This document shows, piece after piece, positions 1 to 64,000 of a stretch of DNA of 64,000 nt. The DNA is taken from the NCBI RefSeq assembly GCF_000312045.1, contig NZ_HE978634.1:1792098-1856097 (forward strand), written 5' to 3'. Positions within the stretch are counted from its first letter, which is position 1; every line of letters starts with the position of its first letter. The notes under the pieces are model-generated. The model was not told where the DNA came from and made no database searches. It saw only the letters and a program-made list of their open reading frames with translations. The position numbers and the translations under genes are program-made. The stretch is from Noviherbaspirillum massiliense JC206. GTDB taxonomy: Bacteria; Pseudomonadota; Gammaproteobacteria; Burkholderiales; Burkholderiaceae_D.

Positions 1-2
1 AT

Positions 3-1640
3 GCCTTCATCCGCGATATCAGCGAACGCAAGGAGGCCGAGCAGCGGGAAGCGCGGCGCCAGCGGGCGCTGGAGGAAGCCCGCGCCGCGCTGCAGCATTC
101 CCAGAAGCTGGAAGCGATCGGCAAGCTGACCGGCGGCGTGGCGCACGACTTCAACAACCTGCTTCAGGTCATCACCGGCAATATCCAGCTGCTGCTGGTC
201 GACGGCGACAACGGGCAGCTGAGGGAGGAGCGCCTGCACAACGCCCTTACCGCAGTGGAGCGCGGCGCCAAGCTGTCGTCGCAACTGCTGTCCTTCGCGC
301 GGCGTCAGCCCCTGCAGCCGAAGGTGGTCAACATCCGCCGACTGGTGCGTGACATGGATGACTTGTTGCGGCGGACATTGGGAGAGACGGTGGAAGTTGA
401 AACCGTCGTTGCCGGCGGGCTGTGGAATACGCTGGTGGATCCTCATCAGCTGGAAAGCGTCATCCTGAACCTGGCCATCAACGCACGCGATGCCATGAAA
501 GGCAGCGGCAAGCTCACCATCGAGCTGGGAAACGCGATGCTGGACGAAGGTTACGTGCAGGCCCAGTCCGAGTTAAGGCCGGGGCAGTATGTGATGCTGG
601 CCGTATCGGATACGGGATCGGGCATGACGGCCGAAGTCATGGAACGCGCCTTCGATCCCTTCTTCACCACCAAGCCGGAAGGAGAAGGCACCGGGCTGGG
701 CCTGAGCATGGCCTACGGCTTCATCAAGCAGAGCGGCGGGCATATCCGGATCTACAGCGAGCCGGGCCATGGCACCACCGTCAGGATCTACCTGCCACGC
801 TCCTTCGAGCCGGAAGACGAAGTGGCGCCCAAGCCGAGCGAGCCGGTAGTGGGCGGCACCGAAACCGTTCTTGTGGTAGAAGACGACCCGGGTGTGCGAA
901 AAACCGTGGTCGCCCTGCTCGCCGGATTGGGCTACCGCGTGCTGACCGCGCACGACGGCGAGAGCGCGCTGGCGGTCATCAGGAGCGGCACGGCCATCGA
1001 CGTGCTGTTCACCGACGTGGTGATGCCCGGGTCGCTGCGCAGCCCCGACCTCGCAAGGCAGGCCAGGTCGATCCTGCCCGGCCTCGCCGTGCTCTTCACC
1101 TCCGGCTATACCCAGAATGCGATCGTGCATGACGGGCGTCTCGATCAGGGGGTGCAACTGCTGAGCAAACCGTACCTGCGCGAGCAGCTGGCTCGCAAGC
1201 TGCGCGAGATCATCGACGCCCAGCAGCAGGTCAATGCGTCGACAAAACCCGCCGTCGAGCCGGCCGCCCCCGAGGCGCCACAGGCGAGCAAGAGCAGGTC
1301 GCTGCGGATACTGGTCGTGGAAGACAATGACGATTTGCGCCTGATTGCCTGCGAACTGCTCTCCACGCTCGGGTACAGGGCGCAGGGTGCGCGCAGCGGC
1401 GAAGACGCGCTGGACATGCTGGCGAAGGACAGCTTCGATGCTCTGCTGGTCGATGTCGGACTGCCCGGCATGAGCGGCATTCAGCTGGCGGAAAGCGTCA
1501 GGAAGACAAGGCCGGGGGTGCGGATCGTGTTCGCAACCGGCCGGGGAGATGCCTTGCATGAACTGAAGGACTCCGGATCGCGGGTGCTGACCAAGCCGTA
1601 CAATCTGAGCCGCTTGCAGCAGGCCCTGGAAGAGGGATAA
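3..1640 (+). CDS. Hybrid sensor histidine kinase with two receiver domains (5' end outside window)
   Basis: The reading frame is open from the window edge, so the true start lies upstream. The first visible residues (FIRDISERKEAE) are the usual end of a PAS domain, followed by a short coiled linker. Next comes a kinase core: an H box GGVAHDFNNLL with the phospho-acceptor His near nucleotide 144, an N box NLAINARDAM, a G1 box DTGSGM and a G2 box GTGLGLS. Two receiver domains follow, each with an acidic pocket and phospho-Asp (FTDVVMPG and LVDVGLPGMSG) and a C-terminal Lys (SKPY, TKPY). It probably autophosphorylates and passes phosphate internally or to partner regulators. It lies 24 bp before a second hybrid kinase. 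The signal it senses cannot be read from this part. Confidence 0.9.
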   Translation, partial: AFIRDISERKEAEQREARRQRALEEARAALQHSQKLEAIGKLTGGVAHDFNNLLQVITGNIQLLLVDGDNGQLREERLHNALTAVERGAKLSSQLLSFARRQPLQPKVVNIRRLVRDMDDLLRRTLGETVEVETVVAGGLWNTLVDPHQLESVILNLAINARDAMKGSGKLTIELGNAMLDEGYVQAQSELRPGQYVMLAVSDTGSGMTAEVMERAFDPFFTTKPEGEGTGLGLSMAYGFIKQSGGHIRIYSEPGHGTTVRIYLPRSFEPEDEVAPKPSEPVVGGTETVLVVEDDPGVRKTVVALLAGLGYRVLTAHDGESALAVIRSGTAIDVLFTDVVMPGSLRSPDLARQARSILPGLAVLFTSGYTQNAIVHDGRLDQGVQLLSKPYLREQLARKLREIIDAQQQVNASTKPAVEPAAPEAPQASKSRSLRILVVEDNDDLRLIACELLSTLGYRAQGARSGEDALDMLAKDSFDALLVDVGLPGMSGIQLAESVRKTRPGVRIVFATGRGDALHELKDSGSRVLTKPYNLSRLQQALEEG

Positions 1641-1664
1641 GCCGGTCGACTACACGGGAACGAC

Positions 1665-4457
1665 ATGATGAACACTGACAGAAACGTGGCCATTCCGGCC
1701 TTCCTCTCCGGCGGCGGGGAAGCCGGAGAGCTGATGCGCTCGCGCGACTGGTCCACCTCGCCGCTGGGCGACCCCGGTACCTGGCCGCAGTCGCTGCGCA
1801 CGGTCGTCGACCTCATGCTGCATTCCAAGTTTCCGATGTTCGTTGCCTGGGGGCCCGAGCTCGGTTTCCTCTACAACGATCCCTACGTGGACATCCTCGG
1901 GGCCAAGCATCCGGCTGCAATGGGCGCCCGCTTCAAGGAAGTCTGGGCCGAAATCTGGCATGACCTCCTGCCGATGATAGAACGGGCCCTGGCGGGGGAA
2001 GCAACCTACCACGACAATCTTCCGCTCCTGATGCGGCGCAAGGGCTACGACGAACCGACCTGGTTCACCTTTTCCTACTCGCCCGTGCATGACGAAAGCG
2101 GCAAGGTCGCTGGCATGTTTTGCGCCTGCACCGAGACCACGGCGCAGGTGCTGGCCGAACGCTACCGCGCGGAGGAGCTTGAGCGCCTGCGCGGGATGTT
2201 CGAGCAGGCCCCGGGATTCATGGTGCTGCTGCGCGGGCCGGAGCATGTGTTCGAGCTGGTCAATGCCGCCTATTACAAGGTGACAGGTCCACGCCCGCTG
2301 CTTGGCAAGCCGGTACGTGAAGCGCTGCCCGAAGTGGCGGGTCAGGGTTTCTACGAGTTGCTGGACCGTGTCTATGCGACGGGCGAGCCCTATGTCGGCC
2401 GCGCCATGGCGATCAATCTGCACCGTACGCCAGGCGGCGCACGGGAGCAGCGCTTCCTCAATTTCATCTACCAGCCGATCAGGGACGCAGCCGGGCAAGT
2501 TACAGGGATTTTCATCGAGGGAAGCGATGTCACCGAATCGGTCAAGGCTACCGCCGCCCTGCGCGAGAGCGAGGCACGCCTGCGCCAGCTGGCCAACACC
2601 ATTCCGCAGCTTGCATGGATCGCGGATCCGGACGGTGCGGTTCACTGGTACAACGACCGCTGGTATGAGTACACCGGGACCACTTTCGACCAAGTAAAAG
2701 GCTGGGGCTGGCAGAGCTTGCATGACCCCGAGTTTCTTCCCCGTTTCGCACAGGAATGGAAGGAGGCGCTCGCCAAGGGAAGCTCGATACAGATGACATT
2801 TCCGCTGCGCGGCGCCGATGGCAGGTACCGCCATTTTTATACCTCCGTTGCGCCTTTGCACGACGCATCGGGCCGGATCGTGCAATGGTTCGGAACCAAT
2901 ACCGATATCACTCCCCTGCTGGAGGCGCAACAGGCCTTGAGTGAAAGCGAGGAAAGATTACAGCAGGGATTGCGTGCCGCCCGCATGGTGGTATGGGAGT
3001 GGGATCTGGCCACCGGCGGACTCGAGTATTCTTCCAACGCCGCCGAAGTGTTCGGCCAGGCCTGGAACAGCGAGGAGCCGGTCTGGGAGGCTATGCACCC
3101 GGACGACCTGCCGCAGGCACGCGCCGCAGTAAAGCATGCCATTGACACCAACGGCCACTACGACGTGGTGGTGCGCATGACCCGCCCGGACAATGGAGAA
3201 ACAATCTGGATCGATTTCGAGGGCCGCGTCATCGCCGATGCATCGGGCAAAGCCACACGCGTCAAGGGCATTGCGCTTGACGTCACGCAGCGCAGGCGCG
3301 CAGAGGAAGAGCTGCGCATCGCCAATCGGCGCAAGGACGAGTTCCTGGCCATGCTGGCGCATGAACTGCGCAATCCCCTTGCGCCGATCAGCGCCGCCGC
3401 CCGGCTGCTCAAGATGAATCGCCTGGATGAAGCGCGCATGCGCCGCACCAGCGAGATCATCTCTCGTCAGGTGGACCACATGACCAAGCTGGTGGACGAT
3501 CTGCTGGACGTATCCCGGGTGACACGTGGCCTGGTCACGCTGGACAGGCAAACGATCGATCTCAACGAAGTGGTCGCGGATGCGGTCGAACAGGTTCATC
3601 CCCTGCTCGATGCGCGCCGTCACCAGCTTACGGTGCAGACCTCGGGCCGGCCGATGATGATGGAAGGCGACCGCACGCGCCTGGTGCAGGTTTTCACCAA
3701 CATCCTCAACAATGCGGCCAAGTACACGCCTCCCGGCGGTGCCATCACGCTCAGGATGGGCATGGAAAACGGCCAGGCCGAGATCGGCGTGCGCGACAAC
3801 GGCATCGGCATTCCGGGCGAGTTGCTGCCCTATGTCTTCGACCTGTTCACCCAGGCCGAGCGCTCGCCCGACCGCTCCCAGGGCGGCCTCGGACTGGGCC
3901 TTGCGCTCGTCCGGAGCCTGGTCGAACTGCATGGCGGAAGCGTCGCCGCAAAAAGCGAGGGCGCCGGCAAGGGCAGCGAATTCATCATCCGCCTGCCGCT
4001 ACTGGCCCAAGCAGCCGACGAGAATACAGAACAGCAGGACAACGCCGGCAGCGGAGGTTCGAACCGGGCACTGCGCCTGATGATCGTGGACGACAATGCC
4101 GACGCGGCGCAAACCCTTGCCATCCTGCTGGAAATGGATGAGCACAAGGTATCGGTGGAATATGATGCGCGCAGCGCCCTGGAACGCGCCCCGCTGGAAC
4201 GGCCGCAGGTACTGCTGCTGGACATCGGCCTGCCGGATATGGATGGCTACGAACTCGTGCGCCGGTTGCGCCAGATGCCGGAGACCGCACAGGCGGTATT
4301 CATTGCGCTGACCGGCTACGGGCAGGAGCAGGATCGCGGCCGCTCGAAGGATGCGGGCTTCGATCACCACCTGGTGAAACCGGTGGACACCGCCCGGCTC
4401 GCACGACTGATTGCCGACATCGCTTCCGCGAAGCACGCGGCTGGAAAGAATACTTAG
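1665..4457 (+). CDS. PAS-rich hybrid sensor histidine kinase/response regulator
   Basis: A 930-residue soluble kinase with no obvious membrane segment. The N-terminal 140 residues carry the DWSTSPLG..WPQSLRT signature seen at the start of many multi-PAS kinases. Further PAS/PAC repeats follow (about residues 170-290, 300-420 and 430-545). The HisKA H box is AHELRNPLAP with His566. The ATPase domain has an N box from about Asn679 (NILNNAAKY), a G1 box DNGIGIPG and a G2 box GLGLGL. The C-terminal receiver has its phospho-Asp at about 853 (LLDIGLPDMDG) and Lys about 905. It lies between another hybrid kinase and a lone receiver, so the three probably form one phosphorelay. The input signal is unknown. 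Confidence 0.92.
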   Translation: MMNTDRNVAIPAFLSGGGEAGELMRSRDWSTSPLGDPGTWPQSLRTVVDLMLHSKFPMFVAWGPELGFLYNDPYVDILGAKHPAAMGARFKEVWAEIWHDLLPMIERALAGEATYHDNLPLLMRRKGYDEPTWFTFSYSPVHDESGKVAGMFCACTETTAQVLAERYRAEELERLRGMFEQAPGFMVLLRGPEHVFELVNAAYYKVTGPRPLLGKPVREALPEVAGQGFYELLDRVYATGEPYVGRAMAINLHRTPGGAREQRFLNFIYQPIRDAAGQVTGIFIEGSDVTESVKATAALRESEARLRQLANTIPQLAWIADPDGAVHWYNDRWYEYTGTTFDQVKGWGWQSLHDPEFLPRFAQEWKEALAKGSSIQMTFPLRGADGRYRHFYTSVAPLHDASGRIVQWFGTNTDITPLLEAQQALSESEERLQQGLRAARMVVWEWDLATGGLEYSSNAAEVFGQAWNSEEPVWEAMHPDDLPQARAAVKHAIDTNGHYDVVVRMTRPDNGETIWIDFEGRVIADASGKATRVKGIALDVTQRRRAEEELRIANRRKDEFLAMLAHELRNPLAPISAAARLLKMNRLDEARMRRTSEIISRQVDHMTKLVDDLLDVSRVTRGLVTLDRQTIDLNEVVADAVEQVHPLLDARRHQLTVQTSGRPMMMEGDRTRLVQVFTNILNNAAKYTPPGGAITLRMGMENGQAEIGVRDNGIGIPGELLPYVFDLFTQAERSPDRSQGGLGLGLALVRSLVELHGGSVAAKSEGAGKGSEFIIRLPLLAQAADENTEQQDNAGSGGSNRALRLMIVDDNADAAQTLAILLEMDEHKVSVEYDARSALERAPLERPQVLLLDIGLPDMDGYELVRRLRQMPETAQAVFIALTGYGQEQDRGRSKDAGFDHHLVKPVDTARLARLIADIASAKHAAGKNT

Positions 4458-4467
4458 GAAACCAAGC

Positions 4468-4854
4468 ATGGAATCGCCGACAAAGCTCCCGACCCGCACC
4501 CTGGTGGTCGAGGACAATCCGGATTTCGCCCAGCTGATCCGGGATATCCTGGAAATCAAGGGTTGCGAAGCGCGGGTTGCCTCGAATGCGCGCAACGGGC
4601 TCAAGGCTGCGCAGGAAATGCAGCCGGACATCATCTTTTGCGATATCGGCCTGCCGGGCGAGCTGAACGGCCTGGAATTCGCCCGTGCGCTGCGCGCGGA
4701 CGCCAACCTGTCCCGCACTCCCCTCGTCGCCGTGTCCGGCTATACCAGCGAAGCCGACAGGCTGCGCGCCATCGAAGCCGGGTTCGACATGGTGTTTCCC
4801 AAGCCGGTGAAGTTCGCGGACCTGACAGCGGCACTTGAGCGGTTTGCGACCTAA
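4468..4854 (+). CDS. Single-domain response regulator (CheY-like receiver)
   Basis: A 128-residue stand-alone receiver. It has the acidic pocket (VVEDNPD near the N-terminus), phospho-Asp59 (FCDIGLPGELNG), a conserved Ser (AVSGY) and a Lys (FPKPVKF), but no output domain. The ATG at 4468 was chosen because AGGAAA lies just ahead of it; a longer frame starting at 4411 would overlap the kinase gene. It starts 10 bp after the hybrid kinase stop and is probably co-transcribed with both kinases, acting as a phosphate shuttle or diffusible output. The partner is inferred from position only. Confidence 0.88.
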   Translation: MESPTKLPTRTLVVEDNPDFAQLIRDILEIKGCEARVASNARNGLKAAQEMQPDIIFCDIGLPGELNGLEFARALRADANLSRTPLVAVSGYTSEADRLRAIEAGFDMVFPKPVKFADLTAALERFAT

Positions 4855-4960
4855 GGCAGCTCGATCGGGCGACCGTCGCTTTTGCAACAGATCCCTGCGC
4901 AGGTTGCCTATCGGCCGCCGCCGGGACAAGCGCTTTCCACCGGACTGATATGAAAAGGAG

Positions 4961-5012
4961 GTAGGGTGCGCCATGCGCACCATGCAATTCCGGTGCGCAC
5001 GGCGCACCCTAC
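4961..5012. repeat. Palindromic intergenic repeat, copy 1 of 6
   Basis: A 52-bp imperfect palindrome with outer arms GTAGGGTGCGCC / GGCGCACCCTAC, inner arms GCGCACC / GGTGCGC, and a loop near ATGCAATTCC. The same architecture recurs at 12818, 13056, 15809, 30674 and 30855, always between genes. It is REP-like. Here it lies between the receiver gene and the small unknown genes, and the rest of this 280-bp gap shows nothing else recognisable. Confidence 0.9.
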
Positions 5013-5134
5013 TTCCTCTCGGATTTGGCATTGGGCCTTGCGATTTTCATCACGCGGGACTGCACACGGCCTGATTGCCTGCGGCCGGGCATCCTGTTAA
5101 CCTGCCCTGACGATAATGTGAAAAAGGAAGAATT

Positions 5135-5341
5135 GTGCGAGCGACGTTCCGTTATCAGCGTGGTGACCTGATCAGCGATCTGCAGTTGGGCGGCCTGCCG
5201 TATCGAATAGAGCGGCGGCTGCGTGACGAGGACACCGGTGTCGGCCTGTATGTGATCAAGCGTGTCGACAGTAACACCGAGCTGCTGCGAAATGGCAAGC
5301 TGATCGACAATTCGGCTTGCTTTGGCCTGTACAAGGAATAG
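5135..5341 (+). CDS. Hypothetical protein, 68 aa
   Basis: A small GTG-start frame with a good ribosome site (AAAAAGGAAG) just upstream. The product has no signal peptide or membrane segment and is charged (RIERRLRDEDTG). It ends 2 bp before the next small gene, so the pair looks like a two-gene operon. I do not recognise the family. Support comes from the ribosome site and the tight coupling to the downstream frame. Confidence 0.5.
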   Translation: MRATFRYQRGDLISDLQLGGLPYRIERRLRDEDTGVGLYVIKRVDSNTELLRNGKLIDNSACFGLYKE

Positions 5342-5343
5342 TA

Positions 5344-5658
5344 ATGGACAAGCCTGGTGCAGACACGGACCGGCAGGAGCTGGAAGCAGCCATTGTTCGC
5401 CTGACGGAAGGCAAAGCCGGCAAGGATCCGGAAACCGTCTACTATCGCAATCTCTTTGAAGTCATCCGGGAAGAGTACCGGTTGAGGCGGAACAGATCGG
5501 ATGAAGAGTACGCAAAGTCGCACCCCATCCCGAAGTCGCTGGAACAACAACGGTTGGAATGGAAACCGATCATGATCAAGGCGGATGACGCCGACATGGC
5601 GTCATTTGAAGAGGCTGCGCAGAGCTGGCAGAAGCGAGCTGGGCAGAAGGACGCATAG
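5344..5658 (+). CDS. Hypothetical protein, 104 aa
   Basis: The ATG at 5344 directly follows the stop of the preceding small gene. The product is soluble and rich in Glu, Arg and Lys, with probable amphipathic helices (LEAAIVRLTEGKAGK, FEVIREEYRLRRNRS). It has no membrane segment or motif I recognise. Translational coupling to the upstream 68-aa gene is likely. Function unknown. It faces fliE, which is transcribed toward it, across a 170-bp gap. Confidence 0.55.
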   Translation: MDKPGADTDRQELEAAIVRLTEGKAGKDPETVYYRNLFEVIREEYRLRRNRSDEEYAKSHPIPKSLEQQRLEWKPIMIKADDADMASFEEAAQSWQKRAGQKDA

Positions 5659-5832
5659 AGGCCTTCCAGCGAGAACGGGCCGCCGACGCCTTGTCAGCAT
5701 TCAGCTTAACTGCCTTCCAGTTCCCTCTACACAGCCTCTACACAAATCATATTCACCCCGGCGAAGTGGGTGAACAGCTTCTCAGATATTCCCTTCAAAG
5801 CCATTTTTCCTTCCCAATCAATGGGAAAGAAC

Positions 5833-6174
5833 TCAAACCTGCATGTTCATGATGTCGTGATAGGCCGACACCAGCTTGTTACGCACCTGCACGGTGGTCT
5901 GAAAGGTAATGTTCGCCTTCTGCATTGAAATCATCACGTCCGACAGGTTCACGCTGTCGTCTCCCATCACAAAACGTTTGCCGAGCTGCTCGGATTGCAG
6001 CTGGACATTGTTCACCTGATCCAGCGATGCCTTCAGGGCGGTCGCGAAGTCCAGTTTCCCCGCGGGCTTCTCGGCCCGGATCGGCCCCGCCTCATCCTGT
6101 GGCCTGGTCGCAGCTGCCTTCAGCTGCGAAATCATGGACTGGATCCTGCTTGCATCAATCATTGCCGGTTTCAT
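5833..6174 (-). CDS. fliE: Flagellar hook-basal body protein FliE
   Basis: FliE (113 aa) joins the MS ring to the proximal rod. The conserved C-terminal half is clear: FATALKASLDQVNNVQLQSEQLGKRF followed by VMISMQKANITFQTTVQVRNKLVSAYHDIMNM split around a short DSVNLSDV segment. There is no signal peptide, as expected for a substrate of the flagellar export apparatus. It is transcribed divergently from fliF, the usual arrangement in FlhDC-controlled systems, so the 241-bp gap between them probably carries the class II promoters for both. The start at 6174 gives a typical length. Confidence 0.96.
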   Translation of the reverse strand: MKPAMIDASRIQSMISQLKAAATRPQDEAGPIRAEKPAGKLDFATALKASLDQVNNVQLQSEQLGKRFVMGDDSVNLSDVMISMQKANITFQTTVQVRNKLVSAYHDIMNMQV

Positions 6175-6415
6175 TGTTCGCTCGCTTCCCTCAAAACGGT
6201 CCTCGGGACTTTTTCACGCCGCTACAGTAGCACGCGCACCTTGCGGCCTGAACCCGATTAGCGCGGGAAATCTTCCTCTATTCGGGGGATCGGATCGCGA
6301 TAACACAAGGACAATTCACGCTAAGCCGCAAACCCCTGCGCCGGGAATCGATCCGGCAAACGGACAGTGACATGGACCAGACAAACCTGAATTGCAGACC
6401 TCGCAGAGGCCGATC
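6175..6415. promoter_or_regulatory. Divergent fliE/fliF control region
   Basis: This 241-bp non-coding gap separates the divergent fliE and fliF genes, so promoters for both directions must lie in it or in the gene starts. I could not identify a convincing sigma-28 site or a clear FlhDC box by eye. The placement and regulation by FlhDC are inferred from related systems. Confidence 0.5.
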
Positions 6416-8065
6416 ATGGAAGTAACAGAAACCAGCGCCCCCACCCCGGCGCTCGTCAGCTTCGCGCAAACGCCAGGCGGCAAGAACTTTTTCCTGATGC
6501 TGGGCGTTGCTGCCGTCGTGGCCGTCATGGCCGGCGTCTGGATGTGGGGCCAGCAGCCCGATTATCGCGTGCTGTTTTCCAATTACTCGGACCGCGACGG
6601 CGGCGCGATCATCGCCTCGCTGCAGCAGATGAACGTGCCGTACAAGTTTGCCGAAGGCGGCAATGCGATCCTGGTGCCGGCGGCCCAGGTGCATGACACG
6701 CGGCTGAAGCTGGCGTCCCAGGGCTTGCCGAAGGGTGGCAGCGTCGGCTTCGAACTGATGGAGAACCAGAAGCTGGGCGTGTCGCAATTCCTCGAACAGG
6801 TCAATTTCCAGCGCGCCCTCGAAGGCGAACTGGCCCGCTCCATCCAGTCGATCGCAGCCATCCAGGCTGCCCGCGTCCATCTCGCCATGCCGAAAGCCTC
6901 GGTATTCGTGCGCGACCAGCAGAAGCCCACCGCATCGGTGCTGCTCAACCTCCATCCCGGCCGCGGCCTCGATCCGCAGCAGGTGAGCGCGATCGTGCAC
7001 CTCGTGGCGAGCAGCGTGCCCGACCTGCCGACGAAGAACGTGACCGTGGTCGACCAGAACGGCAACCTGCTGTCCGAGAACAACAAGCTCGCCAACAGCA
7101 ATGGCCTCGACCCGACGCAGCTGAAGTATGTACAGGAGCTGCAGCAGAGCATCGTCAAGCGCATCGAATCGATCATCACGCCCATCGTCGGCGCGAACAA
7201 CGTGCGTGCCGAGGCAACCGCGGACGTCGACTTCTCGCACACCGAACAGGCCGCCGAGACCTACACGCCGAACCAGGGACCGAATGCGGCGGCAGTGCGC
7301 AGCCAGCAGAGCAGCGAATCGCAGAACGGCGGCAATACGGCCTCCGGCGTGCCCGGCGCGCTCACCAACCAGCCGCCGGCTCCCGCGACCGCCCCGCTGA
7401 CGGCGCCCGCCGTGCCGCCGGCAGCGAATGCGGGCGCAGCGCCAACGTCCAGCCACAAGGACATGACGGTCAACTATGAAGTCGACAAGACGGTGCGCTA
7501 CGTGCAGCAGCCGATGGGCGGGTTGAAGCGCCTGTCGGTGGCGGTGGTGGTCAACTACCGGAAGGAAGTCGACAAGAACGGCAAGGTGTCGATGAAGCCG
7601 CTGAGCGAACAGGAGAAGTCGCAGATCACCGACCTGGTGAAGGAAGCGATGGGATACAGCAAGGAGCGCGGCGATTCCCTCAACGTGGTCAACAGCCCGT
7701 TCGCCGGTGCCGAGAAGGAAATCATCGAGGAGCCGCCGATCTGGAAGCGCCCGGAAACGATCCAGACCGCCATGGGCATGGGCAAGTACCTGCTGATCGG
7801 CGTCGCGCTGCTCTATCTGTTCTTCGGCTTCCTCAAGCCCCTGCTCACCCGGGTCAAGCACAACATCAGCCCGCCGCCGCCCCTCCCCGCTCCCGAGGCG
7901 GAGGATGAGGAAGACGCACTGGTACAGATTTCGCACGAAGCGGAAAACGCCGCGGAAAAGCCGCGCAACTTTCAGAACAACCTGGAGCATGCGAAGGAAC
8001 TCGCGCGCCAGGACCCGCGGATAGTCGCCAATGTCGTAAAAAACTGGGTAAGCAAGAATGAGTGA
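6416..8065 (+). CDS. fliF: Flagellar MS-ring protein FliF
   Basis: FliF (549 aa) forms the membrane MS ring on which the rotor, C ring and export gate are built. A first membrane helix lies near residues 25-45 (FLMLGVAAVVAVMAGVW) and a second near 455-475 (YLLIGVALLYLFFGFL). The periplasmic ring-building region lies between them, and the cytoplasmic FliG-binding tail ends in an acidic/basic helix (VVKNWVSKNE). A Pro/Ala-rich linker near residues 320-345 is typical. The ATG at 6416 was chosen over an upstream TTG because AGAGG precedes it. It overlaps fliG by 8 bp and starts the fliF-R operon. Confidence 0.98.
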   Translation: MEVTETSAPTPALVSFAQTPGGKNFFLMLGVAAVVAVMAGVWMWGQQPDYRVLFSNYSDRDGGAIIASLQQMNVPYKFAEGGNAILVPAAQVHDTRLKLASQGLPKGGSVGFELMENQKLGVSQFLEQVNFQRALEGELARSIQSIAAIQAARVHLAMPKASVFVRDQQKPTASVLLNLHPGRGLDPQQVSAIVHLVASSVPDLPTKNVTVVDQNGNLLSENNKLANSNGLDPTQLKYVQELQQSIVKRIESIITPIVGANNVRAEATADVDFSHTEQAAETYTPNQGPNAAAVRSQQSSESQNGGNTASGVPGALTNQPPAPATAPLTAPAVPPAANAGAAPTSSHKDMTVNYEVDKTVRYVQQPMGGLKRLSVAVVVNYRKEVDKNGKVSMKPLSEQEKSQITDLVKEAMGYSKERGDSLNVVNSPFAGAEKEIIEEPPIWKRPETIQTAMGMGKYLLIGVALLYLFFGFLKPLLTRVKHNISPPPPLPAPEAEDEEDALVQISHEAENAAEKPRNFQNNLEHAKELARQDPRIVANVVKNWVSKNE

Positions 8066-9053
8066 CGACGGAGTTCAGAAAGGCGCGATCCTGATGCTCG
8101 CGCTCGGCGAAGAGGAAGCGGCGGAGGTGATGAAATATCTCAGTCCGCGCGAAGTGCAGAAGCTCGGCGCCGCAATGTCCACCATGAAGGCGGTGTCCAG
8201 CAACGAACTCGACCGGGTGCTGAACGAGTTCCGCACCCAGACCGAGGAAAGCACCTCCTTCGGCCTGGATTCGGACGAATACATCCGCGCGGTGCTGACC
8301 AAGGCGCTGGGCGAAGACAAGGCGGCCACCCTGCTGCACCGCATCCTCGGTAGCCGGGATGCGAGCGGCATCGAGAGCCTGAAATGGATGGACGGTCCCT
8401 CGGTGGCGGACCTGGTGCGCAACGAGCATCCGCAGATCATCGCCACCATCCTGGTGCACCTGGAGCGTTACCACGCCTGCGAGGTGCTGAACTGCTTCTC
8501 CGAGCGGCTGCGCAACGACGTGGTGCTGCGGATCGCCACCCTCGACGGCGTTCAGCCGGCGGCATTGCGCGAACTGAACGATGTCCTGACCAAGCTCCTG
8601 ACCGGCAATGAAAACCTGAAGAAGAAACCGATCGGCGGTGTACGCGCGGCAGCGGAAATCCTCAACTTCCTCTCCGGCGACATCGAAGCCTCGGTGATGG
8701 AAAACCTGAAGAACTACGACTCCGACATGGCGCAGAAGATCATGGACGAGATGTTCGTATTCGACAACATCATCGATATCGACGACCGCGGCATCCAGAT
8801 CCTGCTGCGCGAAGTGCAGTCCGAATCGCTGATCATTGCCTTGAAAGGCGCCAGCCAGGAACTGCGCGACAAGATCTTCAGGAACATGTCGCAGCGCGCG
8901 GCGGAGATGATGCGCGAAGACCTGGAATCCAAGGGCCCCGTGCGCCTGTCGGAAGTCGAGACCCAGCAGAAGGAAATCCTGCAGATCGTGCGGCGCCTGG
9001 CCGACGAAGGACAGATCGTCCTCGGCGGCAAGGGCGAAGACACCTTTATCTGA
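8058..9053 (+). CDS. fliG: Flagellar motor switch protein FliG
   Basis: FliG (331 aa) is the C-ring subunit that contacts FliF at its N-terminus and the MotA-type stator at its C-terminus. The middle-domain EHPQ motif is at about residues 123-126. The charged torque helix is visible in the C-terminal domain (DDRGIQILLREVQSESLII), with alternating acidic and basic residues. Length is normal. Translation is coupled to fliF by the 8-bp overlap. With two stators encoded nearby (MotAB, MotCD), this single FliG probably serves both. Confidence 0.98.
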   Translation: MSDDGVQKGAILMLALGEEEAAEVMKYLSPREVQKLGAAMSTMKAVSSNELDRVLNEFRTQTEESTSFGLDSDEYIRAVLTKALGEDKAATLLHRILGSRDASGIESLKWMDGPSVADLVRNEHPQIIATILVHLERYHACEVLNCFSERLRNDVVLRIATLDGVQPAALRELNDVLTKLLTGNENLKKKPIGGVRAAAEILNFLSGDIEASVMENLKNYDSDMAQKIMDEMFVFDNIIDIDDRGIQILLREVQSESLIIALKGASQELRDKIFRNMSQRAAEMMREDLESKGPVRLSEVETQQKEILQIVRRLADEGQIVLGGKGEDTFI

Positions 9054-9074
9054 TAGCTTCCGAACAGGATCACC

Positions 9075-9719
9075 ATGAGCTCCACCGTCATACCCAAGGA
9101 AAAACTGTCCGCCTACCAGCGCTGGGAACTCGCCTCGTTCGACGACTTCCGGCCGGCTCCCGCCGCGCCGCAGAACGAGGCCGAGAATGCCGAGATGCTC
9201 GCCGCGCTGCGCGAGCAGGCGACCCAGGAAGGCCATGCAGCCGGCCATGCGGAAGGCTATGCCGCCGGGCTGGAAGCCGGCCGTGCGGCAGCCGCGGAAG
9301 AGACGGCCCAGCTCCTGCGTCTCGCGGAAACCTTCGGCCACGAGATCGCCAAGGCCAACGAGATGATCGCGGACGACATGCTCAACCTGTCGCTCGATGT
9401 CGCCAAGGCAATGCTCAAGACCGCTCTGAATGTGCGCCCCGAGCTGATCCTTCCGGTCATCGGCGAAGCCATCCGCTACCTGCCGACGGTGCAGCAGCCC
9501 GCCCTGCTGTTCCTGCATCCCGAGGATGCGGTGCTGGTGCGCGAACGCATGGGCGACGAACTCGAAAAGGCTGCCTGGCGCATCACCGAAGACGCGCACA
9601 TGGAACGCGGCGGCTGCCGCATCGAAACGCCAAGCAACCAGATCGACGCCTCGCCGTCGACCCGCTGGCAACGCATTGCAGCTGCGCTCGGCAAGGAATC
9701 GGACTGGCTTGCGGAGTAA
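9075..9719 (+). CDS. fliH: Flagellar assembly protein FliH
   Basis: FliH (214 aa) is the dimeric regulator of the FliI export ATPase and links it to the C ring through FliN. A run of GxxxG-type spacing (GHAAGHAEGYAAGLEAG, about residues 55-72) matches the helix-packing repeat typical of FliH. A C-terminal domain related to V-type ATPase stalk subunits follows. It lies between fliG and fliI with short gaps, in the standard order. No signal peptide or membrane segment is present. Confidence 0.95.
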   Translation: MSSTVIPKEKLSAYQRWELASFDDFRPAPAAPQNEAENAEMLAALREQATQEGHAAGHAEGYAAGLEAGRAAAAEETAQLLRLAETFGHEIAKANEMIADDMLNLSLDVAKAMLKTALNVRPELILPVIGEAIRYLPTVQQPALLFLHPEDAVLVRERMGDELEKAAWRITEDAHMERGGCRIETPSNQIDASPSTRWQRIAAALGKESDWLAE

Positions 9720-9722
9720 GAC

Positions 9723-11129
9723 ATGAATCCCCCCGCATCCCCTTCGTTGCGCTGGCAGGCCTACCTGCGCGACTGCAGCGCGCTGGCATCGATTGCGGAG
9801 CCGATGCTGGTCTCCGGCCGCGTGACCCGCGTGGCCGGGCTGGTGATGGAAGCAGTCGGCCTGAAGCTGGCGGTGGGCAGCGCCTGCACGATCCCGCTGG
9901 CAAGCGGCGCGCGCATCGAAGCCGAAGTGGTCGGTTTCGAGGATGACAGGCTGTTCCTGATGCCGCAAAGCGATGTGGAAGGCGTGGTGCCGGGCACCCG
10001 CGTCTATCCGGTGGAAGTGGTGCAGACCCTGCCGAAGCCGGGTTCCGTCGAGCACCCGCGCCGCCGTCCGAGCGACCGCGGCCGGCATCTGCCGGTGGGC
10101 GACGAATTGCTGGGCCGGGTCCTCGACGGCGCCGGCCGGCCGCTCGACAATCTCGGCCCCCTGCGCGCCGCGCATGCCGCGCCGCTCAACGTGCGCCCCG
10201 CGAACCCGCTCAACCGCGCGCCGATCACCGATATCCTCGATGTCGGTGTGCGTGCCATCAACAGCATGCTGACCGTCGGTCGCGGGCAGCGCATGGGCCT
10301 GTTCGCCGGCTCCGGCGTCGGCAAGAGCGTGCTGCTCGGCATGATGGCGCGGTATACCGAAGCCGACGTGATCGTGGTCGGCCTGATCGGCGAGCGCGGC
10401 CGCGAAGTCAAGGAATTCATCGAGCAGATCCTCGGCACCGTCGGTCTCGCGCGTTCGGTCGTGGTCGCCGCACCAGCAGATACGCCACCCCTGATGCGCC
10501 TGCAGGGCGCCGCCTACGCCACTGCCATCGCCGAGCATTTCCGCGACCAGGGCAAGAACGTCCTGCTGATCATGGATTCGCTCACCCGCTATGCGATGGC
10601 GCAGCGCGAGATTGCGCTTGCGATCGGCGAACCGCCCGCGACCAAGGGCTATCCGCCTTCGGTCTTCGCCAAGCTGCCGACGCTGGTGGAGCGCGCCGGC
10701 AACGGCAAGCCGGGCGGCGGTTCGATCACTGCCTTTTACACTGTCCTGACCGAAGGCGACGACCAGCAGGATCCGATCGCCGATTCCGCCCGAGCCATCC
10801 TGGACGGGCACATCGTGCTCAACCGCACGCTGGCCGAAGCAGGCCATTATCCGGCGATCGACGTCGAACAGTCGATCAGCCGTGCCATGCACAACATCAC
10901 CGGTGCCGATCATCAGAAGCAGGCGCGGCGCCTGAAGCAGCTGTATTCGCGCTACCAGCGCAACCGCGACCTGATCAGCGTCGGCGCCTACGCCGCCGGC
11001 ACCGACCCGGTGCTGGACGAAGCAATCGCCCTGCAGCCGAAGATCGAAGCCTTCCTGCAACAGGACATCGACGAGCAGGCCGGCATATCCGAAAGCTTGG
11101 GGCAACTTTCCTCTCTGTTCGGACGATAG
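9723..11129 (+). CDS. fliI: Flagellum-specific export ATPase FliI
   Basis: FliI (468 aa) is the F1-beta-like ATPase that feeds substrates to the flagellar type III export gate. The Walker A motif GSGVGKS is at about residues 196-202, Walker B is [11 protein letters not shown], and the type III ATPase block [14 protein letters not shown] follows. The N-terminal beta-barrel region and C-terminal helical domain are complete. It starts 3 bp after fliH, consistent with coupled translation and complex formation. Confidence 0.98.
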
Positions 11130-11162
11130 ACGTCTCTCCGGAAGTTCTAGACTTGGGTCACT

Positions 11163-11603
11163 ATGGCAACCAATTCGGCAATCGACACGCTTGTCGAGCT
11201 GGCGACGACCCAGGCGGATGAAGCCGCGAAGCGGCTTGGCCTGGCAATACGCGCCTGCGAAGACTCGGAACAGAAACTGGCACTGCTGCTGCAGTACCGC
11301 GACGATTACCAGGCGCGCTTCCAGTCCGGGCTCGTGTCCGGGCTCACGGCGGCGGCTTACCGGAATTTCCGCAACTTCATGGACAAGCTCGACCTGGCGA
11401 TTTCGGGCCAGCAGCAGATCGTGGACGATGCCAAGAGACGCATCCAGCAAGAGCGCAGCACCTGGCAGGAAACCGAACGCAAGCGCATGTCCTATGACAC
11501 CCTGGCCGGCCGCGCACTTCGGGAACAGCAGCGCAAGGAAAGCCGCCGCGACCAGAAAGCAATGGATGAATTTGCAACGCGGGCATCGCTCCCGAAGACT
11601 TAA
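11163..11603 (+). CDS. fliJ: Flagellar export protein FliJ
   Basis: FliJ (146 aa) is the coiled-coil stalk that sits in the FliI hexamer and contacts FlhA. The sequence is almost entirely charged helix with heptad-like repeats (KRRIQQERSTWQETERKRM) and no membrane segment. Position directly after fliI and before fliK is standard. Sequence conservation in this family is low, so the call rests on length, coiled-coil character and gene order. Confidence 0.92.
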   Translation: MATNSAIDTLVELATTQADEAAKRLGLAIRACEDSEQKLALLLQYRDDYQARFQSGLVSGLTAAAYRNFRNFMDKLDLAISGQQQIVDDAKRRIQQERSTWQETERKRMSYDTLAGRALREQQRKESRRDQKAMDEFATRASLPKT

Positions 11604-11611
11604 CCGACATC

Positions 11612-12784
11612 ATGCAGACCTCGCCAATACTCAACCCGATCAACGCCCTGTCCAGCCCTGCACCCGCGCCAAAGCAGCCGGATAGCCCGGCTTCAGGCCC
11701 CGGCTTCAACCAGGTCCTGTCGCGTGAAGTGGCAGAGCGCAGGCCGGCCGCCGAAGCAGCCAAGGCACCCGCGAAGGAACAGGCCGGCAACGGCGCACCG
11801 AAGCAGGCGGAGGCAGCGAAAAATCCGAATTCGCCCGCCAAGTCCGCCGAAAACAAGACCGAACAGGACGGCGACAAGCCGGAAGAAGACACCGAAGCGA
11901 CCGCGTCCGCCCCGGCTGACATGCTCGCGCTGGTTGCCAGTCTCGGCCAGGTGGCCGCGGTCCCGACCGAAGCGCGCGCCCAGGGCGCAAAGGCCGACGA
12001 CGCTGCCGTAATTGCGACCGACAAGGATGGCCGGGCCTCCCGCGCCTCGCTGGCACAGTTGTCGCAGTCAATCGAAGGCACAGCGGCATCGGCAAAAACT
12101 GCGACCGACGGCGAAGCAGGTTTCGGCGCAGCCATGGACCAGGCCGCAAAGAAAATGCCGGCAGACGCCTTGCAGCCAGGAGAGTTGTCCGCCGCAGTAA
12201 AACGTTCTGTGGGCGAGCTCGCCGCCAAAACCCAGGAACAGACCATCGCCACCCAGCCGGCAAGCCTGACGGCGGCCGCGCAGCCGCTGGCACCGGCGGC
12301 GCTGAATGCGGCCCAGGCTGCCGGTGCGCATGCAAGCGACAGACTGACCCCGCCGGTCGGCAGCCCTGCCTGGGACCAGGCGCTTGGGCAGAAGGTGGTG
12401 TGGATGGTCGCCGGCGAACAGCAAAGCGCGTCCCTCACGCTCAATCCGCCCGACCTCGGGCCGCTGCAGGTGGTGCTCAACGTGTCGAATTCCCAGGCCA
12501 ATGCGACCTTCATCGCCGCCCAGCCGGAAGTTCGCCAGGCGCTGGAAGCGGCCCTGCCCAAGCTGCGCGACATGCTGGGCGAGGCCGGCATCCAGCTCGG
12601 CCAGGCTTCGGTCAATGCCGGCACCCCGAACCAGCACGGCTCGCAGGGCGAACAGGCTTCGCAGGGCGCACGCCGGCATGAGACGGCGGGTGCGGGCGGC
12701 GTCGGTGGCGTCGATGCCCCATTGCGCACGGCCCGGGTCCGGCCGGCAAGTGGCGGCGTGGGGATGGTCGATACCTTCGTGTGA
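11612..12784 (+). CDS. fliK: Flagellar hook-length control protein FliK
   Basis: FliK (390 aa) is the secreted ruler that measures hook length and switches export specificity at FlhB. The first 240 residues are low-complexity Ala/Pro/Lys/Glu-rich, as usual. The C-terminal hook-length domain has the conserved core SLTLNPPDLGPLQVVL and QALEAALPKLRDMLGEAGI. The last 11 codons (GGVGMVDTFV) lie in a 34-bp segment that is repeated 155 bp downstream outside any gene, which suggests local duplication at the 3' end. Confidence 0.95.
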   Translation: MQTSPILNPINALSSPAPAPKQPDSPASGPGFNQVLSREVAERRPAAEAAKAPAKEQAGNGAPKQAEAAKNPNSPAKSAENKTEQDGDKPEEDTEATASAPADMLALVASLGQVAAVPTEARAQGAKADDAAVIATDKDGRASRASLAQLSQSIEGTAASAKTATDGEAGFGAAMDQAAKKMPADALQPGELSAAVKRSVGELAAKTQEQTIATQPASLTAAAQPLAPAALNAAQAAGAHASDRLTPPVGSPAWDQALGQKVVWMVAGEQQSASLTLNPPDLGPLQVVLNVSNSQANATFIAAQPEVRQALEAALPKLRDMLGEAGIQLGQASVNAGTPNQHGSQGEQASQGARRHETAGAGGVGGVDAPLRTARVRPASGGVGMVDTFV

Positions 12785-12785
12785 G
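12752..12785 (+). repeat. Direct repeat, copy A (fliK 3' end)
   Basis: This 34-bp segment starts GGCGGCGTGGGGATGG and ends CCTTCGTGTGAG. It encodes the C-terminal tail and stop of fliK. An identical copy lies at 12907-12940. The palindromic repeat at 12818 lies between the two copies. Confidence 0.9.
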
Positions 12786-12817
12786 CTTCCCTCTCCTTCG
12801 AAGGCGACATAGCAGTG

Positions 12818-12881
12818 GTAGGGTGCGCCATGCGCACCGTTCGTACGGTATTGAGCACACGGTGCGCATGGCGCACCCTAC
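12818..12881. repeat. Palindromic intergenic repeat, copy 2 of 6
   Basis: A 64-bp version of the palindrome with perfect 21-bp-class arms (GTAGGGTGCGCCATGCGCACC and its complement) and a longer, 22-nt loop. It sits in the 529-bp fliK-fliL gap and is flanked by the duplicated fliK tail. Confidence 0.92.
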
Positions 12882-12906
12882 TTCTAGACGGATCAGGTCG
12901 GCAGCC

Positions 12907-12940
12907 GGCGGCGTGGGGATGGTCGATACCTTCGTGTGAG
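12907..12940 (+). repeat. Direct repeat, copy B (duplicated fliK tail outside the gene)
   Basis: This is an exact 34-bp copy of the fliK 3' end (12752-12785), including the stop codon, but with no reading frame leading into it. The sequence after each copy is also similar for a short stretch (TTCCCT..CCTT..GAAGG), so a unit of about 155 bp seems to have been duplicated and has since diverged. Confidence 0.88.
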
Positions 12941-13055
12941 ATTCCCTTCCCTTGAAGGGAAAGGAGCTACCAACTCGACCTTGCAAGGCCTCGGGGTGAG
13001 TCGGACGTGAAGCGGCGCTTCGCGAAACGCCCGACACCTCCCCCTCCAGGCAATG

Positions 13056-13140
13056 GTAGGGTGCGCCATGCGCACCGTCCGGACGGCGTTGGGCATATCC
13101 GGACGACGTTGGGCATACGATGCGCATGGCGCACCCTGCT
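13056..13140. repeat. Palindromic intergenic repeat, copy 3 of 6, with an expanded loop
   Basis: The outer arms are the same family (GTAGGGTGCGCCATGCGCACC ... TGCGCATGGCGCACCCT), but the loop contains an imperfect tandem duplication of about 22 bp (CCGGACGGCGTTGGGCAT and CCGGACGACGTTGGGCAT). It lies 174 bp before fliL. The rest of the fliK-fliL gap shows no gene. Confidence 0.85.
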
Positions 13141-13313
13141 TCTACTGAGCGCTAACGAAGCCCCGTCGCCTGCAAGGGACAGACAAATACGTACAGCAGC
13201 ACCTTCACAAGCCAGAATATGCGCCGACTTCCTCCTTCTATTCGACGCATCCTGCCTGCCTGCTTTTCCCGATAATTAAAAAACAATGCTCCCAGCAGGA
13301 CAAAGGAAACGCC

Positions 13314-13844
13314 ATGGCAACCGCTCCGAAAGCAGCCCAGAAAGCCCCCTCCAAGGTCGTCGCCATCGAGGAAGGCGCCGCTGCGCCGAAGAAATCCAAG
13401 ACTACCTTGATCCTGATCCTGGTCATCGTTCTGCTGGTGGCCGGCGGCGCTGGCGGCGCGTGGTATTTCATGAGCCACAAGGCCGAAGGCGCAAGCCACA
13501 CCGAAGCCAAGCATGAGGCACCGAAACCGCCGGTCTTCGTCAACATGGACCAATTCATCGTCAACCTGCAACCGGACGACCTTGGCGAAAAATATCTGCA
13601 GGTGCAGTTCACCCTGCAAGTGCCCGATCAGGAAACGGTAGACCGGTTGAAGCTTTACATGCCCCAGGTGCGCAGTCGGCTGCTGCTTCTCCTTTCGAGC
13701 AAGACGGCGACGGAAATCTCGAGCGCCGAAGGCAAGAAGAAGCTGTCGGAAGACATCATCGCGCAGGTGAAGCAGCCGTTTGCACCCAACGCCAAGCCGC
13801 AGGAAGTCGGCGGCGTGTTCTTTACCTCATTCGTCATCCAGTAA
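13314..13844 (+). CDS. fliL: Flagellar basal body-associated protein FliL
   Basis: FliL (176 aa) is a single-pass inner-membrane protein that rings the stator and supports torque. One membrane helix is near residues 30-50 (LILILVIVLLVAGGAGGAW), preceded by a Lys-rich cytoplasmic segment. The periplasmic stomatin-like domain follows, with the conserved FVNMDQFIVNL and YLQVQFTLQV strands and the C-terminal VGGVFFTSFVIQ. It follows a 529-bp repeat-filled gap after fliK and starts the fliL-R half of the operon. Confidence 0.96.
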   Translation: MATAPKAAQKAPSKVVAIEEGAAAPKKSKTTLILILVIVLLVAGGAGGAWYFMSHKAEGASHTEAKHEAPKPPVFVNMDQFIVNLQPDDLGEKYLQVQFTLQVPDQETVDRLKLYMPQVRSRLLLLLSSKTATEISSAEGKKKLSEDIIAQVKQPFAPNAKPQEVGGVFFTSFVIQ

Positions 13845-13865
13845 TCGGGATCGTGGAGTAAAACC

Positions 13866-14867
13866 ATGGCGGACAGTTTTCTCTCCCAGGAAGAAGTCGA
13901 TGCCCTGCTTCGGGGCGTGACCGGCGAGGAGGATGACAAGTCCGGCACGGAGGACAGCTCCGGCATACGCCCCTACAACCTGGCGACGCAGGAGCGCATC
14001 GTCCGCGGCCGCATGCCGACGCTCGAAATCATCAACGAGCGTTTCGCGCGCCTGCTGCGCATCGGCCTGTTCAATTTCCTGCACCGCACTGCCGAAGTAT
14101 CGATCGGGCCGGTGCGTGTCCACAAATACAGCGAATTCATCCGCAACCTCGTGGTGCCGACCAACCTCAACCTGGTCCACATGAAGCCGTTGCGGGGCAC
14201 GGCGCTGATCGTGTTCGATCCGAACCTGGTGTTCCTGCTGGTGGACAACCTGTTCGGCGGCGATGGCCGCTTCCATACCCGGGTCGAGGGCCGCGACTTC
14301 ACCCAGACCGAGCAGCGCATCATCCATCGGGTGCTGCAGATCGTGTTCGAAAACTATGCGAAATCCTGGGAGCCGGTCTACCCGGTCGAATTCGAATACG
14401 TGCGCTCGGAAATGAATACTCAGTTCGCGAATATCGCGACGCCGAACGAAGTGGTGGTGGCGACCACCTTCACCGTCGAGCTTGGCCCGGTCAGCGGAGA
14501 AATGCATTTCTGCACGCCCTATTCCATGATCGAGCCGATCCGCGACATCCTGACCAGCAGCCTGCAGGGCGAAACGCTGGAGATGGACAAGCGCTGGATA
14601 CGGCTGATGAAGCAGCAGATCCAGACTGCCGAAGTGGAAATCGTGGCCGACCTCGGCACCACGAAGATGACGCTCGGCGACGTGCTGAAAATGAAGGCCG
14701 GCGACGTCATCCCGATCAACATCCCCGAAATGGTGGAAGGCAAGGTGGATGGCGTGCCGGTGATGGAATGCACCTACGGAAAATTCAATGGCCAGTATGC
14801 GCTTCGCGTCGAGAAGCTGCTGACCTACAGTACCAGCGAATTCAATCAGGGAGATGACAATGGCTGA
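13866..14867 (+). CDS. fliM: Flagellar motor switch protein FliM
   Basis: FliM (333 aa) is the C-ring subunit that binds phospho-CheY. The N-terminal CheY-binding peptide SFLSQEEVDALL is intact, matching the LSQ(E/D)EIDALL consensus. The middle CheC-like domain and the C-terminal SpoA domain (LGTTKMTLGDVLKMKAGDVI) are complete. It starts 21 bp after fliL and overlaps fliN. Two CheY proteins encoded in the window are candidates for binding this peptide. Confidence 0.98.
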   Translation: MADSFLSQEEVDALLRGVTGEEDDKSGTEDSSGIRPYNLATQERIVRGRMPTLEIINERFARLLRIGLFNFLHRTAEVSIGPVRVHKYSEFIRNLVVPTNLNLVHMKPLRGTALIVFDPNLVFLLVDNLFGGDGRFHTRVEGRDFTQTEQRIIHRVLQIVFENYAKSWEPVYPVEFEYVRSEMNTQFANIATPNEVVVATTFTVELGPVSGEMHFCTPYSMIEPIRDILTSSLQGETLEMDKRWIRLMKQQIQTAEVEIVADLGTTKMTLGDVLKMKAGDVIPINIPEMVEGKVDGVPVMECTYGKFNGQYALRVEKLLTYSTSEFNQGDDNG

Positions 14868-15261
14868 CGATAACGCGAGCCAGATGAGCACCGACGACGA
14901 CTGGGGCGCGGCCATCGCCGAACAGGCGAAGGCCGAAGCCGCTGCCAAGACCGCGCAGTTCAAGGACCTGTCGGCCGGCAGCGTCAACAGCGGCACCCAT
15001 AACGACATTGATTTCATCCTCGACATCCCGGTCCAGCTGACCGTCGAGCTCGGACGCACCAAGATCGCGATCAAGAACCTGCTGCAGCTCGCGCAGGGCT
15101 CGGTGGTGGAACTGGACGGGCTCGCGGGCGAGCCGATGGACGTGCTCGTGAACGGCTGCCTGATCGCGCAGGGCGAAGTGGTGGTGGTGAACGACAAGTT
15201 CGGCATCCGCCTGACCGACATCGTCACGCCGTCCGAACGGATCAGGAAGCTGAACAAATGA
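14860..15261 (+). CDS. fliN: Flagellar motor switch protein FliN
   Basis: FliN completes the C ring and docks FliH/FliI during export. The N-terminus is acidic and variable; the C-terminal SpoA domain is clear (DIPVQLTVELGRTKIAIKNL ... GEVVVVNDKFGIRLTDIV). Two start codons lie close together: 14854 and 14860. The second is preferred because GGGAG sits at the right distance. Either way it overlaps the end of fliM. The product is 133 aa from this start. Confidence 0.96.
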   Translation: MADDNASQMSTDDDWGAAIAEQAKAEAAAKTAQFKDLSAGSVNSGTHNDIDFILDIPVQLTVELGRTKIAIKNLLQLAQGSVVELDGLAGEPMDVLVNGCLIAQGEVVVVNDKFGIRLTDIVTPSERIRKLNK

Positions 15262-15692
15262 TGGCACGCGCCCTCCTCGTCGCAGCGCTGGCCGGCGCCA
15301 ATGCCGCGGCATTTGCGGCGCAGCCGAGCGCGGCGACCACTGTGAGCACTGCCAGCACCGCCGGCAGCCTGTTCCAGGTTCTGCTCGGCCTCGGCGTGGT
15401 GCTCGGCCTGATGGCGGGCGCCGCCTGGCTGCTTAGGCGGCTCGGCATGGCGAGGGGCCCCGGCGCCGGCGTGGCACGCATCGTCGGCGGCGTCAGCGTC
15501 GGCAACCGCGAGCGGGTAATGGTGGTGGAAGTGGCCGACCAGTGGATCGTGGTCGGCGTGGCCCCGGGCCGCGTCAACGCCCTGTCCACCATGCCGCGCC
15601 AGGAACAGCCGGTTCAGACAAGCAATGCGCAGGCAAGCGGAAATTTCGCCGCATGGCTCAGGCAGAGTATTGACAAGCGCAATGGCGGCTAA
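15258..15692 (+). CDS. fliO: Flagellar biosynthetic protein FliO
   Basis: FliO (144 aa) is a small membrane chaperone for assembling the FliP ring of the export gate. It has an N-terminal hydrophobic, signal-like segment (ALLVAALAGANAAAFAA). A second membrane helix follows near residues 35-57 (LFQVLLGLGVVLGLMAGAAWLL), then the typical cytoplasmic strand region VGNRERVMVVEVADQWIVVGV. The ATG overlaps the fliN stop (ATGA). A 207-bp gap with a palindromic repeat separates it from fliP, unusual for this operon. Confidence 0.93.
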   Translation: MMARALLVAALAGANAAAFAAQPSAATTVSTASTAGSLFQVLLGLGVVLGLMAGAAWLLRRLGMARGPGAGVARIVGGVSVGNRERVMVVEVADQWIVVGVAPGRVNALSTMPRQEQPVQTSNAQASGNFAAWLRQSIDKRNGG

Positions 15693-15808
15693 GCAGATGT
15701 CCGAGATTGTTGAATTGGGGCGCGGCCAGGCTCACTCCCGTTCAGGGGGAAGGCGCAACTGGGGATGGCTTTCAATCGCTGCAAATGCCCCTGCCCGCCT
15801 CGCAGGAA

Positions 15809-15860
15809 GTAGGGTGCGCCATGCGCACCGCGCCGTCCCGGTGCGCATGGCGCACCCTAC
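15809..15860. repeat. Palindromic intergenic repeat, copy 4 of 6, inside the fli operon
   Basis: A 52-bp palindrome with near-perfect arms (GTAGGGTGCGCCATGCGCACC / GGTGCGCATGGCGCACCCTAC) and a short loop. It lies between fliO and fliP, genes on the same strand that are usually adjacent. In mRNA it would form a very stable hairpin about 40 nt before the fliP start. No T-run follows, so it need not be a terminator. Confidence 0.92.
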
Positions 15861-15899
15861 CTCCTTACCCCTCCAGGCTTGCGAAAGCCGCTTCAGAAC

Positions 15900-16679
15900 A
15901 TGAACCTCGCTCCATCTCGTCTCGTTCAGACCGCCGCACGACTGGCACGCCGCTGGCTTCCACTGGCATTGGGCTGCCTGCCGCTTCTCGCCAGCGCGCA
16001 GACCGCAGGCCTGCCGGCCGTCACCAGCACGCCTGCGGCAGGCGGCGGGCAAACCTATACCCTGAGCCTGCAGACCCTGCTGCTGCTGACCTCGCTCACC
16101 TTCCTGCCGGCAGCCCTGCTGATGATGACCAGCTTCACCCGCATCATCATCGTCCTGTCGCTGCTGCGGCAGGCGCTCGGCACCCAGACCGCGCCTCCGA
16201 ATCAGGTGCTGATCGGGCTGGCGCTGTTTCTCACGCTGTTCGTGATGGGGCCGGCATTTGACAAGATCTACACCGAAGCCTACCAGCCGCTGTCGGACAA
16301 CAAGATCACCATGCAGCAGGCACTCGAACGCGGCGTCGCGCCGCTCAAGACTTTCATGCTGAAGCAGACCCGGCAGAGCGACCTCGCCCTGTATGTGAAG
16401 CTGTCCAATGGGCCGCAGCTGGAAGGCCCGGAAGACGTGCCGCTGCGCGTGCTGATCCCGGCCTTCATCACCAGCGAATTGAAGACCGCCTTCCAGATCA
16501 GCTTCGCCATCTTCATTCCCTTCCTGATCATCGACATGGTGGTGGCCAGCATCCTGATGTCGATGGGCATGATGATGATGTCGCCCGCGATCGTTTCCCT
16601 GCCATTCAAGCTGATGCTGTTCGTGCTGGTCGACGGCTGGCAGTTGCTGATCGGCTCCCTTGCACAAAGTTTTTACTGA
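15900..16679 (+). CDS. fliP: Flagellar export gate protein FliP
   Basis: FliP (259 aa) forms the core of the export-gate ring with FliQ and FliR. A cleavable signal peptide is present ([13 protein letters not shown]), as in other FliP proteins. Membrane helices follow, with the family blocks [20 protein letters not shown] and [15 protein letters not shown]. The last helices include [20 protein letters not shown]. The ATG at 15900 was chosen over an upstream TTG because it places the signal peptide at the N-terminus. Confidence 0.97.
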
Positions 16680-16688
16680 GGTATTGCC

Positions 16689-16958
16689 ATGACTCCGGAA
16701 AGCGTAATGACCCTCGGCCGCCAGGCCATGGAAGTCACCCTGATGGTATCGGCTCCGATGCTGCTCGTGGCCCTGGTGGTCGGCCTCGTGGTCAGCATCT
16801 TCCAGGCCGCGACCCAGATCAATGAAATGACCCTGTCCTTCATTCCGAAACTGGTCGGCATCTTCGTCACCCTGGTGGTGGCCGGGCCGTGGATGCTGTC
16901 GGTCATGCTCGATTACATGCGGCAGATGTTTTCCAGCATTCCGAACATGGTCGGCTAG
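16689..16958 (+). CDS. fliQ: Flagellar export gate protein FliQ
   Basis: FliQ (89 aa) has the usual two membrane helices (about residues 18-40 and 52-75) and the family signature TQINEMTLSFIPK in the loop between them. It lies 9 bp after fliP and 48 bp before fliR, in the standard order. It packs around the FliP/FliR core of the gate. Confidence 0.97.
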   Translation: MTPESVMTLGRQAMEVTLMVSAPMLLVALVVGLVVSIFQAATQINEMTLSFIPKLVGIFVTLVVAGPWMLSVMLDYMRQMFSSIPNMVG

Positions 16959-17006
16959 GCTGCCCCTCCAGGCGCGAGCCGCACAAATTCCTCTACGCAG
17001 CACCGC

Positions 17007-17795
17007 ATGATCACCGTCAGCAGCGCCGAACTGAACGTCTGGATCGCGGCCCTCATCTGGCCGCTGACGCGCATCCTCGGCCTGCTCGCGGTCGCGCCGC
17101 TGTTCGGCAACCTGAACGTGCCGATGCGCATCAAGGTCGGCCTCGGCATCATGCTGTCGCTGATCATCGCCCCGACCGTTCCGGAATTGCCCGCGCTGGA
17201 CCCGCTGTCGCTCGCCGGCCTTCTCATCCTTGCCCAGCAGCTGGTGATCGGCCTCGCACTCGGATTCGCCATGCGCATCGTGTTCGCCGCCGTGGAATTC
17301 GCAGGCGAGGTCGCCGGCCTCACGATGGGCTTCGGCTTCGCCAGCTTCTTCGACCCCAACACCCACGGCCGCTCGTCCGCGATCAACCAGTTCCTCTCGC
17401 TGCTGGCGATCCTGCTGTTCCTCGCGCTGAACGTGCACCTGATGATGCTGTCGACACTGGCCGAAACCTTCCAGATCCTGCCGATCTCCTCTGCGCCCTT
17501 CTTCGGCGGCGGCTTCCAGCAACTGGCGAGCTGGGGCGGTCGCATCTTCAGCGCCGGCCTGCAACTGGCGCTGCCCGTCATCGCCGCCCTCCTCATCACG
17601 AACGTCGCCCTCGGCATCCTGACCCGCGCAGCCCCGCAGCTCAACCTGTTCGCGATCGGCTTCCCGATCACCCTCGGCGTCGGGCTGATCGTGATTGCGC
17701 TGAGCCTGCCGTATATTGCGACGCCAATGGCGAACTTCTTTCAGGAAGGGATCAATATGATGGGGCGGATTGCGGCGGTTGCGGGTGGGCGGTAG
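17007..17795 (+). CDS. fliR: Flagellar export gate protein FliR
   Basis: FliR (262 aa) is the single-copy export-gate subunit. It has about six hydrophobic helices and the conserved blocks RILGLLAVAPLFG near the N-terminus and EFAGEVAGLTMGFGFASFFDP in the middle. It is the last gene of the fliF-R operon. The sequence immediately after it changes character (lower GC, integron-type cassette), so the insert abuts the operon end without breaking a flagellar gene. Confidence 0.97.
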   Translation: MITVSSAELNVWIAALIWPLTRILGLLAVAPLFGNLNVPMRIKVGLGIMLSLIIAPTVPELPALDPLSLAGLLILAQQLVIGLALGFAMRIVFAAVEFAGEVAGLTMGFGFASFFDPNTHGRSSAINQFLSLLAILLFLALNVHLMMLSTLAETFQILPISSAPFFGGGFQQLASWGGRIFSAGLQLALPVIAALLITNVALGILTRAAPQLNLFAIGFPITLGVGLIVIALSLPYIATPMANFFQEGINMMGRIAAVAGGR

Positions 17796-18123
17796 CGGTT
17801 GTTACGCGGCGAATTCGGCAGATTCTATTTCCGACCGACAAAGCTCATAAGAGCAGAGAAAATCTCTTGCCACATAGACATGAGAGAGCTCATCCTTTAA
17901 GCTTTGACGCTCATTGTGAAGGCAAGGATGCTACCGACTAACCAGCGCCGGAGAAATTTGGAACCTGTTTAGTCAAGCCTTGTTTCACGTTTATTTATCA
18001 CTGCATGGATAAACAGTGTCGCTTCAAAGCCAGCACTGGTGCGGGTAGCGGACAGTCGAGCTGCTTTGCATATCAGCTTGGCGCCATGCATAGCGGACAC
18101 TGGGTGTCCATCTAATTATTCAG
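17796..18123. other. Non-coding left flank of the cassette insert
   Basis: No convincing gene is seen here. GC drops relative to the flagellar genes on both sides. Near the right end a perfect 6-bp hairpin (GGACAC-TGG-GTGTCC, about 18095-18109) is followed by an AT-rich stretch ending in the cassette boundary GTTAGGC. I could not find a matching GCCTAAC partner upstream, so this is not a complete attC. It may be a remnant of an earlier cassette or of the insertion target. Confidence 0.5.
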
Positions 18124-18451
18124 TTAGGCACCATACATGCGCGAGTTCATAGTTTCACTTGAAGGTGTTAATTCATTTGACGAGTTCGTGGCTGCTTTTA
18201 ATTCCGGGTTTTGTAATGCAGTAGGCGGACATTGGAACGGGCGAAGCTGGGATGCTTTTAACGATTACCTATCATGGCCCGAAGAGAACGAGTATCGTTT
18301 GTCGTTTGAAGGCTGGCATAAATGCCCCAGTCTTAGTGCTGAGGACCGCAGAATGATTACAGAAATTGTGAGGGGCAATCCTCATGTTGCCGCTAAATAT
18401 GCCTAACATTTCAATGGACACCGACGGCTGCGCCGCGGGTCATTTTTAACG
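18124..18451 (+). mobile_element. Single integron-type gene cassette
   Basis: The boundaries can be read exactly. The left end is TTAGGC (18124, after G at 18123) and the right end is the G at 18451 of GTTAGAG. Circularising the 328-bp unit would rebuild GTTAGGC, the exact inverse complement of the inner GCCTAAC core at 18401, as expected for an excised cassette. It holds one short gene, a 13-bp leader and an attC at its 3' end. No integron integrase or attI is present in the window, so this looks like a stray cassette without its platform. Confidence 0.8.
18137..18406 (+). CDS. Barstar-like ribonuclease inhibitor family protein
   Basis: An 89-aa protein resembling barstar: a short N-terminal strand (FIVSLEGVNSFDEFVAAF), then the hallmark GHWNGRSWDAFNDYLSW, similar to the FGxNWDALWD block that binds the barnase active site. 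In known systems barstar-type proteins neutralise barnase-type RNases or related toxins. No barnase-like partner is visible nearby, so it looks like an orphan immunity gene. Its TAA stop lies inside the GCCTAAC core of the attC, a classic feature of integron cassettes. Base composition is lower in GC than the flagellar genes around it. The target toxin is unknown. Confidence 0.75.
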   Translation: MREFIVSLEGVNSFDEFVAAFNSGFCNAVGGHWNGRSWDAFNDYLSWPEENEYRLSFEGWHKCPSLSAEDRRMITEIVRGNPHVAAKYA

Positions 18452-18458
18452 TTAGAGC
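18401..18458 (+). repeat. attC: attC recombination site of the cassette
   Basis: A 58-bp site with outer cores GCCTAAC (18401) and GTTAGAG (18451), which pair imperfectly in the integrated state. Inner arms TCAATGGACACC and GGGTCATTTTTAA pair with one unpaired base, as expected for the extrahelical base that sets orientation. The centre folds as CGGC-TGC-GCCG. Length and layout fit short attC sites. Confidence 0.8.
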
Positions 18459-18487
18459 CAACGGTGCGACTCCAACCGTACTTCTGA

Positions 18488-18916
18488 ATGAACCTCATGA
18501 GAAAGACCATAGAACAGCTAGAGGGCGCAGTGTGGCGCGAACCTGCGCATGGTTCGCATCTAGCCGCGACGTGCCACCAATTAAGAAAGAAGCCAATAAA
18601 TCAGTTCAGCGTTGAAGATTTGCGACTGATGATTGGCCAAGATATCGGGTCGGAATATCTCGTGCCTGTCGCAATGGAAGTCCTGGAGAGGGACCTACTT
18701 GCCGAGGGCGACTATTACCCGGGCGACTTGCTCAAGTCCTTGATTACCCTGCCAAAACAGTATTGGGAAACACACTCAAAGCAGCTGCGGCAAGCGAGAG
18801 ATGTGGCCTCACGCGCATTCACCAGGTTGGAAGAAGCCGCACAGCTGGACGCCCGCCCGAGCAACCGAGATTTGATGGCAGCAATTGAGAAGTTCTTGAA
18901 CGAACCGCCCCTATAA
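18488..18916 (+). CDS. CdiI-type contact-dependent inhibition immunity homologue
   Basis: A 142-aa soluble, helical protein. The segment LRKKPINQFSVEDLRLMIGQ followed by YLVPVAMEVLERD and GDYYPGDLLKSLI resembles a family annotated as contact-dependent growth inhibition immunity proteins. I recognise it by memory of the family, not by search. No CdiA, CdiB or Rhs toxin gene is nearby. It follows the boundary of the upstream cassette (18452) with a 36-nt leader, so it may be the gene of a second cassette, but no attC follows it. A second ATG at 18497 is equally possible as start and fits the family N-terminus (MRKTIEQLEG) better. It ends 35 bp before the flgL stop. Confidence 0.6.
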   Translation: MNLMRKTIEQLEGAVWREPAHGSHLAATCHQLRKKPINQFSVEDLRLMIGQDIGSEYLVPVAMEVLERDLLAEGDYYPGDLLKSLITLPKQYWETHSKQLRQARDVASRAFTRLEEAAQLDARPSNRDLMAAIEKFLNEPPL

Positions 18917-18951
18917 GCGCTACCCGAGGTCGACCGGCGCTACCCTTCCCC

Positions 18952-19857
18952 TCACCCAATGTAATTAAACAGCGACAGCTTGGAAATCTGCACGAAGGTC
19001 TGCTGTGCCGCGTCGAGCGTGATTTTCTGCTGCGTGAGGTCGGATGCGGCCTTGGCGTAATCCAGGTCCTGGATCGTGGACAGGGCGTCGCTGTACTGGA
19101 GGTCGACGTCGGTGCCGAGATTGTCCAGGGACTCGATTTCCTTCAGGCGGGCGCCGACGGAAGCGCGCACCGTCAGTACGTTGTCGAGCGCCTTGTCGAT
19201 ATTGCCGTGCGCGGTATCCAGTCCGGCCGTCAGTCCGGCCGTGCCCGGCGTCTGCAGCAGGGTCACGAGGTCGTTGAGTGTCTTGAACACGTCCTGCGGT
19301 GTGCCGGTGCCGAACACGGTGTCGCCCGTCACGTTCATCGCGATCTGGCGCGAGCCGTCGACCTGCACCATCTGCTGCCCGCTGTCGCCGATGTAGGTCG
19401 CACCGGCGGCGGTCCTGGTGAAGGGCTGGGTGTCGCTCTTGTAGCCGGAGTACATGTAGTTGCCGAGGCCGTCGCGGGCGTTGGCCAGGCTGACGAGCTG
19501 GTCCAGCTGTTCCTTCAGGTCGATGGCGATCGAGTTGCGGTCGGCATCCGAAAATGCGCCGTTGCCCGCCTGGATCACGGCGGTCTTGGCGTCCTGCAGC
19601 AAGGTGGTGACCGATCCCAGGTTGCTCTCCACCAGGTTCAGCGCATCCTTGACGTTCTGCCGGTTGACGCCGTACTGGGTATTGACGGACTGCGACTGGG
19701 AGATCTCGAGCGCGCGTGCCGAGCCGACCGGATCGTCCGACGGTGCGAGGATGCGCCGGCCGGTCGCGATCTGCTGCTGGATCTTGGCCAGGCTGGTCTG
19801 CTTTTCCATGAGCCGGGCCACGCCGGTTTCGTAGAAGTTGGCTGTGCTGATGCGCAT
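18952..19857 (-). CDS. flgL: Flagellar hook-filament junction protein FlgL (HAP3)
   Basis: FlgL (301 aa) links the hook cap protein FlgK to flagellin. The flagellin-like N-terminus (MRISTANFYETGVARLMEKQ) and C-terminal helix (DLTQQKITLDAAQQTFVQIS) are both present. There is no signal peptide, as expected for a type III export substrate. It lies 12 bp downstream of flgK, at the end of the flg operon, and its 3' end faces the cassette insert. Confidence 0.97.
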   Translation of the reverse strand: MRISTANFYETGVARLMEKQTSLAKIQQQIATGRRILAPSDDPVGSARALEISQSQSVNTQYGVNRQNVKDALNLVESNLGSVTTLLQDAKTAVIQAGNGAFSDADRNSIAIDLKEQLDQLVSLANARDGLGNYMYSGYKSDTQPFTRTAAGATYIGDSGQQMVQVDGSRQIAMNVTGDTVFGTGTPQDVFKTLNDLVTLLQTPGTAGLTAGLDTAHGNIDKALDNVLTVRASVGARLKEIESLDNLGTDVDLQYSDALSTIQDLDYAKAASDLTQQKITLDAAQQTFVQISKLSLFNYIG

Positions 19858-19869
19858 GATGATTTACTC

Positions 19870-21513
19870 CTAGTTGCCGATGCTGAGCAGGACGTCGAAC
19901 AACTGGCTGGCGGTCTGCATCACCTTGCCCGCTGCCTGGTAGGCCTGCTGGTAGCGCAGCAGGTTGGTGGCTTCCTCATCGAGGTTCACGCCGGATTCGT
20001 TCTGCTGGGCGGCTACCGCCGATTCGAGCAGCTTGGCCTCCGCCGCGCTGGTCACTTCGAGTTCATGCGTCTTGCTGCCTATCTGGCTGACCAGCTGGCC
20101 GTAGGCACCCTGGAACGTGTCGCCGCCGAGCACCTTGCTGGTCTGCAGTTTCGCCAGCAGCAAGGCATTGTCGTTGTCCTTGGGGTCCGCAGGCGTTGAC
20201 CCGGCAACGGCGATCTTCGTGGTATCACTGATCGCAAGTCCGAATTGCGAAGCGCCGTTCGCGGTGGGCCGCACCAGGAAACGGTCGCCGAGCGCCGGGG
20301 TGCCGGATGTCAGGTTGAAGTCCACGCCGTCGACGGTGACCGGGAAGCCGGAGAAGTTGGTGACCGTGCCGTCGGACACGCGGGTAATCCTGTATGCGCC
20401 CGTGCCGACGGCTTCGAGCATGTAGTCGCTGGTCGTCAGTGCGGACGGATTGCTGATGCTGGCGCCGACCATGGCGGCCGCCGTCTTGTCGTTCGTGCTG
20501 CTCGCATGTACCAGCGGCACGGCCGCCGTGAAGAATGCGCTCCCCGCTACACCGTTCTGGTCGTACCCTTGCGCATGCTGGGCATTGAAGGTCATCGCCA
20601 GCCCGAGCGCCACGCGGCCGAGCGCGTTCTGCGCCTGGTCCAGCGTCTTCGAGCGGAAATCAAAGAGGCCGCTCAGCCGGCCGCCCGTCAGGTTGCTTTC
20701 GGGCAGCACGGTCGTCGTGCCGTTCGAACGATAGGCCACTTCCAGACGCGTGGGGTCGGTATCCGACGGCACCGCCGCGAGTTCGTAATTTTTCGCGCCC
20801 ATCACCACCGGCTGACCATTGCCGATGAAGACGTTGTAGCTGTTGCCCTGCTTGACCACCGAGACCTTGACTTCCTTGCTCAGCTCCGACACCAGGTAAT
20901 CACGCTGGTCGAGCAGGTCGTTCGGCGCATTGTCGATGCCGCCCGCGCTCTGGGCCTTTTCGATGGAGTCATTCAGCTTGGCGATCTGGCTTGCGTAATT
21001 GTTGATCGTGCTGACCGAGGATGAAATTTCCCCATTCACCGCTTCGCGCATCTCGCTCAGTCTGCCGCTCATCGCCTGGAAGCGCGCTGCCAGGGCCGAT
21101 GCATTCGACAGCGCTAGCTGGCGTGATCCCGAAGCATTCGGATTGGTCGTCAGGCCCTGGATGCTGTTGAAGAACTCCTGCATCGAGGACGAAATGCCCG
21201 ACGAGGTATCGGCGAGCATGTTGTCGATCTGCTTGATCTGGCTGTAGTAGCTGTCGAGGGCGTTCTTCGAGGTCTGCGCGCTGAGCACCTGGTTGTTCAG
21301 GAATTCGTTGTAGACCCGCTTGACCGCGACGACCTCGGTTCCCTTGCCGACGAATCCGTATCCCGCATACTGGGCATTCGCCGGGCCCTGGATCACCACC
21401 TGGCGGCTGTAGCCGGGCGTATTCGCATTCGCGATGTTGTGGCCGGTCGTGGCGAGTCCCGTCTGGGCTGCCGCCAGGGCGCTTTGGCCGATGCTGAGGA
21501 TACTGGAAGCCAT
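19870..21513 (-). CDS. flgK: Flagellar hook-associated protein FlgK (HAP1)
   Basis: FlgK (547 aa) forms the first hook-filament junction ring. The rod-type N-terminal motif SILSIGQSALAAAQTGLATTGHNIANANTPGYSRQ spans the first 40 residues. The C-terminal coiled region SGVNLDEEATNLLRYQQAYQAAGKVMQ is also typical. The variable central domain accounts for the length. It is followed 12 bp later by flgL. A 74-bp gap separates it from flgJ. Confidence 0.97.
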   Translation of the reverse strand: MASSILSIGQSALAAAQTGLATTGHNIANANTPGYSRQVVIQGPANAQYAGYGFVGKGTEVVAVKRVYNEFLNNQVLSAQTSKNALDSYYSQIKQIDNMLADTSSGISSSMQEFFNSIQGLTTNPNASGSRQLALSNASALAARFQAMSGRLSEMREAVNGEISSSVSTINNYASQIAKLNDSIEKAQSAGGIDNAPNDLLDQRDYLVSELSKEVKVSVVKQGNSYNVFIGNGQPVVMGAKNYELAAVPSDTDPTRLEVAYRSNGTTTVLPESNLTGGRLSGLFDFRSKTLDQAQNALGRVALGLAMTFNAQHAQGYDQNGVAGSAFFTAAVPLVHASSTNDKTAAAMVGASISNPSALTTSDYMLEAVGTGAYRITRVSDGTVTNFSGFPVTVDGVDFNLTSGTPALGDRFLVRPTANGASQFGLAISDTTKIAVAGSTPADPKDNDNALLLAKLQTSKVLGGDTFQGAYGQLVSQIGSKTHELEVTSAAEAKLLESAVAAQQNESGVNLDEEATNLLRYQQAYQAAGKVMQTASQLFDVLLSIGN

Positions 21514-21587
21514 AGGATCTTTTTCTTTATAGCGTTAGCTGCTTCAACGGCAGGCCGCGGGAAAACTTGAGGCGGCTGTCTTTCTTG

Positions 21588-22472
21588 TCAGGCCGACAAC
21601 GAATGCTTGATGATCCGCGCCAGCTTCGTCGCATAATGCGGGTCGGTGGCATAGCCGGCCTGCTGCAGGCCGCGCGCGAAGCCGACGGCGTCCTGCGCGC
21701 TGGCCAGCACGTTCTCGTAGCGCGGATTGTTTTTCAGCAGCCTGGCGTAGTCGCGGAAGGCGTCGGCATAGGAATCATAGGCACGGAACTTCGCGATCCT
21801 GGTCTGCGGGACGCCGTTCACGTATTCGGTGGTGGCCACTTCCACCACCTTGCCCTTCCAGCCACCGGTGGCCTTGATTCCGAAGAGATTGTGGCTGTTG
21901 GTGCCATCGGCTCCCCGGATTTCCCGCTTGCCCCAGCCGCTTTCCAGTGCCGCCTGCCCGAGCATGAACTTGGCGGGAACGCCGGTGGCGCGGCTTGCTG
22001 CCTCCGCATGGGCGGCGAAGCGCTCCTGGAAGGCCCGCACATGCGCCGACTTGGAGGTCCTGGGCCTGACTGTATCGGCGACGGGTGCCGCCGTTTCACT
22101 GGCCGGCTTGCCCGACTTGACTGCTTCAACTGCATTCGCGGCCGCAGCTTCCTTGTCCGGCGCCGGCTGCGGCGTCCGGGACAGCTGGCGCACCAGCACA
22201 TCGGCCAGCCCTACCCCACGCGAGGCCAAACTCTGGCTCAGCTGCTGGTCGAGCATGGAGGTGTACATGCGGCTCTGTTCGCTGTCGAAGGGACTGTCCT
22301 GCGGTGTCGCCTGCCGCATGCTCTTCATGACCATGTTCATGAACAGGGCTTCGAACTGCTTCGCGGTCGCCTTCAATGCCTCGGGCGATTCCTGCTTCGC
22401 CGCCTGGCGCAGCTCGTTCATGTCCTTCACATCGAGGGCGAACCGGCCGGAGAGATTGGTGGAATTGATCAT
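21588..22472 (-). CDS. flgJ: Flagellar rod assembly protein/muramidase FlgJ
   Basis: FlgJ (294 aa) caps the growing rod and opens the peptidoglycan. The N-terminal rod-binding domain (about residues 20-95) contains KQFEALFMNMVMKSMRQATP and the C-terminal half is a GH73 glucosaminidase. The catalytic Glu is at about 177 (QAALESGWGKREI). An Ala/Pro/Lys linker joins the two parts. Fused two-domain FlgJ is typical of beta- and gammaproteobacteria. It follows flgI by 12 bp. Confidence 0.97.
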   Translation of the reverse strand: MINSTNLSGRFALDVKDMNELRQAAKQESPEALKATAKQFEALFMNMVMKSMRQATPQDSPFDSEQSRMYTSMLDQQLSQSLASRGVGLADVLVRQLSRTPQPAPDKEAAAANAVEAVKSGKPASETAAPVADTVRPRTSKSAHVRAFQERFAAHAEAASRATGVPAKFMLGQAALESGWGKREIRGADGTNSHNLFGIKATGGWKGKVVEVATTEYVNGVPQTRIAKFRAYDSYADAFRDYARLLKNNPRYENVLASAQDAVGFARGLQQAGYATDPHYATKLARIIKHSLSA

Positions 22473-22484
22473 GGCGCGAGTCCG

Positions 22485-23600
22485 TCAGATGATTTCCAGT
22501 TCGGCGCGCAGCGACCCCGCCGCCTTCATCGCCTGCAGGATCGCCAGCAAGTCCTGGGGCGTGGCGCCGATGGCATTCAATGCCTTGACCACGTCCGCCA
22601 GAGAAGCGCCGCCCTTCAGCATCAGGACCTGGCCCGGCTCCTTCTTGATGTCAATCTGCGAAGACTGGGCGACCACCGTCTGGCCGCCGGAGAATGGCGC
22701 CGGCTGGCTGATGACCGGCTCGGAATGGATCACGACCGAAAGATTGCCGTGCGAAACGGCACAGTCTTCCAGCGTCACTGCCTGATTCATCACGACCGAC
22801 CCGGTACGCGCATTCAGGATCACCTTTGCCGCCATCTGTGCCGGCGTGACGTTCAGGCTTTCCAGCGCGCCGAGGAAGGACACGCGCTCATCGCTGTCGA
22901 CCGGCGCACGAACGCGGATGACGCGGCCGTCGCGGGCGGCTGCGGTACCGGGGCCGAAATTCTTGTTGATTGCCTCCACCACCCGGCTCGCAGTGGAGAA
23001 GTCGGTTTCATTCAGTTCCAGATGGATGCTGTCGCCCTGGCCGAGCGAAGTCGGCACCGCGCGCTCCACTGTCGCTCCCGCCGAGATCCGGCCCACGCTC
23101 AGGTGATTGACCTGGGTCTTGCTGCCGCCTGCTGCCGCGCCCACGCCGCCCACCAGCACATTGCCCTGGGCCATGCCGTAAATCTGGCCGTCGGCACCTT
23201 TGAGCGGCGTCATCAGCAGCGTGCCGCCGCGCAGGCTCTTGGCGTTGCCCATCGAAGACACGGTGACATCCACGGTCTGGCCCGGCTGCGCAAAGGGCGG
23301 CAGCGAGGCCGTGACCATGACTGCCGCGACATTTTTGAGCTGCAGGTTGGTGCCCGGCGGCATATTCACGCCCATGCCCTGCAACATGTTGATGACGCTT
23401 TGCACCGTGAACGGCGTCTGCGTCGTCTGGTCGCCGCTGCCATCGAGGCCGACCACCAGGCCGTAGCCGAGCAACTGGTTCTGGCGCACGCCCTGGATGC
23501 TGGCGAGTTCCTTCAGGCGCTCAGCTGACGCGAGCGGCGCTGCCGCCAGGCAGAAGAGGCCGAATACGGCCGGGATGAATTTTTTTCTGAATGCTTGCAT
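22485..23600 (-). CDS. flgI: Flagellar P-ring protein FlgI
   Basis: FlgI (371 aa) builds the periplasmic P ring around the rod. A Sec signal peptide is clear (FIPAVFGLFCLAAAPLASA). The mature start ERLKELASIQGVRQNQLLGY and the block VVGLDGSGDQT are highly conserved in the family. It lies 15 bp after flgH and 12 bp before flgJ. Confidence 0.98.
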   Translation of the reverse strand: MQAFRKKFIPAVFGLFCLAAAPLASAERLKELASIQGVRQNQLLGYGLVVGLDGSGDQTTQTPFTVQSVINMLQGMGVNMPPGTNLQLKNVAAVMVTASLPPFAQPGQTVDVTVSSMGNAKSLRGGTLLMTPLKGADGQIYGMAQGNVLVGGVGAAAGGSKTQVNHLSVGRISAGATVERAVPTSLGQGDSIHLELNETDFSTASRVVEAINKNFGPGTAAARDGRVIRVRAPVDSDERVSFLGALESLNVTPAQMAAKVILNARTGSVVMNQAVTLEDCAVSHGNLSVVIHSEPVISQPAPFSGGQTVVAQSSQIDIKKEPGQVLMLKGGASLADVVKALNAIGATPQDLLAILQAMKAAGSLRAELEII

Positions 23601-23615
23601 GCTGCGGTCCTCGGT

Positions 23616-24287
23616 TTACAGCGGCGCCAGGCTGAAGAAGAAGCGCGCGATCTGGGACATGAATTCAGCATGGTCGATGCGGCTGTTGGTGCGGTATTCG
23701 ATGCGCGCATCCGCCACCTGAGTCGAGGGAACGACGTTACCGGCGGCGATGGTGTCGGGATTGACCACGCCCGAGAAGCGCACGTATTCCACGCCCTTGT
23801 CGAAGGCAACCTGCTTTTCGCCCACGACCACCAGGTTCCCGTTCGGCAGCACATCGGACACGGTCGCGGTAATGATGCCGGTGAAGTTGTTGCTGGAGCT
23901 GGCAGCGCCCTTTTCCTCGAACTTGTTCGCGGTGGAAGCGCCTGCGCCGATGTTGGCAAGCGTGGATGCCGGCACGCTGAACAGCTTGGATATCGAGGAC
24001 GAGGTGCTGCCGTCCTTGCTGCCGGATGTCGCCGAAGACTTGCCGGCGCTGGTTTTCTCGTTGATGGCAATCGTGATGACGTCGCCCACCAGGCGCGCGC
24101 GCCGGTCTTCGAACATCGGGCGATAGGAGGAGGTCTGGAAGATCGCACCATTCGGCACGGCCGGCGCAGCCGCCTGCTGCGGGCGAACCATCGTCGGCTG
24201 CTGGACGATCGTGGTCGGTGTGGTGGTGCAGCCGATCAGGCCGGCGGCGACGGCAGCCAGCAAACCGCTTGAAGAAATCTTGTTCAT
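23616..24287 (-). CDS. flgH: Flagellar L-ring lipoprotein FlgH
   Basis: FlgH (223 aa) forms the outer-membrane L ring. The N-terminus ends in a lipobox (AAGLIGC), so Cys20 is expected to be lipidated. Conserved family blocks are GAIFQTSSYRPMFEDRRARLVGD near residue 50 and NGNLVVVGEKQVAFDKGVEYVRFSG in the C-terminal third, split here by variable positions. It sits between flgG and flgI in the normal order. Confidence 0.97.
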   Translation of the reverse strand: MNKISSSGLLAAVAAGLIGCTTTPTTIVQQPTMVRPQQAAAPAVPNGAIFQTSSYRPMFEDRRARLVGDVITIAINEKTSAGKSSATSGSKDGSTSSSISKLFSVPASTLANIGAGASTANKFEEKGAASSSNNFTGIITATVSDVLPNGNLVVVGEKQVAFDKGVEYVRFSGVVNPDTIAAGNVVPSTQVADARIEYRTNSRIDHAEFMSQIARFFFSLAPL

Positions 24288-24341
24288 CTCAGTCTTGCTC
24301 CCTTCGGGGACTGCGTGTCATCCCAGCCCCAGCCAGCCATC

Positions 24342-25124
24342 CTAGAGCTGCGACAGCCGCTGCAGCATCTGGTCGGATGTCGTGATCGCCTTGCTGTTGA
24401 TCTCGTAGGCGCGCTGGGTCTGGATCATGTTCACCAGTTCTTCCACCACGTTCACGTTGGAGGTTTCGACATAGCCCTGCGCCAGCAGGCCCGCGCCATT
24501 GGTGCCGGGTGTGGTGGTGTTCGGATTGCCGGACGAGGCGGTCTCCACGTACAGGTTTTCGCCGCGGCTTTCCAGCCCGGCGGGATTGATGAAGGTTGCC
24601 AGTTGCAGCGCGCCCACCTGGATCGGGTTCACGACGCCGGGCTGCGTCACGGACACGGTGCCGTCACGGCCGATGGTGAGGGTTTGCGCATTGGCGGGAA
24701 TGGTGATCGCCGGCTGCACCGGGTAGCCGCTGGAAGTCACCAGCTGCCCCTGGCTGTCCATGTGGAAGGAACCGTCGCGGGTGTAGGCGGTGGTGCCATC
24801 CGGCAGCAGCACCTGGAAGAAACCTGCGCCCTGGATCGCCACGTCCTTGTCATTGCCGGTTTGCTGCAGATTGCCCTGGGTGAAAATGCGCTCGGTCGCC
24901 ACCGGACGCACGCCGGTGCCGATCTGCAGGCCGGTGGGCAACTGCGTCTGCTGCGAGGATTGCGCGCCCGGCTGCCGCATGGTCTGGTACAGCAGGTCTT
25001 CGAACACCGCGCGCGAACGCTTGAAGCCACTGGTGCTGACGTTGGCCAGGTTGTTGGAGATCACGTCCATCTGCGTCTGCTGCGCATCCAGACCGGTTTT
25101 GGAAATCCATAGCGAACGAATCAT
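24342..25124 (-). CDS. flgG: Flagellar distal rod protein FlgG
   Basis: FlgG (260 aa) is the major distal rod subunit. It has the rod-type N-terminus ([19 protein letters not shown]) with the motif [15 protein letters not shown]. The C-terminal motif [21 protein letters not shown] is also present, and length is normal. It is separated from flgF by 84 bp and from flgH by 54 bp. The N- and C-terminal motifs are shared with flgB, C, E and F in this operon. Confidence 0.98.
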
Positions 25125-25208
25125 TTTCTTCTCCCGTCGGCCGCTGCCCGGCCGGCACTGTACCGGTTCACGTACCGGTGCTCATGGTGGATTATCTGCT
25201 GGCCGTGC

Positions 25209-25946
25209 TCAGCCCAAAGACAGGAGCTGGCTGGCTTTCGTATCGTTGCTCTCCGCATTCTTGAGCACGTTCATGTGGGCTTCGAACTGCCGCGCGAGGC
25301 TGATCATGTTGACCATGGCATCGACCACATTGACATTGCTGCCCTCCAGCGCGCCGCCGATCAGCGTCACATTTGCATCTGCATCCGCGGGATTGTCATC
25401 CTTCAGGCGAAACAGGCCGTCATCGCCGCGCGTCAGGTTCTCTTCCGGCGGATTCACCAGCTTGATGCGTCCAAGCACGGTCACCGACCTCTTGCCATCG
25501 GTCGGAATCGTCGAGATCGTGCCGTCCTTCGCGATCGTGACGCTGACATCGGGCGGAATGCTGATCGGTCCGCCGTCGCCCATGACGCTCAATCCGCTCT
25601 GGGTTTGCAGCACGCCGTTCTCGTTCATCTTGAGGCTGCCGTTGCGGGTATAGGCCTCGCCGCCGTCGGCCGTCTCGACCGCGATCCAGCCCTGCCCCTG
25701 CACTGCGACATCGAGGTCGCGGCCGGTGTTCTGGATCGGGCCGGCCCGGAAGTCGGAACCGACCGTGGCATCCACTACGAAGGCGCGCGTGGGCAAGCCC
25801 TCGCCCAGCACCGGCACGGCGCGGAAGGAATCGAGCTGGGCCCGAAAGCCGGTGGTGTTGGCATTGGCCAGGTTGTGCGAAACATTGGCCTGCTGCTCCA
25901 GGATATGCTTCGCGCCGGTCATGGCGGTATAGATCAGGCGGTCCAT
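25209..25946 (-). CDS. flgF: Flagellar proximal rod protein FlgF
   Basis: FlgF (245 aa) is a rod subunit. It starts MDRLIYTAMTGAKHILEQQ and continues with NVSHNLANANTTGFRAQLD. It ends with the rod-family helix NVVDAMVNMISLARQFEAH. Length and sequence place it as FlgF and not FlgG. It lies downstream of flgE across a 116-bp gap, the largest within the flg operon. Confidence 0.97.
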   Translation of the reverse strand: MDRLIYTAMTGAKHILEQQANVSHNLANANTTGFRAQLDSFRAVPVLGEGLPTRAFVVDATVGSDFRAGPIQNTGRDLDVAVQGQGWIAVETADGGEAYTRNGSLKMNENGVLQTQSGLSVMGDGGPISIPPDVSVTIAKDGTISTIPTDGKRSVTVLGRIKLVNPPEENLTRGDDGLFRLKDDNPADADANVTLIGGALEGSNVNVVDAMVNMISLARQFEAHMNVLKNAESNDTKASQLLSLG

Positions 25947-26062
25947 GTTTCTCCCTCGGCTATAGCCCGCAATCCTGCCCCTTCCCCCTTGCAGGGGGAA
26001 GGTCGGGATGGGGGTAATGAGTGCCGATCATCTATTGATCAATCAATAGCTCAAGCAAGCCA

Positions 26063-27289
26063 TTACCTCAGGTTGACCAGCGTCTGCATCAGCTGGTCCT
26101 GCGTCTTGATGGTCTGGGCATTGGCCTGGTAGACGCGCTGCGCGGTGATCATGTTCACCAGTTCGGCCGTCAGGTCGACGTTCGAATCCTCGACTGCCGA
26201 GGCTTGCAGGGTACCGAGCTTGCCGGTTCCGGGCTGGCCGGCGACGGCGACATCCGAAGCGGCGGTCGGCGCCCACAGGTTGTTCCCCATCGGTTGCAGG
26301 CCGTTCGGATTCGGGAAGCTGAACAACGCCACCTGGCCCAGCGACCTGGTCTGCCCGTTGCTGTAGCGGCCGAGGACGATGCCGTTGCCGTCCACGGTGA
26401 AGCTGGACAGGTTGCCGTCCACGTAGCCGTTCTGGGTCAGGGTCCTCACATCGAAGGAAGAGCCGTATTCGGTTGTGCCCGCAATGTTGATCGTGATGTT
26501 CAGCGGATCGACGCCGGGAATGTTGATCGCGGGGACGGTAAGCTGCCCCGGGGACGGCGTGGCCAGGGAACCGTCGGTATTGAAGGTCAGTGCCCCCAGG
26601 TCCATCGACGGCCGCGGCGTGGGCGGCGGCTGGACCGTATCGTCCGCGGCATAGACATGCCAGTCGGTCGCCGTCTTCACGTAGTACAGTTGCAGCTGGT
26701 GCGAATCACCCTTGCTGTCATAGGTGATGATGGACGTGGAATTGTTGTAGGTCAGCGGATCGTCAGGATTGAAGGGAGAAACGGTCGGAGGTTTTGCTCC
26801 CGTCTGGAGATTCACCGCAGTCGTGATGGTGCTCGTCGCCTGCGGCGGCATGGCGGCCGATGGAATCTGCAGGTCGACGATCTGGCCGCTCGGCACGCCA
26901 TTCGCATTGAGGTTGTAGCCGCTCAGCCGGAGCCCCTGGGAGTTGACGATGTAGCCCGACTTGTCGAGCGTGAACTGGCCGTTGCGGGTGAAGTACACCG
27001 TGCCATTGTCGTTCATGCCGAAGAAGCCGCCGCCGTTGATCGCGATATCCAGCGGATTGCTGGAAGAAGTGATGTTCCCCTGGGAGAATTGCTGCGCGAT
27101 CTGCGTCACCTTGGTGCCGATGCCGACCTGCGATGTGCCGCCGCCGTTTAGCGAGCTGGCGTAGATGTCGGCGAACTGCGCCTGCGATCCCTTGAAGCCT
27201 ACGGTATTGGCGTTGGCCACGTTGTTGCCGATGACTTCCAGATTCTTGGAAGCCGCATTCAGGCCGCTCAGTCCCTGTTGAAAGCTCAT
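26063..27289 (-). CDS. flgE: Flagellar hook protein FlgE
   Basis: FlgE (408 aa) is the hook subunit. The N-terminal MSFQQGLSGLNAASKNLEVI, with NNVANANTVGFKGSQ, and the C-terminal ELVNMITAQRVYQANAQTIK are conserved axial-protein motifs. The variable middle is normal for a betaproteobacterial hook protein. It follows flgD by 33 bp. The hook length is set by FliK, encoded about 14 kb away in this window. Confidence 0.98.
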   Translation of the reverse strand: MSFQQGLSGLNAASKNLEVIGNNVANANTVGFKGSQAQFADIYASSLNGGGTSQVGIGTKVTQIAQQFSQGNITSSSNPLDIAINGGGFFGMNDNGTVYFTRNGQFTLDKSGYIVNSQGLRLSGYNLNANGVPSGQIVDLQIPSAAMPPQATSTITTAVNLQTGAKPPTVSPFNPDDPLTYNNSTSIITYDSKGDSHQLQLYYVKTATDWHVYAADDTVQPPPTPRPSMDLGALTFNTDGSLATPSPGQLTVPAINIPGVDPLNITINIAGTTEYGSSFDVRTLTQNGYVDGNLSSFTVDGNGIVLGRYSNGQTRSLGQVALFSFPNPNGLQPMGNNLWAPTAASDVAVAGQPGTGKLGTLQASAVEDSNVDLTAELVNMITAQRVYQANAQTIKTQDQLMQTLVNLR

Positions 27290-27322
27290 GTCGTTCTCCT
27301 GTTGTCCTGTTTCCCGCGGCGG

Positions 27323-27994
27323 TCAGATGATCTGCCGCACGTCATTCAGCGTCACCGAGCCGATGGCGGGCACGTTGAGCTTCACGCCCTGCGCGCCGGT
27401 CGTCACGCTGCCGACCACGCCGAACGCGAGCGACGTGGCTTGCACCTGCTGTTCCCCGCGCGTCGCGACGACCTGGAAGCTGTAGGCTCCCTCGGCCGCA
27501 TCGGCACCGCTGTCGGTCTTGCCATCCCACTGGAAACCCTGGATGCCGGCCTCCTGCGAGCCGAGGTTGATGCTGCGCACGACGCTTCCCGATGCATTCA
27601 TGATCTTCACTTCCAGCTTGTCGGCCGGTTCGGCAAGCTCCACACCGAAAGCACCGATGCCTTCGGCCAGGTTCAGGTTCGATCCCGGCACCAGCACGCC
27701 ATGTCCGATCATGCCGGCCGCCTGCAGCCTCTGGTTGGACTGGTAGTTGCCCATCAGCGCTTCGAGCGAGCTGTTGAGCTTGTCGATGCCGGTGACGGTC
27801 GACAGCTGCGCGAGCTGGCTGGTGACCTGGGCGTTGTCGAGCGGATTGAGCGGGTCCTGGTTCCGCATCTGCGTGACCAGCAGGGTCATGAAGCGGTCCT
27901 GGGCATCGGCAACCGTACTGTTCCCGCCCGACTTCGTCGGATTCATCGTCGACAGCAGGTCGGAAGACACGGCATTGGATTGAATCGTCGTCAT
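27323..27994 (-). CDS. flgD: Flagellar hook cap/scaffold protein FlgD
   Basis: FlgD (223 aa) caps the growing hook. The conserved N-terminal block DRFMTLLVTQMRNQDPLNPL followed by DNAQVTSQLAQLSTV is present, and the C-terminal Ig-like FLIG/tudor region includes GIQGFQWDGKTDSG. It lies between flgC and flgE in the normal order, with 12 bp to flgC. Confidence 0.97.
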   Translation of the reverse strand: MTTIQSNAVSSDLLSTMNPTKSGGNSTVADAQDRFMTLLVTQMRNQDPLNPLDNAQVTSQLAQLSTVTGIDKLNSSLEALMGNYQSNQRLQAAGMIGHGVLVPGSNLNLAEGIGAFGVELAEPADKLEVKIMNASGSVVRSINLGSQEAGIQGFQWDGKTDSGADAAEGAYSFQVVATRGEQQVQATSLAFGVVGSVTTGAQGVKLNVPAIGSVTLNDVRQII

Positions 27995-28006
27995 GGGAAT
28001 CCTCTC

Positions 28007-28411
28007 TTACTGGCCGAGCGTCAGGGTTTTGAGCAGCATGGTCTTGGCGGTATTCATCGCTTCCACATTGGTCTGGTAGGAACGCGAGGCGGAAATCATG
28101 TTCACCATTTCCTCCACCACATTCACGTTGGGCATGGTGACGTAGCCGTTTTCATCGGCCTGCGGATGCTTGGGATCGAACACCTTTTTCAGCGGCGAGG
28201 CATCCTCCACCACCTGCTGCACCTTGACGCCGGTGGCTTCCTGGCCGGCGACCGGCACTGCGGAAAACACCACCTGCTTCGCCCGATAGGTCTCGCCGGT
28301 GGAACTGGTGGTGCTGTCGGCGTTGGCGATATTGCTGGCAACGACGTTCAGGCGCTGGCCCTGCGCGCTCATGGCGGAACCGGCGACATTGAAGATATTG
28401 AAGAGCGACAT
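28007..28411 (-). CDS. flgC: Flagellar proximal rod protein FlgC
   Basis: FlgC (134 aa) is a proximal rod subunit. The N-terminus [19 protein letters not shown] is followed by [19 protein letters not shown]. The C-terminal motif [21 protein letters not shown] is intact. It is separated from flgB by 2 bp, so the two are probably translationally coupled. Confidence 0.98.
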
Positions 28412-28413
28412 GA

Positions 28414-28827
28414 TTATTGTCCCTGGATGGCACTAAGCATTTTCTTGATTTCGGCGCTGACCATGGTCAGCCCGGCTTCGTAGCGCACGGCGTTGTCGAT
28501 GAACTGGTTGCGTTCGGCATCCATGTCGACGGTGTTGCCGTCGACGCTGTCCTGTCTCGGCGAGCGATACAGCAGTGGCACGCCTGCGGCGGTGCCGTTT
28601 GCACCCTGCCCCTGGAGATGCGCAGCGGTGGTCGTTGTCATTGCGCCGGGTGTCGCGCCGCCCTGCGACAGGGCCTGCTTCAGGGCGCCGCTGAAGTCGA
28701 TGTCGCGCGCCTTGTAGTTCGGCGTATCCGCATTCGCAATATTCGATGCCAGCAGCTGCTGGCGCTGCGCCCGCAGGCTGAGCGCCGTTTCATGGAAACG
28801 CAGCGCTTGGTCGAGTTTTGTTATCAT
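28414..28827 (-). CDS. flgB: Flagellar proximal rod protein FlgB
   Basis: FlgB (137 aa) is the first gene of the flgBCDEFGHIJKL operon. The start at 28827 was chosen because GGAGG lies at the right distance; a longer frame to 28923 adds 32 residues unlike any FlgB. The N-terminal [19 protein letters not shown] and [18 protein letters not shown] motifs are typical. It is transcribed divergently from flgA across a 184-bp gap that should contain the class II promoters. Confidence 0.97.
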
Positions 28828-29011
28828 CACCGCCTCCGCAATGGTCCGGCTAAAGAGGCCGGGCCTCATGCCGATAAGGGATTCATCCGGATCATAGCGA
28901 AGCCCCCTTCCCCGGCATCGCATGATAAGAACGCGATTCCCGGGCCTGTTTGCTGGTTTGGATTGACGGCCGCCGTTTAGGATTCATCCTGGCGTCAATC
29001 CATCTGTGACC

Positions 29012-29716
29012 ATGAAAACATTTTCCCGAGCCCTGTTTTCCCTCCTCCTTCTGGCCGTCGCGCATGGCGCGGCTGCACAGGAGTCGAGCGCACGCCAGGA
29101 GCATGACGCGCTGCGCCGGGTCGCGGAACAGTTCCTGCGCACCCAGTCGGCGGGCCTCCCGGGACAGGTCAACATCCGGGTCGGACAAATCGACAGCCGC
29201 CTGCAGCTCGCGGCCTGCGCGGCGCCGGAAGCCTTCCTGCCGCCCGGCAGCAAGGTCTGGGGCAAGACCACCATCGGCCTGCGCTGCGCGGCACCTTCTC
29301 CATGGACCGTGTATGTCGGGGCTACTGTCCAGGTGATCGGCGAATATCTCGTGACTGCCGCTCCGCTCGTCCAGGGGCAGCAGATCGGCAATGAACATCT
29401 GGCGAAGGTCAAGGGCGACCTGACCGCCCTGCCCCCCGGCATCGTCACCGATGCATCACAGGCGCTCGGCCGCTCGCCCGTGATGTCGCTGCGCGCCGGC
29501 ATGCCCTTGCGCCAGGACATCCTGCGCAGTCCTTCCGTGGTACAGCAGGGACAGGTGATCCGCGTGGTGTCCGGCGGCCCCGGATTCCAGGTGACAGCCG
29601 AGGCGCGGTCATTGACGAATGCGGCGGCAGGACAGGTGGCGCAGGCCCGCACGGCTTCCGGGCAGGTGGTCAGCGGCATCGCCAGGGCGGGTGGCGTGGT
29701 CGAGGTTACATATTGA
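29012..29716 (+). CDS. flgA: Flagellar P-ring assembly chaperone FlgA
   Basis: FlgA (234 aa) helps FlgI assemble in the periplasm. A Sec signal peptide is clear (ALFSLLLLAVAHGAAAQ). The C-terminal SAF-like domain includes MSLRAGMPLRQDILRSP and GQVIRVVSGGPGFQV. The ATG at 29012 is preferred over a GTG six bases upstream. It is divergent from flgB and followed by flgM, which has its own sigma-28-type promoter. Confidence 0.95.
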   Translation: MKTFSRALFSLLLLAVAHGAAAQESSARQEHDALRRVAEQFLRTQSAGLPGQVNIRVGQIDSRLQLAACAAPEAFLPPGSKVWGKTTIGLRCAAPSPWTVYVGATVQVIGEYLVTAAPLVQGQQIGNEHLAKVKGDLTALPPGIVTDASQALGRSPVMSLRAGMPLRQDILRSPSVVQQGQVIRVVSGGPGFQVTAEARSLTNAAAGQVAQARTASGQVVSGIARAGGVVEVTY

Positions 29717-29751
29717 AACCCTGAGCCCCCTGCTTTTACAATTGAAGCTTC

Positions 29752-29778
29752 TAAAGTTTCCGGCAATTGCGTCGATAA
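29752..29778 (+). promoter_or_regulatory. Sigma-28 (FliA) promoter of flgM
   Basis: TAAAGTTT-N11-GTCGATAA. Against the consensus TAAAGTTT-N11-GCCGATAA, the -35 is exact and the -10 has one mismatch. It lies 68 bp before the flgM GTG start. A FliA promoter on the anti-sigma gene gives the well-known feedback loop. Confidence 0.88.
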
Positions 29779-29846
29779 CGAGCATGACAAGTGGCAAAAA
29801 CCGACGCAAAACCAACGTAAACTGATGACCAGACAAGGAAAATGCC

Positions 29847-30149
29847 GTGAAAATTGACGATTCGATCAAAAAAGCTGCCGGCCTGAGCGTCGGAACCACC
29901 TCGACCCGTTCCAGCAAGAGTGCCGACAAGGCCGGCGCTGTCAGCCAGCCGGCATCCGACAGCGTCAAGCTGTCACCCCAGCTGCAAGCCCTGTCCGGCC
30001 AGCTCGCCGATACCACGGTGTTCGACTCGAAGAAAGTGGAAGAAATCAAGGCCGCGATTGCGGAAGGCCGCTTCCAGGTCGATCCCGAAAAAGTCGCGAA
30101 TGGCTTGCTCGACACCGTGACCGATCTGCTGCGCTCCCGCAAATCCTGA
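29847..30149 (+). CDS. flgM: Anti-sigma-28 factor FlgM
   Basis: FlgM (100 aa) binds FliA until hook completion allows its export. It is small, Ser/Lys-rich and probably unstructured at the N-terminus. The C-terminal FliA-binding half is conserved: VKLSPQLQALSGQL, then KVEEIKAAIAEGRFQVDPEKVANGLL split over the next helix. It starts with GTG behind AAGGAAA. A near-perfect sigma-28 promoter precedes it, and upstream flgA transcription may also read through. Confidence 0.95.
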   Translation: MKIDDSIKKAAGLSVGTTSTRSSKSADKAGAVSQPASDSVKLSPQLQALSGQLADTTVFDSKKVEEIKAAIAEGRFQVDPEKVANGLLDTVTDLLRSRKS

Positions 30150-30172
30150 ACCACCCTAAGAGTTCCACCGCC

Positions 30173-30649
30173 ATGTCATCACGCACCCCAAGCCCGGCAA
30201 GCCATCTGAGCGAAGAGCAGCAGGCCGCACGCGCCCTGCTGCAACTGCTGCAACAGGAAGAGGCTTGCCTAGTGGAGTCGGACGCTGATGGTTTGGCAAA
30301 ACTGACCGGGGAAAAGGCCCAGGCGGTTGCGCGCATGGCGGAACTTGCGGCACGCCGCTACGATCTGCTCGAAGCCGCCGGCTTCGAAGGCAAGGAAGCC
30401 GGCATGGAAGCCTGGCTGGAAATTGCCGCCTCCGGCGAAGCGGCCAGGAATGCCTGGGCGGACCTGCTGGCAGTGGCAAGATCGGCCAAGGAACTCAACC
30501 GTACCAATGGCCTGATGATCGGCCAGCAGCTGGCGCGCAACCAGAGCGCGCTCAACATCCTGCAAGGCGGCGGGCAAGGCGCCAGCCTCTACGGCCCGAA
30601 TGGCCAGACCACCACCAGGACATCCAGCCGCGGCCTGGCCGTCGGCTGA
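30173..30649 (+). CDS. flgN: Flagellar export chaperone FlgN
   Basis: FlgN (158 aa) is the cytoplasmic chaperone for FlgK and FlgL. It is predicted to be almost all helix. The C-terminal block KELNRTNGLMIGQQLARNQSALNIL matches the family's conserved region around N-x-x-G. It follows flgM by 23 bp. Its clients flgK and flgL are about 10 kb away. Confidence 0.93.
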   Translation: MSSRTPSPASHLSEEQQAARALLQLLQQEEACLVESDADGLAKLTGEKAQAVARMAELAARRYDLLEAAGFEGKEAGMEAWLEIAASGEAARNAWADLLAVARSAKELNRTNGLMIGQQLARNQSALNILQGGGQGASLYGPNGQTTTRTSSRGLAVG

Positions 30650-30673
30650 TTTTTTCTGCCCCATCTCCAGAAA

Positions 30674-30725
30674 GTAGGGTGCGCCATGCGCACCGTGCAA
30701 TTTTGGTGCGCGCGGCGCACCCTAC
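30674..30725. repeat. Palindromic intergenic repeat, copy 5 of 6
   Basis: A 52-bp member of the repeat with arms GTAGGGTGCGCCATGCGCACC / GGTGCGCGCGGCGCACCCTA and loop GTGCAATTTT. It lies just after flgN, in the convergent gap with motD. Confidence 0.9.
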
Positions 30726-30854
30726 TTCCCGCGAAAAATGCTGCGGCGCTGAACAACTTCGGCGTCTGTATTCCAGTGACAGGCTGAGCACGCAATTCTG
30801 GCAGCATGCTGCCCGCCTGCGAAGCGGATTGCGCCTTCAAGGGGAGCGTCGGAT

Positions 30855-30904
30855 GTGGGGTGCGCCGTGCGCACCATGCAATTCCGGGGCGCACCGCACC
30901 CTGC
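30855..30904. repeat. Palindromic intergenic repeat, copy 6 of 6 (degenerate)
   Basis: A decayed copy: GTGGGGTGCGCCGTGCGCACC on the left and GGGGCGCACC-GCACCCTGCT on the right, with the same ATGCAATTCC loop as copy 1. It lies 130 bp from copy 5 and ends 6 bp before the motD stop. Two copies in one convergent gap suggest duplication or preference for this location. Confidence 0.78.
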
Positions 30905-30909
30905 TCCCC

Positions 30910-31683
30910 TTATTGAATTGACGGCGCCTCCACCGGAACTTCCCTCACCACATCCGGCAGGCTGGACATGATGGTGACCGTGACGCGCCGGTTGCGTTGC
31001 CGTCCTTCCGCGGTATCGTTGGTTTCGGCAGGCTGGGTCGGTCCGTGGCCGACTGCAGTGAGGCGGGTTTCCGCCACGCCGCTGTCGACGAACAATCTCA
31101 CTACGCTGCTCGCACGCACCGCCGACAATTCCCAGTTCGAGGGAAAGGCGGCATTGTTGATCGGAATGCTGTCTGTATGGCCTTCGACCTGGATCGCATG
31201 CCCGTCATCCTTCAGCACCTCGGCCACTGCCTTCAGCGCCGCGCTGCTCTCTTCCGTCAGCTTCGCTTCGGCGGGCGCGAACAGCACGCTCGCATTGATC
31301 TCGACGCTGACACCGCGGCTGGTCTGGGTCACGCGCACCTTGCCCTGGCTGACCAGCGGCGCCAGCGCCTTCATGATGTCGCGCGCGATGCCGGTCATCC
31401 GTTCCTTTTCGCGGCGCAGAGCTTCTAGGGCGCGCCGCTGTTGCATAGGTATCAGCTTCGGCTGCTGCAACTGCATGGGCGGCGGCTCCTCGCTGCGAAT
31501 GGCGGGGGCATTGCCGAAGGCTGCGCCCAGGGACTCGGACAATGCCTTGTATTTGCTTTCATTGAGCGACGACAGCGCATACATCACGACGAAGAAGGCA
31601 AACAGCAGCGTGATGAAGTCGGCGTAGGAAACGATCCAGCGCTCGTGGTTCTCTGGTTCTTCCTCGTAGCGCTTGCGAGCCAT
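30910..31683 (-). CDS. motD: Flagellar stator protein MotD (MotB family)
   Basis: A 257-aa MotB-type stator subunit. It has a short basic N-terminus and one membrane helix containing the ion-coupling Asp at about 22 (WIVSYADFITLLFAFFVVMY). A plug-like linker precedes the OmpA-type peptidoglycan-binding domain (VEGHTDSIPINNAAFPSNWE). It pairs with MotC, whose stop is 8 bp upstream. The gene order fliA-motC-motD matches Pseudomonas-type MotCD. A second stator, MotAB, is encoded about 19 kb away. Confidence 0.93.
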   Translation of the reverse strand: MARKRYEEEPENHERWIVSYADFITLLFAFFVVMYALSSLNESKYKALSESLGAAFGNAPAIRSEEPPPMQLQQPKLIPMQQRRALEALRREKERMTGIARDIMKALAPLVSQGKVRVTQTSRGVSVEINASVLFAPAEAKLTEESSAALKAVAEVLKDDGHAIQVEGHTDSIPINNAAFPSNWELSAVRASSVVRLFVDSGVAETRLTAVGHGPTQPAETNDTAEGRQRNRRVTVTIMSSLPDVVREVPVEAPSIQ

Positions 31684-31691
31684 GGGCTGCC

Positions 31692-32429
31692 TTATCGGTA
31701 TGCAGACATCTTTTCCTGGATCACGCGGGCATTGTCGCCACCTGCGATCGAGAAAAATATGTCGGCCAGCATTTCGCGCCGGGAGACTTCCTCGGCCACG
31801 ATGGCCTTGAGCTTGTTGGCGATCGGCAGGAATACCAGGTTGGCGAGGCCAACGCCGTAGATCGTCGCCACGAAGGCCACGGCGATGCCGCTGCCGAGCC
31901 TGGCCGGCTCCGACAGGTTCTCCATGACATGGATCAGGCCGAGCACGGCGCCGAGGATGCCTATCGTCGGCGCATAGCCGCCGGCGGCTTCCCAGATCTT
32001 CACCGCCTGCCTTTCCTTACGCTCATAGGAAGAGATGTCGACTTCGAGGATTTCGCGGATCTTGCCCTGCTCGGCACCGTCGACGATGAGGCGCAGGCCC
32101 TTTGCAACGAAGGGGTCGCGCGCGCTTTCCTGGAAGCGTTCCAGGCTGAGCAAGCCTTCGCGCCGGGCGGTCGCGCTCCAGGCCTGGATTTGCAGGCTGG
32201 CGGCGGCAAAGCCATCCTTCGGGGGCGCAATGATCCAGCGCGCCATGGCCACCCCGCGCAGGAAATTTCCCATGCCGCTTTGCAGCAGGACCGCGCCGAC
32301 AGTGCCGGCGAAGACGACCACGAAGGCGGCGGGCTGCAGCAGCGAGCCGACATGACCGCCCTCCAGGTGCTGCCCGAGCAGAAGCGCGGACAGCCCGAGG
32401 AAAAGACCGCCTAGGCTAGCCCAGTCCAT
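31692..32429 (-). CDS. motC: Flagellar stator protein MotC (MotA family)
   Basis: A 245-aa MotA-type protein with four membrane helices (first LGGLFLGLSALLLG; last two near GGYAPTIGILGAVLGLI and GSGIAVAFVATIYGVGLANLVF). The cytoplasmic loop between helices 2 and 3 carries the charged residues that contact FliG. The start overlaps the end of fliA by 19 bp, so translation is probably coupled. It forms a stator with MotD. Confidence 0.93.
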   Translation of the reverse strand: MDWASLGGLFLGLSALLLGQHLEGGHVGSLLQPAAFVVVFAGTVGAVLLQSGMGNFLRGVAMARWIIAPPKDGFAAASLQIQAWSATARREGLLSLERFQESARDPFVAKGLRLIVDGAEQGKIREILEVDISSYERKERQAVKIWEAAGGYAPTIGILGAVLGLIHVMENLSEPARLGSGIAVAFVATIYGVGLANLVFLPIANKLKAIVAEEVSRREMLADIFFSIAGGDNARVIQEKMSAYR

Positions 32430-33142
32430 GCCTTCTCCTTCAGCCTGGTGCGCAGGCGCGCGATCGCCTGGCTGTGCAGCTGGCAGACCCGCGATTCGGA
32501 CACGCCCATGACGGCGCCGATTTCCTTCAGGTTCAGCTCCTGTTCATAATACAAGCCCATCAGGATCTTTTCCCGTTCCGGCAGGTTCTCGATCGCCTCG
32601 ATCACGGCGGCGCGGAAACCGCCGGCCAGCAGGCTTTGCAAGGGATCGCTCTTGTCGTCGACGCAGTAACGGTCGAGGAAGTGGTCGTCGCCTTCGCCGC
32701 CGTGGAAATCCTCGTAGTAGATCAGCTGGTGGCCGCTGCCATCGGTGAGCATTTCCTGGTATTCCTTCAGCGAGACCTTGAGTTCCTTCGCGATCTCCGC
32801 TTCCATCGGCATCCTGCCCAGGCGCTGCTGCAAGTTGTTCATGGCCTCCTCCACCTTGCGCATGTTCTGGCGGATACTGCGCGGCAGCCAGTCGCTGCTG
32901 CGCAATTCATCCAGCATCGCACCCTTGATGCGCTGAACCGCATAGGTTTCGAACTGCGCCCCGTGATGGTCTTCGTAACGATTGGCCGCATCCAGCAGCC
33001 CGATCATGCCGGCCTGGATCAGGTCGTCCACTTCCACGCTGGGCGGGAGCTTGGCCTTCATCTGGTGCGCCAGCCGCTTGACGAGCGGTGCATGCTCTTC
33101 CAGAAGGTTCTTCTTTTCCGATTTTCCGCTGACGGTATACAT
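32411..33142 (-). CDS. fliA: RNA polymerase sigma factor FliA (sigma-28)
   Basis: FliA (243 aa) directs late flagellar and chemotaxis transcription. Region 2 is clear (LIQAGMIGLLDAANRYEDH ... GAMLDELRSSDWLPRSIRQ), and so are region 3 and region 4 with its helix-turn-helix (LKEIGAVMGVSESRVCQLHS). The ATG at 33142 begins MYTVSGKSE; a longer upstream frame has no support. It is held by FlgM and its likely targets in this window are the promoters ahead of motA, cheR, cheY and flgM. It overlaps motC and follows flhG by 7 bp. Confidence 0.98.
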   Translation of the reverse strand: MYTVSGKSEKKNLLEEHAPLVKRLAHQMKAKLPPSVEVDDLIQAGMIGLLDAANRYEDHHGAQFETYAVQRIKGAMLDELRSSDWLPRSIRQNMRKVEEAMNNLQQRLGRMPMEAEIAKELKVSLKEYQEMLTDGSGHQLIYYEDFHGGEGDDHFLDRYCVDDKSDPLQSLLAGGFRAAVIEAIENLPEREKILMGLYYEQELNLKEIGAVMGVSESRVCQLHSQAIARLRTRLKEKAWTGLA

Positions 33143-33149
33143 AAAAAAC

Positions 33150-33971
33150 TTAGATTCCGAGATTCGCGCGCTGCACAGGCATTCCGGGCAGCGCAAACCG
33201 TCCGGCCAGCTGGCGGAAGGCGACGGAGGCATTTGCCAGCGGGAAGGCATCGATCACCGAGCGGCCCAGATGCGCCGCCCGCTTCAGGTGGTCGTCGGCC
33301 GGCACCGATCCCAGCGAATGCAGCTTGACGGCAAGGTAGCGGTTGGCAGCCAGCGCCATGTTGCGAAACACCTGCTGCGCCTCCTTGTCCGATGTGCCGG
33401 TGACGAGGATGCCGAAGGGCCTGCGGCCGAGCCTGCCGTTCAGACGCTTGATGAGGGAGTAGGCGGCGGTGATGGACTGCGGATTGTTCGCGACTTGCAC
33501 CACGATTTCACCCTCGGCAACCGAAGGAAGCGCAAAGGCGTCCTGCCGGTCGAGTTCCGCATCCACGATCAGGATGTCGGCGCGTACGGCCAGCGCGGAA
33601 AATGCCGTCTCCACCCGGCGCTGCTCCTGCGGATCATCCGCGCCGGCACGCGGGCCGCGCGAGACCGTGACCACGCCGAAACCCTGCGACATCGGCTGGA
33701 TTGCTTCATCGAGGGCGCGCTCCTGGCGCGCCACCTGCAGCAGTGTCGCACCGCGCACCATGTCCATCCGCGAAGCGATGCCTTGCGTTTCCATGCAGGC
33801 GTCCACCAGCAGCACATCGCTGCCCGAACGGGCGAGCGATGCCCCGAGATTCACCAGCATGGCCGCCTTTTCCTCGCCGGAAGTCGCGGACAGGATGGTG
33901 AACACGCGCGGCTTGGGGCCGGCGACCATGCGCCGCAAACCTTCGGCCTGGTCGAAATCGAAACTAGCCAA
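33150..33971 (-). CDS. flhG: FlhG/FleN-like flagellar number regulator with degenerate P-loop
   Basis: A 273-aa MinD/ParA-family protein in the standard flhF-flhG-fliA position; FlhG normally limits flagellar number and works against FlhF. The N-terminal FDFDQAEGLRRMVAG is the conserved FlhF-activating motif (DQAxxLR). The nucleotide-binding loop, however, reads LSATSGEEKAAMLVNLGASLA instead of the expected GKGGVGKT pattern: only one Lys remains and the following Thr/Ser is Ala. The next motif is LVDACMETQG. It may therefore bind ATP poorly or act as a pseudo-ATPase. It starts with TTG, overlapping flhF by 8 bp. Confidence 0.85.
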   Translation of the reverse strand: MASFDFDQAEGLRRMVAGPKPRVFTILSATSGEEKAAMLVNLGASLARSGSDVLLVDACMETQGIASRMDMVRGATLLQVARQERALDEAIQPMSQGFGVVTVSRGPRAGADDPQEQRRVETAFSALAVRADILIVDAELDRQDAFALPSVAEGEIVVQVANNPQSITAAYSLIKRLNGRLGRRPFGILVTGTSDKEAQQVFRNMALAANRYLAVKLHSLGSVPADDHLKRAAHLGRSVIDAFPLANASVAFRQLAGRFALPGMPVQRANLGI

Positions 33972-35229
33972 GGCTCACCTCGCGCAGCGACTTGTCATTC
34001 ATGGTGCGCGCCGTGTTGGCGATCACCACGGGCAATTCATCTTCCTGGAAGCGGAACGGCGCGGTTTCGCGCTTGAGCTTGAAGGCACGGTCGATCAGGT
34101 AATGGCGGTTGGCCAGGTGCAGGTCTTCCGGCACGCGCTGGCCGTTCGCGACGTAATACAGGTTCAGTTTCTGACGGATCACGACATCGAGCGCGCTGCC
34201 GATGGTAGCGGCTTCATCGAGCTTGGTGATGATGGCGCCGGCCAGGCCGTCGCCCTGATAGGCGCGCACCACTTCATTCAACGTCTCGCCAGTGGAGGTC
34301 GCGGAGAGGCACAGGAGGCGCTTGACCTTCGTTCCGGCGCCCTGCAGCATCGCGACCTGCTCGGCCACCATCCTGTCGCGCTGGCCGACGCCGACGGTGT
34401 CGATCAGGACCGTGTGCTTGTTTTTCAGTTCGTCGAGGGCGATACGCAGGTCGGTTTCGTCCTTCACCGAATGCACCATCACGCCGAGGATCTTGCCGTA
34501 GATGCGCAACTGCTCATAGCCGCCGATACGGTAGCCGTCGGTGGTAATCAGTGCCAGCTTGCCCGCGCCGTGGCGCATCACGCAACGCGCCGCCAGCTTG
34601 GCGGTGGTGGTGGTCTTGCCGACGCCTGTCGGGCCGACCAGGGCATACACACCGCCCTTGTCGAGGATCTCGTTCTCGTTCTCCATCACGCCGATGTTGC
34701 GCGACAACACCGACTTGACCCACTTGATGCTGTTTTCCGGCTTCTCGTTGGCAGGCAGTTTTTCCAGCAGGTAGCGCGCCAGGCTGGCGGAGAATCCGGC
34801 GGCGAGCATCTCGCGCAGGATCACTGCCTTGAACGGCTCGCGTTTCTGCTGCGTCCCCCAGGCGATCTCGGCGAGCTGCGACTCCAGCATCCCGCGCATG
34901 GAGCGGATCTCGCCCATCATGGCGTTAAGTTCCTGCAGCGAGATTTCCCTTTCCCTCGCCTGTACTGCATCGAACTTTTCAGCCTGGGCCGCTGCCGGCA
35001 CGTTGTGAACGCGTTCGGGAGCAAATAGGTTCGGTGCCGTTTTCGGCAGCGCTTCCTTCTCGACCGCGGGCTCGGCGAGCGAGGACACGTCGTCGCCGGC
35101 CAGCGCCAGGATTTCGACTGCGCCGTTGACGGTGCGGTTGGACAGGATGACGGCATCCGGGCCGAGCGCCTCGCGCACCAGGCGCCATGCCTCGCGCGAA
35201 GTGTTCGCGGTGAATTTCTTGACATTCAT
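33964..35229 (-). CDS. flhF: Flagellar SRP-type GTPase FlhF
   Basis: FlhF (421 aa) is an SRP-family GTPase that places the flagellum at the pole. The N-terminal basic region (MNVKKFTANTSREAWRLVRE) and linker are followed by the NG domain. G1 is ALVGPTGVGKTTTTAKLAAR (about residue 195-210), with LIDTVGVGQRD as G3 and TKLDEA as G4. The start overlaps the flhA stop by 4 bp. Together with FlhG this suggests polar flagellation, although FlhDC control is more often linked to peritrichous or lateral systems. Confidence 0.96.
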   Translation of the reverse strand: MNVKKFTANTSREAWRLVREALGPDAVILSNRTVNGAVEILALAGDDVSSLAEPAVEKEALPKTAPNLFAPERVHNVPAAAQAEKFDAVQAREREISLQELNAMMGEIRSMRGMLESQLAEIAWGTQQKREPFKAVILREMLAAGFSASLARYLLEKLPANEKPENSIKWVKSVLSRNIGVMENENEILDKGGVYALVGPTGVGKTTTTAKLAARCVMRHGAGKLALITTDGYRIGGYEQLRIYGKILGVMVHSVKDETDLRIALDELKNKHTVLIDTVGVGQRDRMVAEQVAMLQGAGTKVKRLLCLSATSTGETLNEVVRAYQGDGLAGAIITKLDEAATIGSALDVVIRQKLNLYYVANGQRVPEDLHLANRHYLIDRAFKLKRETAPFRFQEDELPVVIANTARTMNDKSLREVSLG

Positions 35230-37310
35230 GCTTGGCCTCCAACTAGGCTGGTAACTCTAATCGTCTTGGAATCGGGCAGTTCTGCATGCGACAGAACCTT
35301 CAATTGGGGAATCGTCCGGCGCAGGAAGCGCGAGAGCAAGGCACGCAGGGGCGCCGGCACCACCAGCACCGGCGTCAGGCCGAGCTGCTCCTGATGGCGC
35401 GCCGCCTTTTCCGCCTGCATAGCGAGCGTGTCCGCGAGTCCGGGTTCGATGCCTGCGCCATCAGGCCCGCCGTTCTGCAGGGCTTGCATCAGCAGGCGTT
35501 CGAGCCGGTTGTCGAGGGTCATCACCGACAGCTCGTTCGCGGACGGGAAAATCTGCTGCACGATGGCGCGTCCCAGAGCCACGCGCACCTGCGCCGTCAG
35601 CTCATGCGGATCCTGCACTTGCGGCGCATGCTCGGCGATGGTCTCGATGATGGTGCGCATGTCGCGGATATGCACGCCTTCCGACAGCAGGTTCTGCAAG
35701 ACCTTCTGCAAGGTGCCGAGCTGGATAGCCTTCGGCACCAGGTCTTCGACCAGTTTCGGCGATTCCTTGGCGAGGTGGTCGAGCAGTTGCTGCACTTCCT
35801 GGCGGCCGAGCAGTTCTGCCGCATGGGTGGTGATCAGGTGGTTCAGATGGGTCGCGACGACCGTGCCGGCATCCACGACGGTGTAACCCATGGCCTGCGC
35901 CTGGTCGCGCATGCCGGTGTCAACCCAGACTGCCGGCAGGCCGAACGCGGGATCGGTGGTAGCCGGACCGGGCAAGGCGCCGCTCACCATGCCGGGATTG
36001 ATCGCGAGGAACTGGCCGACCTGCGCCTCGCCGCTGCCGACTTCGACGCCTTTGAGCGTGATGCGGTAGGCGCTCGGCTTGAGTTCCAGGTTGTCGCGGA
36101 TGTGTACCGGCGGCGACAGGAAGCCGACTTCCTGCGCAAACTTCTTGCGGATGCCCTTGATCCGCCGCAGCAGTTCGCCGCCCTGCCCCTTGTCCACCAG
36201 CGGAATGAGGCGATAGCCGACTTCCAGCCCGAGCGTGTCGACCGGCACGATGTCCTGCCAGGTCGCTTCTTCCATTTCCGGAGCGGCCACTGCCGCTTCC
36301 GGCGTGGCTGCCTCGCTCGCCGGCGTCTGGGCACGCTGTGCCAGCAGGTAGGCGGCACCGGCCAGGATCGCGGCCAGCAGGATGAAGGCGACGTGCGGCA
36401 TGCCGGGAATCAGGCCCATGCCACCGATGATGCCGGCGGTAATGTAGAGCACCTGCGGCTTGGCGAACAGCTGCCCGAGCAGCTGACCGCCAATGTCCTG
36501 ATCGCTCGCCACGCGAGATACCACGACGCCGGCCGCCGTGGAGATGATCAATGAAGGAATCTGCGCCACCAGGCCGTCGCCGATAGCCAGCAGGGTGTAG
36601 TTCTTCAGAGCACCCGAGAAATCCAGGTCGTGCTGCAACATGCCGACGATGAGACCGCCGACGATATTGATGAGGGTGACCATGATGCCGGCCACTGCAT
36701 CGCCGCGCACATATTTGGAGGCACCGTCCATCGCGCCGTAGAACTCGGCTTCCTGCGCCACCTCGGTACGGCGGCGGCGCGCCTCCTGCTCGCCAATCAG
36801 GCCGGCGTTCAGGTCGGCGTCGATGGCCATCTGCTTGCCCGGCATCGCATCGAGGGCGAAGCGCGCGCCGACCTCGGCGATGCGGCCGGCACCCTTGGTG
36901 ACGACCGTGAAGTTGATGATGGTCAGGATCACGAACACCACGATACCGACGGTGTAATTGCCGCCGATCAGGAAGTGGCCGAAAGCTTCGATCACCTTGC
37001 CTGCCGCGTCCGCACCGGTGTGGCCTTCGGTGAGCACGACGCGGGTGGAAGCCACGTTGAGCGACAGGCGCAGCATGGTAGATACCAGCAGGACCGTCGG
37101 GAACACCATGAAATCCAGCGGCTTGACGGTGTACAGGCTGGTAAGCAGCACGATGACCGAAAGCGCGATGTTGAAGCTGAAGAGGATGTCGAGCACGAAG
37201 GCCGGCAGCGGCAGCACCATCATGGCCAGCATCATGACGATCAGGATGGGCGCAGCCAGTGCCTTGCCGGACGGGCCGGCCAGCCATGCGGGAATCTTCA
37301 CGCTGTTCAT
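35226..37310 (-). CDS. flhA: Flagellar export gate protein FlhA
   Basis: FlhA (694 aa) is the large export-gate subunit. The N-terminal half has about eight membrane helices. The family signature is present between helices 4 and 5 (ARFALDAMPGKQMAIDADL and GLIGEQEARRRR). The cytoplasmic C-terminal domain that docks chaperone-substrate complexes is complete to the end (RVTSLVGGQA). It overlaps flhB and flhF by 4 bp each. Confidence 0.98.
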   Translation of the reverse strand: MNSVKIPAWLAGPSGKALAAPILIVMMLAMMVLPLPAFVLDILFSFNIALSVIVLLTSLYTVKPLDFMVFPTVLLVSTMLRLSLNVASTRVVLTEGHTGADAAGKVIEAFGHFLIGGNYTVGIVVFVILTIINFTVVTKGAGRIAEVGARFALDAMPGKQMAIDADLNAGLIGEQEARRRRTEVAQEAEFYGAMDGASKYVRGDAVAGIMVTLINIVGGLIVGMLQHDLDFSGALKNYTLLAIGDGLVAQIPSLIISTAAGVVVSRVASDQDIGGQLLGQLFAKPQVLYITAGIIGGMGLIPGMPHVAFILLAAILAGAAYLLAQRAQTPASEAATPEAAVAAPEMEEATWQDIVPVDTLGLEVGYRLIPLVDKGQGGELLRRIKGIRKKFAQEVGFLSPPVHIRDNLELKPSAYRITLKGVEVGSGEAQVGQFLAINPGMVSGALPGPATTDPAFGLPAVWVDTGMRDQAQAMGYTVVDAGTVVATHLNHLITTHAAELLGRQEVQQLLDHLAKESPKLVEDLVPKAIQLGTLQKVLQNLLSEGVHIRDMRTIIETIAEHAPQVQDPHELTAQVRVALGRAIVQQIFPSANELSVMTLDNRLERLLMQALQNGGPDGAGIEPGLADTLAMQAEKAARHQEQLGLTPVLVVPAPLRALLSRFLRRTIPQLKVLSHAELPDSKTIRVTSLVGGQA

Positions 37311-38473
37311 CGCGCAGCTCCGGATTCAGCCGATGCCGCAGCGTTGAGCGGATCGAGTTGCGGCGGCACGTCGAGCTGGCGCGGTGCTTCCGGGCGCATG
37401 CCGCCATGCTTGTTATAGGCGCGCAGCTGGAATACATAGGCGAGCACTTCGGCCACCGCGGTGTACAGCGTCGGCGGGATCTCGTCGCCCAGTTCGGTAT
37501 GCTTGTAGAGTGCGCGCGCCAGCGGCGGCGCTTCCAGCAGCGGCACCTTGTTCTCGGCGGCGATCTCGCGGATCTTTGCCGCCAGCTCGTCTGCGCCCTT
37601 GGCCACCACTTTCGGTGCGCGCATGGCGCCGTCGGTGTACTTGAGCGCCACTGCAAAGTGCGTCGGGTTCGTTACCACAACGTCGGCGTTCGGGATCTCG
37701 GCCATCATGCGGCGCCGCGCCATTTCGCGCTGCAGCGAGCGGATCTTGGCCTTGATATGCGGATCGCCTTCGGATTCCTTGGCTTCCTGTCGCAACTCCT
37801 CGCGCGTCATCTTCAGCTTGTTGGCGTAATGCCAGAGCTGGTACGGCGCATCGATGACTGCGATGAGAACGAGCCCCCCGGCCATCGCAATGAAGCTGGT
37901 CCACAGCAGCGATGCGAGGTGCGCGCCGCCGGACTGAAGCGGCTCCACGCTCAGCATCAGCATGGATTCGAACTTGTTCGATACGACGACCCAGGCGATG
38001 CTGCCGACCACGACGGCCTTGATGATGGCCTTCGCCAGTTCGATGCCGGCGCGCGCAGAGATCATGTTGCCCAATCCGTTCATCGGGTTCAGGCGATCGA
38101 ATCTGGGCATCAGCGCCTTGGTGCTGAACAGCCAGCCGCCGATCAGCATCGGGGAAACCAGTGCCGTCAGGATCAGGAGCACGGCGAGCGGCAGGAATGC
38201 CAGCAGCACATCGCCGATTGCGGCGGCCAGATGGGTAAGCAGCAGGCTCGGGTCGAAAGCGAGTTCGCGATCGAAGGACAGGCCGGAAGACAGCAGCCGG
38301 TTCAGGTGCCGGACCACGCTCTCGCCGGAAAACCAGAGACCGCCTCCTGCCGCCAGCAGCATGGTGCACGTAGCCAGCTCCCGCGAACGGGGGACGTCGC
38401 CCTCTTCGCGTGCCTGGTCCAGCCGCCGCTGCGACGCTGGTTCTGTCTTTTCGAGATCGCTTCCTTCGGCCAT
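37307..38473 (-). CDS. flhB: Flagellar export switch protein FlhB
   Basis: FlhB (388 aa) sets export specificity through self-cleavage. Four membrane helices are followed by a cytoplasmic domain with the NPTH cleavage site (VVTNPTHFAVALKY), Asn at residue 269, the same number as in enterobacterial FlhB. The N-terminus (EKTEPASQRRLDQAREEGDVPRS) is also conserved. It is the first gene of the flhBAFG-fliA-motCD operon; no promoter was clear by eye in the 170-bp gap upstream. Confidence 0.98.
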   Translation of the reverse strand: MAEGSDLEKTEPASQRRLDQAREEGDVPRSRELATCTMLLAAGGGLWFSGESVVRHLNRLLSSGLSFDRELAFDPSLLLTHLAAAIGDVLLAFLPLAVLLILTALVSPMLIGGWLFSTKALMPRFDRLNPMNGLGNMISARAGIELAKAIIKAVVVGSIAWVVVSNKFESMLMLSVEPLQSGGAHLASLLWTSFIAMAGGLVLIAVIDAPYQLWHYANKLKMTREELRQEAKESEGDPHIKAKIRSLQREMARRRMMAEIPNADVVVTNPTHFAVALKYTDGAMRAPKVVAKGADELAAKIREIAAENKVPLLEAPPLARALYKHTELGDEIPPTLYTAVAEVLAYVFQLRAYNKHGGMRPEAPRQLDVPPQLDPLNAAASAESGAAR

Positions 38474-38584
38474 CGCCGACTCCTGTCAGGGGCAAGGCTC
38501 GCGTCCGGTACGACGCAATACGCCCAATCAGGATGGATTATTGGCCAGCTGGAGGAAGGAGTATCGGCGGAATAGCCGCCGAAA

Positions 38585-38605
38585 GTCCCCGCTATTCGCG
38601 GGGAC
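38585..38605. terminator. Hairpin downstream of the HDOD gene
   Basis: A perfect 8-bp inverted repeat GTCCCCGC-TATTC-GCGGGGAC, next to a second small one (GGCGG-AATAG-CCGCC, 38566-38580). It lies between the HDOD protein stop and flhB. The T-run on the minus strand is short (TTT), so it is a weak intrinsic terminator candidate. Confidence 0.5.
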
Positions 38606-38643
38606 GTCCGGTTTTCGGTTTACGGCAGCAAGTGCCGGGAACT

Positions 38644-39849
38644 TTAGAGCTTGATGCTCTGGACCCAGGCCAGCGCCGCCAGATGCGCCTGGTTGACCTG
38701 GCCCGTACCAATGCAGAGGGAAGTCGCCATGGCTTCCACTTCCGGGCTGTTCAGCTCGCATGCCTCGGCAAGCGCCAGGAAGGGACCGTAGATGCCTTCG
38801 CGTGCCAGGAGGGCATGCGTGACTTCTTCCGGAAGCTGGATTTTCTCCAGCACATCTTCCATCGGCACGCCGAGCAGCCGGTCCAGCAGGGAAAACATGC
38901 CGGCGACGAACAGATTGTCCGCTTCGGTCTTGGGCAGGAATTCGCGGCCGAGCAGTTCCGAGAAACGGCCACGGATCACCGCATTCTGCAGCAGCACGGG
39001 CGAGTAGCCGGTGGTGCTGGCGCTCGCCAGCAGCAGCGACAGCCAGCGGTACAGCGGCGAATAGCCGAGCAGCGAAACGGCGTGCTTGAGCGACTGGATT
39101 TCGCATCCGAGACCGAAGCCGGCCGAGTTGATGTACCGCAGCAGCTTGTAGGAAAGCGCGGCGTCGCGCTTGAAGATCGATTCGAGCTGGCGGATGTCGG
39201 CATTCTTCCGCACCAGGTCCATCAGCTGCAAAATCATGGTTTGCGCCGGGTTCAATCCCTTGGAAACCGTTCCCTGGCGCGGCGACAGGTGCAACTGCCC
39301 CACGAAGGCATCGATACCGCGCCCAGCGCAGGCATCGAACTCTTGCCAGTTGCCCGCCTGACGGGCAGCCAGGCGCAGCGAGGACAGGCCGAGGGCACGA
39401 TGGTGCTCCACCTGCGCACTGAAATCCGTGGCCGACGCCCCGATCTCGAAGTGGGTAACGGAAGCCAGTATTGCCTTGTCGATGCTGGCGAGGTCGCCGC
39501 CCCGCAGGGAAATCCCGTATCCCCTGCCCCGCAGTTCCCGGATCGCCTCCAGGGCATCCGCATCCACATCCGGTGCCCGCAAGGCAAGTACGGTGCCCTG
39601 CGCCGGCAATGCGGCAACCGCATCGCTCATCAGCAGTTGCGGAAGTACTTCCAGAAACAGCACCTGGTCGCCCAGCAATGTGCCGGACGGCCCGACGGTG
39701 AGATGTTCGGCAACGCAATTCAGCAGCTGCTCGACGTCCGCCTCGCTTGGCGCGGCACTGCCGGTGTGCTGCCACTTCACTTCGTAGCCCAGCACCCGCT
39801 CTTCAGGGTTGAGCAACGGTTCCCGAACAATGAAACCCAGGTCTTGCAT
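38644..39849 (-). CDS. HDOD protein with degenerate EAL-like N-terminal domain
   Basis: A 401-aa protein of the YuxH-like type. The N-terminal 190 residues resemble an EAL fold but lack the EAL catalytic motif (LGYEVKWQ appears where YExLxR would be), so phosphodiesterase activity is unlikely. The C-terminal half is an HDOD domain (IFKRDAALSYKLLRYINSAG ... HAVSLLGYSPLYRWLSLL) with no HD metal pair. Such proteins are often signalling scaffolds. It lies between cheY and flhB, where related bacteria usually have cheZ. The start at 39849 fits the conserved MQDLGFIVREPLLN. The partner is unknown. Confidence 0.85.
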   Translation of the reverse strand: MQDLGFIVREPLLNPEERVLGYEVKWQHTGSAAPSEADVEQLLNCVAEHLTVGPSGTLLGDQVLFLEVLPQLLMSDAVAALPAQGTVLALRAPDVDADALEAIRELRGRGYGISLRGGDLASIDKAILASVTHFEIGASATDFSAQVEHHRALGLSSLRLAARQAGNWQEFDACAGRGIDAFVGQLHLSPRQGTVSKGLNPAQTMILQLMDLVRKNADIRQLESIFKRDAALSYKLLRYINSAGFGLGCEIQSLKHAVSLLGYSPLYRWLSLLLASASTTGYSPVLLQNAVIRGRFSELLGREFLPKTEADNLFVAGMFSLLDRLLGVPMEDVLEKIQLPEEVTHALLAREGIYGPFLALAEACELNSPEVEAMATSLCIGTGQVNQAHLAALAWVQSIKL

Positions 39850-39953
39850 AGTCAATCCGCGATTTATTCTTACGTTTGCTGCAAATGCCGGTTCTGGCAA
39901 TCATGGCAAGGCCATATGCCGGCCCTGCATCGTATACGAAAAGGCTGCTGGCC

Positions 39954-40349
39954 TTAACCTGCCGTCCCGAGCTTTTCGAAAATCTTGGTCAGCTTTTCAT
40001 CCAGCGTCGCTGCGGTGAAAGGCTTGACCACATAGCCGTTTGCGCCCGCTTGCGCGGCGGCGATGATGTTTTCCTTCTTGGCCTCGGCTGTCACCATCAG
40101 GACAGGAAGCTTGGACAACGCGGCATCGGCCCGGATGTTCTGCAGCATGGTCAGGCCGTCCATGACCGGCATGTTCCAGTCGGAGATGACGAAGTCGAAC
40201 TGCTCGCTCTTCAGCTTCGACAGCGCCATTGCGCCGTCTTCCGCCTCGTCGACATTGGAATATCCCAGTTCCTTGAGCAGGTTGCGCACGATGCGGCGCA
40301 TCGTCGAAAAATCGTCTACAACCAGGAATTTAGTATTCGGATCCGCCAT
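39954..40349 (-). CDS. cheY: Chemotaxis response regulator CheY
   Basis: A 131-aa canonical CheY. The acidic pocket is [16 protein letters not shown], phospho-Asp57 is in [13 protein letters not shown], and Thr (MVTAEA) and Lys ([10 protein letters not shown]) switch residues follow. It is very close to enterobacterial CheY and is the likely FliM-binding output. A sigma-28-type promoter lies 36 bp upstream of the start, so it can be expressed apart from cheB. A second CheY homologue is encoded at 48099. Confidence 0.97.
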
Positions 40350-40385
40350 GAATTGCTCCAGTGATTCTATAAACCGTTATCAGCT

Positions 40386-40412
40386 TTAACGGCAGCTGAC
40401 ATGCAAACTTGA
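40386..40412 (-). promoter_or_regulatory. Sigma-28 (FliA) promoter of cheY
   Basis: On the minus strand: TCAAGTTT-N11-GCCGTTAA. It has one mismatch to the consensus in the -35 and one in the -10, with exact 11-nt spacing. It ends 36 bp upstream of the cheY start. Confidence 0.8.
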
Positions 40413-40547
40413 ATGTTGAATGGCCAATTTTTTTGCTCGCTATTATGCACGCACTCCCGTAGGCATAGACCCCTCGCCTGGCAAATTGACGCGAATTTCG
40501 CACATGCGCGCACGTCAGCGACACCAATATTTATCTTCTGATAATCA

Positions 40548-41624
40548 CTACACCCGCAGCGCGCGGCTGCTGTTCGCCGCCAGATGTTCGAGCACCATGC
40601 CGGGCAATGCGTTCAATGCGCCGACTTCATGCACCGCGCCGACCGCGATCGCTTCGCGCGGCATGCCGAAGACCACGCAGCTCGCCTCGTCCTGGGCGAA
40701 ATTCTGCGCGCCCGCGGCCTTCATCTCCAGCATTCCCGCTGCGCCGTCCTTTCCCATGCCGGTCAGAATCACGCCGACCGCATTCTTGCCCGCGCATTTC
40801 GCGGCCGAGCCGAATAGGACATCGACCGACGGACGGTGCCGGTTCACCGGCGGCCCCTGGTCGAGCTGGGTAATGTAGTTTGCACCGCTGCGCGCGAGAA
40901 GAAGATGGGAATGCCCCGGCGCGATGAATGCGTGCCCCGGCAGCACCCGCTCTCCGCCCGCGGCCTCGCTGACGGAAATCTTGCACAGGCTGTTCAGGCG
41001 CTGGGCGAAGGAACGGGTGAAACCCTCCGGCATATGCTGGGTGATCAGGATGCCCGGGCAATCGGATGGCATCTGCATCAGGAATTCCCTGATCGCTTCC
41101 GTGCCGCCAGTCGACGCGCCGATAATGATCAGCTTTTCGCTACTGGTCAGAGGATTGCGGATCTGGGGCAGCACGCCGTGGCCGGCTGCTGCGGAACCCG
41201 CTTGCGCTATCGTGCGCGCCCTGACCCTTGCCTTCGCCGCCGCCCGTATCTTGTCGGTGATCAGCTCGGTGTACTCGCGCATCCCGCTTGCTATCGACAG
41301 CTTGGGCTTGGTCACGAAATCGACCGCGCCGAGTTCGAGCGCACGCAGCGTGATCTCCGAGCCGAGCTCGGTCAGCGACGACACCATCACCACCGGCATC
41401 GGCCGCAGCCGCATCAACTTCTCGAGGAAATCCAGACCATCCATCTTCGGCATTTCCACGTCGAGCGTGAGCACGTCCGGGTTGGTTTTCTTGATCAGCT
41501 CGCGCGCAACGATCGGGTCGGGAGCGGCACCGACCACTTCCATGTCGGGTTGCTTGCCGATGATTTCGGTCATGACGCTGCGGATCAGCGCCGAGTCGTC
41601 GACGATCAAAACCTTTATCTTCAT
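40548..41624 (-). CDS. cheB: Chemotaxis protein-glutamate methylesterase CheB
   Basis: CheB (358 aa) removes methyl groups from, and deamidates, chemoreceptors. The receiver has [14 protein letters not shown] and phospho-Asp in [15 protein letters not shown]. The esterase triad is visible: Ser in GASTGGTEA, His in QHMPEGFT and Asp in [10 protein letters not shown] linker of about 30 residues joins the two. It follows cheD by 45 bp in the cheR-D-B order. Confidence 0.98.
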
Positions 41625-41669
41625 CGTAGGTATTTCCCGTATTCTTTTCTTCTTGCCGCCAGCTGTCGA

Positions 41670-42278
41670 TCAAAACAATTCGACCGCACCCGCCACCGGC
41701 GTGGCGCTGAGCTGGTTCGCATAATCCTGCTCCCGGTTCACCAGCGTATTGTTGTTGAGCTGCTTGAGTTTCTTGACCAGCACCTTTCCGCTGCGCGGGA
41801 AGAAATACACCTTGCGCGGATAGATGTCGTTCAGGTCTTCGGCCAGGATGCGAATATTCTCGGCGCGCAGGTACTCGCGCACGAACTGGGCATTGCGCGC
41901 ACCCACGTTCATTGCCACGAAGCCGCGCAGCACATTGCCGCCGCCGAACACCTTGGCCTCCAGATTCTCGCGGCGCGCGCCGGCCTTCAGCAAATCATTG
42001 ATCAGGATTTCCATGGCATAGGTCCCGTAGCGCATGGATGCCGAAACCGGGCTGTCCCCGTCCGGCCCGCTGTCCGGCAGCATGAAATGGTTCATTCCGC
42101 CGATGCCGGTCACCCGGTCGCGTATGCAGGCGGATACGCATGACCCGAGCACCGTCACGATCAGCATGTCCTTGCAGGTGTGGTAATACTCGCCCGGCAG
42201 GATTTTCGCCGCGTCGCAGTCGAACGTCCGGTCGTAGTAGACGTTCGTGGCGAAATGCTTCTCTAATACATAGCTCAT
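41670..42278 (-). CDS. cheD: Chemoreceptor glutamine deamidase CheD
   Basis: CheD (202 aa) deamidates receptor glutamines. The catalytic Cys and His are both clear: Cys in VTVLGSCVSACIRD and His in IGGMNHFMLPD. Length is at the long end because of an N-terminal extension (about 40 residues) and a C-terminal tail. The last residues (GAVELF) resemble the tail of the CheZ-like protein encoded at 48527 (GEIELF), which suggests a shared binding partner. It starts 3 bp after cheR. Confidence 0.96.
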   Translation of the reverse strand: MSYVLEKHFATNVYYDRTFDCDAAKILPGEYYHTCKDMLIVTVLGSCVSACIRDRVTGIGGMNHFMLPDSGPDGDSPVSASMRYGTYAMEILINDLLKAGARRENLEAKVFGGGNVLRGFVAMNVGARNAQFVREYLRAENIRILAEDLNDIYPRKVYFFPRSGKVLVKKLKQLNNNTLVNREQDYANQLSATPVAGAVELF

Positions 42279-42281
42279 GGT

Positions 42282-43172
42282 TTATTTTTCGGGCGGGTGC
42301 TGCGCGGGCCGAGACGCCGCGGCATACTGCGGCGCGAGCTGGTAAACCGTCTTGCCTTTCAGCCTGAATGCATCGGACACATAGGAAAAGTTTTCCGAAT
42401 GCCCGGCAAACAGGAGCCCATCCGGCTTCATCAGAGGCACGAAACGCTCGAGTATCCTGGCCTGGGTCGGCTTGTCGAAGTAGATCATGACATTGCGGCA
42501 GAAGATTGCGTCGAACGGCCCGCGTACCGGCCATTGGCCGGACAGCAGGTTAAGCTGCCTGAAACTGATCATGTCCCGCAGCTCCGGCCGCACCTTGGCA
42601 TATCCTTCGTGCCTGCCCTTGCCTTTCAGGAAAAAGCGCCGCGCCCGTTCGGGCGCCAGCTTGTCCAGCCGCTCCATCGGATAAACGCCGGCCTCCGCTG
42701 TCGCCAGCACATTGGTATCGATGTCTGTGGCGATCACTTGCGCAGGCGGCGTCAGGGTATTGAATGCCTCGCACAGGGTCATGGCGATCGAATACGGCTC
42801 TTCACCGGTTGAACTTGCGGCGCACCAGATGTGGATCGGTTCCCTCCGTTGCCGCACATGCCCGGCCAGAATGGGAAAATGATGCTCCTCCCGAAAGAAG
42901 GATGTGAGGTTCGTGGTCAGGGCATTGGTGAATGCTTCCCACTCTGCATCTTCGCCGCGCTGCTCCAGCTGGTCGAGATACTCCTGGAACGAACGCAGGC
43001 CGGTCGCCCGCAGCCGGCGGGCAATCCGGCTGTACACCATTTCCCGCTTGCTGTCGGCAAGCGCGATGCCAGCCCGCTGGTATATCAATCCGCGAACACG
43101 CTCGAAATCCCGAGTGGTGAACTCGAATTCCTTGGATGTATCCAGCACAATTTTCAAACCTGATTCCGCCAC
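42282..43172 (-). CDS. cheR: Chemotaxis protein methyltransferase CheR
   Basis: CheR (296 aa) methylates chemoreceptors using S-adenosylmethionine. The N-terminal helical domain ends near residue 75. The SAM-binding core follows (WCAASSTGEEPYSIAM; FDAIFCRNVMIYFD; LLFAGHSENF). The start is GTG. A beta-subdomain insert that can bind receptor pentapeptides is expected, and the nearby MCP ends in GWEEF. A sigma-28-type promoter lies about 170 bp upstream, so cheR-cheD-cheB form a late operon. Confidence 0.97.
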   Translation of the reverse strand: MAESGLKIVLDTSKEFEFTTRDFERVRGLIYQRAGIALADSKREMVYSRIARRLRATGLRSFQEYLDQLEQRGEDAEWEAFTNALTTNLTSFFREEHHFPILAGHVRQRREPIHIWCAASSTGEEPYSIAMTLCEAFNTLTPPAQVIATDIDTNVLATAEAGVYPMERLDKLAPERARRFFLKGKGRHEGYAKVRPELRDMISFRQLNLLSGQWPVRGPFDAIFCRNVMIYFDKPTQARILERFVPLMKPDGLLFAGHSENFSYVSDAFRLKGKTVYQLAPQYAAASRPAQHPPEK

Positions 43173-43344
43173 AACCCGCTTTTCCTGTTTCTACCGATCG
43201 GCCCATGCCCTCGGCCCTCGCATTCGCGCCACATCGACATGAATGCCGATCTGGCTTGGGCCGCATGAGGCATGTTCGGCTTGCGTGGTTCCCATTCCGG
43301 CGACTTGGGAACCGGCAGGCCTTTGCCTTCTCAGCATCTTTCTC

Positions 43345-43371
43345 TATCGGCACCGGCTGACAAAACTTGAG
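43345..43371 (-). promoter_or_regulatory. Sigma-28 (FliA) promoter of the cheR-cheD-cheB operon
   Basis: On the minus strand: TCAAGTTT-N11-GCCGATAG, one mismatch in each hexamer-like element and exact 11-nt spacing. It lies 173 bp before the cheR start, downstream of the mcp terminator. The remaining 434-bp gap between cheR and the receptor gene shows no gene. Confidence 0.85.
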
Positions 43372-43489
43372 TTCCGAAGAGGGCTTTTATCGCAGTCACC
43401 GCAATTTCGGCACCTTCCGAAGGCATTATGGGCTTGGATCTGCGAGACCGATCGCCTGAACAGACCCCTCTTATCCTGCCATTTACGAC

Positions 43490-43522
43490 AAAAGGCGCGC
43501 CGCTTTCACAGCACGCCTTTTT
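43490..43522 (-). terminator. Intrinsic terminator after the chemoreceptor gene
   Basis: An inverted repeat (AAAAGGCGCGC / GCACGCCTTTTT) with a 10-nt loop and flanking A and T runs, usable in either direction. On the minus strand it ends the motA-to-mcp operon and separates it from the cheR promoter. Confidence 0.75.
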
Positions 43523-43605
43523 CTCAGGGCACCTGTTCTGCCCGTTTCATGTCTTTCGGCTCTCCGGAAGCGGCGGGAGAAACGAAGCGGTATCGGCTTT
43601 CGCCG

Positions 43606-45324
43606 CTAAAACTCTTCCCAGCCCTCCGTGCTTGCGCGCGTGGCTGCAGCAGATTGATCCATCCGGCCCAGCTTGGCCCTTCCGGCGGCATGAAGGGCCG
43701 ATCCGGAAGCAAGCTGCGGCGCCTGCCTTCCAACAGCGGGCAAGCCCAAAGGCGCATCGTGCTGCGAAGCATGTTCGCGCGCCTTGAGCTTGAATATCGC
43801 AACCGCGCGCGCAAGAATCTCCGCCTGCTCCTGCATGCTGCGCGCAGTGGCGGCAGCCTGCTCTACCAGCGCGGCGTTCTGCTGGGTAATTTCATCCATC
43901 TGGGTAATGGCCTGGTTGACCTGCTCGATGCCGCTGCTCTGTTCCTGGCTGGCGGCTGTGATTTCACCCATGATGTCGGCTACGTGCCTGATGGAATTGA
44001 CGATCTCGTCCATGGTCTTGCCGGCTTCATCGACCAGTTTGCTGCCGGCATTGACCTTGTCCACGGAATCATCGATCAGCGACTTGATTTCCTTGGCGGC
44101 CCCATGCGAGCGCTGTGCCAGATTCCGGACTTCCGCGGCCACCACCGCAAAGCCTTTACCCTGCTCGCCGGCGCGCGCCGCTTCCACCGCTGCATTCAGC
44201 GCGAGGATATTGGTCTGGAAGGCGATACCATCGATCACGCCGATGATGTCGACCACCTTGCGCGAGCTTTCCCTGATCGAACCCATGGTATCGACAACCT
44301 GGCTGACCACCTGCCCACCCCGTGTCGCGATATCCGATGCCGAAGCCGCAAGCTGGTTTGCCTGTCGCGCATTCTCCGCATTCTGGCGCACGGTGGAAGT
44401 CAGTTCTTCCATGGAAGACGCTGTTTCTTCGAGCGAGCTTGCCTGCGCCTCGGTACGCGTCGACAGATCGGCATTGCCGCTTGCGATCTCGCGCGAGGCC
44501 TGGCTGATCGTGTCGGTTCCCGTACGCACGTTCCCCACCACTTCATCCAGGCTCTGGTTCATCCGGCGCAGCGCGTCCAGCAACTGGCCGATTTCATCGG
44601 ATGTCCTGCTTTCTATGCGCGAAGTCAGGTCTCCCTCAGCGACGCGGTGCGCGACCCTGACCGCATGCCGCAATGGTCCGGTAATGCTGCGCGTGATCGT
44701 CCATGCCAGCCCGCCGCCGATGACAGTTGCGACCGCACCGAGCGCAAACAGAAGCAGGGTCAGACGGGTGTCGTCGGCGACCGACCCGGCCAGGAGCTCT
44801 CGGGATGCGACGTGCTGCATCTCGACCAGCTTGTCCATGTCCGCCATGATCTTCTGGCTGATGGGATTGATCTGTTCATTGATGACTCTTGCCGCTCCTT
44901 CGGTGCTGAGCATCAGGCCGAGATTGATGGCTTCCTTGACGGGCCCTTCCATTTCCGCATCCAGCCGGGAGATGTCAGCCAGGATAGTTTTTTCGGCGTC
45001 GCTCAGAGGAAGCTGCGACAGCTTGTTCTTCGCATCCGTGTATGCCTGGCTCTGGGCCTTGACCTTCGCGGCTTCGCTTTCCATTCCGCCAAGATCCGAC
45101 TGCAGGCCGATGTTGCGCATGGCCATGCCGCCCTGGAGCGAAGCGCTTTTCATCGTCGCAACCAGCAGGGATTTCTCGCTGGCGGCCTCCAGGCCTTCGA
45201 CGAGCTTCCGCTTGTTCTGCGTGTTGAGCACGGTGCAGATCACCACCACCAGGGCGAGGATCGCCAGGATGATGCCGAAGGCGCCGCCAAGCCGCACGCC
45301 AATACGTAAATTACGCAGTTTCAT
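43606..45324 (-). CDS. Methyl-accepting chemotaxis protein with CheR-binding tail
   Basis: A 572-aa chemoreceptor. The first membrane helix is [20 protein letters not shown] and the second is near residue 190 ([17 protein letters not shown]), with a four-helix-bundle type periplasmic sensor between them. A HAMP domain ([19 protein letters not shown]) follows, then the signalling hairpin ([20 protein letters not shown]). The C-terminus ends GWEEF, matching the NWE(T/S)F-type pentapeptide that tethers CheR and CheB. The ATG at 45324 is preceded by GGAGGAG. It is the last gene of the operon; the ligand is unknown. Confidence 0.95.
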
Positions 45325-45412
45325 GCTTCTCCTCCCCAAATTTTTATAATGTGTCGGTGGCGGGAAGTCCCGCCTCCAGCCGGGCAGCCTCTGCGGGCCG
45401 CTTTCCGGCGGA

Positions 45413-45925
45413 CTACGCTGCGACCTTGTCGAGCAGGCCCATCTCTTCCGATGTCATCAGCTTGTCGATGTCGACCAGGATCAGCATGCGCTCGTCGATC
45501 GTGCCCAGCCCCACCAGGTAATCGGTGTTCAGCGCCGTGCCCATGGCCGGTGCCGGCTTGACTTGCTCCAGCGTCAGCGTGATCACGTCCGAGACACTGT
45601 CGACCACCATGCCCACCACCCGGCTGCCCAGGTTGAGGATGATGACCACCGTGAACTGGTCATAGGTCGGGGTGCCGAGATTGAACTTGATGCGCATGTC
45701 GACGATCGGCACGATCACCCCGCGCAGGTTGATCACGCCCTTGATATAGTCCGGCGCGTTGGCAATCCGGGTCACCGCTTCATAGCCGCGGATTTCCTGC
45801 ACCTTCAGGATGTCGATCCCGTATTCTTCCTTGCCCAGGGTGAAGGCAAGGAATTCCTGGCCGGCGCTGTCATTCGCACCGCTCTCGGCCACTGCGAGGA
45901 TGTTGTTCTGGACGACTTGATTCAT
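45413..45925 (-). CDS. cheW: Chemotaxis coupling protein CheW
   Basis: CheW (170 aa) links chemoreceptors to CheA. The SH3-like fold motifs are visible: [18 protein letters not shown], then [20 protein letters not shown] with the conserved Arg, and [17 protein letters not shown]. It follows cheA by 9 bp and precedes the chemoreceptor gene, so all three core-complex components are co-expressed. Confidence 0.98.
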
Positions 45926-45934
45926 GGCAGTTTC

Positions 45935-48052
45935 CTATTCGATAAAAACGGATTCGTCGTTGAGCTGCCGGCTGGAGCGCAGCAATGCAGCGACATCGAT
46001 GATCAATGCAACACCGCCATCGCCAAGGATGGTGGCACCGGAGATGCCGGCCACCTTGCGGTAATTCGATTCGAGGTTCTTCACCACCACCTGCTGCTGG
46101 CCGACCAGCTCATCGATCAGCAGCGCTGCTTTCCTGCCTTCCGATTCGAGGATGACGATGATGCCCTGCGATGGATCGGTAAAGCGCGGCTCGATGCCGA
46201 AAATCCGGTAAAGCGGGATCAGTGGCAGATATTCGCCGCGCACCCGCACTACCCGTCCCTGGCCGGAGATATCCTTGATGTCGTCGGGCGCCGCCTGCAG
46301 GGATTCCGCCACGTACGCCAGCGGCAGGATATAGATCTCTTCCCCGGTCTTGATCGACATGCCGTCGAGGATGGCGAGCGTGAGCGGCAGGGATATCGAG
46401 ATGGTCGTGCCCTGCCCCTTCGCCGAGCGGATGTCGACAACTCCCCCCATCGCAGTGATGTTGCGCTTGACGACATCCATTCCGACGCCGCGTCCCGAAA
46501 CGTCGGTGACGACTTCCGCCGTCGAGAAACCGGGTGCAAAAATGAGCTGCCACACATCCGCGTCGGACATGCCGTCCGATACGGGCAGGCCCTGCTGCCG
46601 GGCTTTGGCGAGAATCTTTTCGCGGTTCAGTCCGGCGCCGTCGTCGCTCACCTCGATGACGATGTGCCCGCCCTGGTGGCCGGCCGACAGGGTCAGCTTG
46701 CCCGCCTCGCTCTTGCCTGCGGCCCTGCGCGCTTCCGGCATCTCGATGCCATGGTCGATGCTGTTGCGGACCAGATGCGTCAGCGGGTCGACGATGCGTT
46801 CGATCAAGCCCTTGTCGAGTTCGGTCGCCGCACCTTGAGTCACGAATTCGATGCGCTTGCCGAGCTTGCTCGCGAGGTCGCGCACCATGCGCGGAAAGCG
46901 CGAGAAGACGTAATCCATCGGCATCATGCGGATGGACATCACGGCTTCCTGCAGGTCGCGCGTGTTGCGGGTAAGCTGGCTGACACTGTTGAGCAGGCGT
47001 TCGTGGAGGATAGGGTCGAGCGTGCTGGTGCGCTGCTCGATCATCGCCTGCGTGATGACGAGCTCGCCCACCAGGTTGATCAGCTGGTCCACCTTTTCTA
47101 TGCCGACGCGAATCGATGTGGATTCCTGGCTGGCCGTGAATTTCTCCGGCTCGCGCCTTGCGGCCTTTCGTTCCTGCGGGGGCTGGCCCGGATTCGACAC
47201 TGCCTGCGCCTGCGCTGCAGCGGCATGCGCCGCCGGCTGCAGCGGTTCGAAGAAGCCGTAGCCCGGATCTTCCCTCACCTGTCCTACCGGCTCGAAGAAG
47301 CCATACCCCAGCTCGTTTTCCACCTCCGCCTTGGCAGCGGCGGTCAGCTCTTCGACGGTCGGGCCGACTTCCTCGGTAATCTTCAGGTCATCCGGATCGA
47401 GGATGAAGGAACAGATCGCAACGATGCTGTCCGTTCCTTCATTGGTCATCAGATGGAAGGCGGTGCGCTGGTCGTCCAGCGTAGCGCGGCGTATGTCGCC
47501 CAGCAGGCCCAGCTCGGCCGCCAGCGCATCGACGTCGCGCTGCGACACCTGCGGCAGTTCGATGCGGAAGTAATGGATGGCCTCCGCCTTTGCCTGCGTC
47601 GGCACAGCTTCGATCGGCCTCAGGCTGACCTCGAGCGAAGCAGTCGGAGCAATCGCCGGAACCGCCCCCTGGGACAGGGACTGCAGCATCATGCGCGCGT
47701 CCCCCACCGCATCCTGGTCCACGGGCGTATGCAAGCGGTGCCCATCCAGCAGCATCTTCAGGATGTCCTTCGCCACCAGAAAAGCATCGATGTGCTCTGC
47801 GGTGAGTTCCATCTCGTGCTTGCGGATCTTGTCCAGCAAGGACTCGAGCACATGCGTCACCTCGGTCAGGTCGTTCAGGCCGAAAGTGCCGGCGCCACCC
47901 TTGATGGAATGGGCTGCACGGAAAATTGCATTCAGGTCTTCGGGATCGGGCGCCGACACGTCGACGGCCAGCAAAAGCTTTTCCATTTCAGCGAGAAGTT
48001 CTTCCGTCTCGTCGAAAAAGACCTGGAAGAACTGGCTCATATCAATGGTCAT
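45935..48052 (-). CDS. cheA: Chemotaxis histidine kinase CheA
   Basis: CheA (705 aa) has all five domains: P1 with His48 (IFRAAHSIKGGAGTFGL), P2 for CheY/CheB binding, and a P3 dimerisation helix. P4 is the ATPase (HLVRNSIDHGIEMP; VSDDGAGLNREKI; GRGVGMDVVK). P5, the CheW-like coupling domain, lies at the C-terminus (GEEIYILPLAYVAESL). The P2-P3 linker contains a repeated GYGFFEPV motif (two copies), which is uncommon and may be a local duplication. It sits between cheY and cheW. Confidence 0.98.
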   Translation of the reverse strand: MTIDMSQFFQVFFDETEELLAEMEKLLLAVDVSAPDPEDLNAIFRAAHSIKGGAGTFGLNDLTEVTHVLESLLDKIRKHEMELTAEHIDAFLVAKDILKMLLDGHRLHTPVDQDAVGDARMMLQSLSQGAVPAIAPTASLEVSLRPIEAVPTQAKAEAIHYFRIELPQVSQRDVDALAAELGLLGDIRRATLDDQRTAFHLMTNEGTDSIVAICSFILDPDDLKITEEVGPTVEELTAAAKAEVENELGYGFFEPVGQVREDPGYGFFEPLQPAAHAAAAQAQAVSNPGQPPQERKAARREPEKFTASQESTSIRVGIEKVDQLINLVGELVITQAMIEQRTSTLDPILHERLLNSVSQLTRNTRDLQEAVMSIRMMPMDYVFSRFPRMVRDLASKLGKRIEFVTQGAATELDKGLIERIVDPLTHLVRNSIDHGIEMPEARRAAGKSEAGKLTLSAGHQGGHIVIEVSDDGAGLNREKILAKARQQGLPVSDGMSDADVWQLIFAPGFSTAEVVTDVSGRGVGMDVVKRNITAMGGVVDIRSAKGQGTTISISLPLTLAILDGMSIKTGEEIYILPLAYVAESLQAAPDDIKDISGQGRVVRVRGEYLPLIPLYRIFGIEPRFTDPSQGIIVILESEGRKAALLIDELVGQQQVVVKNLESNYRKVAGISGATILGDGGVALIIDVAALLRSSRQLNDESVFIE

Positions 48053-48098
48053 GATGAAACTCCGTGACTAACGGCTGGATGGATGTGGGAATGCGGTG

Positions 48099-48464
48099 CT
48101 AGCCGATGACTTTCCTGACCACCTCGGTCAGGCGCTGCGGGTCGAAAGGCTTGACCAGCCAGCCATTGGCGCCGGCTGCCCTGCCCCTGGATTTCATTTC
48201 CTCGCTCGATTCGGTGGTGAGCATCAGGATGGGCACCTTCTGGTAATTCGGGATGTCGCGCAGCGAACGGATCAGGGACAGCCCGTCCATGCCCGGCATG
48301 TTCTGGTCTGTCAGGACCAGGTCGAACACCTGCGCATTCGCCTTATCCAAGCCGTCCTGGCCGTCGACCGCTTCCGTCACCTGATAACCGGCAGCCTTGA
48401 GGCTGAAGCTGACCATTTGCCTGAGCGATCCGGAGTCATCTACCGCCAGTATTTTTTTTGCCAT
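48099..48464 (-). CDS. Second CheY-type response regulator
   Basis: A 121-aa stand-alone receiver with VDDSGSLRQMVSFSLK, phospho-Asp53 (VLTDQNMPGMDG), Thr (LTTESS) and Lys (WLVKPFDPQRL). It resembles the CheY paralogues that precede cheA in many betaproteobacteria and differs from the CheY at 39954. It may act as a phosphate sink or feed a different output. The start at 48464 follows GGAGC; a longer frame lacks a receiver-like N-terminus. Confidence 0.92.
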   Translation of the reverse strand: MAKKILAVDDSGSLRQMVSFSLKAAGYQVTEAVDGQDGLDKANAQVFDLVLTDQNMPGMDGLSLIRSLRDIPNYQKVPILMLTTESSEEMKSRGRAAGANGWLVKPFDPQRLTEVVRKVIG

Positions 48465-48526
48465 CTTGTTGCTCCTGATTTGTCGTTTGCGGGCCGCAAG
48501 CCCGGTCATCACCCGTTTGTAATACG

Positions 48527-49075
48527 TCAGAACAGTTCGATTTCGCCGCTTTCCAGATGCGTCTGGGCCACAGCCTTGCGCAAGGTGCTATCCAGGCCGG
48601 CGCTGCGTTCTTCCAGCGTCAGATTGATGGCGCTCAGCGCTGCCGTCAGCGTCTGCGTGTTGCATGCGCTCTGTATGGCAGCGCTGCCGGTTCCGACTGC
48701 GCCCAGCAGTGCACGCAACCCTGCAACCCGTCTCGCGGTGCGGTCAATCAGCTGATTCGTCATGTCCTGAAACTGCAGGCCGGTCACTGCTGCTCGCACG
48801 TGCCGGCCGATTTCCGACTGCTTGTCCTTCAGGACCTGCCTGATCTCTTCCGGCGACGCGCTCCCCGCGAGCAATTGCTCGACCGCAGCCTGCTGTGCCT
48901 CGGTGGCCTCGTTGAGCGCCAGGAAGCTCGCTGCAAGCTTTTCGATGGCTTCGCACAGCAGCAGGTTGGTCTGGGCCAGATCGATCTCGGCCTCGGTCAG
49001 GTGCCTGCTGCCGTGATCCGACAGGATGGACAGCAGATGCTTGACTTCCGGTGCTGGCGATTTCTTATCCGGCAT
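48527..49075 (-). CDS. CheZ-like chemotaxis protein (candidate CheY-P phosphatase)
   Basis: A 182-aa helical protein between motB and cheY. Residues 101-111 read QFQDMTNQLID, matching the CheZ catalytic segment FQDLTGQVIK; Asp104 and Gln108 keep the DxxxQ pair that removes phosphate from CheY. Overall it is shorter than typical CheZ and lacks an obvious CheZ-type N-terminus. It ends GEIELF, similar to the end of CheD here. No canonical cheZ is seen at its usual position beside cheY/flhB. Assignment as the functional phosphatase is an inference. Confidence 0.7.
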   Translation of the reverse strand: MPDKKSPAPEVKHLLSILSDHGSRHLTEAEIDLAQTNLLLCEAIEKLAASFLALNEATEAQQAAVEQLLAGSASPEEIRQVLKDKQSEIGRHVRAAVTGLQFQDMTNQLIDRTARRVAGLRALLGAVGTGSAAIQSACNTQTLTAALSAINLTLEERSAGLDSTLRKAVAQTHLESGEIELF

Positions 49076-49125
49076 GAAGATATCCTGTCGTCGGTCCTTG
49101 ACGTCTCATTCGTTCCCGCCTGCGC

Positions 49126-50121
49126 TCATCTCGCCTGTGTATCCGCCGGAACGGTGGCTGGCACGGGAGCGGCCCCGGGAGCCGGTGCCGAGGCCGGCGT
49201 CAGCTCGGCCCTGACCTGTGCCTCGTTCGTAACCTCGATGGTTCCGCCGTCCTTGAGCGCGGTTCGTTCCGCCCTCTTGTTCATCACGATGATGCTGATG
49301 CGCCGGTTGACCGGATTGAGCGGATCCTGCTTGTCGAACGGCACTGCCGAGGACAGCCCAACCACCCGCAGCACCTTGGTGTCGTCCATTCCGCCCGCGA
49401 TCAGGGCGCGGCGCGATGCATTGGCGCGGTCGGCCGACAGTTCCCAGTTGCTGTAGCCTTTTTCGCCGCTCGCATAAGGCGCGGCATCGGTATGTCCCGA
49501 CAGGCTGATCTTGTTCGGCACGTCGTTCAGCACGCGCCCGATTTCGTACAGGATTTCCTTGGTGTAGCTCTGCAACTCGGCCTTCGCCAGTTCGAACATT
49601 GGCCGGTTCTGCTCGTCGACGATCTGGATGCGCAAACCTTCGGTGGTGATATCGAGCAGCAACTGCTTGCGGAACTGTTTCAGTGAGGGCCGGGCATCAA
49701 TGGCAGCCTCGATGCGCTGCTTCAGGATGCGCAGGCGCGCCATGTCGGCGCGTTCGAGCTCTTCCTGCGCCGCCTTTAGGTCGGCGACCGTCGGGGTGTG
49801 GGTCTTTCTTACGGTCGGCTCGTCGGCCTTGTTGATCTGCCCATCCTTGCGCGTGAGGTCGCGGCCGCCGCCCTGGATCACGCTCGAACTGTCGCCGCTG
49901 CCGGATCCGCCCGACATCGCAACCTTGAGCGGCGTCTTGAAATATTCGGCGATCCCCTGCAGGTCACCCTTGGCAGTCGATCCGAGCAGCCACATCAGCA
50001 GGAAGAAGGCCATCATCGCCGTGACGAAGTCGGCGTATGCGATCTTCCACGCGCCGCCATGATGGCCGCCTGCGGGCTTCTTCACCCGCTTTACGATAAT
50101 GGGCCGGGCTTCGTCAGCCAT
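49126..50121 (-). CDS. motB: Flagellar stator protein MotB
   Basis: MotB (331 aa) anchors the stator to peptidoglycan. One membrane helix contains the proton-carrying Asp at about residue 31 (WKIAYADFVTAMMAFFLLMWLL). The C-terminal OmpA domain includes LSGHTDAAPYASGEKGYSNWELSADR (split by a short loop) and a disordered Ala/Pro tail follows. It follows motA by 36 bp and pairs with it. A second stator pair, MotCD, is encoded at 30910-32429. Confidence 0.97.
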   Translation of the reverse strand: MADEARPIIVKRVKKPAGGHHGGAWKIAYADFVTAMMAFFLLMWLLGSTAKGDLQGIAEYFKTPLKVAMSGGSGSGDSSSVIQGGGRDLTRKDGQINKADEPTVRKTHTPTVADLKAAQEELERADMARLRILKQRIEAAIDARPSLKQFRKQLLLDITTEGLRIQIVDEQNRPMFELAKAELQSYTKEILYEIGRVLNDVPNKISLSGHTDAAPYASGEKGYSNWELSADRANASRRALIAGGMDDTKVLRVVGLSSAVPFDKQDPLNPVNRRISIIVMNKRAERTALKDGGTIEVTNEAQVRAELTPASAPAPGAAPVPATVPADTQAR

Positions 50122-50157
50122 GGTGCCTTTCCGCTTGTGCTTTCATCGCCGGACCGC

Positions 50158-51018
50158 CTATTTGGTCTTCGACTGCTTGATATGGTCTTCGAGCTCGCTG
50201 AAGGACGGCCGCTCGGTCGAGAACAGTACCTTGCGGCCGAACTCTACCGCGAGCGCCGGGGCGTAGCCGTTCAGGCTGGCGAGCAGGGTCACTTTCACGC
50301 ATTCGAACATCTTTGACGACTCATGCAGCTTCTGCTCCAGCAGGCTGGCGAGCGGCCCGACGAAACCGTATGCGAGCAGGATGCCAAGGAAGGTGCCGAC
50401 CAGCGCGTGCGCAATCAGCATGCCCAGCTCGGACGGAGGAAGACCGACCGATTCCATGGTGTGTACCACGCCCATCACCGCTGCCACGATGCCGAATGCT
50501 GGCAGGCCGTCACCGATCTTGGCAATGCAATGCGCCGGGATCTCGCCTTCGTTGTGGTGGGTCGCGATCTCGTTGTCCATCAGGTTTTCGATCTGGAACG
50601 CATCCATGTTCCCCGACACCATCAGCCGCAGGTAGTCGGTCATGAATTCGACGATGTGATGGTCGGCGAGGATGGCCGGATACTTGCTGAAGATCGGGCT
50701 TTCTTCCGGGCTCTCGATATCGCCCTCAATCGACATCAGGCCTTCCTTGCGTACCTTGCTCAGAATCTCAAAGAGCAGCGTCATCAGCTCCATGTAGAGC
50801 GACTTGGTGTATTTCGAGCCCTTGAACAGGCTGGGAATCGCCTTGAACGTCGCCTTGATTGCCTTGCCGTTGTTGCCGACGAAAAAAGCGCCGAAAGCGG
50901 CACCGCCGATCATCAGCAATTCCAGAGGCTGGAACAGTGCAGCCAGGTGTCCTCCGGCAAGGGCAAAGCCGCCGAACACCGAGGCGCAAACAACGATATA
51001 TCCGAGAATGACTAGCAA
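50158..51018 (-). CDS. motA: Flagellar stator protein MotA
   Basis: MotA (286 aa) forms the ion channel with MotB and presses on FliG. The N-terminus LVILGYIVVCASVFGGFALAGGHLAAL closely follows enterobacterial MotA, which supports the TTG start at 51018. The conserved Pro-containing third and fourth helices (GDGLPAFGIVAAVMGVVHTM; LVGTFLGILLAYGFVGPL) are present. A sigma-28-type promoter lies 128 bp upstream. It is the first gene of the motAB-cheZ-like-cheY-cheA-cheW-mcp operon. Confidence 0.97.
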   Translation of the reverse strand: MLVILGYIVVCASVFGGFALAGGHLAALFQPLELLMIGGAAFGAFFVGNNGKAIKATFKAIPSLFKGSKYTKSLYMELMTLLFEILSKVRKEGLMSIEGDIESPEESPIFSKYPAILADHHIVEFMTDYLRLMVSGNMDAFQIENLMDNEIATHHNEGEIPAHCIAKIGDGLPAFGIVAAVMGVVHTMESVGLPPSELGMLIAHALVGTFLGILLAYGFVGPLASLLEQKLHESSKMFECVKVTLLASLNGYAPALAVEFGRKVLFSTERPSFSELEDHIKQSKTK

Positions 51019-51145
51019 GGATCTGTACTCCGGTCGTCAAAATGGGCGAGGTCACGGCCCTCGATTGGCCAATTCGCGGCCAGCATATCAGCGGGTTTGC
51101 AGCCGCAAACAGCCGAATAGCGGCGCGAAAACCGCTTTCCATTGA

Positions 51146-51172
51146 ATTACGGCCAAAAAACAGGGAACTTGA
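51146..51172 (-). promoter_or_regulatory. Sigma-28 (FliA) promoter of motA
   Basis: On the minus strand: TCAAGTTC-N11-GCCGTAAT. Six of eight positions match in the -35 and five of eight in the -10, with exact 11-nt spacing. It is the weakest of the four sigma-28 candidates here, but its position ahead of a typical class III operon supports it. Confidence 0.7.
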
Positions 51173-51203
51173 GGGAAACGGCAGCGACTTTCGGCAGGTG
51201 GGG

Positions 51204-51980
51204 CTACATGTGCCAGCCGAACAGGGAGGGACGACCTGCGGCGCCGGGAATGATCAGGCTCGGCTCAACGCCGGGAATCGGGAATTCATGACTGAGCAGC
51301 AGCGTGCCGGGGCGCATTTCTGCACGAGCCTTGGCCCACAAAGCCGGCATCGCCGCCGGCGACAGGTAGGCGAACACCACATCGAAGCCGGCGAAAGCCA
51401 GGCGGTCATAGTCGCCGCGGATGAAGCGCCCCCGGCTGCCCGCAAGACGCGCACGCAGGGCGCTGATAAGCCATGGAAGTGGCGCGACTTCGATCCCGCT
51501 GAACTCGCCTTCCGGCCGCAGCCTTGCAAGATGAAGAATCAGGCCGCCGAGCCCGCTGCCGACGTCCACAACACGGACCCCTTCCTTTTCCGGCAGCAGC
51601 CCGGCGACTGCGTGCCAAGTTGCCGGACCGGACGGAAAGAACGGAACCTGGGTGCGGAAGGTGGTCCAGTACAAACAAGTCAGAGCCAGGAATGCGGCGA
51701 GAAACAGCCAGGACGGCAGGCGCAAGGCATGCACCGTAAGCAGCGCCACCGGGAAAATGAACTGGATCGGAAACCACCACGCCGCGAGGCGCCGCCAGTA
51801 TGAAATCAGCGCAGCCGCCGCGCCATGAACCAGCGCGGCCGAAAGGATATTGAGATCGGTGCCGGCGAAGGTGCGCAGACCAACTGCCAGCAGCAGGACC
51901 AGAACGAACGCAGCCAGCTGTATCAGCAGCGCGTGGATGGCGGGTGTGCGCATCATCTGTCGGACTTGCACTCTGCCCAT
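51204..51980 (-). CDS. Membrane-attached SAM-dependent methyltransferase
   Basis: A class I methyltransferase of about 258 aa with two to four N-terminal hydrophobic helices (IHALLIQLAAFVLVLLLAVGL; LPSWLFLAAFLALTCLYW). Motif I is VVDVGSGLGGLILHLARL, followed by FSGIEVAPLPWL and a catalytic region (FDVVFAYLSPAAM). It lies between flhC and motA in a flagellar context, on the same strand. The substrate is unknown; a membrane-bound or envelope target is plausible but unproven. The start is uncertain (51995, 51980 and 51956 are all ATG). Confidence 0.75.
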   Translation of the reverse strand: MGRVQVRQMMRTPAIHALLIQLAAFVLVLLLAVGLRTFAGTDLNILSAALVHGAAAALISYWRRLAAWWFPIQFIFPVALLTVHALRLPSWLFLAAFLALTCLYWTTFRTQVPFFPSGPATWHAVAGLLPEKEGVRVVDVGSGLGGLILHLARLRPEGEFSGIEVAPLPWLISALRARLAGSRGRFIRGDYDRLAFAGFDVVFAYLSPAAMPALWAKARAEMRPGTLLLSHEFPIPGVEPSLIIPGAAGRPSLFGWHM

Positions 51981-52036
51981 AGCGGGTCGACCCATCTCCG
52001 TCACTGCGCGCGGGATATCTGCAAGCAGCCTGCCGC

Positions 52037-52594
52037 TTATACGCTCGCAAGCGCTGCCTGGGCTGCCTCTTCCCTGGCCTTCTTGGTCTTGCCGGCACGC
52101 GAAGGCATGTGACACAGGCCGCAGGTGTAGTCGTTGTTCAGGTCGAGCTGGTGGACCACATAGTCGCCGCCGCATTTGCCGCAGCATGCAGTCGTCAGCA
52201 TCTTGCTTTCGAAAAAGCGCACCAGGGTCCAGGCGCGTGTCAGCGAAAGAACCGGCTCTCCGTCAGGGCCCGGCCCTACTTGCTCGAGATAGAGTTTGTA
52301 CGCCTTGATGATGGCCTGAATACCTGAAATCCGGGCGTGCTGAATCAGGTATTTGTAGATATTGATGAACAGCGAAGAATGGATATTCGGCTGCCAGGTG
52401 ATGAACCAGTCGGTCGAAAACGGCAGCATGCCCTTGGGAGGCGACACACCCTTGAGTTCCTTGTAGAGCTTCAGGAGGCGTTCGCGGGACAACTTGGTTT
52501 CCGATTCCAGCAGTTGCAGGCGCGCACCAAGGTTGATGAGTTCGATCGCGAGCTGGATTTCCTGGGCTTCCGTAATTACGCTCTTCTTCGTCAT
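52037..52594 (-). CDS. flhC: Flagellar master regulator FlhC
   Basis: FlhC (185 aa) forms the FlhD4C2 activator of class II flagellar promoters. It has the conserved core RLQLLESETKLSRERLLKLY and TDWFITWQPNIHSSLF. The zinc site is present as two Cys pairs (CCGKC and CGLC). It follows flhD by 48 bp. Class II targets in this window should include the fliE/fliF, flgB/flgA and flhB promoters. Confidence 0.98.
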   Translation of the reverse strand: MTKKSVITEAQEIQLAIELINLGARLQLLESETKLSRERLLKLYKELKGVSPPKGMLPFSTDWFITWQPNIHSSLFINIYKYLIQHARISGIQAIIKAYKLYLEQVGPGPDGEPVLSLTRAWTLVRFFESKMLTTACCGKCGGDYVVHQLDLNNDYTCGLCHMPSRAGKTKKAREEAAQAALASV

Positions 52595-52642
52595 GTTCGG
52601 ACCTTTGCGAGTTTCTGGCTTCGTTGATAGCGGGTCGGTCAG

Positions 52643-52960
52643 TCAGGCGATGTCTTCAACCGGCTGGCAAGCCATCAGGATGGCCGCATGCGAATGCGCC
52701 AGTTCCCGGTCCTTGTGGTAATTGGTAAGCATGCCGAGAATTGCCCCGTCATCGAAACGGAAGCGCGCCAGCATCATGTTGCTGGTCGCAAGCTTGAGGA
52801 TTTGTGCATTGTTCAAGCCCTCCAGCAGATCAGCGATTTCGGCGCTGATGCCGAGACGGAAAATCGCGGTCGCCTTGTCGGAACGGATCATCTGCTGGGC
52901 CAGCATCAGATAGCTCAGATTGGCATCACGAATCTCAGCCATCATGTCATTTTTGTTCAT
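52643..52960 (-). CDS. flhD: Flagellar master regulator FlhD
   Basis: FlhD (105 aa) is the partner of FlhC. The start at 52960 (MNKNDMMAEIRDANLSYLML) matches the family; a much longer frame reaching 53203 has no support. Conserved blocks are LAQQMIRSDKATAIFRLGIS and LEGLNNAQILKLATSN. A 624-bp upstream gap with an inverted repeat and short tandem repeats is available for complex regulation. Confidence 0.98.
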   Translation of the reverse strand: MNKNDMMAEIRDANLSYLMLAQQMIRSDKATAIFRLGISAEIADLLEGLNNAQILKLATSNMMLARFRFDDGAILGMLTNYHKDRELAHSHAAILMACQPVEDIA

Positions 52961-53086
52961 GTGAATCTCCCTATTGCGGTCGTCTGGCTTATCGTTTGCG
53001 TTGCCAGTGAAGCCATTCTGAGTTGGCTGACTGCGGGGAGAAAATAGGCGCCAGTCGGTTTTTGTCGTCGGCGCCAATAGCGCCGC

Positions 53087-53109
53087 CGTGTAGGAATTTG
53101 TCCTACACG
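53087..53109. promoter_or_regulatory. Inverted repeat, candidate operator upstream of flhD
   Basis: Perfect 9-bp arms CGTGTAGGA-N5-TCCTACACG, about 130 bp before the flhD start. The inner TAGGA...TCCTA form resembles sites bound by NarL/LuxR-type response regulators (RcsAB box, GacA box), which control flhDC or motility in other bacteria. The binding protein here is unknown. Confidence 0.7.
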
Positions 53110-53240
53110 AACACGATGATGATGGGGGCGCACTGACTGGAGAGCGCGGGAAATGGCTTGGCGTCTGGGTTTGCGGACGATGAGGAGCATCGTCCTCGGT
53201 CACGGATTTACTTGCTCATAAGCAATTTTTTTATGTGTTT

Positions 53241-53260
53241 TTTGTATCTATTTGTATCTA
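53241..53260. repeat. Two tandem 10-bp repeats upstream of flhD
   Basis: TTTGTATCTA occurs twice in a row, exactly one DNA helical turn apart. It lies in the AT-rich flhDC upstream region and could be a pair of protein half-sites on one face of the helix. Confidence 0.7.
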
Positions 53261-53583
53261 CTTCCAACAACCAAAAACCTTAAAAGTGTTGCAGCAACGC
53301 AATACTTTCATCGCCTTCAGATGCTATATCGGCAGCATTTTTCCCAACTTTAGGGTTTCACAATAAATTTTTTCCTAATTTTTTCTTCTGTTTTTGCTTC
53401 TGCAGTTGTTTCCAAACAGAAATTATTCATAAGACTATTCCTGATAGGAAAAGTTCATTCTGATAAGCATCAAACCTTTGCACTGCGCTTCCCGCGAGAA
53501 ATATCCGGTAGATTTGGGAACGGCAAGACCCGCCCTCTTCTGCAGGCTGACTGTCTCAGGTGCTGAACGGTCGGGGCTTGGAA

Positions 53584-53808
53584 TTATCCGACGTTCTTTT
53601 CGACGGAGTGATTGGCGTTGAATTCGGCTTCTTCTGCCGCCGATAAGGCGTGGGTAAGAAATATGGAGCCACTGTCGCCGAACAATTCGAGCCCGCAGTG
53701 CGGGCAAGTGATCTTTCCACGTTCCCTGGAGGTTGAAAATTTCGGCCCGAACTGATTGATCTGGAACGGGCGCCTGCAGGTCGAGGATGGGCAGCGCTTG
53801 ATTGGCAT
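53584..53808 (-). CDS. Small zinc-ribbon protein
   Basis: A 74-aa protein with two Cys pairs (RCPSSTCRRPF and ITCPHCGLELF), consistent with one zinc ribbon. The ATG at 53808 was chosen because GAGGTTG lies 8 nt ahead; an upstream start at 53850 is possible. No enzymatic motif is visible, and the C-terminal part is acidic (SAAEEAEFNAN). It sits at the edge of the AT-rich pocket upstream of flhD and is on the same strand. Function unknown. Confidence 0.65.
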   Translation of the reverse strand: MPIKRCPSSTCRRPFQINQFGPKFSTSRERGKITCPHCGLELFGDSGSIFLTHALSAAEEAEFNANHSVEKNVG

Positions 53809-54145
53809 TTTTACAACCTCACTCTCAGAAAGGTTGAGATGAAAGAACACCCACGAAACCGAATTTTGTTTTGCCCTGCTAACTCTTTCTAAAGAAACAC
53901 TGATGAATTTTCGACAATAACAAGAATGCGCCTATAATTACGCGATGTCTTGTCAGACAGAATATTGATAAATTACAAATAACACAAGTGTTAACGGATT
54001 TCTTGAAACAAATGGTTACCCACAAATATTTACCTTAAGTTCCGCTGAGTTTGTAGTTAGTTAATATCAAAGAGTTTTATTGCGGTTAACAGCATTCCAG
54101 AATCGGCCTCGCTAGCAACTCCGACACATTCATAGTGCGCTTTCA
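53809..54145. other. AT-rich non-coding gap
   Basis: This 337-bp gap separates two divergent small genes. It is very AT-rich with runs such as ATTGATAAATTACAAATAAC. It probably contains promoters for both directions. I see no gene, tRNA or clear repeat in it. Confidence 0.5.
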
Positions 54146-54640
54146 ATGACAATCCGTAATGTCCTTTTCATCTGTACTGGAAATTCCGGCGGCAGTCTCA
54201 TCGCGGAAGCCTTGGTTACAGTACTAGGAAAAGGAAAATTCAAGGGATTTAGCGCCGGAACCCGTGCTGCTGGATTGATTAATCCATATGCACTGGAGCA
54301 GATCCGGAAAATCGGTTATCCCTTGGAAAACCTGCGCAGCAAGAGTGTTAACGAATTTGCGTCACTGAATGCGCCGCAGATCGACTACGTCATTACCGTA
54401 TGCGATTACGCAGCAGCCGAACTCTGCCCTGTCTGGACTGGTAACCCGCTTTCAGGCCATTGGCGAGTTGAACGGGCACTGGCGATGGCCGGCTCCCACG
54501 AAGAAAAGCGTGCGTCCTTCGAGAAGCTTTTCAATCAACTCCACGCGCGGGTAGAAGCTTTTGTGCGATTGCCGCATCAAAGCACCGATCGGCACGCACT
54601 GCAACAAGCAACGAAGTCGATCGACGACATGCTGGCCTGA
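54146..54640 (+). CDS. Arsenate-reductase/LMW-phosphatase homologue lacking the P-loop Arg
   Basis: A 164-aa protein of the thioredoxin-coupled ArsC/low-molecular-weight tyrosine phosphatase family. The N-terminus NVLFICTGNSGGSLIAEAL follows the family's active-site loop, but CTGNSARS has become CTGNSGGS, so the CX5R arginine is Gly16. The nucleophile Cys10 and the two resolving cysteines, Cys86 and Cys94 (TVCDYAAAELCPVW), remain, as does GHWRVE. Without the arginine, oxyanion binding and phosphatase or arsenate reductase activity should be weak or absent. There are no other ars genes nearby. It could be a decayed or repurposed enzyme. Confidence 0.85.
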   Translation: MTIRNVLFICTGNSGGSLIAEALVTVLGKGKFKGFSAGTRAAGLINPYALEQIRKIGYPLENLRSKSVNEFASLNAPQIDYVITVCDYAAAELCPVWTGNPLSGHWRVERALAMAGSHEEKRASFEKLFNQLHARVEAFVRLPHQSTDRHALQQATKSIDDMLA

Positions 54641-54968
54641 CACAGTCCCGCTTATCTTCTCGTATTCGCGCCTGCCGGCGAACTTCCTACCCTCCCCCGC
54701 CCAGACACCGGCCTCCGCATAGACATTAAAGACTACCAGGCCTCAATCGGACATACAGCTCCACCACTGCCTCATGGATCGCCTTCAGAGCACGGCTCTA
54801 TAGGGCGTGTTAAGCATCATTGACGCCGGTCAATATGCGCGTTGCCACCTAGCCCAACATTAGACATTGTTCTTAATGCAACAAATTCTTTCCGGAACGG
54901 TCTAGCGGATGCCCTCTGCTCTCGTGGCTTACGGCCCAATCCGGACACGGACTTGAGGGGTGATGATC
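54641..54968. other. Gap without recognised genes
   Basis: This 328-bp stretch contains no convincing reading frame, tRNA or repeat. A GAGGGG ribosome site at its end belongs to the small gene that follows. Confidence 0.5.
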
Positions 54969-55223
54969 ATGCGTTTTTTCGTGGACAGGAATTTCGTCGA
55001 GACCGACGCGAAGGTTTACGAATTTTCCACCTCAGCGCAAGCTGAAAATTTCATCAATTGCCTTATGGCTGAAAACGAAGTCTATTGCAGCCTGATTGTC
55101 AGGCCACTCAAGATTCATCCCAAGCCATCCGTTCTTCCCTTTACTTTTTGGGGCAAACTGCACCGATTCGTGCGCTATCTGCCGACCCGCTTTAACCTGC
55201 AAGATAAGCAGCACGCAGGCTAA
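54969..55223 (+). CDS. Hypothetical protein, 84 aa
   Basis: A small frame with a good ribosome site (GAGGGG, 8 nt before ATG). The sequence (FFVDRNFVETDAKVYEFSTS ... LIVRPLKI) has mixed strand/helix character and no membrane segment. I do not recognise the family. It lies between the ArsC-like gene and the tRNA gene in the accessory pocket. A real gene is plausible but not certain. Confidence 0.45.
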   Translation: MRFFVDRNFVETDAKVYEFSTSAQAENFINCLMAENEVYCSLIVRPLKIHPKPSVLPFTFWGKLHRFVRYLPTRFNLQDKQHAG

Positions 55224-55551
55224 ACCGACTAGAGGATTGGCGCAGCCGCCTGCGCCGGTTCTCGACCTGATACAAAGGCTCTTCGCAGCACACGTCGGCA
55301 GCCCGATTCAGCACCCTAGAACTGGCCGAGTATTGGTAGCGTCATAATGGATTGCGCCCCACTTCCGATCATCACTTCACCTGATTCGCAGTACGCTCCC
55401 TTCCCGCACGATCAACACGATTCACGGCCTGCGGGCTTCATACGTCAGCATAAATACCTAGGGGAGAAATTCGACGCCACCTTGAGAGCTCGCGCGCAAG
55501 CCACTCTCCTCTCTTTATACCGACCGCGTAATGCGATTGCGCCTCCAAATG
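55224..55551. other. Gap without recognised genes
   Basis: This 328-bp region between the small gene and the tRNA-Ser terminator has no recognisable gene. I looked for a duplicated tRNA 3' end, which would mark an integration site, and saw none here. Confidence 0.5.
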
Positions 55552-55577
55552 AAAAAAGCCCCTTACGGGGCTTTTTG
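55552..55577. terminator. Intrinsic terminator after tRNA-Ser
   Basis: A perfect stem AAAAAAGCCCC-TTAC-GGGGCTTTTT with A and T runs, functional on either strand. On the minus strand it lies directly after the tRNA 3' end. Confidence 0.88.
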
Positions 55578-55583
55578 CATTCC

Positions 55584-55678
55584 TGGCGGAGACGGAGGGA
55601 TTCGAACCCTCGATACAGGTTTAAAGCCCATATGCTTCCTTAGCAGGGAAGTGCCTTCGACCTCTCGGCCACGTCTCC
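55584..55678 (-). tRNA. serX-like tRNA-Ser(GCT): tRNA-Ser (anticodon GCT)
   Basis: On the minus strand the acceptor arm GGAGACG pairs with CGTCTCC, and CCA is encoded. The anticodon loop CTGCTAA gives GCT, which reads AGC/AGU serine codons. A long variable arm (about 20 nt) is present, as in serine tRNAs, and the T arm is GGGTTCGAATCCC. Total length is 95 nt. It has a good sigma-70 promoter upstream and a terminator downstream, so it is an independent unit. The symbol given is descriptive only. Confidence 0.93.
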
Positions 55679-55684
55679 ACACAT

Positions 55685-55713
55685 TAGAGCGGCATTACTG
55701 CAAGTCCGCTCTA
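55685..55713. repeat. Inverted repeat in the tRNA-Ser leader
   Basis: Perfect 8-bp arms TAGAGCGG / CCGCTCTA with a 13-nt loop, between the promoter and the mature tRNA 5' end. It may form in the precursor, or it may be the end of the lysC transcript. No T-run follows. Confidence 0.55.
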
Positions 55714-55725
55714 GTAAAGCTTGGC

Positions 55726-55754
55726 ATGATAACTTCTCAGGGTAACTTGGTCAA
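55726..55754 (-). promoter_or_regulatory. Sigma-70 promoter of tRNA-Ser
   Basis: On the minus strand: TTGACC-N17-TATCAT, one mismatch in the -35 and two in the -10 with ideal spacing, about 48 bp from the tRNA 5' end. It lies in the gap after the lysC stop. Confidence 0.75.
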
Positions 55755-55782
55755 TGGAACTATGCACCCAAGTTTACTTTGA

Positions 55783-57033
55783 TCAAGCTTTTTCCAGATC
55801 AAACGCCTTATGCAGCGCACGTACTGCCAACTCCATGTATTTTTCGTTGATCAATACGGAAATCTTGATTTCGGAAGTCGAGATCATCTGGATATTGATG
55901 CCCTCTTCCGACAAGGTCCGGAACATTTGCGAGGCGATGCCAACGTGGCTGCGCATGCCGACGCCGACGACTGACACTTTCGATACCTTGGTGTCACCTA
56001 CGATGCTGGCTGCGCCGATATGTGCCTTGACGCTCTTCTCCAGGATTTCCATGGCTTTCACGTATTCGCCGCGTGCGACCGTGAAGGTGAAATCAGTTTT
56101 GCCGTCGACCGACTGGTTCTGGATGATCATGTCGACTTCGATGTTGGAATCGGCAATGGGTCCCAGAATCTGGTAAGCGATGCCAGGCTTGTCGGGCACG
56201 CCGAGCACGGTAATCTTCGCTTCGTCGCGGTTAAAGGCGATGCCGGAGATGACGGCTTGTTCCATGTTTGTATCTTCCTCAAACGAAATCAGGGTGCCGG
56301 AAGCAGCTTCTTCTTCCAGCGGAATCATTGGGTCGGTCAGCGATGACAGCACACGGGTCGGCACCTTGTAATTGCCGGCAAATTCCACTGAGCGGATCTG
56401 CAGCACCTTGGAACCGAGCGATGCCATTTCCAGCATTTCCTCGAACGTGACTGTCTTGAGGCGGCGTGCTTCGGAAACGACGCGGGGATCAGTAGTATAG
56501 ACGCCGTCCACATCTGTGTAGATCAGGCACTCCTGCGCTTTCAGTGCGGCTGCAACAGCAACAGCCGAGGTGTCTGACCCGCCCCGCCCGAGTGTGGTGA
56601 TATTGCCGGCATCGTCCACGCCCTGGAAGCCGGTAATGATAACGATCTTGCCTTCTGCTAAATCCTTGCGCACGCGCGCATCGTCGATCGACTGGATGCG
56701 CGCCTTGGTGTACGCGGAATCGGTTTTGATGGGCACCTGCCAGCCTGCATAGGAAACTGCTTTCTTCCCTGTCATCTGCAACGCCATCGACAGCAGCGCA
56801 ACCGATACCTGCTCGCCGGTGGAAGCCAGCATGTCAAGCTCGCGTGGGTCCGGTTGCGGCATGATTTCCTTCGCAAGCGCAATCAGTCGATTGGTTTCGC
56901 CGGACATGGCGGAAGGAACAACAACGATTTGATGGCCGGCGTCATGCCATTTGGCGACGCGCTTGGCGACATTTTTGATGCGCTCGGTCGAGCCCATCGA
57001 GGTACCGCCGTATTTGTGAACGATTAAAGCCAT
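55783..57033 (-). CDS. lysC: Aspartate kinase
   Basis: A 416-aa aspartokinase, first enzyme of Lys/Thr/Met synthesis. The N-terminal kinase signature VHKYGGTSMGSTERIKNVA and the ATP-site region GRGGSDTSAVAVAAAL are clear. Two C-terminal ACT domains follow (about residues 265-335 and 345-410), consistent with feedback control by amino acids. There is no leader resembling a lysine riboswitch in the 139 bp upstream. It is the last gene of the cysS-accA-tilS-lysC block. Confidence 0.97.
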   Translation of the reverse strand: MALIVHKYGGTSMGSTERIKNVAKRVAKWHDAGHQIVVVPSAMSGETNRLIALAKEIMPQPDPRELDMLASTGEQVSVALLSMALQMTGKKAVSYAGWQVPIKTDSAYTKARIQSIDDARVRKDLAEGKIVIITGFQGVDDAGNITTLGRGGSDTSAVAVAAALKAQECLIYTDVDGVYTTDPRVVSEARRLKTVTFEEMLEMASLGSKVLQIRSVEFAGNYKVPTRVLSSLTDPMIPLEEEAASGTLISFEEDTNMEQAVISGIAFNRDEAKITVLGVPDKPGIAYQILGPIADSNIEVDMIIQNQSVDGKTDFTFTVARGEYVKAMEILEKSVKAHIGAASIVGDTKVSKVSVVGVGMRSHVGIASQMFRTLSEEGINIQMISTSEIKISVLINEKYMELAVRALHKAFDLEKA

Positions 57034-57172
57034 GGGGGTTAAGGAACTGGGCTTGGAGATTAAGAATTTTGAAAAAAATCAACCCTTTACTTTACCTGTT
57101 GCAAGGCAAGATGACAAGGCCATAATGGCAAAAAGAAGGACGCAAGCCGGAATAAATTCAGAAAAAGAGGCT

Positions 57173-58636
57173 TTAGCTGGAGGTGCTTGTCCAGATGAAA
57201 TGAATGCCTTGCTCAGCCCTCTTCTGGTTCGCAGACCAATTCATTCCTATTCCAGCCGCAAACAGCAAATCATCCGAGGCAGTCACAACAAGCGGCAATC
57301 GTTCACGCTCCCAGGCGGGGACATTCAAAGCCTGGTAATGCTGCTTCAGACTTCTCGTCGGCCGGTTTGCCGCCAGTTTCAGGCGCTCCCCTCCCTGCCG
57401 GAGTCGGATCACCATGTCTTCCCCACGCAACCAGTCAGGGTCGACGCCCCCCGCAGCCGATTCAACATGCAGGGTGCCGCCGAAATCCTCGAAATGCAAG
57501 CGGGCTTCACCATTCCAACGGAACATCACGGGAGCAGGAGTCGATACTTCGGCGAAGCTGCGAGGCGTGAGGAAGATTCGGTTGCGATGTCGCCGGATCT
57601 CGCAATCTGCGTGCGTGATACGGATGCGCGCATCTTCCCTGGCATTGAGCAACTGGACCCGCATCTCGGTCAACCATGCCGTGCTCGGCATGCGACTCCC
57701 GTGCAAATCAAGCCAATGGCGCAGAAGGTTATCCATCCTGTCTGCGTCAAGTCGTTTTAAGCGGTCGACAAGAATTGATTTCCCGTCCACGCAGGCCACA
57801 AGATCTTGTGCCGCAAGCTGATCCAGCAGGCGCTGCGCTGCTTGTGCATGCCGGGCAGAGCGCGCAAGCCGCTGCTGAAAGCCGGGGAAATAACGGTCAA
57901 GCTCCGGCATGACGTGTCGGCGCAATGCATTGCGGGCATAACGTGGATCGGCATTCGATTCATCTTCAATGAAAGCAATGCCGCGCTCGACAATGAATGC
58001 TTGGAGGTCGCCGCGGGTCACTGCCAGCAAGGGTCGCCCCATGAGCAAATCCGGATCGCCAAGAAGCTCGGGAGCCGTATTCAGTAAATCCATACCCGAG
58101 ATGCCGGCGACGCCGGAGCCACGCAGAAGCTGCAGCAGGACCGTTTCAGCCTGGTCGTCCTGCTGGTGCGCAGTCAAGAGCAAGGGCACTTTATGCTTGC
58201 GGCAAAGCGCGCCGAGTGTGGCATAGCGCCCGACGCGCGCCGCCTCCTCCAAGCCGCTCCTGTCGCGATCCTTCAGACTGATGCGATCTGCATCGAATGC
58301 GATGCCGAGCTCGCGGCACTGCCGTTCGCAATGAGCGAGCCATGCATCTGCATTCGCACTGATGCCATGATGAACGTGAAACGCAAAAAGCTTGATGCGG
58401 TGGGCAGCCGCATAATCATGCGCAAGATGCAGCAAGGCGGAAGAGTCAAGTCCTCCGCTATATGCGACCGCCATTGATAAGGAATGCTCAGCCTGACCAA
58501 ATGACTCAGACGGCTTATCCGCCGTGGCGTACAAATCAGTCCGGCTGCGGCCCGCACCAAGAGAAACGCGCGTTCGGATGATTCCCAACGCGCGTTCGAA
58601 TTCTTCCGTGACCGACATTACCGGCTTGGACGCCAC
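57173..58636 (-). CDS. tilS: tRNA(Ile)-lysidine synthase TilS
   Basis: TilS (487 aa) converts the anticodon C34 of tRNA-Ile(CAU) to lysidine. The PP-loop motif SGGLDSSALLHLAHD is near residue 60. The central substrate-binding domain (EDESNADPRYARNALRRHVMPEL, with the conserved RN-x-LR) and the C-terminal domains are present. It starts 3 bp after accA, a common arrangement in betaproteobacteria. It is essential in most bacteria. Confidence 0.96.
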   Translation of the reverse strand: MASKPVMSVTEEFERALGIIRTRVSLGAGRSRTDLYATADKPSESFGQAEHSLSMAVAYSGGLDSSALLHLAHDYAAAHRIKLFAFHVHHGISANADAWLAHCERQCRELGIAFDADRISLKDRDRSGLEEAARVGRYATLGALCRKHKVPLLLTAHQQDDQAETVLLQLLRGSGVAGISGMDLLNTAPELLGDPDLLMGRPLLAVTRGDLQAFIVERGIAFIEDESNADPRYARNALRRHVMPELDRYFPGFQQRLARSARHAQAAQRLLDQLAAQDLVACVDGKSILVDRLKRLDADRMDNLLRHWLDLHGSRMPSTAWLTEMRVQLLNAREDARIRITHADCEIRRHRNRIFLTPRSFAEVSTPAPVMFRWNGEARLHFEDFGGTLHVESAAGGVDPDWLRGEDMVIRLRQGGERLKLAANRPTRSLKQHYQALNVPAWERERLPLVVTASDDLLFAAGIGMNWSANQKRAEQGIHFIWTSTSS

Positions 58637-58639
58637 GAA

Positions 58640-59614
58640 TTATTCCGGAGACGAAATTTCCTTGAATTTGCCGTAACTCATGAGTTTTTCATGGCGCGCG
58701 GCAAGCAACTCCTTCGGTTTCATGCCCTGCACTTGACGCAAGCTGTCGGCGAGCGCGCGCTTGAGCAGCACGGCCATTTGTTTCGGGTCGCGATGCGCAC
58801 CACCCAAAGGCTCATTGACGATCTTGTCGATCAGATTCATGGCCTTCAGACGATGGGCTGTCAGTCCGAGCGCTTCGGCCGCATCCGCAGCACGCTCCGC
58901 GGTTTTCCAGAGAATCGAAGCACAGCCTTCCGGCGAAATGACCGAATAGGTCGCGTACTGCAGCATCAGCACCACGTCGCCAACGGCAATCGCCAACGCT
59001 CCGCCCGATCCGCCTTCACCAATGATGGTGGCGATGAGAGGCACCTTCAATTCGGCCATCACATACAGGTTGTGTCCGATCGCTTCCGACTGGCCGCGCT
59101 CTTCCGCATCAATGCCGGGAAAGGCGCCGGGAGTATCAACGAAGGTGAAAATCGGCAGGCCGAATTTTTCGGCAAGCTTCATCAGGCGCATTGCCTTACG
59201 GTAGCCCTCCGGCTTGGGCATGCCGAAGTTGCGTAATGCACGCTCTTTCGTATCCCGGCCCTTCTGATGGCCGATCACCATGCAAGCTTGACCATTGAAT
59301 CGAGCCAATCCGCCGACGATCGACAAGTCGTCGGCATAACTGCGATCGCCATGCAATTCATGAAAATCCGTGAAGATTTCATTCACATAGTCCATGGTAT
59401 AGGGACGTTGCGGGTGGCGCGCAATCTGGGAAACCTGCCATGGAGTCAGCTTGGAGTAGATGTCCTTGGTCAGTTGCTGGCTCTTCTTCGACAGGCGATC
59501 GATTTCTTCGGAGATATCGACTGCCGAGTCATCCTGTACGAAGCGCAATTCCTCGATCTTGCTTTCCAGTTCGGCAACTGGTTGCTCAAAACCGAGAAAA
59601 GTGGTTTTACTCAT
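58640..59614 (-). CDS. accA: Acetyl-CoA carboxylase carboxyltransferase subunit alpha
   Basis: AccA (324 aa) is one half of the carboxyltransferase that makes malonyl-CoA for fatty acid synthesis. The family sequence is strongly conserved ([57 protein letters not shown]). Two adjacent Gly-rich loops form the CoA/biotin oxyanion pocket. It is complete and lies between the glycosylase and tilS. Its partner accD is not in the window. Confidence 0.98.
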
Positions 59615-59653
59615 CGTGGCTCCTTTGCCTCAATGCGAGTAGATATTTGTAAT

Positions 59654-60304
59654 TCAATATGTGACAGGTGCCGGATCCAGGCTGCGCCACAAATACCAGG
59701 TAGCGACGGTGCGCCACGGCTCCCAGTTGGCCGCCACTTCACGCGCATCGCTGCGCGACACCGGTTCGCCTGAAAAATAATTGATGCTGATGCCTTTTAG
59801 CAGGCCCAAGTCATCCAAGGGCAGAACATTTGGGCGGAGAAGATTAAATATCAAAAACATCTCCGCTGTCCAGCGTCCGATGCCGCGAATCTGGATCAAC
59901 TCCGCGATGACGTCTTCGTCCGCCATCTCTGCCCATTTATCGACATGGACCCGCTTGGCTTTGAAATGTTCTGCCAAATCAATGATGTACTCTGCCTTGC
60001 GCTTGGACAGACCGCACAAGGCAAGCTTCTCGTTTCCCGCCTTTAGAAACTGCGCAGGCGTGCATTTTGGACACACTTCAATAACGCGTTGCCAAACGGC
60101 ATCGGCCGCCTTTACAGAAATCTGTTGTCCAACAATGGAGCGAGCCAAAGTTGTAAATGGCTCACCGCGCCCGACCAGATGCAAATCGCCAAACTGCGGG
60201 ATCAGCTTGCGCATGATGCGGTCGCGCTTCATCAGCTCGCTCTTTGCATCCTGCCAATATGCAGGCACGGAAATGCTCAGCTCGGCGTGTCCGGATTTCC
60301 CCAT
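59654..60304 (-). CDS. DNA-3-methyladenine glycosylase (HhH-GPD, AlkA-type)
   Basis: A 216-aa base-excision glycosylase of the HhH-GPD superfamily. The helix-hairpin-helix is IRGIGRWTAEMFLIF and the catalytic Asp is in LPLDDLGLLKGI. The N-terminal SIVGQQISVKAADAVW is also typical. No iron-sulfur Cys cluster is present. The ATG at 60304 avoids overlap with cysS, but a GTG at 60325 would give a 16-bp overlap and is possible. It removes alkylated purines, probably as part of general DNA repair. Confidence 0.92.
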   Translation of the reverse strand: MGKSGHAELSISVPAYWQDAKSELMKRDRIMRKLIPQFGDLHLVGRGEPFTTLARSIVGQQISVKAADAVWQRVIEVCPKCTPAQFLKAGNEKLALCGLSKRKAEYIIDLAEHFKAKRVHVDKWAEMADEDVIAELIQIRGIGRWTAEMFLIFNLLRPNVLPLDDLGLLKGISINYFSGEPVSRSDAREVAANWEPWRTVATWYLWRSLDPAPVTY

Positions 60305-60309
60305 GCCGT

Positions 60310-61707
60310 CTACGCCCTTCGCCACTCAGTAACACCGCCCGGCCTGTCCTCGAGGATGATTCCTTCGGCAAGCAGTTCAGCGCGGATGCGATCCGCCTCA
60401 GCAAAATTCTTTGCTTTCTTCGCCACCGTCCTTGCCGCAATCCTGTCGAGAATCGCTGCCTCATTGGTGGCCTCATTCCCGGCGCTTGCGGGACCTGCGT
60501 GGAGAAACGCTTGAGGATTGCGCTCGAGCAACCCAAGCGCGCCGGCAAGCATTTTCAGCTGGCGTGCCGCGGCCTTCGACTTGGTCTTGTTGACTTCATT
60601 TACCAGATCGAACAGCACCGCGATTGCAACCGGTGTATTGAAATCATCATTCATCGCTTCAAAAAACCGCTGCGCATGCGGCTCTTCGCGATCCAGCGGA
60701 GCTGCATCCGCATCTACCTCCTTGAGCGCCGTGTACAAGCGCGTCAACGCATGTTTTGCATCATCAAGATGCGCATCGGAATAATTGAGCGGGCTACGGT
60801 AATGGGCGCGCAGAATAAAGAAGCGCACCACTTCAGCATCGTATTCTTTCAGCACATCGCGGATCGTGAAAAAATTGCCGAGGGATTTCGACATCTTTTC
60901 ATTGTCGACCCGGACGAAGCCGTTATGTATCCAGTAGTTGACGAAGGTCGCGCGATTCGCCCCTTCCGACTGGGCGATTTCGTTTTCATGATGGGGAAAT
61001 TGCAAATCCTGTCCGCCGCCGTGAATGTCGAAATGCTCTCCAAGCAAGTCACAACTCATTGCCGAACATTCAATATGCCAACCGGGTCGTCCCTTGCCCC
61101 AGCGCGATTCCCACTTCACCTCATCAGGCTCGGATTCCTTCGCTGCCTTCCACAGGACAAAATCGAGCGGATCGCGCTTGCCCGTGTTCAGATCGACGCG
61201 CTCCCCGGCGCGCAAATCATCCAGCGACTTCCCTGACAACTTGCCATACCCCGGGAAATCCCGTACTGAATAATTCACGTCGCCATCTGCGGCCTGATAG
61301 GCCAGACCGTTTTGCTCGAGCTTTTCGATCATGCCGAGCATCTGCGGCACGAACCGGGTTGCACGCGGCTCATGATCCGGCTTTTGTACGCCGAGGGCTG
61401 CCGCATCTTCTTCCATCGCAGAGATGAAGCGTTGCGTCAGCTGAGAAATCGATTCGCCGTTCTCGACGGCACGCTTGATGATCTTGTCATCGATGTCGGT
61501 AATGTTGCGCACATAAGTGACTTCATAACCGGAAGCGCGCATCCACCGCTGGATCATATCGAACACCACCATCACACGCGCATGCCCGAGGTGGCAGTAG
61601 TCATACACGGTCATGCCGCACACATACATGCGCACCTTGCCGGGCTGCATGGGAATAAAGATCTGCTTTTCACGCGCAAGCGTGTTGTAGATTTTGAGCG
61701 CACTCAT
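60310..61707 (-). CDS. cysS: Cysteinyl-tRNA synthetase
   Basis: CysRS (465 aa) is a class I synthetase. The HIGH-like motif is in [18 protein letters not shown] and KMSKS is present as [12 protein letters not shown]. The zinc-binding residues are visible: Cys in VCGMTVY, Cys in [11 protein letters not shown] and HH in [12 protein letters not shown]. It is the first gene of the minus-strand housekeeping block. Confidence 0.98.
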
Positions 61708-62100
61708 GAGTGATGTCCGTTTCGGCAGGAAGTTATCTCGATTGCCTGTTCATCTTCCTGAATCGAGCAAGTGAAGAAACCCAATAGGGCCGCCGCCGCC
61801 CTTTGTTCATGCTTATTTTGATAAAATGCGTCTTTTCGTTGCAGTATAACATTGATGAATCCGTGCTCTTCCTGTCAGGCAGGCAATGCGATCTGAATAT
61901 GCGTCGCAAGAGCCAACCTTGGTTGGGACAGGAACGGATGCGGGGCCGGATGAAGTGCGCATCCGTTTTGCGGTCGGCGTGTTCTCATTTTGGCACAGAG
62001 AGCAATCGCCTTTTCAGCCTTCCGATCCGAACGGCGCCCGCCGCAAGGGACAGGGAAGATACACAATCAAAAATCGTCTGTAAAGAGATCAAGGATAACC
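61708..62100. promoter_or_regulatory. Divergent cysS/cyclophilin control region
   Basis: This 393-bp region separates cysS (minus) from the secreted cyclophilin gene (plus) and should contain promoters for both. An AT-rich core lies at about 61805-61860 (TTTTGATAAAATGCG; GTTGCAGTATAAC), but no single -35/-10 pair is clear enough to mark. No gene is evident. Confidence 0.45.
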
Positions 62101-62679
62101 ATGCAACATTCCCGCCGCCGCTTTATCAATCTTCTAGCAGCCATTACCCTAGCAGGCGCCGCAGTAACGTCAGCTGCTGCGGATAATCCGCGCGTCTTGA
62201 TGAAAACCAGCATGGGTGACATCGTTCTGGAACTGTACCCGGAAAAGGCACCCAAGACCGTGGACAACTTTTTGCAGTACGTAAAAAGTGGTCATTACAA
62301 CGGCACGATCTTCCACCGGGTGATCGACGGTTTCATGATCCAGGGTGGGGGCTTCGACAAGGACATGAAGCAGAAGCCGACCATGGCGCCGATCGAGAAT
62401 GAGGCAAAGAACGGCCTCAAGAACGACAAGTACGCGGTCGCGATGGCCCGCACTTCCGCCCCCCACTCCGCTTCCGCGCAGTTTTTCATCAACGTAAAGA
62501 ACAACAGTTTCCTAGACTACCCGGGCCAGGACGGCTGGGGCTATGCCGTGTTCGGGAAGGTCATCAAGGGAACGGATGTCGTCGACAGAATCAAGACGGT
62601 CGAGACGTCGAATCAGGGAATGCACCAGAACGTTCCGGTCAAGCCGGTCGTCATTGAATCTGCAAGCGTATTGAAATAA
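62101..62679 (+). CDS. Secreted peptidyl-prolyl cis-trans isomerase (cyclophilin)
   Basis: A 192-aa cyclophilin with a signal peptide ([23 protein letters not shown]), so it is expected in the periplasm. The catalytic domain includes [18 protein letters not shown] and [19 protein letters not shown]. The start at 62101 has AAGGATAA ahead of it. It is followed 30 bp later by a cytoplasmic paralogue that is nearly identical across the core, so the pair arose by tandem duplication with later relocalisation. Confidence 0.95.
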
Positions 62680-62709
62680 CCCATCGTCAACCAATCGACA
62701 GGAACTCCC

Positions 62710-63198
62710 ATGGCCGTCCTCCTCACTACCAATCTAGGCAACATCAAGCTCGAACTCGATGCCGACAAGGCACCCAAAACCGTGGAAAATTTCCTTTCCT
62801 ACGTTCGCTCCGGCCATTACAACGGCACCATCTTTCACCGCGTCATTGACGGCTTCATGATCCAGGGCGGCGGCTTCGAACCCGGCATGAAACAGAAGCC
62901 GACCAATGACCCGATCGAGAATGAAGCGAAGAACGGCTTGAAGAACGAGCCATACACCATTGCGATGGCTCGTACTTCCGCACCGCACTCCGCATCTGCG
63001 CAATTCTTCATCAACGTGAAGAACAACAGCTTCCTCGATTATCCGGGCCAGGATGGCTGGGGATACTGCGTGTTTGGCAAGGTAGTGGAAGGCACGGACG
63101 TAGTCGACAAGATCAAGTCCGTCAAGACGACCCGTACCGGGATGCATGCCGATGTTCCGGTCGAGAACGTGGTCATTGAGAAGGCCGAAGTGGTCTGA
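62710..63198 (+). CDS. ppiB: Cytoplasmic peptidyl-prolyl cis-trans isomerase
   Basis: A 162-aa cyclophilin without a signal peptide. It has the same [18 protein letters not shown] and [18 protein letters not shown] catalytic blocks as the upstream gene. Length is typical of PpiB. It is co-oriented with the secreted paralogue and precedes lpxH by 26 bp. A hairpin in the beginning of lpxH may be its terminator. Confidence 0.96.
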
Positions 63199-63224
63199 TC
63201 CATTTGCCTGCACAATCTTCCCTC

Positions 63225-64000
63225 ATGCTCGATTCAAGCACCACGTCTGGCAGTTCGGCGAACAGAAAAGCGCAACCGGAAACCGTTGCGCTTTTCATTT
63301 CTGACCTGCATCTGCACCCCTCCCTGCCGCGCACTACGCAGGCCTTCATGGATTTCCTGGCCAGGCACGCGATCAAGGCAAGGCAGTTGTACCTGCTGGG
63401 TGACATGTTCGAGTACTGGGCCGGCGACGATGACATTGCCGCGCCGTACAACACGCAAATCGTCGATGCCATCCGCGATGTCGCTAATGCCGGAACTCAG
63501 ATTTTCTGGGTCGGCGGGAATCGCGACTTCCTGGTTGGCGAACGCTTTGCGCAGGCGGCCGCCGTCACGCTCCTGCCCGATCCGTTCATTGCACCGATTG
63601 CAGGTCAGCGCATCATCCTGACCCATGGCGATGCGCAATGCACCGACGATCACGACTATATGGTCTTCCGCGCACAGGTACGCAACCCGGCGTGGCAGCA
63701 GGAATTTCTTTCAAGGCCGCTTGAACAGCGCAAAGCCATCATCGAAGGTCTGCGGCATGGCAGCCGCGAAGCTCAGCGTGCCAAGTCTTACGAGATCATG
63801 GACGTGAACGCGGGTGCTATCGACGCCTTGTTCGACGAGTACGGCAGCACCATCCTGATACACGGCCATACTCACCGTCCCGCCGTGCATCAGCACCAAC
63901 TCCACGGTGTCACATACACGCGCCATGTTCTGCCCGACTGGGATTGCGATACTGAGTCGCCGCGCGGCGGCTGGATCGCGATCGATGCCGACGGGACAAT
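63225..64000 (+). CDS. lpxH: UDP-2,3-diacylglucosamine diphosphatase LpxH (3' end outside window)
   Basis: LpxH hydrolyses UDP-2,3-diacylglucosamine to lipid X in lipid A synthesis. The metallophosphatase motifs are in order: FISDLHLHP, LLGDMFEYWAGDD, VGGNRDFL, LTHGDAQCTDD and HGHTHRPAVH. The frame is still open at the window end, after 258 codons; little of a typical 240-270-aa protein should be missing. The first 20 codons before FISDLHL are unusual and contain a strong inverted repeat. The ATG at 63225 is the only obvious start. Confidence 0.93.
   Translation, partial: MLDSSTTSGSSANRKAQPETVALFISDLHLHPSLPRTTQAFMDFLARHAIKARQLYLLGDMFEYWAGDDDIAAPYNTQIVDAIRDVANAGTQIFWVGGNRDFLVGERFAQAAAVTLLPDPFIAPIAGQRIILTHGDAQCTDDHDYMVFRAQVRNPAWQQEFLSRPLEQRKAIIEGLRHGSREAQRAKSYEIMDVNAGAIDALFDEYGSTILIHGHTHRPAVHQHQLHGVTYTRHVLPDWDCDTESPRGGWIAIDADGT
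63266..63295. terminator. Terminator-like hairpin inside the lpxH 5' coding region
   Basis: A perfect 11-bp inverted repeat AAAAGCGCAAC-N8-GTTGCGCTTTT that starts 41 nt into the lpxH frame, 68 bp after the ppiB stop. The flanking A and T runs look like a bidirectional intrinsic terminator. Confidence 0.6.

Follow-up and report, generated by a model that had tools for sequence, protein, structure and literature searches.

Remains of an integron platform with a single well-preserved cassette between fliR and flgL of Noviherbaspirillum massiliense JC206

In the decayed chromosomal integrons of Xanthomonas, as presented in PMC12444791, intI lies, where it has been kept, at one place downstream of ilvD. 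CALINs (clusters of attC lacking integrase) have been proposed to be degraded integrons, and those with one attC site are regarded as possible true positives in the consulted part of PMC9024848, according to which IntegronFinder 2.0 in its default setting reports CALINs from two attC sites upward and leaves attI undetected outside class 1.

The locus described here, which fills the space between fliR and flgL, is an integron platform that has decayed but retains one well-preserved cassette; it belongs to a kind already known, that of the decayed integron or single-attC CALIN, with one attC only and no intact intI nearby. It shares with the single-attC CALIN, as far as this is set out in the excerpts of PMC9024848, an attC site without a neighbouring integrase, but differs from it in that attI and a relic of intI can still be read. 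Unlike the integrons of Xanthomonas, the platforms of this one genus are scattered and show three types of attI, the present one being placed between fliR and flgL. The isolated cassette outside an active array also recalls insertion at a secondary (attG) site, in contrast to which the left site at the fliR-flgL locus is an attI. Such insertion is reportedly the subject of Loot et al. 2024 in Nat Microbiol. It is mentioned in the available text of PMC12444791, and Loot et al. 2024 is cited in that of PMC11023631.

The cassette, its attC site and its product

The source genome (G000) comprises 4.19 Mb in three contigs, and the whole stretch of 64,000 nucleotides that was analysed (C1:1792098-1856097) is referred to as the window. 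Coordinates without a contig name are those of the window, and the flanks and the cassette are as follows.

17007..17795, plus strand: fliR, left flank, an intact open reading frame
18123..18129, plus strand: attI/cassette junction GTTAGGC, with the crossover between G18123 and T18124
18124..18451, plus strand: gene cassette of 328 bp, its ends read from the sequence and the attC model
18137..18406, plus strand: cassette ORF of 89 amino acids, Barstar-like, with a PF01337 match
18401..18457, plus strand: attC site, from the covariance model match and the consensus fold
18488..18916, plus strand: CdiI_3 immunity gene, PF18616 at 105.1 bits
18952..19857, minus strand: flgL, right flank, an intact open reading frame

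The unit at 18124-18451 is a real integron cassette. The initial annotation had read here a cassette with exact ends, the joining of which restores GTTAGGC, with a gene whose stop codon overlaps the attC core and with both flanking genes unharmed; all of this is borne out by the boundary sequence, by the attC model and by the open reading frames of fliR and flgL. The left boundary is G18123/TTAGGC and the right one G18451/TTAGAGC, with the crossover between G18451 and T18452 in GTTAGAG. G18451 joined to TTAGGC gives GTTAGGC, which is exactly what the inner core GCCTAAC (18401-18407) reads on the opposite strand, and the TAA stop codon of the cassette ORF (18404-18406) sits within that core. 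Only 13 bases separate the left crossover from the ATG, and the single ORF is framed closely by both crossover points, as in a gene cassette.

The attC site was matched at 60.6 bits (E 6.1e-12) by our own covariance model, R1, which is distinct from that of IntegronFinder and was built, with a structure drawn by hand and the window excluded, from 16 attC sites of arrays beside intI genes in the source genome and in three further genomes of the genus, G001, G011 and G012. The covariance check proposed with the initial annotation is thus passed with this model and not with that of IntegronFinder. Up to E 5, R1 has one further match in the 64 kb, namely the same attC read on the opposite strand (15.0 bits), and in the source genome the site ranks second among 20 matches up to E 1, the top match (C1:411-467) being a training site of R1. 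Folding the window attC together with 15 sister sites, seven of which are also in R1, gave a consensus hairpin of 15 pairs, eight of them changed on both sides. The core sites (RYYYAAC and GTTRRRY), the paired stem and the inner boxes are all present, the cores as GCCTAAC and GTTAGAG, the last base of the latter departing from the GTTRRRY code. Rfam gave no match on the cassette stretch at the gathering score, and two far below it at E <=5. A simple box scan also picked out an attC-like palindrome at 54416-54473, which is probably due to chance and has no R1 match up to E 5.

The cassette ORF matches the Pfam Barstar family marginally, at 24.4 bits against a cut-off of 23.4, and NCBIfam returned no match for it or for the gene at 18488-18916. 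AlphaFold run on the single sequence produced a poor model (mean pLDDT 63.1) with no PDB match at E 0.001; there was no match to the protein at E 0.001 in plasmids or phages and none in the other 14 genomes of the genus, and one distant relative (G161, 42%) was found among 293 other genomes of the family. A limited literature search returned no paper joining integron, cassette and barstar. Elsewhere in the genome, at C1:922 kb (L183 1282-2257), a barnase-type ribonuclease (PF00545) precedes an ORF that overlaps it and matches Barstar strongly (98.1 bits). Since that ribonuclease already has its overlapping Barstar ORF, the cassette gene is, judged by its sequence, a second, divergent and orphan Barstar-like gene of the genome, whose product would inhibit a ribonuclease-type toxin.

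The CdiI_3 gene that follows exceeds its Pfam cut-off of 28 bits by far (E 1.9e-30) and may confer immunity to a contact-dependent toxin; its protein has matches in 5 of 293 family genomes and in 22 plasmid records, all below 60% identity. It starts 36 bases past the right crossover, as is possible for a cassette gene, and no second attC was found by R1 after it in the window up to E 5. It is probably a further cassette that lacks its attC, or it may be old flank. A scan of 17780-18960 found no sigma-70-like promoter, against a mean of 1.0 in shuffles, and gives no support to expression of the cassette locus.

The attI site and the relic of the integrase gene

The 330 bases upstream of the cassette form an integron platform, and the following features complete the gap.

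17856..17924, minus strand: decayed N-terminal stretch of intI, IntI profile positions 8-30
17977..18128, plus strand: integrase promoter region and attI from nhmmer, with an R2 match at 17989-18128
18001..18016, no strand assigned: CTG-N10-CAG box, presumably LexA-type by the naming of known integrons
18066..18076, plus strand: first direct repeat, taken from the alignment with genus attI
18086..18096, plus strand: second direct repeat, from the same alignment; we take the two to be attI direct repeats after known integrons

The initial annotation had stated that no attI lies in the window, which proved to be wrong. An nhmmer profile of five regions of the genus, with the window excluded, matches 17977-18128 at 89.4 bits (E 6.4e-27), the next match having an E value of 1.8. 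R2, built from the same five regions with a different program, finds 17989-18128 at 66.7 bits (E 7.4e-20) and nothing else up to E 10 in the 64 kb. Of the five regions, two adjoin a full IntI, a third adjoins an IntI with a stop and a fourth a fragment, and for the fifth none was detected. With the profiles of the two other attI types of the genus, the window reaches E 1.9e-4 (type C) or gives no match (type A). In a DNA search of the family, the stretch 17971-18021 has a match in G003 immediately upstream of a fragment of intI, and 18067-18130 has one at a cassette start in G010. In an alignment with 16 further attI regions of the genus, which mostly lie upstream of an intI gene or fragment, the window displays the layout common to them: an integrase promoter with the CTG-N10-CAG box, a pair of direct repeats some 20 bases apart, and the crossover. 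The left boundary of the cassette is the crossover point of attI, with both repeats and the integrase promoter region upstream, and attI adjoins a first cassette as in an integron platform.

Beside this attI there is a decayed intI fragment instead of a functional gene. The best ungapped match to the N-terminal IntI profile in 17796-17975 on the minus strand is 17924-17856, with a score of 33.75, reached by none of 1000 dinucleotide shuffles (99th percentile 26.4); the stretch was examined after a weak tblastn match, and this count is thus not fully blind. The relic is short; tblastn alone gives it an E value of 0.010 amid many chance matches, and it was absent from the output of a second tblastn run at E 1e-2. 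The relic implies position 1 of the IntI profile at 17945, two bases away from the 17943 predicted from the distance between promoter and position 1 in three related platforms (G003, G011 and G013). This positional agreement is stronger evidence for an intI relic than the shuffle count.

The genome search called for by the initial annotation yielded two full-length IntI over the curated cut-off, at C1:1047-1991 and C2:288667-289608, together with further attC sites. There are also a broken IntI at C2:271905-272588 and IntI fragments near C2:858-861 kb; given the position of the window on C1, none of these lies near it, and the profile search gave no match in its neighbourhood.

Since attI and the decayed intI stand upstream, the cassette occupies an attI of its own whose intI is lost, and we conclude with high confidence that the fliR-flgL gap contains the remains of a chromosomal integron. 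In order, the gap comprises the decayed start of intI on the minus strand, the promoter with the CTG-N10-CAG box, a full-length attI, the cassette with its attC and the CdiI-type gene. We propose that an IntI once inserted the cassette at this attI through the usual attC x attI recombination, and that deletion and mutation then removed intI while attI and the cassette stayed. Excision in trans by one of the two full-length IntI encoded at other places in the genome would still be possible.

Platforms of the genus and the retention of attI

Decayed platforms are common in the genus. R2 found 34 attI-like sites in 11 of 15 genomes (E 0.01 per genome), a number that includes its own five regions, under-counts attI of other types than the one modelled and may contain chance hits among its weakest matches. 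By tblastn of the 1.3 kb beside each site, five have a full intI, two an intI with one stop and nine a fragment, and for the remaining 18, the window included, none was detected. An attC site (E 0.05) within 3 kb downstream on the right strand accompanies 3 of the 5 sites with full intI, both of those with one stop, 6 of the 9 with a fragment and 10 of the 18 without intI, some of the fetched stretches being shorter than 3 kb on the attC side. At these last ten, of which the window is one, attC lies 273-935 bp downstream. The three attI types of the genus are visibly different and were grouped by eye from the alignment.

The source genome itself has nine integron-like loci (attI or intI with attC), two of them with a full-length intI. 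They are found at C1:874, C1:708781, C1:1810086 (the window), C1:2518196 and C1:3151632, and on C2 at 272.6 kb, 289.7 kb, 858-861 kb and 899.6 kb; the attI sites at C2:272.6 kb and C2:899.6 kb were picked out by eye before being aligned. At the ends of C1 (1-1000 and 3151600-3152253; L027, L028), two attI face each other across the contig ends and an attC match is cut by the end of the contig; if C1 is circular, these two sites enclose one cassette array. At C2:899.6-902.5 kb (L072 9600-12500), an attI without a neighbouring intI match is followed by five attC matches, and a cassette ORF there (L072:10961-11503) is COQ7-like (PF03232, E 7e-37).

Identity between the attI of the window and that of four platforms having intI or a fragment of it is 64-71%; these four share 62-75% among themselves, and the shuffled baseline is 57%. 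For the intI relic, identity to five copies of the gene is 52-61%, these copies share 68-80% with each other, and the shuffled baseline is 56%. For one locus and short sequences, this hints at retention of attI during the decay of intI. Such retention would fit its use in trans by another IntI, or a promoter function, of which there is no sign.

It is conceivable, although we consider it improbable, that the locus is a working satellite platform, that is, an attI without intI which selection maintains and on which the IntI of C1:1047 or of C2:288667 acts in trans. Consistent with this are the attI as similar to its type as the others are to each other, next to an intI relic at the shuffled baseline; the ten intI-less sites that keep attC downstream; and the mobilisation of CALINs in trans described in the accessible part of PMC12444791. 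However, the comparison concerns one locus and short alignments, and the attI of the genus were found by similarity, so that decayed ones were missed; moreover, the attI of both resident full-length IntI are of other types, the type A profile giving no match in the window and that of type C a weak one. We regard with similar reserve the extension of this idea to the whole genus, in which cassette-bearing attI would outlive their own integrase and stay usable, one or two intact IntI serving many docking sites.

Origin of the locus and its significance

A fliR-related sequence is present in all 15 genus genomes searched, and the best named relatives of the fliR of the source genome are Oxalicibacterium and Massilia. 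FlgL adjoins fliR in 13 of 14 relatives within the genus. From stop to stop, the gap measures 1156 bp in the window; in the 13 relatives having both genes inside the fetched stretch (G004, with no flgL match there, was left out) it lies between 16 and 164 bp in 12, with the remaining one (G007) at 809 bp. The latter gap (L087 2802-3612) was not counted as the same insertion, because no attC match was found up to E 0.05 in the stretch fetched. The comparison of this gap among relatives, as suggested with the initial annotation, thus indicates an addition of about 1 kb that takes in both platform and cassette and is confined, among the genomes seen, to the source genome. An intact integron between fliR and flgL was seen in none of the genomes examined, and against 294 family genomes the DNA of the gap has, outside the window itself, matches in short pieces only.

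The initial annotation had explained the cassette by insertion at a secondary site far from any platform, and of its interpretation the integron cassette with exact ends stands, but the secondary site does not. According to this explanation, IntI acting in trans would have put a free circular cassette into an attG-like site, and the lone cassette with its exact ends, the two full-length IntI that could have acted and the gap of relatives without such an insert agree with it. However, the left site is a full attI with its promoter region and with the relic of intI beyond it, and the gap exceeds that of relatives by about 1 kb and not by 328 bp. An attG insertion demands a target that is neither attI nor attC, and the target here is an attI; we have rejected this origin as very unlikely. 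A chance attC-like palindrome and attI-like stretch with no integron history has practically no probability: simple box scans yield chance palindromes elsewhere in the window, but the E values of attC and attI, which adjoin at the exact crossover base, rule it out.

The remains of an integron between fliR and flgL correct a natural misreading, in which an isolated cassette resembles an off-target insertion until the adjoining attI is recognised. The standard tool does not look for attI beyond class 1, as stated in PMC9024848, and proposed natural secondary-site insertions should be checked for a relic attI. If the use of attI in trans were true, the fliR-flgL locus would be a satellite platform among intI-less sites scattered over two large replicons. 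In the genus, platforms at different stages of decay can be counted, which lets one ask whether attI outlasts intI.
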